Positions 1-37,208 of a stretch of 37,208 nucleotides of DNA are shown one piece after another. Position 1 is the stretch's first letter. The number at the start of each line of letters is the position of its first letter. The translations under genes and the position numbers were made by a program. Location: positions 1-37,208 of the forward strand of contig JAUWPW010000009.1 of the NCBI GenBank assembly GCA_030611415.1, in the 5' to 3' direction. Below the pieces are notes generated by a model that worked only from the letters and a program-made list of their open reading frames with translations, did no database searches and was not told where the DNA came from. Source of the DNA: Candidatus Bipolaricaulota bacterium (GTDB taxonomy: Bacteria > Bipolaricaulota > Bipolaricaulia > UBA7950 > UBA9294).

Positions 1-1456
1 TATCCAGATCTGTTGCTTGTTTGTCGTTGATTTCCAAGGCTGTTCGCATGTACGCATTACTTCCAAGTGAAACGCCAGAGTAGCAGGAAGAAGTCGTCTC
101 CGTGGTTGATTCGGATCGCGCAAGATTAATGCTTCCGCCAAGAGCTCCGTAGGCAGCGGATAGGAAAGTTGTACTCTTCCCTGAATCCAGGGACAAGACC
201 CCTCTGCATGAAAGTCCCTCGTATTCTGGAGGTACAAGTGAAATGGCGAACCCACTATCTTGAACCGTCAGCCCCATCTTGACGGTGCTTGAACTGAGAG
301 AAGAACGAATGGTCCATCCTTTGTTAGTCAGATCCAGGTCAAGAGAAGAGTACTCCCATCTCCAAGAAAGGTTAAGTGATTTCTCTGTTGTTTCATGATG
401 GAGTTTCAGGAAATAGGGGCAATCCGATGGAGCATACTCGTAATCAATGGTCACACTGTCCAGGGATATGGGTGCGGCCGAAGAAATACCACTAACGGTT
501 ATGCTTTGATCTGCCTCTCGATAGCCTATCCACCCCTGCTGAAGATCAAAGCGCTCAGTAATCCCAACATCAAACTGTCCACCAAGTGACAGAGACTGCC
601 CAGGGGCAATTGTCCCTCCAATGCGAGCATTTCCTTTGATTGAAACACTTCCATTTGACCATGTGGTGGTTGTGCTCACTGCCCCAGGAACGATAGGGAA
701 AAGTGTTCCACTTACCGCTTCGGGTAATGGTGGGCTAGCTTTCGTCCTTATGGTGCCTGTTGCGGTTTCGGTGGGATCGCTCTGTGAACGAACCGTAATG
801 CGGCAGTAGTTACTGTCGCCAGGACTCACTACCTCTGGAACAGCAACGGTTAGAGTAATCTTAGCCTTGTTTCCGGCGGCAAGCTCTACTACATCCCGCG
901 AAAGGACCGCGTGCCAACGCGACTGCACCTCCAGTTGAAAGGTGTCCGATTGATTCCCATGATTAACGATTGACAGTTTGTATATTAATTGACTTCCGGG
1001 CTGCGCCTGTTCGCCCTGTGGAATGGATAACTTCACAGCGGCCCTCTGCTCGATGGTCAGCGTGGCATACGCTTCGGCAGACTCAGTAGGTTCAATTGTA
1101 CTAGTGGCACGAAACGTAGCCTCATAGCTATCTGCCGGCACAGTTGACTGAGCCAGCAGGCTCACAAGTATAACTTTACTTTCTCCAGAGGTTAGCGTTA
1201 CACTTGCGCGACATACCAAAACGGTAAACTCTTTAGGCAAGGTGACCACTAGTTCAATGGTATCCGTGGTTGATTGCAGGTTTGTCACGCGGAAGGCCAA
1301 CGTGGTTAAGCCGCGCGGGGAAAGGGTTCTAAGCGGAGACAAACACTTTACAGTAATTGCCGCTGCTCGGGCAAAGGCACATAAGAGTAGCAAGAAGAGA
1401 GGGGCTATAAGAAAACTTACAACCCTTCTTTGTGCCGCGCTTCTAGGGCGAAACAT
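1..1456 (-). CDS. Large secreted beta-rich surface protein, partial (3' end outside window)
   Basis: This reading frame is missing from the ORF track because it has no stop inside the window. I translated the minus strand from the ATG at 1456 and found it open for about 485 codons to the left edge. An AGGGAG SD lies just upstream of the ATG. Residues 1-35 form a signal peptide: an arginine-rich start, then a hydrophobic leucine-rich stretch ending near AFARAAA. Residues about 36-130 and 130-235 look like two Ig-like domains of the NEW3/CARDB kind, with the typical 'NHGNQSDTF' and 'VVSPGDSNY' patterns. The rest is serine/threonine/glycine-rich with alternating strands and could be a barrel or adhesin stalk. 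It is the last visible gene of the surface operon below the riboswitch, 248 bases after the preceding gene. The function is unknown. A cell-surface or outer-membrane role is inferred from the signal peptide and its neighbours. The three plus-strand ORFs here are shadows. Confidence 0.72.
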   Translation of the reverse strand, partial: MFRPRSAAQRRVVSFLIAPLFLLLLCAFARAAAITVKCLSPLRTLSPRGLTTLAFRVTNLQSTTDTIELVVTLPKEFTVLVCRASVTLTSGESKVILVSLLAQSTVPADSYEATFRATSTIEPTESAEAYATLTIEQRAAVKLSIPQGEQAQPGSQLIYKLSIVNHGNQSDTFQLEVQSRWHAVLSRDVVELAAGNKAKITLTVAVPEVVSPGDSNYCRITVRSQSDPTETATGTIRTKASPPLPEAVSGTLFPIVPGAVSTTTTWSNGSVSIKGNARIGGTIAPGQSLSLGGQFDVGITERFDLQQGWIGYREADQSITVSGISSAAPISLDSVTIDYEYAPSDCPYFLKLHHETTEKSLNLSWRWEYSSLDLDLTNKGWTIRSSLSSSTVKMGLTVQDSGFAISLVPPEYEGLSCRGVLSLDSGKSTTFLSAAYGALGGSINLARSESTTETTSSCYSGVSLGSNAYMRTALEINDKQATDLD

Positions 1457-1637
1457 GACTCCCTGATACAAGTATTCTCTTCGCCTCGTTCCACATGCTG
1501 ATCACAGTTTAGTCCTCTACTCCAGGTATTCATGCTGCACGGCTAATAAGATCTATTATGTGAGAATGTAAGACATTTAACAAATAGCTATCTCATACGA
1601 GGCACAGCAACAAGCAGTAGAACTTGAATGACTATCT

Positions 1638-1667
1638 CCTTGGTCATCACAGATGTGGTGACCAAGG
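1638..1667 (-). terminator. Strong hairpin between two operon genes, possible attenuator or processing site
   Basis: Arms at 1638-1650 and 1655-1667 pair over 13 base pairs (one G-T wobble) around the 4-base loop AGAT. It lies after the stop of the 282-residue gene and before the large surface gene. There is no T-run on either strand, so it is not a standard intrinsic terminator. It may attenuate transcription or protect a processed 3' end. Confidence 0.4.
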
Positions 1668-1704
1668 CTAAGAGGGCAGGCCGTACTTGCTTGCGTCACA
1701 AATC

Positions 1705-2547
1705 TCACAGCTCAAGGGTGTACTGAGCACCCCACACATACTGGTCCCCATTGTCGAACACGACCAACGCCTCGTACTTTCCGGTGGGCACTCCGGAGAG
1801 TAGGATCCGATGTGTTACTGAACAACCTGGGTAGATACCCAGTTTAGAGCTTTCGAATCGACCAACGCTGGACCCGCTGTCATCATATAGTTCGGTCCAC
1901 ACCTCTGGGGCTACATATCGCTCTCCTATGTTCTCGATCTCGATCCGTAGCAGGGGACCCTCCTCCTCCTGCAGGAGTTTGGTATCGATGATGTTGATCT
2001 TACGTTCACCGCTATCACCGATATGGGTGATGATCTGGATCCCGTAGCGCATCACTTGACGAATAGCTATCTTACCTTCAGGGGATTCAACAGGTGGAAG
2101 GACAGGGGCCACCATCACTATACTCCAGTAGGTACCGACCAGGGATGGATCATCCGGTACCTCTATCGTGTATGGGATAGAAACCCTCTCTCCAGGAACA
2201 AGGACAAGGCGTGATGGGAGAACAAAGGTAATCCATGAACTGTTGGAGCGAGGAACGCTACCGGGTTCACCATAGGTGTTGGTTCCATCGGCAAAGAACA
2301 TGTAGTCATTCTGGGTCACCTGTACCTCTATTGGTACGTCCCCAGAATGGTCGATGATGATCTCTGCACTGTAGGTACACCCGGGGTTGACTGTGAACTT
2401 GTGTGCCAGTTTTCCCGGTACCGAGATCTGAGCCAGCCCATAGATGGAGAAGACCAGACATAGCACAGTTACACCGACCCACACTAACAGCGCCTTCCTT
2501 TCATTGGAGAAAGAGACTAGAGGACCCTTGGAAGTTGAATATGCCAT
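1705..2547 (-). CDS. Membrane-anchored Ig-fold protein, DUF916/fimbrial-chaperone-like
   Basis: About 280 residues. A hydrophobic segment near residues 20-42 (LLVWVGVTVLCLVFSIYGL) is an uncleaved anchor or signal. Two beta-sandwich domains follow. The first, to about residue 165, ends in 'LVPGERVSIPYTIEVP' and 'LVGTYWSIVMV', patterns typical of PapD-like chaperones and of the DUF916 (WxL-interacting) family. The second, about residues 185-280, is another Ig-like domain. The start is probably the second ATG, at 2547: the GGGG before it gives 8-base spacing, against 2 bases for the ATG at 2553. The gene begins within about ten bases of the stop of the preceding secreted-protein gene, so the two are co-transcribed. 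I infer a periplasmic or surface chaperone or anchor for its two small secreted neighbours. The family assignment rests on sequence pattern only. Confidence 0.6.
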   Translation of the reverse strand: MAYSTSKGPLVSFSNERKALLVWVGVTVLCLVFSIYGLAQISVPGKLAHKFTVNPGCTYSAEIIIDHSGDVPIEVQVTQNDYMFFADGTNTYGEPGSVPRSNSSWITFVLPSRLVLVPGERVSIPYTIEVPDDPSLVGTYWSIVMVAPVLPPVESPEGKIAIRQVMRYGIQIITHIGDSGERKINIIDTKLLQEEEGPLLRIEIENIGERYVAPEVWTELYDDSGSSVGRFESSKLGIYPGCSVTHRILLSGVPTGKYEALVVFDNGDQYVWGAQYTLEL

Positions 2548-2558
2548 GAGCATTACCC

Positions 2559-3056
2559 CTAGAGTGTATCCACCACTGTATAGTATAGCGTGGTGGTATA
2601 GGTTCCCGGTGGGATCTGTATTGAAACCCCGCTAACCTTGAGCTGCACCTCTATCCCAGTTCTGTCCCCTCTCCCGCTAAAAAAGGTCTGGTCGCTAGCA
2701 GTTACTGTCATATACTGAGACCCACCAGAGATGGTACCGCTTCCAGAGCCATTGCTTGTTCTTTGAGCGTACAGACTAAGATCGTTGTGCCAGTCTGTAT
2801 CAACCCTCTTGACATCCACTCGCCAGTTGTCTTCTCCACTAGTTGTCCCTGAAATATTGATGGATACCTGGTCAGACGTGCTTTCATAGGTACTTATCAA
2901 ATCAGTTCCTGCGCCAGCAATCAAATCGCTCTTATCAATAATCTCAAGCCAACCATCGCTTACTAGCGTAATGGATATAGATGCATGGCTTGTTACACCA
3001 ATGACAACAAGAGCGAGCAATAACACCAGCCAAATGTGCCTAATTATTCTCGTCAT
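2559..3056 (-). CDS. Small secreted beta-sandwich protein (pilin/SCPU/WxL-like)
   Basis: 165 residues with a clear signal peptide (residues 1-25, hydrophobic LVLLLALVVIGV, cleavage near SHA). The mature part is all-beta and rich in Ser, Thr, Gly and Asp. It ends in 'IPPGTYTTTLYYTVVDTL', the C-terminal strand pattern of spore-coat-U/CsuA-type secreted pilins and of WxL domains. There are no cysteines in the mature part. The SD is weak. It is the second gene of the operon, 88 bases after the 173-residue gene and 5 bases before the anchored Ig-fold gene. I infer a structural surface subunit. The exact family is uncertain. Confidence 0.6.
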   Translation of the reverse strand: MTRIIRHIWLVLLLALVVIGVTSHASISITLVSDGWLEIIDKSDLIAGAGTDLISTYESTSDQVSINISGTTSGEDNWRVDVKRVDTDWHNDLSLYAQRTSNGSGSGTISGGSQYMTVTASDQTFFSGRGDRTGIEVQLKVSGVSIQIPPGTYTTTLYYTVVDTL

Positions 3057-3144
3057 GCTACATACCCTACCTAATTAAGGGCACTACGGCAAGCTCTTTA
3101 AGAGCACGCCTCATAGCGCACCCAAACTCTTGTTAACGGCTACA

Positions 3145-3666
3145 CTATGCGGCGGCTGCCAAAAGGGTCCACGTGACGGTCTTGGATTCTGTCTCAGTGA
3201 TCGGTGCGATCATCGTACTCAGAGAAAACTTATAGGTAATAGTCGCTTCCGTGCAGTTCTCGTTTGCTATTCCGCTAAACATTTCTACAGCTTCGGTGTC
3301 AAGGGTTTGCTCGCCAGCACTTGTTCCGTTACTGCCAGCGGGTTCAGCTAAAGTAGCTTTTAGCACAACCCCAGTTGTATACGCAGCGCTGAGTGCAGCA
3401 GTGATCTTCCTGGTACCAGATGCAACGTTCGAAGTCCAAGACAAGCTCGTAGTGGCATCAGTCTGTTCAGTTGGCAATAGTCCTGCCGTGGTTTGCGCAT
3501 TGGTAAGGGTAATAAGGCCGGGGTCACCACTTACCACAAGCTGAGCGATCTCTTCAAGTTGCATACCTACGCTTGCCGTATCACTATCGGTAGTTTCGCT
3601 CCAAGCAAGTAGTCCACAGATCATTACTACTGTTACTAACAAGCCTGACATTACTACCTTCCTCAT
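3145..3666 (-). CDS. Secreted WxL-like/pilin-like surface protein, first gene of operon
   Basis: 173 residues. Residues 1-23 are a signal peptide (MRKVVMSGLLVTVVMICGLL, cleavage around AWS). The mature protein is a Thr/Ala/Ser-rich beta protein with 'SLSWTSN' in the middle and 'KTVTWTLLAAAA' at the C-terminus. That W-x-L pair and closing strand resemble WxL surface domains and spore-coat-U pilins. The start is well fixed by a GGAGGT SD 7 bases upstream of the ATG. That SD lies inside a hairpin (3671-3689), and a candidate c-di-GMP riboswitch lies further upstream. It is probably the most abundant structural product of the operon, exported and assembled on the surface. The role is inferred. 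Confidence 0.62.
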   Translation of the reverse strand: MRKVVMSGLLVTVVMICGLLAWSETTDSDTASVGMQLEEIAQLVVSGDPGLITLTNAQTTAGLLPTEQTDATTSLSWTSNVASGTRKITAALSAAYTTGVVLKATLAEPAGSNGTSAGEQTLDTEAVEMFSGIANENCTEATITYKFSLSTMIAPITETESKTVTWTLLAAAA

Positions 3667-3670
3667 TCTA

Positions 3671-3689
3671 GTTACCTCCTTTTGGTAAC
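3671..3689 (-). promoter_or_regulatory. SD-sequestering hairpin (riboswitch expression platform)
   Basis: On the minus strand GTTACC (3689-3684) pairs perfectly with GGTAAC (3676-3671) around a 7-base loop. The GGAGG SD of the 3666 gene (3679-3675) lies in the loop and 3' arm, so the hairpin would block ribosome binding. The same GGTAAC hexamer also occurs in the upstream aptamer at 3749-3744, so GTTACC has two competing partners. Confidence 0.5.
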
Positions 3690-3733
3690 TGGGCTGCCTT
3701 CTCTAAGGTTTGGAGCTTCGATTTGGGATTTGA

Positions 3734-3808
3734 AAGCTTTCATGTTACCCCTTTAAGTAAGGCCCCTTGTTTTGCGCCCCGCCCTCTCGAACGGTTTGCC
3801 TTTGGCTC
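3734..3808 (-). promoter_or_regulatory. Candidate c-di-GMP-I (GEMM) riboswitch aptamer
   Basis: The minus-strand sequence contains the GEMM-I hallmarks in order: AGGCAAACC, a hairpin CCGTTC-GAGA-GGGCGG closed by a GNRA loop, then GGCGCAAAAC, GGGGCCTTA, and a short CCTT/AAGG stem. It ends in GGGGTAACATG, which corresponds to the GGUUACCG segment of known members. Aligned by eye to the Vibrio Vc2 aptamer, the ligand-contact positions G20 (G before CAAACC), A47 (middle A of CAAA) and C92 (C after the UAA) are all kept. GAGC at 3808-3805 can pair with GCTT at 3737-3734 to close the element. It differs from the consensus in having AAAAC where AAAGCC is usual, and a very short P3. It lies about 70 bases upstream of the surface-protein operon. 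A covariance-model search was not possible here. Confidence 0.55.
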
Positions 3809-4022
3809 AGAGGTTTTTTTCTTTGGCCGCCTCTGTGATCGATCTAGCGATGCTATACTATACCTTAATATTGAGCATTCCTAGACACAGTTCGTTCCGA
3901 AAGACAACGCGAACAGGCTACTTGTTCTCTCGAGAGCAGGCTAGTCGAAAAGTAGCCAGTCCCTTTTTCTAGCGCTTTCACCTGTTTAGGAGCAGGATTT
4001 ATATGGAACGGTTATTTGACTG

Positions 4023-4075
4023 GATTCCGGCCTTTGCCTGTCTGCGTCGCGGATGCGACAGGCACGCCGGAATGA
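4023..4075. repeat. Palindromic intergenic repeat of the ATTCCGGC...GCCGGAATGAC type
   Basis: The outer arms GATTCCGGC and GCCGGAATGAC flank an inner inverted pair GCCTGTC/GACAGGC. Similar short palindromes ending in GGAATGAC are widespread in intergenic DNA of many bacteria. The element is non-coding and folds into a long hairpin on either strand. Confidence 0.55.
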
Positions 4076-4099
4076 CGAATGCAAAGAGATTCCGGGACA

Positions 4100-4500
4100 A
4101 TCTGCGTTTGAATCGTGATGGGTGAAAAACGCAGGATTAAGGATTATGGGGTATGGATTATGGGGGAAAAGATAAAGACAGTGACAAGTAAAGTGTGACG
4201 CGTAATGAGTGAAAGGACAGGAAATCAAAAACTGAAAGCTGAGACCCGAGAACTGAAAGCTGACAACTGATAACTGTAATGGGTGATGGGTAACACAAAG
4301 ATAGTCTAGAGTCGGGAGTCAGCAGCCAAAACCAGTTGAATAGTTGAATGGGAAAAGCAAACAACCCAAAAGACCAGGGTTGTGCTTGTGTAGTTGCGTC
4401 TAGCGTCGGACACAGGTTTCGACGCTACGAACGGTCTGAGAACTGATGACTGATAGCTGTTTGCTGATGACTGAAAACTGAGAACTAACGTGAGTTTTGT
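4100..4500. repeat. Low-complexity degenerate intergenic repeats; rest of the 3.67-4.5 kb gap has no gene
   Basis: The stretch is made of degenerate short phrases such as GGATTAAGGATTATGG, GTGATGGGTGA, AACTGAAAGCTGA, ACAACTGATAACTG and GAACTGATGACTGATAGC. The same phrases, inverted, fill 32.1-32.35 kb. The ORFs predicted here (3986-4228, 4158-4364 minus) are repeat-derived and not credible. Between the riboswitch and about 4.0 kb I see only the possible operon promoter zone and no gene. Confidence 0.6.
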
Positions 4501-4506
4501 TGCAGA

Positions 4507-4713
4507 TCAGTAGATCTGGGAATCCTGTAGCGCTACAGAGGCGAAACCTTGTTTGTCGACTTTCTCAGGGAGGTGCTCCGTTACATAGGAAGAAAGAGCG
4601 AGGTTTAACTCCTCAAGGATTGAGTGATTATTTGTCTTAGCAACAATTGCTAATCCTACGAGGAGATTCTTGTTTATCACCTCATTGTTGCACAGCATTT
4701 GCTGATCTTCCAT
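4507..4713 (-). CDS. Small hypothetical protein
   Basis: 68 residues from the ATG at 4713 (a GTG one codon upstream is also possible). A GGAGG at 4724-4728 sits 10 bases before the ATG or 7 before the GTG, so translation is plausible. There is no signal peptide or membrane segment. The middle (residues about 15-50, 'LLVGLAIVAKTNNHSILEELNLALSSYV') is predicted helical and vaguely recalls the helix-turn-helix part of CopG-type antitoxins, but the match is too weak to name a family. No toxin-like partner is adjacent. It stands alone between a repeat region and speB. Confidence 0.45.
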   Translation of the reverse strand: MEDQQMLCNNEVINKNLLVGLAIVAKTNNHSILEELNLALSSYVTEHLPEKVDKQGFASVALQDSQIY

Positions 4714-4716
4714 CAC

Positions 4717-5051
4717 TATTGCGCCTCCTAGCTTCGGATATATTAAGGGAGTAACGCTCTGATTCGGATTTACAGCTGGTCACTTCCCGAGCTAATATAC
4801 ACCACCACCTTACGGTGAGTCAAGCGAATGAGAGCGCCACAAAACACCGTCTCTGAATACGCCTCAAAGCCTTATATCAACAGCGTTTACAAGCCCTGGC
4901 AACAATACACAATAACCCTAGAACTGGGAAGCCAAGGCCCTTGTTGGCGGTGTGAGAACTTAGTCACCCTAAAACGAGGGAAAAACGCTCTGCCGCGGAT
5001 GTCCAGGTTGCTTGACCACAATTAAGGGTAATATGTTGAGTAGTCGCGCCT
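4717..5051. other. 335-base gap without a recognisable gene
   Basis: No tRNA, terminator or convincing ORF is seen. The plus ORF at 4828-5025 lacks an SD and resembles no family. Confidence 0.4.
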
Positions 5052-5993
5052 TCACTGCCGTGTCTCGCCAGCCCCCGGGAAGGCGATAATTCTTTTCACC
5101 CAACCAAAAACTTCGTAGATCACCTTAGCGGCAGCGACGGATGTAATATCGGCGTGATCAAGGGGTGGGGATACCTCAACTATGTCAAGCGCGCGGATCG
5201 GCAGCTTCGAGAAGACAATATGCAGGAGTTCCAGTACATCGCGAGTGGAAAGGCCAGCTGCCTCTGGTGTACCCGTTCCCGGAGCAAACGCAGGATCGAG
5301 AGCGTCGATATCGAGCGTTACATACACTGCGTCTGCGCTTCGTAGCTGCTTCACAACATCATACGCGACGTTCTTGATTCCGCGCATATAAACATTGTGT
5401 GCCGTATGTACCTCGATTTCCGGATGGTCTGCAAGGAACAGAAGCTCATCCTCCATAAAGGAGCGGATCCCAACCAGTGACATATGACGAGACTCTATGT
5501 TAGGAAGTTCCAAGACACGTCGTTCTGTGCACGCATGCGACCAGCGGTGTCCTTTGAACGTATCGGCAAGATCGAGATGCGCATCGATGTGGACCACTCC
5601 AAACTCTCCCTTTATCGATTTACTGAAGGCCCTTGTAAGTGGGATGGTCACAGAGTGGTCCCCGCCTAGGAATAGCGAGAAAGGATGCCGGAGGACCGTA
5701 GTTGCGCGTTTCTCAACTGTACTGAAGTACTGTTGCCAGTTCAGGTCAATAGGTACATCACCATAATCGTAGATGCGTAAGCCACTAAGAGGCATTCCCT
5801 CCTCAGTGGCTGGCGCGATGTGCGGTGTCAGTTCCCGGATTCTCTGTGGAGCGAATGAGGACCCTTTGCGAAAGCTACTACCTCCGTCAAATGGAACACC
5901 CAGCACGCCGATTTCCGCGGAAGGATCAGTGCTCTCAAGACCGCTCCACGCTCCTGGATGAGTGGGTTCAATTGTCCTAGAGGATGTGATCAT
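5052..5993 (-). CDS. speB: Agmatinase/arginase-family ureohydrolase
   Basis: 313 residues, the usual length for the ureohydrolase family, which uses two Mn ions to hydrolyse a guanidino group. For agmatinase the reaction is agmatine to putrescine plus urea. The metal-ligand motifs are all present: GGDHSVTIPL (His), HIDAHLDL (Asp, His, Asp) and LDIDALDPAFAPG (two Asp). The N-terminal 'GVPFDGGSSFRKGSSFAPQRIRE' matches bacterial and archaeal agmatinases rather than arginases. Which guanidino substrate it uses cannot be settled by motif alone. The SD before the ATG at 5993 is weak. It stands alone with no polyamine gene nearby. All plus-strand ORFs inside it are shadows. Confidence 0.87.
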   Translation of the reverse strand: MITSSRTIEPTHPGAWSGLESTDPSAEIGVLGVPFDGGSSFRKGSSFAPQRIRELTPHIAPATEEGMPLSGLRIYDYGDVPIDLNWQQYFSTVEKRATTVLRHPFSLFLGGDHSVTIPLTRAFSKSIKGEFGVVHIDAHLDLADTFKGHRWSHACTERRVLELPNIESRHMSLVGIRSFMEDELLFLADHPEIEVHTAHNVYMRGIKNVAYDVVKQLRSADAVYVTLDIDALDPAFAPGTGTPEAAGLSTRDVLELLHIVFSKLPIRALDIVEVSPPLDHADITSVAAAKVIYEVFGWVKRIIAFPGAGETRQ

Positions 5994-6114
5994 GTCTTCA
6001 TTCTAAACGATTTTGACAGGTTAGCAAACTCTCCTAATAGCTAGGACGAAATCACTAGGCGATTGGGCAGAGCCAAGCTACTGACGCGTCGAACTCTCAC
6101 TTTTTCTGTTCCTT

Positions 6115-6160
6115 GTGTTTCTCAACTGCGCACAAATACTGCTCGCAGGTAGAGAAACAC
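6115..6160. repeat. 46-base composite palindrome in the speB-recombinase gap
   Basis: Outer arms GTGTTTCTC (6115-6123) and GAGAAACAC (6152-6160) pair perfectly. Inner arms CTGCG and CGCAG also pair, giving 14 base pairs around a 13-base loop. It lies in the otherwise empty 5994-6354 gap, downstream of the recombinase gene. It may be a recombination site or a structured RNA. No T-run follows. Confidence 0.45.
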
Positions 6161-6354
6161 CGAATATGCGGGGCAAAGTCAAAATCCGTACCATACTGAG
6201 CGATACTACACTGAGCCGACTATGGTTGGACGAAATATAACCCTACATGCAGGACTTTGGTGATATTTCACTACGCTACCTTTCTATAGAAACCGCACAG
6301 GACTCACGCGGATGATGACTTCGTCGTGATCAGTAGGCAGTAAATTGAGACGGT

Positions 6355-6963
6355 TTATTGAGGCAGTTTGTTTACCGCAATAACAGCGTCTTCACTCAGG
6401 ACATCGGCATAGACTTGTGTTGTCTGGATGGAGCGATGACCGAGCTGTTTTTGCACGAGGCGAATATTGTACTTTGAGGCACGGTAGAGGAGTGATGCAT
6501 ACGTGTGACGACACGAGTGAATCGAAAAGCGAGAAGGCAACCCAAGTATACGTGCATTGGTCTTGAAGACGCGGTAGATCGCGGTACGAGTGAGCGCGTG
6601 TCCGCCGCGGGAGGAGATGAATAAGCTAGCAGATGGGCCAATAGACTGCGCGGCCTTCTTTTTCCAGTCGATGAATCCGAGCAAGTGCTGGCGTAGTGGG
6701 TCTCCTACATTGACTCCCCTCTTCTTGTGACCCTTTCCGTCGCGTACAATTAGCGAGGCATGTTCTTGTTCTAGAATGATATCTCGTATCTTAAGGGAAC
6801 AGATTTCGGATACACGCAGACCCGTATCTAAGGCAAGATGCAGGATAGCCCAGTCTCTGATGCCATTTCTCTCACCGCTGGCCGCGCGATCTCTACAATG
6901 GTTCTTTAGTTTGGTCACCTGTTCGATGGTAAGAAAATCCTCCTGGGTTATCTCAAGAGACAT
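6355..6963 (-). CDS. Tyrosine recombinase, catalytic domain only
   Basis: 202 residues from the ATG at 6963, chosen because GGAGG lies 5 bases upstream. The ORF-track start at 6990 has no SD. The full catalytic set of the phage-integrase/XerC-D family is visible: Arg in DTGLRVSE, Lys near KGHKKRGV, His-x-x-Arg in HSCRHTYAS, His in QLGHRS and the nucleophile Tyr in QVYADV. The protein begins with only about 15 residues ahead of the catalytic fold. The N-terminal SAM-like core-binding domain present in XerC/XerD (about 300 residues) is therefore missing. It could be an intact minimal recombinase or the remnant of an integrase. A perfect dif-sized palindrome sits 66 bases upstream of the start codon, and another palindrome lies beyond the 3' end. 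It cuts and rejoins DNA through a 3'-phosphotyrosine. Its target is unknown. Confidence 0.85.
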   Translation of the reverse strand: MSLEITQEDFLTIEQVTKLKNHCRDRAASGERNGIRDWAILHLALDTGLRVSEICSLKIRDIILEQEHASLIVRDGKGHKKRGVNVGDPLRQHLLGFIDWKKKAAQSIGPSASLFISSRGGHALTRTAIYRVFKTNARILGLPSRFSIHSCRHTYASLLYRASKYNIRLVQKQLGHRSIQTTQVYADVLSEDAVIAVNKLPQ

Positions 6964-7020
6964 GCGTTCCTCCTTATTGTTACATGGCAAATGCTAGTAA
7001 GATTCAGAAATGTTTATGTG

Positions 7021-7056
7021 GACACGTGTCGCAACAAAAGATTACTTTTGTTGCGA
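7021..7056. repeat. dif-sized 28-base palindrome (7029-7056) with adjoining 10-base palindrome
   Basis: Positions 7029-7056 read as TCGCAACAAAA, a central GATTAC, then TTTTGTTGCGA: 11-base perfectly inverted arms around 6 bases, the layout of a Xer/dif site. The inner arm TTTTGTT resembles the XerD half-site TTATGTT. Directly before it, GACACGTGTC (7021-7030) is a perfect 10-base palindrome. It could equally be an operator or hairpin in front of the recombinase gene. The rest of the 6964-7357 gap holds nothing else I recognise. Confidence 0.5.
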
Positions 7057-7357
7057 ACAGAGCACGCCAAGGCCTAGACACCCCTACTAAAGCACACTAC
7101 ACGGCTCCCGCTCAAACCCACACAAATGACGTCAAGGGCTAACCTATCTTCAGTCGAACTCACAGAAGGCATTTATGGGGCTCTCATTCGATTGGTGTAT
7201 TCTTATGCGGGTCGCTCGCACTACCCGGTCAAACAAACAGGCGGAGCACATAGAAAACAAAGTATCTAATAAGCCTAGCTTTCTGGCACATCAGACGGAT
7301 AAGTCACTATTGAATGTTCCAGCCAAGTTCCGCTGATCCCTTTACGATGCAATTAAG

Positions 7358-7804
7358 CTAGCCTAGATCGGTTTCGTGCTTTATCTCTTCCCACCATAAG
7401 TGAGGGTGTTCTGACCTGTCAACCACAACGTTACGCTCTTGCAATAACGCTACACGTTTTCGCAGGAATCCAATCTCGTCCCTCAGTATGGCGACTACTT
7501 GGTTTTGTTGCTCACGATTGACTGGGTTTTGTGTAGAACCGTAAGAGTTCTGAGGCGCAATAACTCCGTTCGCAGTGAGAGTGTGCTGTAAAACGTCGCT
7601 CGCCTCGCGAAGGGTTAATCCGGTATCGTACAAATCTTGAAGTTGCCGCAGCAGGGCCAAGCCTTCCTTCGTTAGAAGGATCTGGTTGTTTGGACCATGC
7701 CGCAAGGAACTAGTCAGAATACCTCTTATCGCACTAATGCGGTTGCGGACTTGGTTAGCCGTTTCAAGACCCAAGAGTTTTCGCAGATCACTAATCGTGT
7801 ACAT
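7358..7804 (-). CDS. MerR-like HTH DNA-binding protein with C-terminal coiled coil
   Basis: 148 residues. Residues 1-30 ('MYTISDLRKLLGL', then 'QVRNRISAI') and about 40-70 ('LLTKEGLALLRQLQDLY', 'LTLREASDVL') form the winged-helix pattern of MerR-type proteins. A Gln/Asn-rich linker follows, then a short coiled coil (about 105-128, 'ILRDEIGFLRKRVALLQERN') that probably drives dimerisation. No ligand-binding domain or cysteine cluster is present. AGAGGT lies just upstream of the ATG. It is a putative transcription or DNA-organising factor. It lies upstream of the recombinase on the same strand but is separated by about 390 bases, so a link is only suggested. Confidence 0.6.
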   Translation of the reverse strand: MYTISDLRKLLGLETANQVRNRISAIRGILTSSLRHGPNNQILLTKEGLALLRQLQDLYDTGLTLREASDVLQHTLTANGVIAPQNSYGSTQNPVNREQQNQVVAILRDEIGFLRKRVALLQERNVVVDRSEHPHLWWEEIKHETDLG

Positions 7805-7820
7805 ATCGACCTCTGAAGTT

Positions 7821-7849
7821 ACAATAGGACATTAGAAAACATTATGCAA
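7821..7849 (-). promoter_or_regulatory. Weak candidate promoter for the HTH gene
   Basis: On the minus strand TTGCAT, a 17-base spacer and TATTGT lie 16 bases before the start codon of the HTH gene. Spacing is ideal, but each box matches the sigma-70 consensus only in part. Confidence 0.28.
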
Positions 7850-8072
7850 GTTGCTCGCAGAAGTTGGAGACGAGGCCAGGGCTCATGGATAGATGAACGA
7901 AGAATCGTGGATAAGAAGTGAGTAGAGAGGAGTACGGGTAGTGAAGATGTGGTTCAAATGTGGGTATTTAGTCGAATTTGTAAAGAAAAGTGAGAGTTGG
8001 GTAGTTGAACTAACTAGCAGGTGTCGAATGAAGTGCGCCTGGGAGTAGGTAGCTGATCAGTGAGAGCAAGAG

Positions 8073-9326
8073 GTGAAACAACGAATGTGGAGAGATGACC
8101 CTGAAAAGGTACTTCAACAGGCAGCTGACATCGTCCAGAGCGGTGCTATTTGCGATGAATGCTTCGGGCGTGCCTTCGCACAGCTGGGACACGATCTTAC
8201 AAACAGCGAACGGGGCAAGTCACTACGAATCATGCTTTGTATGCTGGGGATAGAGGGCAAGGCAGGCTCATGTTGGATCTGTAAAGGTTTCTTCAAGAAT
8301 ATCAATGCCTGGGTGAGTCGTGCCGTTGCATTATCTACTGGAATCGAGTTTGACAGTTACCTATTTGGAGTGAAGCTTACCCCAAGGCTTATCGAGATGG
8401 AGAGGTTGTTTAGTGAGAGATTCCGTACGAACTGTGCTGAGTCACTGAAACACGCGATAAATCGTATGATCGGCAAGGCATTTGAAGCGCAAGTTAGACA
8501 TGGGACACTTGATATTAGGGAACCTCATCTTTCCTTTGTAATTGACCTTGTTCGGAATACGATCGAGCTTCGGCTTCTTTCGCTATTTATTTATGGCCGG
8601 TATCAAAAACTGATACGGGGGATTCCTCAAACTCGCTGGCCCTGCCGTCACTGCAAGGGGAAAGGCTGCGATCATTGCAACTTCACCGGGAAGCAATATG
8701 ACGAATCAGTGGAAGAGCTTATAGAGAAGGAATTTCTGAACGCAGCAGGGTCAAACAGTGGGCACTTACACGGAGCTGGACGAGAGGATATAGATGCTCG
8801 TATGCTTGGGTCTGGTCGGCCTTTTGTGCTCGAGATTTGTTCGCCGCGTAGACGTAAGTTGGATCTTGTGTCGCTTCAAGCTGAGGTTAACGAGGCACAA
8901 GGAGGCAAGGTAAGAATAGGCAGGTTGAAGTTTGTTCCGCGTATGATGGTATCGAGAATTAAGGAAATACACGCAGACAAGACGTATGAGGCGCTCGTGT
9001 CATTTGAAGGCGATGTTTCTCGTGTTAGGCTAGGTCAAGCATTGGTTGAGCTTGTTGGAGAGATCGAACAGCGAACTCCGCAACGAGTTGCTCATCGCCG
9101 GGCTGACCGGATCCGTACTCGCAGGATCCATGAAATCGAAGGAGAACCAGTATCTTGTCGTCAAGCGAAGATCAGAATAAAGAGCGAGGGAGGCTTGTAC
9201 ATCAAGGAACTTGTCTCAGGTGACAATGGTCGTACAGCGCCAAGTCTGGCTAGTGGCCTTGGAATTGCTGTCCATGTTATCAAATTAGATGTAGTCGAGG
9301 TAACCTCGTCTCTGTTTCCATTTTGA
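8073..9326 (+). CDS. pus10: Archaeal-type tRNA pseudouridine synthase Pus10
   Basis: 417 residues, close to archaeal Pus10. The N-terminal zinc/THUMP part begins with ICDECFGRAF and 'GHDLTNSERGKSLR', hallmarks of Pus10. A second cysteine pair (CWIC) and a CRHCKGKGCDHC knuckle with TGKQYDESVEE follow. The catalytic domain carries GREDIDARMLGSGRPFVLEI, which holds the catalytic Asp, and ends in 'GGLYIKELVSGDNGRTAPSLAS'. Pus10 makes pseudouridine 54 and/or 55 in the T-arm of tRNA. In Bacteria the 55 site is normally made by TruB. The start is GTG at 8073 with AGAGG-like bases before it. The sigma-factor gene begins 44 bases later and may be co-transcribed. The family is known from Archaea and eukaryotes, so its presence in this bacterial context suggests transfer from an archaeon. 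Substrate positions are inferred. Confidence 0.9.
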   Translation: MKQRMWRDDPEKVLQQAADIVQSGAICDECFGRAFAQLGHDLTNSERGKSLRIMLCMLGIEGKAGSCWICKGFFKNINAWVSRAVALSTGIEFDSYLFGVKLTPRLIEMERLFSERFRTNCAESLKHAINRMIGKAFEAQVRHGTLDIREPHLSFVIDLVRNTIELRLLSLFIYGRYQKLIRGIPQTRWPCRHCKGKGCDHCNFTGKQYDESVEELIEKEFLNAAGSNSGHLHGAGREDIDARMLGSGRPFVLEICSPRRRKLDLVSLQAEVNEAQGGKVRIGRLKFVPRMMVSRIKEIHADKTYEALVSFEGDVSRVRLGQALVELVGEIEQRTPQRVAHRRADRIRTRRIHEIEGEPVSCRQAKIRIKSEGGLYIKELVSGDNGRTAPSLASGLGIAVHVIKLDVVEVTSSLFPF

Positions 9327-9370
9327 GCAGATCCTTGCAAGTTGGTGTTCTAATTGCGTAAGGTTTAGCG

Positions 9371-10258
9371 GTGAGACTAATGTCAAGAACAGGAACAGAC
9401 ACCAGTTGGAATTTAGGAACAGCAGATGTTTCTCGTATCCTGCAAATCTATTACCGTGAGATATCTCGCTTCCCTCTTCTGACCGCAGAGGAGGAACGCA
9501 AACTAGCTCAGTCTATGGCCAGCGGGTTAGATGGAGCACGACAACGGTTAATCACTTCTAATCTTCGTTTGGTCGTTAAGATAGCCCAAAGGTATGCTGA
9601 TTCTGGTGTTGACCTTATTGACCTTATTCAGGAAGGCAACCTTGGCTTAATTGAGGCCATTGATCGGTTTGACGTTGAGCGGGGCTATAGGTTGAGCACA
9701 TATGCGACTTGGTGGGTCCGCCGCGCTATTCTTTCGGCAATTACTGAATACTCGCGGATGATCCGTATACCTGATTACTTGTTCCGTGCTTTGCGTCGGC
9801 TGAAACAAATCCGAGATCTGTCTCAAGGTAAAGCAGAGAAGGATGAAGAAGAGATCACGAAGATTAGCGGTTTGTCGGTGGAACGCTTGGAACAAATTGA
9901 GAGAAAATTGAGGGATCTACGTTCCTTGGATGAGCTTGTTGGAACAGGCGGTGAAGAGACACTGGAAGAGGTATTAGAAGACACAAGTACACCAGCGACA
10001 GAAAGGGAAGCCCTGCGACTTCTCTTCCGGGAAGAGCTACGCGACATCATCGACTACATTCCAGCACGACAAGCCTCTGCGCTACGTTTGCACTACGGAC
10101 TGGAAGATGGAACACCTTACACTTTGGCCGAAGTAGGTAGAATAATGGAAATAAGCCGCGAACGTGCGCGCCAACTTGTGCAAGAGGGATTAGATAAGGT
10201 TACCACAAAGTGGAGCTATCGCAGCTTGGAGTACTTCCGCAATCTGTTGCTAGACTGA
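9371..10258 (+). CDS. rpoD: RNA polymerase sigma factor, sigma-70 primary type without region 1.1
   Basis: 295 residues. Region 1.2 ('DVSRILQIYYREISRFPLLTAEEE') starts almost at once. Region 2 follows with 'NLRLVVKIAQRY', 'DLIQEGNLGLIEAIDRFD' and the -10 melting motif YRLSTYATWWVRRAI. Region 3 ('IRIPDYLFRALRRL') and region 4 come next, and region 4.2 carries an HTH ('YTLAEVGRIMEISRERARQLVQEGL') for -35 recognition. There is no acidic region 1.1 or large 1.2-2.1 insert, so it is a compact group 1 or group 2 factor. The promoters seen in this window (TTGACA/TATAAT class, some with TGn extended -10) fit a factor of this type. GTG 9371 has TAAGG 7 bases ahead. ATG 9380 with GGTGAG is the alternative. 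Whether it is the housekeeping sigma cannot be told from the window. Confidence 0.85.
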   Translation: MRLMSRTGTDTSWNLGTADVSRILQIYYREISRFPLLTAEEERKLAQSMASGLDGARQRLITSNLRLVVKIAQRYADSGVDLIDLIQEGNLGLIEAIDRFDVERGYRLSTYATWWVRRAILSAITEYSRMIRIPDYLFRALRRLKQIRDLSQGKAEKDEEEITKISGLSVERLEQIERKLRDLRSLDELVGTGGEETLEEVLEDTSTPATEREALRLLFREELRDIIDYIPARQASALRLHYGLEDGTPYTLAEVGRIMEISRERARQLVQEGLDKVTTKWSYRSLEYFRNLLLD

Positions 10259-10391
10259 GTAACTCCCTGGTCACTTACGCCTTAAAACCATATTCATCTC
10301 ACCCTCACCCCTGATCAAGTCAGGGTCAGGCTCTGGTCTTTCCCTTCCTGCATTCCTGGGTTCCTAAAGAGAAAACTTCTGTGCTTCAATA

Positions 10392-12530
<2,139 letters not shown>

Positions 12531-12631
12531 TCAGAAACGTTTAGGTGCTATAGTGTCTTGTTGAAGAGCTTGACTATAGAGAACACGCCTGATCGACAAA
12601 GGTGAATCAAAGTATTGCGAGGTGGATTCTG

Positions 12632-13939
12632 ATGGAACTAGCTATACCGTTCTTAGCGATGTTTGTAGGAATAGCGATTGGTTTCCTTGCTTCATACATG
12701 CATAACGCCAGCGAAAGAACCCAACTGAAAGAGCGCCTTGCTATTGCCAAAGACAGACTTGCGAAAGATGAACAACTGCGTGAGGAAAACGAAACACTCA
12801 GAATCCAACGGGCTCAATTGCAGAAGGAACACGAAGTTGATGCAGAAAAGATGCAATGGGTAGAAGAGGCGCAAGAAAGGCTGCGAGAAGCATTCGAGGC
12901 CTTGGCAAGTAAGGCACTACGATCGAACGCTGATGCATTCTTGAAACGCACCTATGAGCAGCTCAACACCCTTCTTGCTAAGATAAAAGGTGATTGGGGC
13001 GTGCAAAGGGAGGAGGTAAGGAATCTTGTTCAGCCGCTCGAAAAGACATTAGCAACCATGGACATGCACGTACGGACGCTGGAGGAAAAACGCGAGGGAG
13101 CGTATAAAAGTCTGGAGCAACATCTTGCTTCCCTTTCCCAGGCTCATACCCAGCTTAGGGATACAACCGTTACCCTTGCGCAAGCCCTTCGATCACCTAC
13201 TGTGCGAGGGCGGTGGGGAGAGTTCCAGCTTCGACGCGTAGTAGAGCTTGCTGGTATGACAGCACAGGTGGACTTCGCTGAACAAGTTACAACTGATAAA
13301 GGTAGGCCAGACATGATCGTGTACCTTCCCAATGAAGGAATCCTGCCAGTCGATGCCAAAACACCAATGCAGGCTTATTTCGACGCCGTAAAAGCTAAGA
13401 CCGACGAAGAACGTAAGATGAAGCTAAGAGCTCACGTTCAAGCGATCCGACAGCGGGTACAGGAACTTGGGCGTAAGCAGTATTGGGCCCAGTTTGAGCG
13501 AGCGCCAGAGATGCTCATCATGTTTGTGCCAAGTGAGCCTTGCCTCGCAGCTGCTTTTGAGCTGGATGCCGAACTTCTGGAATCTGCTATTCGTAGACAC
13601 GTACTCATCGCAACACCACTAAGTTTGCTCGGGCTTCTTCGAGCAGTGGCGTATGGATGGCAACAGCATGAGATCACTGACAATGCTCAACAGATTGCTA
13701 AACAAGGCCAGGAATTATACGAACGCATAGTCACTTTTGTCCACCACCTGCAGAACACGGGCAAGTACTTGGGACAAACAATCAATGCCTACGATGCCGC
13801 GGTAGGATCACTGCAGCAGCGACTACTCCCTGCCGCAAGACGCTTCAAAGAACTAAACGCACAAACAAAAGACCTGCCCGAACCCTTGCCCATAGAGCGG
13901 AAGGTACGTCATATTCCCTCCACAGACCCTGATGAGTGA
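12632..13939 (+). CDS. rmuC: RmuC-family DNA recombination protein
   Basis: 435 residues from ATG 12632, chosen because GAGGTG sits 7 bases ahead. The GTG at 12602 is a less likely start that would add 10 residues. There is an N-terminal membrane anchor (residues about 3-24, 'AIPFLAMFVGIAIGFLASYMH'), a long coiled coil (about 28-90 and 140-190), then the RmuC nuclease-like domain with the family signatures VRGRWGEFQLRRVVELAGM, KGRPDMIVYLP, 'LPVDAKTPMQAYFDAV' and 'LIMFVPSEP'. The PD-(D/E)XK-like residues D and K in PDM and VDAK are present. The family limits chromosome inversions at short inverted repeats. Notably, this window is rich in such repeats. It is divergent from ligA. Confidence 0.93.
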   Translation: MELAIPFLAMFVGIAIGFLASYMHNASERTQLKERLAIAKDRLAKDEQLREENETLRIQRAQLQKEHEVDAEKMQWVEEAQERLREAFEALASKALRSNADAFLKRTYEQLNTLLAKIKGDWGVQREEVRNLVQPLEKTLATMDMHVRTLEEKREGAYKSLEQHLASLSQAHTQLRDTTVTLAQALRSPTVRGRWGEFQLRRVVELAGMTAQVDFAEQVTTDKGRPDMIVYLPNEGILPVDAKTPMQAYFDAVKAKTDEERKMKLRAHVQAIRQRVQELGRKQYWAQFERAPEMLIMFVPSEPCLAAAFELDAELLESAIRRHVLIATPLSLLGLLRAVAYGWQQHEITDNAQQIAKQGQELYERIVTFVHHLQNTGKYLGQTINAYDAAVGSLQQRLLPAARRFKELNAQTKDLPEPLPIERKVRHIPSTDPDE

Positions 13940-13973
13940 TCCTACAAGAGGAGTCAGGATATTGGGAGGTGGT

Positions 13974-14042
13974 ATGACAAACTTCTTATGTCTTTGTGGC
14001 ACGATCCAAACTGAGTTAGGACTGTTTTTCTCTTGCGGGTGA
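13974..14042 (+). CDS. Possible 22-residue leader ORF upstream of the subtilase
   Basis: An ATG with GGGAGG four bases upstream opens a 22-codon frame, MTNFLCLCGTIQTELGLFFS plus two residues, ending in TGA at 14040-14042. That is four bases before the start codon of the protease gene, whose own SD is poor. This arrangement would allow translational coupling. It is too short for a family match and contains three cysteines. Confidence 0.33.
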   Translation: MTNFLCLCGTIQTELGLFFSCG

Positions 14043-14046
14043 ATAT

Positions 14047-16158
14047 ATGAAAAAGCTTCTCATACTTCTGCTCGTTGTCACGAATATTTCTGTCGTTCTT
14101 GTATCATGTGCAACAGGAGATGAAGCGGTACTTCATCCGTCGCTGCGCAACATTCTCCAACAACTAGCACAAGACAAAAACATTAATCTTGCCAGATTTG
14201 TCGGCCAACTACAGGTATTGCCATCGAAACGTGCGAGGAACAGTCATGTTGATCTAGATGAAGGGCAATTCGGGGTACTGGTACAAACGCGCCGGGGGTT
14301 GTTTGGGCAAACCTTCCTTGGTATTCCTATACTTGTAAACACGGGAACGATTATCGGTATGCGCGTTAGCGCAAGAGAACTGTTGCTCTTGGCTGATTCG
14401 CCTTATGTTGCCTATATTGAGCCCTCATGGAAGGTAGAACCAAAGCTCGATTACAGCGTTCCTGCAATAAGAGCTGATCGATTACACTCAGCCATACCAC
14501 CGTTAACAGGAAAAGGGGTGATTATCGGCGCAGTAGACACAGGGATCGATTATTCTCACCTTGACTTCCGTTATGATTCAGACGGTGATGGCATCGAAGA
14601 ATCGTCTCGCATCTTGTCTATCTGGGATCAAACTAGCGGTTCTCTAGGCGCATATTACAGCAATAACGAGATCGAAAGTGATATTGCCTTTGGGCTTGGC
14701 CCAGAGAGCGGACAGGTCCATGAAGCAGACACAAACGGTCACGGGACACATCTGATGGGAATTGCGGCGGGTGATGGATCGTCGTCTGATAGCAGCCTGA
14801 TTGGAGTAGCTCCGGATGCGACCATCGTCATGGTCAAGACCTCTTTCTACACCTCGGATATTATCAGCGGGGTGAAGTATATCTTTGAACAAGCAAACAC
14901 ACTTGGTCTGCCAGCAGTGGTAAATCTGAGCTTAGGCGGACACGAAGGGCCGCACGATGGAACGAGCTTGTTTGAGCAAGGGCTATCCGAGCTAGCACAG
15001 CAGTATGGGCAGGCAATTGTTGTATCCGCGGGGAATGAAGGTGATAAGAAGATCCATGTAGGAGAGGAGCTCCACGGAGACTCTTTTACCTTTACTATCA
15101 ATCCTATTTCCCTGTCGCTTGAGCTACAGCTGTGGTATCCGGGTGAATCCAGCTTCTCACTTACTGTTACCCCACCGGTCGGCCCCTCTCTAACAGTGGA
15201 CAGAGGCAGCCACGCTAGCTCTCAGGCTGCGAATCTATACGTGGACAACGCTTCAAGTGGGACAAACCCAAATAACGGAGATAATGAGATCCTGGTATCC
15301 TTGATCGGTATCACTCCAGGAAGCAAGTGGTACTTCACCATAACTGATGAAGGCGGCGGCGGGCGGTTTGACGGATGGATTGTCACAAGCACGGGTGACA
15401 CAATTCTTGAAGGAGATACGGACTATACGATTGACGAACCAGGAAACGCATACGGTGTAATCACTGTAGGGTCATTCAACACCAAGGCATTGCACAATTT
15501 CCCTACTCAGAATGGAATTGGTGAAATCTCTTACTTTTCCAGCCAGGGACTAACTCGGGATGGGCGACAAAAACCGGAACTTACCGCCCCTGGGGCGTGG
15601 ATAGCTGCCGCTCTATCCAGTAACAGTTCTAGGGAAGGTCTGCCTGACCCTACGCATACCTTGCTTAGGGGAACCAGTGTTTCCGCTGCCCATGTGAGCG
15701 GGGTGATAGCATTGATGCTTTCGTGCAATTCAGAGTTAAGTAGCGAAGAGATGAAAATGAGACTAACACAGACTTCTATGAGTGACGCATTTACTGGGTT
15801 CACCCCTAACACTAGTTGGGGATATGGAAAGGCAAATGCCTACGAAGCGGTCGCCGCCATACGCCATCCCGGGGGAAGCGAAGCACATTCTCCCGCAGTG
15901 ACAGTGCTAAGTAATCCTGTCAGCAACCGTGCTTTATTTAGTTACACGCTCCCCAAAGGAACAACACAGGCAACGCTACAAGTCTATAATGTTGCAGGAG
16001 CATTGCTTTTCCAAGAAGAGATTGACCCAGAACACAACCAATATGAATGGAATCTTACTGGCAACTTAGGCAAACTACTGGCGAATGGACTCTACTTGTA
16101 TACGATTATCGCTGGGAATCACTGCTCGGAAGTAGGGCAATTGGTGATCATCAGATGA
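14047..16158 (+). CDS. Secreted subtilisin-like (S8) serine protease, lipoprotein with T9SS/FlgD-like C-terminal domain
   Basis: 703 residues. The signal peptide ends in the lipobox LVSC at residues 18-21, suggesting lipid attachment, although the C-terminal domain could direct another fate. The catalytic triad is complete: Asp in GAVDTGIDYSHLD (about 164), His in DTNGHGTHLMG (about 235) and Ser in LRGTSVSAAHVSG (about 545). The oxyanion Asn lies in VVSAGNEGD. A beta-sandwich insert (about 345-470) splits the domain, as in other bacterial S8 proteases. The last 85 residues ('NPVSNRALFSYTLPKGTTQ', 'LQVYNVAGALLFQEEI', 'LANGLYLYTI') form a FlgD-Ig/T9SS type A-like domain. It overlaps the next gene by ATGA, so the two are translationally coupled. 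I infer that it is a secreted peptidase handled by the outer-membrane proteins encoded next to it. Confidence 0.9.
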   Translation: MKKLLILLLVVTNISVVLVSCATGDEAVLHPSLRNILQQLAQDKNINLARFVGQLQVLPSKRARNSHVDLDEGQFGVLVQTRRGLFGQTFLGIPILVNTGTIIGMRVSARELLLLADSPYVAYIEPSWKVEPKLDYSVPAIRADRLHSAIPPLTGKGVIIGAVDTGIDYSHLDFRYDSDGDGIEESSRILSIWDQTSGSLGAYYSNNEIESDIAFGLGPESGQVHEADTNGHGTHLMGIAAGDGSSSDSSLIGVAPDATIVMVKTSFYTSDIISGVKYIFEQANTLGLPAVVNLSLGGHEGPHDGTSLFEQGLSELAQQYGQAIVVSAGNEGDKKIHVGEELHGDSFTFTINPISLSLELQLWYPGESSFSLTVTPPVGPSLTVDRGSHASSQAANLYVDNASSGTNPNNGDNEILVSLIGITPGSKWYFTITDEGGGGRFDGWIVTSTGDTILEGDTDYTIDEPGNAYGVITVGSFNTKALHNFPTQNGIGEISYFSSQGLTRDGRQKPELTAPGAWIAAALSSNSSREGLPDPTHTLLRGTSVSAAHVSGVIALMLSCNSELSSEEMKMRLTQTSMSDAFTGFTPNTSWGYGKANAYEAVAAIRHPGGSEAHSPAVTVLSNPVSNRALFSYTLPKGTTQATLQVYNVAGALLFQEEIDPEHNQYEWNLTGNLGKLLANGLYLYTIIAGNHCSEVGQLVIIR

Positions 16159-17006
16159 TTTCGCGGCGAATACTATTGGTAGTACTCTTTGTCTTGTTTC
16201 TTGTCACAATAATGGTGCATGGAGACGATTTTGCTAACGTCGCGGCAATCTTCGAATTGGCAACAGGCACACGTTCCATAGGAATGAGTAAGACCCTTAT
16301 CGCCCTAGCGGACGATGAGAATGCCATCTTTTGTAATCCAGCAGGCCTAGGCAGTGTCAAGGATATTCGCTTCACTTCCTTATTCTCGCGACCGTTTGGA
16401 GCCTTCAGCTATGGAGCAATCGGCATCGCTGTTCCTCATCTAGGAATACTGGGAATGCAGTTGGATTCGGGATTGATCACAACAGAAGGAGGGGCTTTTC
16501 GTTACCTAAGCCAGGCGGCAGCCATCTCGGTCGGTGTAGCAATTGGTGGCTTTAGCCTAGGTGGACGAGTAAAGTTCTATCATCTTTCACAGCCCTTGTC
16601 GGGAACAGGTTGGGCGATTGATCCCGCTTGTCTCATTACGATCAATCGTGTGAAAATTGGCGTTATTGTGGAGAACCTTATTTCAGGACAGATTTCTTTT
16701 GAGAACGGTCATAATGAACATTGGCCCACTAAGATTGACATTGGAGCTGCCTTGACCATGCAGCCGTTCCTTACAGCCTATTGGAACTTGGCAGCGAGTA
16801 TTGCAGGGATCTTCACTGCCAACCCGCGGATAGCAGGAGGGGTTGAGGTATGGGTGAAAGACCTTGCCGCAAGGATTGGCTATAGCAAGAGCCAAGCCAC
16901 AATTGGCCTAACGCTGCGTTTTGAAACTTATCAAGTCGATTGGGCTTACGTTTTACACGCGGATCTTCCTGATAGTCACTATCTGTCTCTCACATTCAGG
17001 TTCTAG
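16155..17006 (+). CDS. PorV/UPF0164-like outer-membrane beta-barrel protein
   Basis: 283 residues from ATG 16155, which overlaps the protease stop (ATGA). The ORF-track start at 16047 runs back into the protease gene and is rejected. Residues 1-24 are a signal peptide (hydrophobic ILLVVLFVLFLVTIMV, cleavage after VHG). The first mature segment has the PorV/PorQ-type pattern 'ATGTRSIGMSKTLIALADDENAIFCNPAGLGSV'. Alternating strands follow, and the chain ends in 'YLSLTFRF' with a terminal phenylalanine, the outer-membrane insertion signature. PorV shuttles type IX secretion substrates by binding their C-terminal domains. Co-translation with a protease carrying such a domain fits that role, but function here is inferred. 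The gene for the 1305-residue barrel starts 9 bases later. Confidence 0.7.
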   Translation: MISRRILLVVLFVLFLVTIMVHGDDFANVAAIFELATGTRSIGMSKTLIALADDENAIFCNPAGLGSVKDIRFTSLFSRPFGAFSYGAIGIAVPHLGILGMQLDSGLITTEGGAFRYLSQAAAISVGVAIGGFSLGGRVKFYHLSQPLSGTGWAIDPACLITINRVKIGVIVENLISGQISFENGHNEHWPTKIDIGAALTMQPFLTAYWNLAASIAGIFTANPRIAGGVEVWVKDLAARIGYSKSQATIGLTLRFETYQVDWAYVLHADLPDSHYLSLTFRF

Positions 17007-17015
17007 AAGGAGAAA

Positions 17016-20000
17016 GTGAAACTGCTGCGCTATTTGGTGATCGTTACATTGCTTGTAATTGGGGTTTCCTTGCTGTCTCAGGGAGAGGAGGAAGCCTTCA
17101 AGGCTGACATCACTGGTGAGAAGACCTGGTGCCTACGCTATGGTTTCGGCTCCCCACAGGGATTAGCCCAGGCTGGCATGGCTCCGAATCAGCTATATCT
17201 TGATCAGTCACTTGCTGTAAACATCACAGGGAAAGCGCTTTCCTTCCTTACAATCAATGCTCAATTTGACGATCAGAAACCTATGAACATGCAATCGCTG
17301 ACAATTGATCTAGACGCTGGTGACCTGCGGGGCAAATTCGGCGATTTCCCTATCGCTGAGCAGGACACTTTTCTGGCTTATAACAAAGAGCTCAAAGGAA
17401 TGCGCCTAGATTATCAGATCGGCAAGGCACAACTAACCGGCATCGTCTCTCAAGTTGAAGGGATCTCAGAATCAAAGACATTTGTTGGTCGGACAGCGCA
17501 TGAGGAGGTGATTTTCTCTTCGTATTCCCCTGAACAGCCGTGGGTTAAACAGACGTACTTGCTCAACCTTCAAGGGCTGTACTATTTTGAGCTGGAAGAA
17601 CCTTTCATTGAAGGGTTCTCTATTGCGAGCATTAACTTAGTAGCGAATCAAGCCTTGCACTCCCTTCTTAGTGCCTACGGACTTGGCTATCTATTTGAAG
17701 ACATCACTAAGTCTCCATCCCAGGACCTTTCCAAGGCAAGTTATGCTGTTGTCAGCAAAGAACGAGACTTCCTTATCGTGAAAAGCGAGCCGCAAGCCCT
17801 CTTGCGAACGTGGCTACTGAAGTACATCAGACAGTACAACGAACAGACAGAGCTTAGTGATTCAGAAGAGAAACGCTATCCATTCAATATTGGAACCGAT
17901 TATGAACAAGCCTTTCTCAACCAACTTATGTCTTTTTGTTATCTGGGAGTTGAGGGAAGTGAATATCCGCTTCTAACAGGGAAACAGCAACGTTTCTATT
18001 ATCTCGGCCACGCTGATCTGAAAGAGGGATCAATCGTGGTAGAAGTGAGCTTGCATGGCGGGACATTTCTGCCGATCACTGAGGCTGATCTTCCCGAATA
18101 TGATGCATACCCATTTCTTAGTGAGGGAATCATCGAATTTGATTTCCCCAAACAGTTCTTTCAAGAAACGGGGAGCGCAGCAAGAGTCTCATTTGACTAT
18201 GCCGTGTCCGGGGATGTATTCATGCTTGGCCTATCCATTGTGCAAGGAAGCGAAAAGGTCTACTTAAATGGAGAACTCCTCGAGCGTGACATGGATTACT
18301 CTATTGACTACGAACTTGGCATGCTGATATTGTTCCGTGAAGTAGGCGAGGAAGATACGATCCGAATTGATTACGAACGTTTCCGTGGTGGTCTAGGCAG
18401 TGGTGCTGAGTATTCACGTAACTTCTACGGGTTGAGCCTTGACCTTCCCGCCACTGAGTCGCTTAACTTCAAATTGAGCCTACTACAAGCCGCTGACAAC
18501 CCTACCCCACTCAGCGATCCCGCAAAGGCTCATACTATGCCAAACACTCATACTATTTCGGGTGTGATTGGAGCAATTGACTTGGATGGCTTTCGCGCTA
18601 AGGTTGCGCTTGGATATAGCAATGATTGTTTCCCATTTGATGACAATCTGCGAGAAAATCTTCCCAATCTGGTAACTACGATCTTGGTCCTTGCTCAATA
18701 TACCCTTGTTGGCAACTTGAATGGGATTAGCGTGTATAACAACGGCGTCTGGAGAAGCTATACCACTGGGGCTGGTCTTTGCGGAAATCGAGTTCGCAGC
18801 ATGGTAAGCGATGGAAACACTGTGTTTATTGGTACGGACTCAGGGCTTACAGTACTTCATCTGAAAGGAGTATCTCCACTAGCCCACGTAGAGAACTGGC
18901 AGCGCTTTTACGAAAAAGATGGCCTACCAGATCCAGAAGTACGCGCGCTTGCACTTGTCGGCGAAAGCCTGTGGATCGGAACCACAGGTGGTCTAGCGCG
19001 AGTCAAGCCAGAAGAAATCGAAAGTGCTGAGGCCTGGAAGTCGTACACCCCTGATGTATTTCCAGAAATGAAAGGGATTCTCGCGCTTGCTGGAGATAAC
19101 ACCACCCTATATATCGGCACAGATCACGGTCTGTTTGCCTTTGACATAGCAAAGGAAGAAATGAGCGAACTTCACGGCATGAGTGGCGTTGCAGTGGGGA
19201 ATTTGGTCTTGGTCGATGGAACCCTGTACGCTAGCTCAGAGATTGGACTTCGTTCTTTTCATAAGGGAATAGGATGCGGCTGGCTTGTATTTGGCAGAGC
19301 AGTTCGGGCCAGTGCCATAGTCAATGGGAGTACATGGTACGCAACCGATGACGGTCTCTACCGTATCTCGGACCAGGAACCGTTCATCGATGATTGGGCG
19401 ATAACCGTACTGTCTGGCTCAGCAGTCGGGGGTTTATGGATAGGAAGCCGCGCAAATTCTAGCTATCAATTAAACGTGTGGCGAGCCGATAGTAAGCTGG
19501 AAACATTCACCAATTACGTAATGGGAATCGATGGGCGCGACAAGACCAGGTTTAGAGATATCTCGTCAGACGAGCACACAGACCGGGGGTTGTTCGCCAG
19601 AGCAAGTTTTAACCGCGACGTAGGCGTATTCAAGATCTCCGGAGACTTCGAGAGCATCGCTCCAGGTTTCTCATCCATAGGGCGCCTAGACCGCCGCGAT
19701 GTAACCGGTTGGAATATTTCAGTAGCTGGCGCCTTGGCACAAGGGATCAATATCGTTGCTTCCCATGGTTATCATATGATTAACCAGAGAAGCGAGGAGA
19801 AAAGAGACATCATGGATAATCAACTATCCTTTGCATGGCAGTTTGGTCCCTTGTTCAGCTTTTCCCTGAGAAACGAAATGGTAGATGATAATTGGTTACA
19901 CAGGGGACCTGATAGCACAGCTACTTCTTACAGCATTGGCCTGCAAAACGAATTCCTTGACCACGATCTTTCACTGGCTGTAGCTTGGAATGACGCGTTT

Positions 20001-20933
20001 GAGACAGCTATTTCCCATGAGCATTACTGGCGGGAGAGCGGACTTAGTTTTACGGGAACCTACCAGATAATCTCTGGATTCTCGATCTCGGGAAGCTGGG
20101 AATATCCGCTGATCTTTGATGCGAGCAGCACCCAGAGAAGCGAGAAAAGAAACCTCTCCATTAGTCTGTCCCGTAGCCTTGCCGCGGCTAACATAAGTGG
20201 AAAGTATGAACTGTTTACTAGTCGCTTCCTGCCTGATGGGAGTCTTTCTACGATTCATACCGCGTCTATTGACCTCCGCTTCAGCGAGTTCGCTCTTCTT
20301 GGTCTAGGATTTGTGCCCACATTGAACCTTGGTTTTGAGGCAAAGGAAGGGACTGTCGCCTGGGATGGACGAGCGAATGTACGCGTAAAGCTAAATGCAG
20401 TCTTTGCTCAAGTTACCTATCAGAAGAAGATGCTACAAGTTCAGGAAGAGCAGTCGCAACACGACGATCGCTTTCTCCTAAGCCTCGGGTATACAGGTAC
20501 TCCATACCTCAGGCCGAGCATTTCATATACTAGACGTACCAGCGTTGTTGCTTACAAGGAGGAAATACGTTCTGTTGTGGACCATGTTCTTAGTGGGCGG
20601 CTTTCGTGGGCGCCACAAGGGAGCTACCGCAATGATCTTTCCTTAGTGGTTAGGGCCGATGACAGTGATGAAATCACCGTTTCTGTACAGAACGATTTTT
20701 CCTACATCGTTTCCCAGCACATTTCCGCACGGTTTAACATTGATGGAAGCTACAAGATTGTTGGGGCTACGACTGGGAACGATCTTAGCCTTACGCTTGG
20801 CGGAACTGTTAACTACAGACTTTCCGATTCTTGGCGTGGGTCGCTTGCTATTTCCTACATCGCAGGAGAGACGGATACAACCACGCTCTATCACAGCACG
20901 TTGTTTGAGCTTTTCATCGCAGCAAAGTTCTAG
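17016..20933 (+). CDS. Very large outer-membrane barrel protein with internal beta-propeller, SprA-like features
   Basis: 1305 residues from a GTG with AGAAGGAG upstream. Residues 1-22 are a signal peptide. The N-terminal region (about 25-550) is beta-rich, with 'GKFGDFPIAEQDTFLAYNKELKGM' and 'KVYLNGELLERDMDYSIDYELGMLILF' (about 414), patterns that recur in SprA-type and related large outer-membrane proteins. Residues about 560-810 hold five or more propeller repeats of the two-component-regulator-propeller kind (VFIGTDSGL, LWIGTTGGL, LYIGTDHGL, TWYATDDGL, LWIGSRAN). The rest (about 840-1305) is a run of amphipathic strands ending in 'LFELFIAAKF', a C-terminal phenylalanine signal. SprA is the type IX translocon (about 2,400 residues) and PorZ carries similar propellers. 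This protein is shorter and combines both traits. Function is inferred from neighbours and could instead be a receptor or adhesin. Confidence 0.68.
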   Translation: MKLLRYLVIVTLLVIGVSLLSQGEEEAFKADITGEKTWCLRYGFGSPQGLAQAGMAPNQLYLDQSLAVNITGKALSFLTINAQFDDQKPMNMQSLTIDLDAGDLRGKFGDFPIAEQDTFLAYNKELKGMRLDYQIGKAQLTGIVSQVEGISESKTFVGRTAHEEVIFSSYSPEQPWVKQTYLLNLQGLYYFELEEPFIEGFSIASINLVANQALHSLLSAYGLGYLFEDITKSPSQDLSKASYAVVSKERDFLIVKSEPQALLRTWLLKYIRQYNEQTELSDSEEKRYPFNIGTDYEQAFLNQLMSFCYLGVEGSEYPLLTGKQQRFYYLGHADLKEGSIVVEVSLHGGTFLPITEADLPEYDAYPFLSEGIIEFDFPKQFFQETGSAARVSFDYAVSGDVFMLGLSIVQGSEKVYLNGELLERDMDYSIDYELGMLILFREVGEEDTIRIDYERFRGGLGSGAEYSRNFYGLSLDLPATESLNFKLSLLQAADNPTPLSDPAKAHTMPNTHTISGVIGAIDLDGFRAKVALGYSNDCFPFDDNLRENLPNLVTTILVLAQYTLVGNLNGISVYNNGVWRSYTTGAGLCGNRVRSMVSDGNTVFIGTDSGLTVLHLKGVSPLAHVENWQRFYEKDGLPDPEVRALALVGESLWIGTTGGLARVKPEEIESAEAWKSYTPDVFPEMKGILALAGDNTTLYIGTDHGLFAFDIAKEEMSELHGMSGVAVGNLVLVDGTLYASSEIGLRSFHKGIGCGWLVFGRAVRASAIVNGSTWYATDDGLYRISDQEPFIDDWAITVLSGSAVGGLWIGSRANSSYQLNVWRADSKLETFTNYVMGIDGRDKTRFRDISSDEHTDRGLFARASFNRDVGVFKISGDFESIAPGFSSIGRLDRRDVTGWNISVAGALAQGINIVASHGYHMINQRSEEKRDIMDNQLSFAWQFGPLFSFSLRNEMVDDNWLHRGPDSTATSYSIGLQNEFLDHDLSLAVAWNDAFETAISHEHYWRESGLSFTGTYQIISGFSISGSWEYPLIFDASSTQRSEKRNLSISLSRSLAAANISGKYELFTSRFLPDGSLSTIHTASIDLRFSEFALLGLGFVPTLNLGFEAKEGTVAWDGRANVRVKLNAVFAQVTYQKKMLQVQEEQSQHDDRFLLSLGYTGTPYLRPSISYTRRTSVVAYKEEIRSVVDHVLSGRLSWAPQGSYRNDLSLVVRADDSDEITVSVQNDFSYIVSQHISARFNIDGSYKIVGATTGNDLSLTLGGTVNYRLSDSWRGSLAISYIAGETDTTTLYHSTLFELFIAAKF

Positions 20934-21020
20934 CCACGAAAAACAAGGACTACGCGTCTAAGGGAAGGTGCTTGGCCACGCGAGTTAATCGGGCCAGATC
21001 CTGGTTAACAAGTGTTCAAG

Positions 21021-21067
21021 TGGCGGTCTCATTCACCGATAAGTATAATAGACCCTTATCTATAAGG
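21021..21067 (+). promoter_or_regulatory. Candidate metG promoter with palindromic initial sequence
   Basis: A perfect -10 TATAAT lies at 21044-21049, and a poor -35 (TGGCGG) lies 17 bases upstream of it. The expected start of transcription is followed by CCTTAT-CT-ATAAGG (21054-21067), an inverted repeat that could be an operator or a 5' hairpin, 20 bases before the metG start. Confidence 0.4.
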
Positions 21068-21086
21068 TTATAAAGAGGACAACAAC

Positions 21087-22727
21087 GTGAACAAGAAGAA
21101 GGTGCTCGTTTGTAGTGCCTGGCCATATGCTTCTGGAGTTCCCCATTTGGGAAACTTAGTTTCTTCGTTGCTTTCAGGCGATGTGTTCGCTCGGTATTAT
21201 CGACTGCGCGGGCACGAGGTTCTCTACGTATCAGGAACCGACACACATGGGGCGCGAATTGAGTACGAAGCGAAGAGACTCGGTATGTCTCCACCCCAGC
21301 TATCTCTGCAGCAGCATAAAGAGATAGTCTCCATAATTGACGCATTTGGCATAGAGTTTGACAACTATACCACTACAGAGTCGCCAACGCATAAACGCTT
21401 TGTGCACAACATCTATCTTCAGATGGAACAAAAGGGCTACATCACTCGTGCAGTGGAAAACAGAGCCTACTGTAGCAGGTGTCAGATGTTTCTGGCCGAT
21501 CGGTTCATTACCGGCATATGCCCCCGTTGTGGCGCGAACAGAGCAATGGGAAACCAGTGTAGCTTATGTGGGGCAATACTTGAACCGGAAGAGTTGATTA
21601 ACCCTACTTGCAGTATTTGTGGAGAGAGCAACATCGAGTTTCGCGCGAGTCAGCATTGGTACCTTGATCTCACAAAACTGACACCTCGATTGACTGATTA
21701 CGTCAATGGAAGGAAATTTCGGAAGAACGTTTACCGATTCACGAAACAGATGTTGGATGAAGGTCTACGACCCAGGGCAATGACCCGGGATATTTCCTGG
21801 GGAATTCCGGCGCCATTCGCAGGAGCGGAGGGCAAGGTTATCTATGTATGGGGCGAAGCTGCTCTAGGCTATGTTTCAGCAACAATCGAGCACTTTGGAG
21901 GAGAAGATAAGTGGAGGGAGTTTTGGTTTGGCGATGATGTCTGGCAGATCTATACCATTGGTAAGGATAACATTCCATTTCATACTCTGATTTTCCCAGG
22001 GCAACTACTTGCCTCCGGCGAGGCATATCATCTTCCGGATCAAATTGCTGCTACAGAATACTTGAACTGGATTGACGGAAGCAGGTTTTCCAAGAGTCGC
22101 GGGGTTGGGCTTTACTGCGATCAGGCAGCTCAGGTAATGGACCCTGAGCTATGGCGCTTCTATCTGCTTTACAACCGACCAGAGGAACGTGACGTTAATT
22201 TCTCGTGGCAGGAACTAGGAAAGGCTATCAATGGAGTCTTCATCTCCAATGTGGCTAATCTTGCAAATCGTGTGCTGTCCTTTATTCAAACTCGCTACAA
22301 GGGAGAAGTCCCTTCCAATGCTGTCGACCTCGAAGTAATTGCACATATAACAAAAGCAATTTCGAACTATGAAGCGGCAATGAATGCAGGAAATCTGAGC
22401 CATGCCTTGCGTACTACCTGTGCTTTAGCGGTTTTTGGAAATGAGTATTTTCAGCGTAAGGAGCCCTGGTCATCCGGTGATCAGCGTGCAGTAACAAGTG
22501 CTTTCCATCTCGTAAAGGCAATAACAGTGATACTCTTGCCTTTTGTTCCTCAATTTGCTAGTTCCGTTCTTGAAGTTATTGGGATTTCTTGCCCGTCTTG
22601 GGAAACAATAACAGGGCTAGCCGAGAAAAACGTACTCACTAACGGACGCGTCCTTATCCCTCGCATTGACATAGATGAGATCAAAGAACGTGCTAGGCCA
22701 GCAAAAGCAGAAGAGAATATCACTTGA
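21087..22727 (+). CDS. metG: Methionyl-tRNA synthetase
   Basis: 546 residues from a GTG preceded by AGAGGA. The class I signature is HLGN in 'WPYASGVPHLGNL'. The KMSKS loop reads FSKSRG in 'DGSRFSKSRGVGL'. The zinc-binding insert carries four CxxC knuckles (CSRC, CPRC, CSLC, CSIC), so two zinc ions are expected. The C-terminal helical anticodon-binding domain is present, but the EMAP-II-like tRNA-binding/dimerisation domain seen in E. coli (677 residues) is absent, giving a monomeric short form. The N-terminal motif ('NLVSSLLSGDVFARYYRLRGHEVLYVSGTD') looks more like archaeal enzymes than the common bacterial ones. It charges tRNA-Met for initiation and elongation. It lies upstream of the rplU operon but is separated from it by about 195 bases and a promoter. 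Confidence 0.96.
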   Translation: MNKKKVLVCSAWPYASGVPHLGNLVSSLLSGDVFARYYRLRGHEVLYVSGTDTHGARIEYEAKRLGMSPPQLSLQQHKEIVSIIDAFGIEFDNYTTTESPTHKRFVHNIYLQMEQKGYITRAVENRAYCSRCQMFLADRFITGICPRCGANRAMGNQCSLCGAILEPEELINPTCSICGESNIEFRASQHWYLDLTKLTPRLTDYVNGRKFRKNVYRFTKQMLDEGLRPRAMTRDISWGIPAPFAGAEGKVIYVWGEAALGYVSATIEHFGGEDKWREFWFGDDVWQIYTIGKDNIPFHTLIFPGQLLASGEAYHLPDQIAATEYLNWIDGSRFSKSRGVGLYCDQAAQVMDPELWRFYLLYNRPEERDVNFSWQELGKAINGVFISNVANLANRVLSFIQTRYKGEVPSNAVDLEVIAHITKAISNYEAAMNAGNLSHALRTTCALAVFGNEYFQRKEPWSSGDQRAVTSAFHLVKAITVILLPFVPQFASSVLEVIGISCPSWETITGLAEKNVLTNGRVLIPRIDIDEIKERARPAKAEENIT

Positions 22728-22870
22728 GGGGTTATCAACGCCTGATCTCAGTGTGAGAACAGTCTCGCGGGTAGGCTTTGCTAGTTGTGATGGATGTGGA
22801 AAACGATCTCTTGATCTACCGGTAGAAGCACCTAGTACTCGTTGTTGATGAGAAATAATGGCTAGATGTA

Positions 22871-22899
22871 TTGAAAAACAAGCAGTAGCTTGCTAAAAT
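22871..22899 (+). promoter_or_regulatory. Extended -10 promoter of the rplU operon
   Basis: TTGAAA (22871-22876), a 17-base spacer and TAAAAT (22894-22899) with TGC directly before the -10. Predicted initiation is near 22906, which leaves a leader of about 17 bases with GAGGTG before rplU. There is little room for an L21 leader structure. Confidence 0.75.
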
Positions 22900-22922
22900 C
22901 TATCTTACTTGAGGTGCTGGAA

Positions 22923-23237
22923 ATGTATGCTGTAATTGAAACAGGTGGAAAACAATATCGAGTTGAAGAAGGGATAGTCTTGGAGCACGAGCTGATTCAG
23001 GGCCTTGACTCCGGAAAGCCAGTAGAATTTAACAACGTTGTTCTTCTGGTTGACGGTAGCGGTGCCCATGTAGGAGCTCCCTACCTTGATGGTGCAGTCG
23101 TCAAAGGAAAGGTGCAAGCACAAGCGAAGTCGAAAAAGATAGTTGTCTACAAGTATAAGAGCAAGACGGGATATCGGCGCAAGCGTGGTCACCGTCAACT
23201 ATTCATGACAACACTAATCACTAAGATACAGGCGTAG
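22923..23237 (+). CDS. rplU: 50S ribosomal protein L21
   Basis: 104 residues from ATG 22923, with GAGGTG at optimal distance. The upstream TTG start in the ORF track would lie in the promoter -10 region and is rejected. The sequence is typical throughout: 'MYAVIETGGKQYRVEEG' at the N-terminus, 'VLLVDGSGAHVGAPYLDGAVV' in the middle, and the basic C-terminal signature 'KSKTGYRRKRGHRQLFM' that binds 23S rRNA domain II. It is the first gene of the series rplU-prp-rpmA-obgE. Confidence 0.97.
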   Translation: MYAVIETGGKQYRVEEGIVLEHELIQGLDSGKPVEFNNVVLLVDGSGAHVGAPYLDGAVVKGKVQAQAKSKKIVVYKYKSKTGYRRKRGHRQLFMTTLITKIQA

Positions 23238-23247
23238 AGGAGACAAA

Positions 23248-23571
23248 GTGGGCGAAGTTCTTGTGAAACGCGATGAAGATAACAGGCTCGCTGGCTTCAC
23301 GCTACAAGGAATGCAAGCGGACACAACTGCTTCAGCAAGTGCAATTCACTTGTTGCGAGCGACGGTTGCCTCGGTGAGCGGTTATTTACATATTAGAGCA
23401 AATTTCTCAACAGGAAAGGAATTTCTTCTGACGATTGACCGAAGTGATCCCCATTTGAACAGGGAAATAGATGCAATTATGGAGACTTTGTTGATTGGGC
23501 TTAAGATGTTGGCGGAAGAATACCCCGATGATCTTGTGGTACGTGAAGCTAGGGCGGAAGTACGTGTATAG
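23248..23571 (+). CDS. prp: Prp-family protein (ribosomal-processing protease homologue) lacking the catalytic residues
   Basis: 107 residues, GTG start with GGAG six bases ahead, between rplU and rpmA as Prp (YsxB) always is. The fold pattern matches: an N-terminal strand with 'GFTLQG' and the C-terminal helix 'IMETLLIGLKMLAEEYPDDL', comparable to 'MLVSLQTIEEEY' of the S. aureus enzyme. Active Prp uses a His right after GFTxxG-type residues (GHA motif) and a Cys in the D-x-V-C-A motif. Here GH is replaced by GM, the Cys motif is absent, and the protein contains no cysteine anywhere. It therefore cannot be a cysteine protease. L27 next door has no N-terminal extension to remove, so the protease role has probably been lost and a non-catalytic role in ribosome assembly kept. 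The last 16 bases are duplicated just downstream. Confidence 0.82.
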   Translation: MGEVLVKRDEDNRLAGFTLQGMQADTTASASAIHLLRATVASVSGYLHIRANFSTGKEFLLTIDRSDPHLNREIDAIMETLLIGLKMLAEEYPDDLVVREARAEVRV

Positions 23572-23589
23572 GCGAAGTACGTGTATAGG
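23557..23589 (+). repeat. Tandem 16-base direct repeat at the prp stop codon
   Basis: GAAGTACGTGTATAGG occurs at 23557-23572 and again at 23574-23589, period 17. The first copy contains the prp stop codon. The second makes up most of the spacer before the rpmA SD. This looks like a recent slippage duplication. Confidence 0.8.
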
Positions 23590-23600
23590 TAAGGAGTACT

Positions 23601-23858
23601 ATGGCACATAAGACGAGTACTGGTTCGTCCAGTAATTTTAAGGATAGCCCTGGTCAACGTCTAGGAGTAAAGCGCTATGGAGGCCAGTGGGTAAACGCGG
23701 GAACCATCATCATTCGTCAGCATGGAACTAAGTATGGTTTAGGAAAAAACGTTGGCCTAGGCCGAGACTACACGATTTATGCTACCTCCCCAGGCTATGT
23801 CCAATTTGAGGGACGTAGCAAGAAATACGTTAGCGTGCGTCCAGCCGAGAAGGTCTAA
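23601..23858 (+). CDS. rpmA: 50S ribosomal protein L27
   Basis: 85 residues with AAGGAG before the ATG. It starts directly with '[29 protein letters not shown]', the mature-type N-terminus of Gram-negative L27 that reaches the peptidyl-transferase centre. The Firmicutes-type leader with a cleavage site, which Prp removes, is absent. The body ('[25 protein letters not shown]') and the short C-terminus are standard. Confidence 0.97.
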
Positions 23859-23891
23859 TTCTCCTCATCATGTTTCCCTCCTTACGTTTCC

Positions 23892-25160
23892 ATGTTCATT
23901 GACCAAGCAGATATCCATGTGCATGGAGGGCGTGGAGGCAATGGCATAATTAGTTTTGTCTCTAACCGTCATCACATGAAAGGAGGTACAGACGGAGGAA
24001 GTGGAGGAAGTGGCGGAGCCATAATACTGCGTGCTAAAGCAGGTATGTCTACTTTGTATCGGTTTCAGAGTGACTCCATATTTCGTGGCCGACCTGGTAG
24101 CAATGGGGGCAATAATAATAAGAAAGGCGCGCGGGGCAAGGATACTATTATCTTTGTCCCTATAGGAACAATGGTCTTCGATCGAAAGAGTGGCGGGCAG
24201 ATTGCGGATCTCTTGTCCGCGGGGGATGAAGTAGTAGTTGCGCGTGGTGGAGAAGGAGGAAGGGGCAACAAGAGCTTTACCAATTCTACTCGGCAGGCAC
24301 CACGAATCTGCGAACGCGGAGCAAAAGTCCAGAGCCATGCCCTACGTCTTGAATTGAAGATTCTCGCGGACGTAGGAATAATTGGCCGACCCAATGCTGG
24401 GAAATCAAGCCTTATCTCGCTTATCTCGGGAAAGCAAGCCAAGGTAGCTGATTACCCATTTACTACCATTATCCCTAACATAGGCGTGGTGAATTTCGAT
24501 GACGTACATCAGTTTGTGGTAGTCGACATTCCAGGCTTGATCGAGGGAGCCCATGCCGGTAAGGGTCTTGGCGACCGCTTCCTGAAACATATTGAGCGGA
24601 CGCGGATGCTTGTTCATATGGTAGACCTGGCAGAAGCTCAAGTGCGAGATCCACTTAGGGCTTACCAAGAGATTAACAGAGAACTGGCCGCCTTTAATCC
24701 CTGTTTGACTAAGCGGCGACAGCTTGTCGTAGGGAACAAGATCGATCTGGTTGAGGAAAATGAAGTAGAGCGGCTAAGGGCTCGATTTGCTGAGAGTGCT
24801 ATTCAGTTGCTGCCGGTATCTGTTGTTACAGGAAGAGGAATCCCTCAGTTGATAACGAAGATTTATCACGTCTTGCAGGAAACGACAATAGACAAGGGCA
24901 AGACTACGGTACCATGGCGTGTATATCGATATTCAGACAAAGCGGGCTTCTCTGTAAGGCGAGAAGGTAACGTTTTCATTCTAAGAGGAGAGGCTATTGA
25001 ACAGCTAGTCCAGAAACTGGTGCTTGATAGCCGGGACGCGCGGGAATACCTGGGCGGTCGTCTCAAGAAGATGGGGATAGTGCGTGAACTAGTACGCCGC
25101 GGCATTGTTGAAGGCGACCTTTTACGCATAGGAGATGTCGAACTTGAGTTTCACAACTAG
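23892..25160 (+). CDS. obgE: GTPase Obg/CgtA
   Basis: 422 residues in three domains. The glycine-rich Obg fold (about 1-155) has 'VHGGRGGNGIISFVSNRH' and 'DGGSGGSGG'. The G domain (about 157-330) has G1 GRPNAGKSS, G2 region 'FTTIIPNIG', G3 DIPGLIEGAH and G4 NKIDL. The C-terminal OCT domain (about 345-420) has 'VYRYSDKAGFSVRREGNVF'. Obg binds the 50S subunit during late assembly and links growth to GTP and ppGpp levels. The ATG at 23892 has no SD. The bases before it are pyrimidine-rich (CCCTCC), so initiation may depend on flow-through from rpmA 33 bases upstream. The 3' end overlaps nadD. Confidence 0.96.
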   Translation: MFIDQADIHVHGGRGGNGIISFVSNRHHMKGGTDGGSGGSGGAIILRAKAGMSTLYRFQSDSIFRGRPGSNGGNNNKKGARGKDTIIFVPIGTMVFDRKSGGQIADLLSAGDEVVVARGGEGGRGNKSFTNSTRQAPRICERGAKVQSHALRLELKILADVGIIGRPNAGKSSLISLISGKQAKVADYPFTTIIPNIGVVNFDDVHQFVVVDIPGLIEGAHAGKGLGDRFLKHIERTRMLVHMVDLAEAQVRDPLRAYQEINRELAAFNPCLTKRRQLVVGNKIDLVEENEVERLRARFAESAIQLLPVSVVTGRGIPQLITKIYHVLQETTIDKGKTTVPWRVYRYSDKAGFSVRREGNVFILRGEAIEQLVQKLVLDSRDAREYLGGRLKKMGIVRELVRRGIVEGDLLRIGDVELEFHN

Positions 25161-25761
25161 AATCGGGCTATTTGGAGGAACATTTAATCCCTTACACAAT
25201 GCGCATTTGCTGGTGGCGCAGCAAGCGCTTCGCGAGCTGTCGTTATCTAGAATAGTGTTTATCCCTAGCGGCATTCCGCCACACAAGAAGGTAGAATTTG
25301 GGATTAGTAAAGAGATGCGCTATGAGATGGTAAGAGAAGCAATTACATGTTACCCAAAGTTTTCTCTTTCGCGGATTGAGATCGATCGTGCTGGACCAGC
25401 GTATACTGTTGACACAATCCGCGCTATGAAGAAGATTTGTCCAGAGAGGCTCTGTTTTATTGTGGGAGCGGATCTCCTCGCGCAAATTGACACATGGAAG
25501 GAACCGGAAGCCTTGCTGAGAACTGTTCCGTTTGTAGTTGCGCCGCGAGATGATATCAAGCGAGAAGTATTTTCGCGACCACCATTTCACCGAGCAGAGA
25601 TACATTTCCTTGAAATGCAAGAAATAGACCTTTCCTCGACTTGGATACGTGAACGAGTACTTCATGGAGAATCTATCACTGAATGCGTGCCGCGGATCGT
25701 GGCCAGCTACATTATAGAACGCGGCTTGTACCGGAATAAGGAGCTGGCTAAGCTATGTTAG
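25135..25761 (+). CDS. nadD: Nicotinate-mononucleotide adenylyltransferase
   Basis: 208 residues. It transfers AMP from ATP to nicotinate mononucleotide in NAD synthesis. The nucleotidyl-transferase motif GLFGGTFNPLHNAHL is at residues 12-26, the substrate pocket 'YTVDTIRAMKKICP' and 'FIVGADLLAQIDTWKEPE' lie in the middle, and the second ATP motif LSSTWIRERV is near residue 172. The gene overlaps the end of obgE by 26 bases. GGAG directly abuts the ATG, so the TTG at 25144 (nine bases after GGAG, giving MSFTTRIGLFGG) may be the real start. The gene sits in the usual obgE-nadD order. It supplies NAD, which LigA also consumes. Confidence 0.94.
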   Translation: MSNLSFTTRIGLFGGTFNPLHNAHLLVAQQALRELSLSRIVFIPSGIPPHKKVEFGISKEMRYEMVREAITCYPKFSLSRIEIDRAGPAYTVDTIRAMKKICPERLCFIVGADLLAQIDTWKEPEALLRTVPFVVAPRDDIKREVFSRPPFHRAEIHFLEMQEIDLSSTWIRERVLHGESITECVPRIVASYIIERGLYRNKELAKLC

Positions 25762-25800
25762 AAAGGGCTACAGAATAATTGATAGACAGAGGAGGTAGAG

Positions 25801-26310
25801 ATAGAAGTAAGCATGAGAGTGAACGAGCAGATCAGAGAGAAAGAGATTCGGCTCATCGGTGAGAATGGTGAGAACCTTGGGATAGTGTCGATAGAGACAG
25901 CTTTAGCCCAAGCAAAGGATAGGCGGCTTGATTTGGTCGAGATCGCTTCTACCACTAAGCCCAGCGTATGCAAGATTATTGATTATGGCAAACACCAGTA
26001 CCGTCAGGAAAAACGCCAACGCAAACAGAAGCGGCAAACCCGCCTAAAGGAAATAAAGTTCACCATCAAGATAGGAAATCACGATTTTGAGACCAAAATG
26101 CGTCGTGTACACACATTTCTATCTGCTGGGAACCAGGTGCGGGTAACCATTTTCTTCCGTGGAAGAGAAATCGTACATGCTAATCGAGGACATGCATTGA
26201 TGGACAAGGTGGCAGAGAGAGTAAGTGATATCGCTAAAGTTGATCATAAACCTACACAAAAAGGGAAAGTGCTGCAAATGCTGCTTGTTCCCACTGCCCA
26301 AGAAAATTAA
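25801..26310 (+). CDS. infC: Translation initiation factor IF-3, probable AUA start
   Basis: 169 residues from ATA 25801, or 165 from ATG 25813. GGAGG at 25791-25795 is 17 bases from the ATG, which is too far, but exactly 5 bases from the ATA. Starting at ATA also gives seven residues before NEQIR, as in B. subtilis IF3. Non-AUG starts are characteristic of infC because IF3 rejects them and so regulates its own synthesis. Domains: N-terminal ('NEQIREKEIRLIGENGENLGIVS', 'LVEIASTTKPSVCKIIDYGKHQY'), a basic helical linker, and the C-terminal domain ('VKEIKF'-like LKEIKFTIKIG, 'VTIFFRGREI'). IF3 binds the 30S subunit, blocks 50S joining and checks the start codon. It is followed by rpmI and rplT in the classic operon. 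Confidence 0.93.
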   Translation: MEVSMRVNEQIREKEIRLIGENGENLGIVSIETALAQAKDRRLDLVEIASTTKPSVCKIIDYGKHQYRQEKRQRKQKRQTRLKEIKFTIKIGNHDFETKMRRVHTFLSAGNQVRVTIFFRGREIVHANRGHALMDKVAERVSDIAKVDHKPTQKGKVLQMLLVPTAQEN

Positions 26311-26322
26311 GGAGAAGGCAAA

Positions 26323-26517
26323 ATGCCAAAACAGAAGACACACAGTGGAGCAAGCAAGCGTTTCAAGCTGTCGAAAAAAGGTAGGATATTTCACCATATG
26401 TCCAATTACTTTCACAAGAACACGAAGAAGAGATCAAAGGCTATACGGCAAGCAAGGCAAGCCAAGGAGCTTGAAGGTGGACAGACAAAAGTGATCAGGA
26501 AGATGATCGGTAACTAG
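26323..26517 (+). CDS. rpmI: 50S ribosomal protein L35
   Basis: 64 residues with AAGGAG upstream. Standard sequence with 'MPKQKTHSGASKRFKLSKKGRI' and the basic tail 'NTKKRSKAIRQARQAKEL'. It lies 12 bases after infC and 20 before rplT, the conserved infC-rpmI-rplT order in which L20 commonly represses L35 translation. No obvious L20-binding pseudoknot was identified by eye. Confidence 0.97.
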   Translation: MPKQKTHSGASKRFKLSKKGRIFHHMSNYFHKNTKKRSKAIRQARQAKELEGGQTKVIRKMIGN

Positions 26518-26537
26518 AATAGTCGCAGGAGGATATG

Positions 26538-26900
26538 ATGCCACGAGTGCGTCGAGGTAATAAACGCACGGAAAGCCGTAAGAAAATAATGGCCCGTGCC
26601 AGAGGATTCAAGGGGAAAAGAGGAACGTCTCATCGTATTGCTAAACAAGCAGTAATGAAAGCCCTTCGTAACAGCTATGTTGATCGGCGTCGGCGTAAGC
26701 GTGATTTCCGGCGACTATGGATCGCACGAATTAGTGCTGCCGCTAAGCTGAATGGTGTTTCCTATTCAACACTTATCGGTGGCCTTAGGAAGAGGGGCAT
26801 ACAGCTTAACCGTAAGATGCTTGCTGATATCGCGGTGCGGGACGCAAAAGTATTTGCAACTCTAGCGGAACTGAGCAAACAAGAGGTAAGCGAGAACTAA
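26538..26900 (+). CDS. rplT: 50S ribosomal protein L20
   Basis: 120 residues from the second ATG (26538), which is five bases after GGAGG; the first ATG (26535) is only two bases away. The N-terminal basic helix ('[29 protein letters not shown]') and the globular domain ('[30 protein letters not shown]', '[13 protein letters not shown]') are typical. It is an early 50S assembly protein and usually the autoregulator of its operon. glyQ follows after one base. Confidence 0.97.
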
Positions 26901-26901
26901 G

Positions 26902-27765
26902 ATGGATTTCCAGGAAATTGTGCTTCGTTTGCACAGCTTCTGGCGCGGTCGTGACTGTCTCATCCTACAACCCTACGACGTGGAGACCGGCGCCGGAACA
27001 TTCAACCCTGCCACTTTTTTTGGCACACTTGGACGCAATCCATGGAGGGTTGGATATTTGGAGCCAAGTCGACGGCCAACAGATGGACGGTATGGGAAAA
27101 ACCCGATCCGCCTACGATTGCATCACCAATACCAGGTAGTTCTTAAACCACCTCCGACCAATATTCAGGGGATGTATTTGGATAGCCTGAAAGCGTTGGG
27201 GCTGAACTTGCTTGAACATGATGTGAAGTTCGCCGAAGATGACTGGGAATCACCAACACTTGCAGCATGGGGTGTCGGGTGGCAAGTCTGGCTAGATGAG
27301 ATGGAGATCAGCCAGTTTACCTACTTTCAGCAGATGGGTGGAATCAACCTCGATCCTGTCTCAGTGGAGTTAACCTATGGATTGGAAAGGATTGCCATGG
27401 TTTTGCAGCACGTAGAAAGTGCTTATGACGTCAGTTGGAATGATAAGGTGACCTATGGAGCCCTATGGTGGGAAAAAGAGAGACAGTTTTCCATCTACAA
27501 TTTTGAGTCGGCAGTAGTAGAACGTATCCAGAAGATGTTCATCCTTTGTGAAGAAGAGTGCCGAACCAGTCTGATGGCTGGGCTGGTTTTCCCCGCTTAT
27601 GACTACGCACTGAAGTGTTCACACCTATTCAACATTCTAGACGCTCGCCGCGCAATTAGCATTACCGAAAGAGAGAGCTTTATTGCCCGGATTCGTGAAC
27701 TAGCCAAAGCATGCGCACAGGGTTACTTGGGAACGGGAGGAATTGATGCCTGCACTACTGCTTGA
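26902..27765 (+). CDS. glyQ: Glycyl-tRNA synthetase alpha subunit
   Basis: 287 residues. Class II catalytic subunit of the bacterial alpha2beta2 GlyRS. The N-terminus '[34 protein letters not shown]' and motif 2 ('[21 protein letters not shown]', '[13 protein letters not shown]') are diagnostic, and motif 3 lies in '[13 protein letters not shown]'. The alpha2beta2 form is confined to Bacteria (and plastids), which supports the bacterial assignment of the contig. The 3' end overlaps glyS by 20 bases. Confidence 0.97.
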
Positions 27766-29848
27766 GATTGGCACTGAAGAGATGCCTGCACTAGATATTC
27801 CTTGTCTTGCCCAGGAACTTCGAGCTACAACAAGCAGGGTATTCACTCAGGAGGCTTTGACGTATCGACAGATTGATGTGTACTACACGCCGCGACGTCT
27901 TGCCATGCTTGTGTGTGACCTTGAAACACAACAAGAAGAACGGGTGAGGAGTATAAAAGGGCCACCAGCAGCTGTTGCATTCGACTCTAATGGATGCGCT
28001 ACTCAGGCAGGAATTGGTTTCGCACAGAATCAAGGAGTAACAGTAGGAGAACTGGGGCAAGTCAAGCATGGTGATAAGATCTATACCTCTGTCAAACGGT
28101 CGATCCCTGGCAAGGAAACGGCTGAGGTGCTACTTACTATCCTTCCTGGGATTATCACTGGTTTGCACCCCAAGAAGACAATGCGATGGGATTCCTCTGG
28201 CCTGTCTTTCATCCGTCCAATTCGCTGGCTTGTTTGTCTTTTTGACGACAAGCTCATCCCGATAGAGCTGGGTTCCCTTCGCGCTGGTACCAAAACCCAT
28301 GGTCATCGGTTCTTGGAACAAGAGGAGGTCGTTCTAGATAGAGCTACAAGCTACGTGCAAGCCCTAGCGAGTTCCTTAGTTGTAGTGGATCCAGGGGTGA
28401 GAGAGAGCATGGTTCTAGACGCGCTCAAGGAACAAGCAGATAGGCTCGGCGCAGATTACCTTGTTGATGACGAGCTTCTCAGCCGTATTGTCAACGGAAC
28501 AGAATATCCTACTCCGATCTTTGGCAGCATCCCAGAGGGGTTTCTCGACTTACCAACGGAGATCGTACACGCTACCTTGCGCGAAGAGGGAAAGTTTGTT
28601 CCATTTGCTCTTGCGGATGGTACCTCGCCATACTTCATGGGGTTTCGCGATGGGATGCCTGATAGAAAGGGAATTGTACGCGCTGGCTACGAACAAGTTG
28701 TACGGGCTAGGCTGCGTGACTCTCGTTTCTTCTTTGATAAGGATCGCCAAGGTATGCTAGCAGAAAAGGTGGGAGACCTACGCAATATGGTCTATGATGC
28801 ACGGCTTGGGTCCCTATGGGAAAAGGTAGAGAGGGTTCGTGCTCTAGCAGGTGCAATAGCCGATCATAATGGAGATGGCTTAGGCCAGGAAGTTGATCGC
28901 GCTGCTTTCTTATGCAAGGCCGATCTTGTTACTGAGTTGGTGCAAGCATTTCCCAAATTGCAGGGAATAGCCGGAGGGATTTACGCACGACTTGACGGTG
29001 AATCGAATGCTGTTGCAGATGCAATCTCTGAGCACTACTTCCCGATATCTAACGAAGCCAGTTTGCCGAAAAGTAGAGTGGGAACTATAGTTGGTCTGGC
29101 TGACAAACTAGATACTGTTATAGGCGCAGTTCTTGTTGGAGAGGAGCCAACTGGCTCTCGCGATCCCTACGGAATTAGGCGGCAAGCAAATGGCCTGATT
29201 CGGTTGGCGATCGAGAGCAAAGTGGACCTTGACTTCTTTGAGTTGATTGAAAGCCTCAAGGAAACGTATCTAGTAATTGAACGGAAGGGCACTATGTCCG
29301 ATGTAAGGCGGTTTATCAGTGGAAGAGTGTCACGGCTTCTGCGGCAGAGGTATGGAATTGGGCCCGATGTAATTGCATGTGTCGCTGCAGTAAAAGGTGG
29401 GAATTTCTATCACGTGTTTCTACGGGCCCGAGCTGTCACAACCTGGCAGGAAAGCAAGGAATTCCATTCATTGATTACCGCCTTTTCTCGTGTACGTAAC
29501 ATAACAAAGGATAGCACTGAGAAGGGATTCAACCCGGCCTTGTTCAAATCTGAGGCCGAGAAAGTATTGTGGAGAGAATATCTGAAGGTAGAAGGTTCGC
29601 TAACCAATCTTCTTGAGAAAGGGAATTATGAAGAGGGAATCAAGCGACTACTATCCCTCAAAGACCCAATCAATTGCTACTTTGAGGATGTACTGGTTAT
29701 GGCAAAAGAAGTGAGTGTTAGGCAAAACCGACTTGGTTTCCTAGGTGCACTTGCAGGGCTCTTCTACCGCATAGGAGATCTCGACAAGGTGATCACCACG
29801 AGCGAGTCTCCCGAAACCAAGCCTGCTCTTGCACAAGAGAAATGGTGA
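27746..29848 (+). CDS. glyS: Glycyl-tRNA synthetase beta subunit
   Basis: 700 residues from ATG 27746, five bases after GGAGG inside the end of glyQ; the ORF-track TTG start three bases earlier is less likely. Signatures: '[15 protein letters not shown]', '[11 protein letters not shown]', 'RSIKGPP', '[20 protein letters not shown]' and the HD-like '[19 protein letters not shown]' with '[18 protein letters not shown]'. The C-terminal DALR domain binds the anticodon. It pairs with GlyQ and supplies tRNA-Gly recognition. It overlaps the folB start. Confidence 0.97.
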
Positions 29849-30225
29849 CGAAAATCGAAGATCAAGCTCGCATCATACTTACGGGAATAGAGATCTTTGG
29901 ATTCCATGGTTACACTGCTCGGGAGAAAAAGAAAGGCAATAGCTTCCGAATTGATCTTAAGATTGAAGGCAGCTTCGAGGATGCGCTCAAGAGCGATCTG
30001 CTCCGCGATAGCATTGACTACCGTCAAGTGGTAGAAACCATTCACAAGATTAACAAGACAGAGCGATATGCGTTGATCGAGACCTTTGCCAGTGCAATTG
30101 TCAATGAACTGCTGAAGCGATTTCCGAAGATTACGAAGCTCTCTATTCACCTCGCTAAGCTCAGTCCTCCTGGAATGGGAGCCGTATCAACGGCAGCGAT
30201 AGAGCTAGTAAGAGTAAGACAATGA
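29842..30225 (+). CDS. folB: Dihydroneopterin aldolase
   Basis: 127 residues. Folate pathway: converts 7,8-dihydroneopterin to 6-hydroxymethyl-dihydropterin plus glycolaldehyde. The family pattern is clear: 'IILTGIEIFGFHGYTAREKKKGNSFRIDL' with the conserved Glu, the tyrosine in 'DSIDYRQVVETI', 'ALIETFASAIVNELL' and the lysine region 'SIHLAKLSPP'. The start overlaps the glyS stop, and the stop overlaps the folK start (ATGA), so it is translationally coupled on both sides. The product feeds FolK, encoded next. Confidence 0.93.
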   Translation: MVTKIEDQARIILTGIEIFGFHGYTAREKKKGNSFRIDLKIEGSFEDALKSDLLRDSIDYRQVVETIHKINKTERYALIETFASAIVNELLKRFPKITKLSIHLAKLSPPGMGAVSTAAIELVRVRQ

Positions 30226-30725
30226 AGGAAGATTTGGTATTTCTTTGCCTGGGATCTAATCTGGGGAGAAGGGAATGGCAGATAGATAGAGCTATTAGCG
30301 CGTTACGCGGTAATGGTTTGAAAATCGTGCGATGTTCTTCGCTCTACGAAACACAACCTGTTGGTATTGAGGAGCAGCCTTATTTTCTGAATGTTGTCCT
30401 TGCGGCCAAGACCGCTCTTGAAGCCCGTAAGTTGCTCGCGGTTTGCAAGCAGATCGAACAGACACTCGGTCGTAAGGAGAGTAAACTTAGGTTTGGGCCA
30501 CGAACAATCGATATTGACATTTTGTTATACAAGGGACTGGTCATTGAAGAAGCCAACCTTGTAATTCCCCACCCACTCATGAGCAAGCGGAGATTTGTTT
30601 TGGTACCACTTGTCGAAATAGCCCCTATGGTTAAGGATCCAAGGCATAAGAGGACATACAGAGAAATACTAGCGCAAGTCAACAACACAAGGAGGGTCAC
30701 AAAATTAAAGGCAAAAGAATTCTGA
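30222..30725 (+). CDS. folK: 6-hydroxymethyl-7,8-dihydropterin pyrophosphokinase
   Basis: 167 residues with an ATGA overlap with folB. It pyrophosphorylates the FolB product using ATP, giving the substrate for dihydropteroate synthase. Motifs: 'FLCLGSNLGRREWQI', 'SSLYETQPVGIEEQPYFLNVV' and the metal/ATP-binding 'LRFGPRTIDIDILLY', then 'LVIPHPLMSKRRFVLVPLVEI'. Length is normal. Its last 22 codons overlap the probable start of rng in another frame. Confidence 0.95.
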   Translation: MKEDLVFLCLGSNLGRREWQIDRAISALRGNGLKIVRCSSLYETQPVGIEEQPYFLNVVLAAKTALEARKLLAVCKQIEQTLGRKESKLRFGPRTIDIDILLYKGLVIEEANLVIPHPLMSKRRFVLVPLVEIAPMVKDPRHKRTYREILAQVNNTRRVTKLKAKEF

Positions 30726-31948
30726 TTTCACTTGACTCAAATAACGATAACAACAAACGCACGCGTGTAGCGATCCTTGAAGATGATCGCTTAATGGAGA
30801 TCGATTATGGTCATCAATGGAAAGAGAAGATCCTTGGGAATATCTACAAGGGACGAGTAGAGGATGTTCTTCCTGGGCTAGGATCAGCATTCGTTGATGT
30901 TGGCATTAATGAAAGCCTTTTCCTTTCGCAGGGGGAAATTAACAGTGCTATACTGCTAAGCCGTGGAGTTAAGGCACGCCATCGGGAAGTTCCGATTAAC
31001 AAGGTTTTGCAACCCAATCAATCACTAATTCTGCAAGTAAGACGAGCTGGAATCGGCTCCAAGAATCCACAAGGAACAACCAAAATTAGTCTCCCGGGAC
31101 GCTTTTGGGTCCTTTTACCTAAGGAAGACCGAATTGGTGTCTCTAGACGAGTTGAGTCCGTAGAGTTACATGACCGCTTACGACGGCTTGCGCAAAATCT
31201 GAAACAACAAGGCCAGGGGATGATTGCTCGCACCGCCGCTCAATGGGCAAGCAAAGCGGAGCTAGAACGCGATTATCTATGGCTTGCGGAGAGATGGGAG
31301 GCGATTGAAGCAGCAGCTCAGGATTCGTCTGCCCCTAAGCTCCTATACAAGGCTATGGGGCTGGTACAATCAGTCCTTCGTGACAGGCTTCTTCCTGATG
31401 TGTGTGAAGTAATTGTAGATTCACCATTCTTCCGCGAGAAGATACTCTCGTTCCTTGAGTATCTATATATGGAGGAGTATCGGGGTCGTATCCGTTTGTA
31501 CAAAGGTAAGACCCCTTTGTTCGAGCACTATCATGTACAAGAGCAAATTCGGGAAACACAATCGTCGCGCGTTGACCTAACTGGGGGTGGCTTCGTAGTA
31601 ATTGATGAAACGGAAGCACTAACCGTAATCGATGTCAACAGTGGGGCCGACGTGAAGCATCGAAATCAGCAGACTGCGATACTTAATGCGAATCTCGAAG
31701 CGGCGGAGGAAATCGCCAGACAATTGCGGTTGCGCAAGATTAGCGGAATAATCATCATTGACTTCATTGACATGGAAGACCCCAGTGCTGTACAGAAATT
31801 GATCGACAGAGTAAAAGAAGTACTAAACAGGGATCGAGTCTCCGCTGATTTCATCGACCTTACCCCTCTTAGTCTGATGGAGATTACCCGTAAGTGTGAA
31901 GGCGAGAGTCTAGCTGGCATGTTGGAGAACGCTGATTTTGACCCTTGA
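30704..31948 (+). CDS. rng: Ribonuclease G/E family endonuclease, probable AUU start, lacking the Zn-link
   Basis: 414 residues from ATT 30704. The ORF-track ATG (30794) would remove the first 30 residues, which carry the family's normal opening 'KGKRILISLDS' and 'KRTRVAILEDDRLMEIDYG'. No ATG, GTG or TTG exists in frame near the GGAGG at 30691-30695, but ATT lies 8 bases after it. The S1 domain ('GNIYKGRVEDVLPGLGSAFVDVGINESLFL') is followed by RNase H-like and DNase I-like parts. The catalytic aspartates are in VIDVNSGAD and IIIDFIDMED. The chain stops at 'EITRKCEGESLAGMLENADF', just before where the CPxC Zn-link that joins RNase E/G protomers should be. It processes rRNA precursors and mRNA. 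It overlaps folK and is the last gene of the series. Confidence 0.88.
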   Translation: MKGKRILISLDSNNDNNKRTRVAILEDDRLMEIDYGHQWKEKILGNIYKGRVEDVLPGLGSAFVDVGINESLFLSQGEINSAILLSRGVKARHREVPINKVLQPNQSLILQVRRAGIGSKNPQGTTKISLPGRFWVLLPKEDRIGVSRRVESVELHDRLRRLAQNLKQQGQGMIARTAAQWASKAELERDYLWLAERWEAIEAAAQDSSAPKLLYKAMGLVQSVLRDRLLPDVCEVIVDSPFFREKILSFLEYLYMEEYRGRIRLYKGKTPLFEHYHVQEQIRETQSSRVDLTGGGFVVIDETEALTVIDVNSGADVKHRNQQTAILNANLEAAEEIARQLRLRKISGIIIIDFIDMEDPSAVQKLIDRVKEVLNRDRVSADFIDLTPLSLMEITRKCEGESLAGMLENADFDP

Positions 31949-31973
31949 TCCGTTAGAGTATCGCTGCTAGAAT
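31945..31973 (+). promoter_or_regulatory. Extended -10 promoter of tRNA-Val
   Basis: TTGATC (31945-31950), a 17-base spacer and TAGAAT (31968-31973) with TGC right before the -10. Predicted initiation is near 31980, about 10 bases before the tRNA. The -35 box contains the rng stop codon. Confidence 0.65.
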
Positions 31974-31990
31974 GATAGACTGAGAATATT

Positions 31991-32063
31991 GGGCGAATAG
32001 CTCAGCTGGAAGAGCGTTCGGGTCACATCCGAAAGGTCGCAGGTTCGAGCCCTGCTTCGCCCA
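31991..32063 (+). tRNA. tRNA-Val(CAC)
   Basis: The full cloverleaf folds: acceptor GGGCGAA/TTCGCCC with discriminator A, D-arm GCTC/GAGC, anticodon stem TTCGG/CCGAA with loop GTCACAT, and T-arm GCAGG/CCTGC with loop TTCGAGC. Positions 34-36 are CAC, which reads GUG valine codons. It is 73 bases long and CCA is not encoded, so it must be added after transcription. A T-rich stretch follows directly. Position 32 is G, which is uncommon. T54 and T55, the targets of Pus10 or TruB, are present. Confidence 0.93.
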
Positions 32064-32094
32064 TTTTCTTTATTTCTCGCTAACCCGCTAAGAC

Positions 32095-32345
32095 CCGAAG
32101 CGGTTGTCAGCTATCAGTCATCAGCAAAGAGCTATCAGTTGTCAGGAAAGGAAGCTTTCAGCGGTCAGCTCTCAGTCATTGTTTTTTAGTTCCTGGCTTT
32201 TCACTTGTTACTCATCACCGCTTTTCGTGTCTTCTCTTGGACTCTGGACCATTTTTTCTCCCTTGATCCATAATCCATAATCCTTTATCCTGTGTTTCTT
32301 ATTCATCACCCATCACTTGTCACTCATTACCGTCCCTTCACTGCT
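32095..32345. repeat. Degenerate intergenic repeat cluster, inverted relative to the 4.1-4.5 kb cluster
   Basis: The gap between tRNA-Val and murE consists of phrases such as CAGCTATCAGTCATCAG, GCTATCAGTTGTCAGG, CTTTCAGCGGTCAGC, CCATAATCCATAATCC and TTCATCACCCATCACTTG. Read on the minus strand they match the 4.1-4.5 kb cluster. There is no gene in this stretch and no convincing terminator after the tRNA. Confidence 0.65.
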
Positions 32346-32373
32346 TCACCGTCTCCGCGAGAGCCATTATTAC

Positions 32374-33807
32374 TCACTTTGCTAGCTGTTCTTCTCGCAA
32401 AAAAGCAGCATCGCTGTAAGGAACAAACTCATGTCCAATAATCTGATAGGGTTCGTGCCCTTTACCGGCAAGCAGGACCACATCGTTTGATGCAGCAATA
32501 GTAATGGCGCGTCGAATGGCTTGACGGCGGCTCACAATCTTTTCATATGCACCAGCAGTTGTCTGTATGCCTTTCTCGATCTGAGTAATGATTTGTTCTC
32601 TGTCTTCTGTCTTTGGATTATCATTTGTAAGAATAGTAAAATCAGCAAGTTCTCCACTGATCCTCCCCATTATGGGGCGTTTCTCCGCATCGCACTCGCC
32701 ACCACAACCAAAGACACATATGATTTTCCTGTGAAACCGACGAAGTGATCGGAGCATCTTCTCTAGAGAATCAGGGCTATGCGCAAAATCGACAACTACT
32801 GTTGCCCCATTGTTAGCTCGAAAGAACTGATAGCGACCGGGAACACTCTGAGCTTTTCCAAGCGCATGAGAAATCGCCTGTAGGGACATCCCTTGAGAAT
32901 TGCCAACTGCTGCTGCTGCAACAGCATTGTACACGTTATGTTCTCCAGGAAGATGCAATTCTGTCATTACTTCGTTGTCGTTGGCTTGGAGTGTAAATGC
33001 TGTTCGTTGGGCGTCATACGTGATATTTCTCGCTTGAAAATCGGCGCTACGGTGAACCGCGTAGGTTACCACCTTGGCATTTGTAGCGGCTATTACTTCC
33101 TTTGATGCGGGATCGTCTATGTTGACAATAGCACAGGCACCTGCTTTCAAGTTCCGGAACAACAGGAGCTTTGCATCTAGGTAACGCCTTCTATCGACAT
33201 GGAAGTCAAGGTGGTCATGGGTAAGATTGGTGAACACGGTGACATCAAAATCTACTCCTGCAACGCGTTTGAGCACAAGACCAGCCGAGGAAACCTCCAA
33301 TACAAAGTTTGTCTTGCCTTCTAGTAACGCGTTCTGCGCAAGTTGTTGGATAATTGGGCTTCCCGGAGTGGTCACCGCATGTAGATTTCGCTGTTCGTTA
33401 GCAACGGTACTGACAAGGGCGGTCTTTGCCTCTCCCAACAAGTGTGCAATAAGGTGACATACTGTGGTCTTTCCATTTGTTCCGGTAACGCCAACAGTGA
33501 ACAATCTTTGAGTTGGATCTCCGGCAAGCGCAGCGGAAAGCTGTGCTAAGGCTAGCCTCGCATCGTGAACGCTAATTAGTGGAACTGAACAGGTAATACC
33601 CCGCTCTACGACAACGGCACGCGCTCCACGCGCAATTGCTTCGTCTATGTACCTGTGGCCATCGTCGAGATAACCTGTAATTGCAACAAACAGATAACCC
33701 GGTCGGACACAGCGCGAATCCTCTGTAATTCCTGAGATGATCACTTCGTCCCAGGCTGAACAAGGTGCCTGCGCAATAGATCTCGACAGTTCACTGAGTG
33801 TCGGCAT
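32374..33807 (-). CDS. murE: UDP-N-acetylmuramoyl-tripeptide synthetase MurE
   Basis: 477 residues from ATG 33807, which has GAGGT 8 bases upstream; the ORF-track TTG at 33816 is rejected. It adds the third amino acid to UDP-MurNAc-L-Ala-D-Glu in peptidoglycan synthesis. Motifs: the N-terminal 'GITEDSRCVRPGYLFVAITGYLDDGH', the ATP loop GVTGTNGKTT, 'TTPGS', 'EVSSAGL' and 'FTNLTHDHLDFHVD' containing the carbamylated-lysine region with 'YLDAKLLLF', and 'AGKGHEPYQ'. The amino-acid specificity motif reads DNPK where meso-DAP enzymes have DNPR, so DAP is the most likely substrate, with an unusual Lys for Arg change. It is 58 bases downstream of gyrB on the same strand and probably co-transcribed. 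Confidence 0.93.
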   Translation of the reverse strand: MPTLSELSRSIAQAPCSAWDEVIISGITEDSRCVRPGYLFVAITGYLDDGHRYIDEAIARGARAVVVERGITCSVPLISVHDARLALAQLSAALAGDPTQRLFTVGVTGTNGKTTVCHLIAHLLGEAKTALVSTVANEQRNLHAVTTPGSPIIQQLAQNALLEGKTNFVLEVSSAGLVLKRVAGVDFDVTVFTNLTHDHLDFHVDRRRYLDAKLLLFRNLKAGACAIVNIDDPASKEVIAATNAKVVTYAVHRSADFQARNITYDAQRTAFTLQANDNEVMTELHLPGEHNVYNAVAAAAVGNSQGMSLQAISHALGKAQSVPGRYQFFRANNGATVVVDFAHSPDSLEKMLRSLRRFHRKIICVFGCGGECDAEKRPIMGRISGELADFTILTNDNPKTEDREQIITQIEKGIQTTAGAYEKIVSRRQAIRRAITIAASNDVVLLAGKGHEPYQIIGHEFVPYSDAAFLREEQLAK

Positions 33808-33865
33808 TGATTGCAACCTCAGTAAAGCACTTTACAACGCTTTTGAGGATAACCACTACATTGTG

Positions 33866-35796
<1,931 letters not shown>

Positions 35797-35934
35797 AAAA
35801 CCATGAATTGAACTGTTCCCGAACAGTGATCTAACAGCAAACGTTATCTATCACATGTAAATACAACCTATCCCACTAATTTAGAACTGTTTGCGCTACT
35901 GCGACAAGCCGAAATATGGGTTATAGAAGAAAAG

Positions 35935-36012
35935 ATATCTTACCGCACAGTGCGCAGAGGGCGCAGAGAAGACCAGGGTCCAAAGTCCAGGGTCCAAAGT
36001 CCAGAGTCCAAC
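35935..36012. repeat. Tandem 14-base repeat and GCGCAGAG-type low-complexity repeat
   Basis: CCAGGGTCCAAAGT occurs at 35973-35986 and 35987-36000, and a degenerate third copy (CCAGAGTCCAAC) follows at 36001. Just before it come CAGTGCGCAGAGGGCGCAGAG phrases. A related phrase, GTCCAGAGTCCAA, occurs inverted near 32.24 kb. The 35.8-36.1 kb gap holds no gene. Confidence 0.7.
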
Positions 36013-36254
36013 CAGAAAAGGGAAAACAATGGCCATTAAGCGGTTTGAAGATATCGAGGCCTAAAATAGTCAACAGTTGCCAGTCATGAGTCTGGAGTCA
36101 AAGAACGATGAGGAGAATTAAGAGTGTTCTAGGGGACCCGCGGTGGGAAAGTTGCACCACCTACAGTACTAAGCCAATAGTAGCCAATATGGTAAGATTA
36201 CCTCGCAAGGAAGGGGATAGAAATAGGGTTTCATCCCCCAGGGAGGTGATCACA

Positions 36255-36545
36255 GTGGGTAATAGTAAGAAGGGTAACCGCTACAACCCTAAGTTCAGGT
36301 TCCAGGTAGTACTAGAGGTACTAAAAGGAGACCGGGAAGCGGTAGAGATTGCACGGGCATACGGTATTCACCCCGGGACCGGGTCTTGTTGGAAACAGGA
36401 GTTCTTAAACAAAGGGCCTGAGCTATTTGGAAAGGCCACCACAGTAGCGCAGTACGAGAAAAGGATCAGGGAGTTAGAGCGACTCCTGGGAAGAAAAGAG
36501 GTGGAGATCGCTCTACTTAAGAATTTTACGGACGGCAGCTTGTAA
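36255..36545 (+). CDS. IS3-family transposase OrfA
   Basis: 96 residues from GTG 36255, chosen for the GGGAGGTG upstream. The track's ATG at 36108 adds residues with no match to the family. The N-terminal HTH ('KFRFQVVLEVLKGDREAVEIARAYGIHPG') recognises the IS ends. The C-terminal leucine zipper ('YEKRIRELERLLGRKEVEIALLKNF') mediates multimerisation. The frame ends 11 bases before the orfB start. Confidence 0.85.
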   Translation: MGNSKKGNRYNPKFRFQVVLEVLKGDREAVEIARAYGIHPGTGSCWKQEFLNKGPELFGKATTVAQYEKRIRELERLLGRKEVEIALLKNFTDGSL

Positions 36546-36556
36546 CGGAGGATAAG

Positions 36557-37208
36557 GTGAAGCTAGTAGAGAAACACAAGCACAAATATGGCTTAAATAC
36601 CTGCCTTGCCGCGATCGGGCTGCCTAAGAGTACCTGGTACTACCAGAACAAGGAGAAGGTATCCTACGAGACCAAGTACAGGAACCTACGGGAACCGATA
36701 ATGCGAGTAGTGAGAGAACATCCAGCGTATGGATACCGGCGTATCCTACCTGATCTACAAGAGAACAGGTATCGGGTAGGTGAGTTCGTCCTGCGTCGGT
36801 CACTGAACCGCCTTAACCTTAAGTTGTTACGATCAGTTAGCAAACCAAAGCCCTCTTTACCACGTAGCTATCTCAAGCAGAGTAGCAGGGGATTAAACCT
36901 GGTGAAGGATATGAAGGATCCAGCACCATTCCAGGTGTTGTATACCGACTTCACCGAGATCCCCTACGCCAATGGAAGGAACAAGGCTTACCTGATGCCG
37001 ATCCTTGACCATAAGACAAAGTGGGTTGCTGGCTGGGCGCTGGGCGAACACAAGAATACATCCCTCGCCCTAGAGGCACTCAACATGACCCATGACAACC
37101 TGGAAGAGATAGGGCTAACCCTAGAGGACCGATTCCTCCATCACGATCAAGATTCGGTATACACCGGATACAGATGGTTACAGGCCGTACTCATAAGAGA
37201 GAAAGCAA
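36557..37208 (+). CDS. IS3-family transposase OrfB, partial (3' end outside window)
   Basis: This frame is missing from the ORF track because it runs off the edge. GTG 36557 has GGAGG five bases ahead, and the frame is open for 217 codons. The N-terminal helical domain ('KYGLNTCLAAIGLPKSTWYYQNK', 'HPAYGYRRILPDLQ') precedes the rve/DDE integrase core, with the first Asp in LYTDFTEIPYA and the second in 'HHDQDSVYTGY'. The final Glu lies beyond the window. Many IS3 elements make OrfAB by -1 frameshifting. Here the orfB frame has a stop at 36518-36520, the overlap with orfA is only about 25 bases, and no clear slippery heptamer is seen, so separate initiation is likely. Confidence 0.83.
   Translation, partial: MKLVEKHKHKYGLNTCLAAIGLPKSTWYYQNKEKVSYETKYRNLREPIMRVVREHPAYGYRRILPDLQENRYRVGEFVLRRSLNRLNLKLLRSVSKPKPSLPRSYLKQSSRGLNLVKDMKDPAPFQVLYTDFTEIPYANGRNKAYLMPILDHKTKWVAGWALGEHKNTSLALEALNMTHDNLEEIGLTLEDRFLHHDQDSVYTGYRWLQAVLIREKA

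Follow-up and report, generated by a model that had tools for sequence, protein, structure and literature searches.

The window, a 37,208-nucleotide stretch from a Candidatus Bipolaricaulota bacterium (contig JAUWPW010000009.1, positions 1 to 37,208), carries a ribosomal-protein operon on its forward strand. The rplU gene, encoding ribosomal protein L21, starts with an ATG at position 22923 and occupies 22923-23237 (Pfam Ribosomal_L21p, 104.7 bits). It is followed by a prp-like pseudoprotease gene at 23248-23571 (107 amino acids, GTG start), in front of which we read a Shine-Dalgarno sequence, AGGAGA, at 23238-23243. Next come rpmA, encoding ribosomal protein L27, at 23601-23858 (TIGR00062, 102.8 bits), with a Shine-Dalgarno sequence (AAGGAG, 23591-23596), and the gene for the Obg GTPase at 23892-25160 (Pfam GTP1_OBG, 161.9 bits). 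Just 5' of rplU, a consensus scan returned a promoter-like site at 22871-22899 (TTGAAA-17-TAAAAT with an extended -10 TG, 10 of 12 matches), which is likely to be the operon promoter; such sites are no more numerous in the region than the chance number. Sequence comparison also revealed that a 16-nt piece of the prp 3' end, stop codon included, is repeated perfectly in tandem at 23557-23589 (GAAGTACGTGTATAGG twice, with a spacing of 17). The duplication is present in the window genome and absent from its three congeners, and because of it the gap between prp and L27 measures 29 nt here versus 12 nt in the congeners. An Rfam search of the 20-28 kb portion of the window gave zero matches and revealed no RNA motif at the locus.

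The product of 23248-23571 had been called Prp from its position and fold pattern in an earlier note made from the sequence alone, and both its placement between L21 and L27 and a confident predicted Prp fold bear this out. Prp (YsxB), the ribosomal-processing cysteine protease (MEROPS C108, PF04327), shares its fold, its size and its gene position between L21 and L27 with the window protein. An AlphaFold2 model of the 107-residue protein, built from an 87-sequence alignment, reached a pLDDT of 90.7 and a pTM of 0.84. In VIA comparisons, the model matched all five solved Prps (S. aureus 7KLD and 4PEO, S. pneumoniae 2IDL, S. mutans 2G0I and T. maritima 1S12) with Z scores of 12.8-16.2 and rmsd values of 1.6-2.2 Å over 89-102 residues; the next unrelated row had a Z score of 7.0. 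The top 14 Foldseek matches were likewise all solved Prps, with E values down to 6e-8. The window protein scores 21.6 bits with PF04327 (E 2.6e-4), below the cut-off of 27, and a profile of the phylum's own sequences recovers S. aureus Prp with an E value of 2e-5. We conclude that the window protein is Prp by descent and, according to the predicted model, by fold. The model also aligned over 94 residues with one chain (9hny_FR, 6sga_FR) of the complex that assembles the small subunit of the trypanosome mitoribosome, with Z scores of 5.1-5.6, which is below the trustworthy level.

The protein is nevertheless a homologue of Prp that fails the protease's defining features: unlike Prp, it lacks His22, Cys34 and Asp31, has lost the segment carrying the nucleophile, stays below the Pfam cut-off and is paired with an L27 that has no extension to cut. 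Alignment with the active Prps of one Bipolaricaulota family (f3, described below) and with the solved Prps placed the former active-site loop and the start of helix 1 at residues 18-34 (23299-23349). As the earlier note had claimed, the protein contains no cysteine at all and has GM in place of the GH motif of Prp, within Q20-G21-M22. Beyond these point changes, the D-I-V-C-A segment that carries the nucleophile (five alignment residues) is deleted. Gly21, Asp31 and Ser38 are essential loop residues in S. aureus Prp (PMC9405229); the window protein keeps G21 and lacks equivalents of Asp31 and Ser38. The Prp-like glycine at the loop hinge is retained in 63 of the 79 rows of the dead set. The neighbouring L27 does begin at a mature-type N-terminus, MAHKTSTGS, with no extension and no in-frame start upstream. 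All three congeners, 84-88% identical, share the GM, cysteine-less state, and together with 74 further genomes in the same state they rule out a sequencing or assembly error. From these residues, Prp of the window type would be catalytically dead and would no longer cut its substrate.

To learn how widespread this state is, we surveyed 100 Bipolaricaulota genomes, whose families we coded f1-f9. A prp-like gene was present in 87 of them, always directly upstream of L27, in the order L21-prp-L27 on one strand (87/87), with Obg next wherever it was visible (86/86). Six of the 13 genomes without prp make up family f6, and the other seven also lacked an L27 match, the region probably being missing from those assemblies. 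At the f6 loci (L057 and L164-L167 among them), L27 is short and prp is cleanly absent, so that the L21 stop codon is followed after ~10-25 nt by L27; we saw no change there besides the loss of prp. In families f1, f2, f4, f5, f7 and f8 (78 genomes), His22 and Cys34 are both absent, usually with a deletion of 4-5 residues at that place, and L27 begins with MAHK or MATK at a new start 3' of the prp stop codon. At 43 of these 78 dead loci, more than one third, only a short gap separates the prp stop from an L27 start that shares its frame, an excess that probably reflects shared ancestry.

By contrast, the eight genomes of f3, a nested family, have an intact active site of the RGHTGYAEEGKDIVCAGVS type. 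Their L27 carries a cleavable extension (M...FDLQLF|AHK or |ATK) that starts 14-17 nt inside the prp 3' end, behind a GAGGAGG site. The single genome of f9 (G096; locus L133, 2009-2620) is intermediate: its Prp keeps the histidine and has glycine for the cysteine (ETIVGAGAS), and its L27, whose start still falls within prp and has a strong GAGGAGG site, carries an extension that has decayed to MLKFDRMMVF|AHK. Across the inactive rows, the catalytic cysteine was found in none and the histidine in this intermediate alone. The expectation that loss of Cys and His follows loss of the L27 extension therefore held within Bipolaricaulota, where 78 of 78 short-L27 genomes that retain prp lack both residues, 8 of 8 with the canonical extension have both, and one is intermediate; it did not hold in other phyla, where short L27 is found beside Prps that keep His and Cys.

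We inferred a C20 PMSF tree from 18 proteins encoded in the ribosomal-protein operon region (2549 columns), with which FastTree agreed. The topology was (f4,((f1,f2),(f6,(f5,(f9,(f3,(f7,f8))))))), with SH-aLRT values of 94-100 at these forks, and placing all inactive or gene-less rows in one clade was rejected on this ribosomal-protein tree (AU p=3.7e-7). Under vertical descent without regain, this would imply about five inactivations (in f4, f1+f2, f5, f9 and f7+f8) in addition to the gene loss in f6, or one fewer under another root. We regard as improbable the alternative that Prp was inactivated once, in the ancestor of the phylum, and that transfer or recombination gave f3 back an active Prp together with a cleavable L27. 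Parsimony on the tree would permit these two changes, and the prp gene tree taken alone, with few columns and long outgroup branches, leaves the root unplaced and a grouping of f3 with the outgroup possible (AU p 0.50). However, the Prp of f3 has the phylum-specific R8-D9, Y46-L47, R65 and NRE-DA and groups with those of f9 and f5 in the prp tree (93/83), and its L27 has the three-residue C-terminal gap common to f5, f7 and f8. In addition, f9 retains the L27 start inside prp together with a half-decayed site, and the broken active sites differ from one family to the next. With regain in f3 unlikely, the sequences indicate that inactivation was probably repeated rather than single.

Outside the phylum, we examined an outgroup sample that had been retrieved with a model of active Prps. 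All 16 outgroup Prps read at the motif keep His and Cys, one of them (G268) in an Asn-Glu-His instead of a Gly-His context. So do all 30 of the further Prps examined, which we take to be from Spirochaetota on the basis of gene and genome features. A search outside Bipolaricaulota with the phylum's own profile added no clear dead Prp. Nine outgroup genomes have a short L27 with His and Cys intact, and these, together with the 30 spirochaete Prps, rule out the simple rule that a short L27 always kills Prp. All nine possess FlhB, in each case with a D[LIV]Q[LFYM]F|A site at its start. FlhB is missing from four outgroup genomes; L27 is long in three of them and, in the fourth (G286), was not found in the flank examined. 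In the flagellated outgroup members (L226-L236), including those with an L27 that lacks an extension, the FlhB N-termini have an L27-like D[LIV]Q[LFYMQ]FA motif, which reads NIQLFA in one; the exception is G225 (L237), with an FlhB that lacks the motif and an L27 that we did not locate.

FlhB was proposed as a second Prp substrate by Wall et al. (reviewed in PMC9405229). It was present in 70 of the 70 spirochaete genomes tested and was found in none of the 17 Bipolaricaulota genomes tested, incomplete genomes being able to hide it; nor was it found in the window genome, which is 93% complete. Across these samples, genomes with a cuttable L27 or an FlhB keep the active site, and those with neither have lost it. 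The short-L27 Prps of T. maritima and the spirochaetes, which are probable FlhB processors (PMC9405229), likewise adjoin an L27 that needs no processing, but they keep His and Cys in genomes that have FlhB, whereas Bipolaricaulota have neither FlhB nor the active site. We suggest that the active site was lost in Bipolaricaulota because both of its known or proposed substrates, the L27 extension and FlhB, were gone.

The gene itself has been inactivated and has been retained. In the dead lineages, pooled dN/dS was 0.092 for prp, near that of L27 (0.085), compared with 0.133 for Obg and 0.161 for L21; for active prp in f3 it was 0.067. These values are descriptive, being simple Nei-Gojobori counts pooled over pairs with branches in common, and they agree with the continued constraint that the earlier note had suggested looking for. 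With the catalytic residues gone, purifying selection in force and the L21-prp-L27 arrangement kept, its picture of a protease that became a pseudoenzyme and stayed in its operon stands. Constraint was relaxed in the former active-site columns of the dead copies (0.135 versus 0.082 elsewhere), whereas in the active copies these columns gave 0.055 against 0.070 elsewhere. Such relaxation could also mean an active site that is altered and still active.

All 87 sequences share, besides M1, seven invariant residues: R8 and D9 (23269-23274), Y46 and L47 at the end of helix 1 (23383-23388), and R65, R72 and E73. The last three belong to a stretch of invariant or nearly invariant residues, R65 ... 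R72-E73-x-D75-A76 (23440-23475), that the alignment and the predicted model place at the end of strand 4 and the start of helix 2. The seven occur in active and dead members alike and are not a general feature of Prps from other phyla. Going by the secondary-structure order of the model, the conserved residues would occupy the ends of strands and helices, on the far side of the protein from the old active-site loop. We also observed that H48 and D64-R65-S66-D67 (A2 columns 55 and 73-78) became common in dead f1, f2 and f4, where they possibly form a new binding patch.

This pattern bears on two accounts that leave the protein either without a role of its own or with a different chemistry. That the gene is a decaying relic, useful only as a stretch of translated spacer or to couple the translation of L21 and L27, strikes us as extremely improbable. 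It would fit a gene that always lies between L21 and L27 and, in the active families, contains the L27 start, yet seven invariants in 87 sequences, a dN/dS of 0.09 and a confident, intact predicted fold argue otherwise, and f6 lives without any such spacer. As a full account, it is ruled out by the constraint at the protein level. Nor do we find it at all probable that the protein is still an enzyme, with a new catalytic centre (for example, S66/H48/D64 in f1, f2 and f4) and another substrate. H48, D64 and S66 are indeed common in these families (65, 69 and 63 of the 79 dead-set rows, respectively), but they are not invariant even among close relatives, and the invariants of the dead lineages, R, D, Y, L, R, R and E, include no conserved Cys, Ser or His.

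We consider it somewhat probable that the window protein is instead a dead descendant of Prp, left without a substrate and retained for a non-proteolytic role in L27 or 50S assembly within the L21-L27-Obg operon. In this scenario, the open reading frame would descend from the L27-processing cysteine protease. The L27 extension would have been lost in several lineages when the start codon moved out of the 3' end of prp to a place immediately ahead of AHK; with FlhB also absent, nothing would have been left to cut, and the His/Cys loop would have decayed. The protein would have been kept for a second role, one that involves no proteolysis and is linked to the L21-L27-Obg operon, most likely as a dedicated chaperone or assembly factor that binds nascent L27 or a late pre-50S particle, presumably through R8, D9, Y46, L47, R65, R72 and E73, opposite the old active site. 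In six families the protein has survived the loss of both substrates, so cutting would not be the reason for its retention. The absence of prp from f6 implies that the retained role is dispensable in some backgrounds.

Work on S. aureus offers a precedent. Cells with pre-cleaved L27 grow poorly, Prp binds its substrate tightly, and the C34A variant arrests pre-50S particles, on which it remains together with L27 (PMC9405229). A chaperone role of Prp for L27 has already been proposed from that work (PMC9405229, section 3.3.2). Given these results and a gene directly 5' of L27, a chaperone-like role would be the most economical one. Dedicated ribosomal-protein chaperones are known in yeast, and none has been defined in bacteria (PMC9405229); a survey of ribosome biogenesis factors reported unusually few known factors in Bipolaricaulota, from few genomes (PMC12641178). 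The likeness to such chaperones and to the C34A effect would lie in a gene beside its client and in a proposed non-catalytic binding of L27 or pre-50S particles, with the difference that S. aureus Prp is an active protease in normal life. By this analogy, dead Prp may bind L27 or a pre-50S particle.

Two calculations bear on the partner. A model of a Prp-L27 read-through fusion (in-frame neighbours with stops as Gly, 43 rows) had a pTM of 0.51 and no confident interface. Distance covariation in the dead lineages was weak and did not single out L27, whose partial r of 0.29 was below those of S8, Obg (0.33) and L5, L6 also being high. A retained pseudoenzyme with another ribosomal or regulatory role, such as an Obg adaptor, an rRNA- or mRNA-binding autoregulator of the operon or a binder of another late 50S protein, is in our view rather unlikely. 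Such a role would share the operon logic and the purifying selection, would suit conserved Arg, Asp and Glu residues away from the old active site, and would agree with the higher covariation value of Obg. On the other hand, the locus yielded no RNA motif, the covariation signal is weak and is high for S8, L5 and L6 as well, and it is L27 and the late pre-50S particle that the S. aureus data implicate. For Prp as a whole, it is an even-handed possibility, if slightly short of probable, that the protein has two functions, as a protease and as a 50S/L27 assembly factor, and that Bipolaricaulota lost the first about five times and kept the second.

Prps with a short L27 and an intact active site were already known (T. 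maritima 1S12), as was the suggested chaperone role. Our literature search for Prps without the catalytic residues or cysteine, in which subscription papers were sparsely covered, found none. As far as the searched literature shows, Prps that lack the catalytic residues are new, as is the tight link to a change of the L27 start site within one phylum; so are the recurrence of the loss in a gene that selection retains and the correspondence between active-site retention and FlhB. That correspondence supports, on comparative grounds, the view that FlhB is a genuine substrate of Prp. Prp being an antibiotic target, a second essential role, if real, would have consequences for the design of inhibitors. 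The poor growth of S. aureus with pre-cut L27 had raised the question of what Prp does beyond cutting L27. In a phylum that has lost the scissors and kept the protein, the two functions would be separated by nature, and the residues required for the second could be mapped objectively. If the two-function reading is true, Bipolaricaulota would possess a naturally separated, dedicated bacterial ribosomal-protein chaperone.
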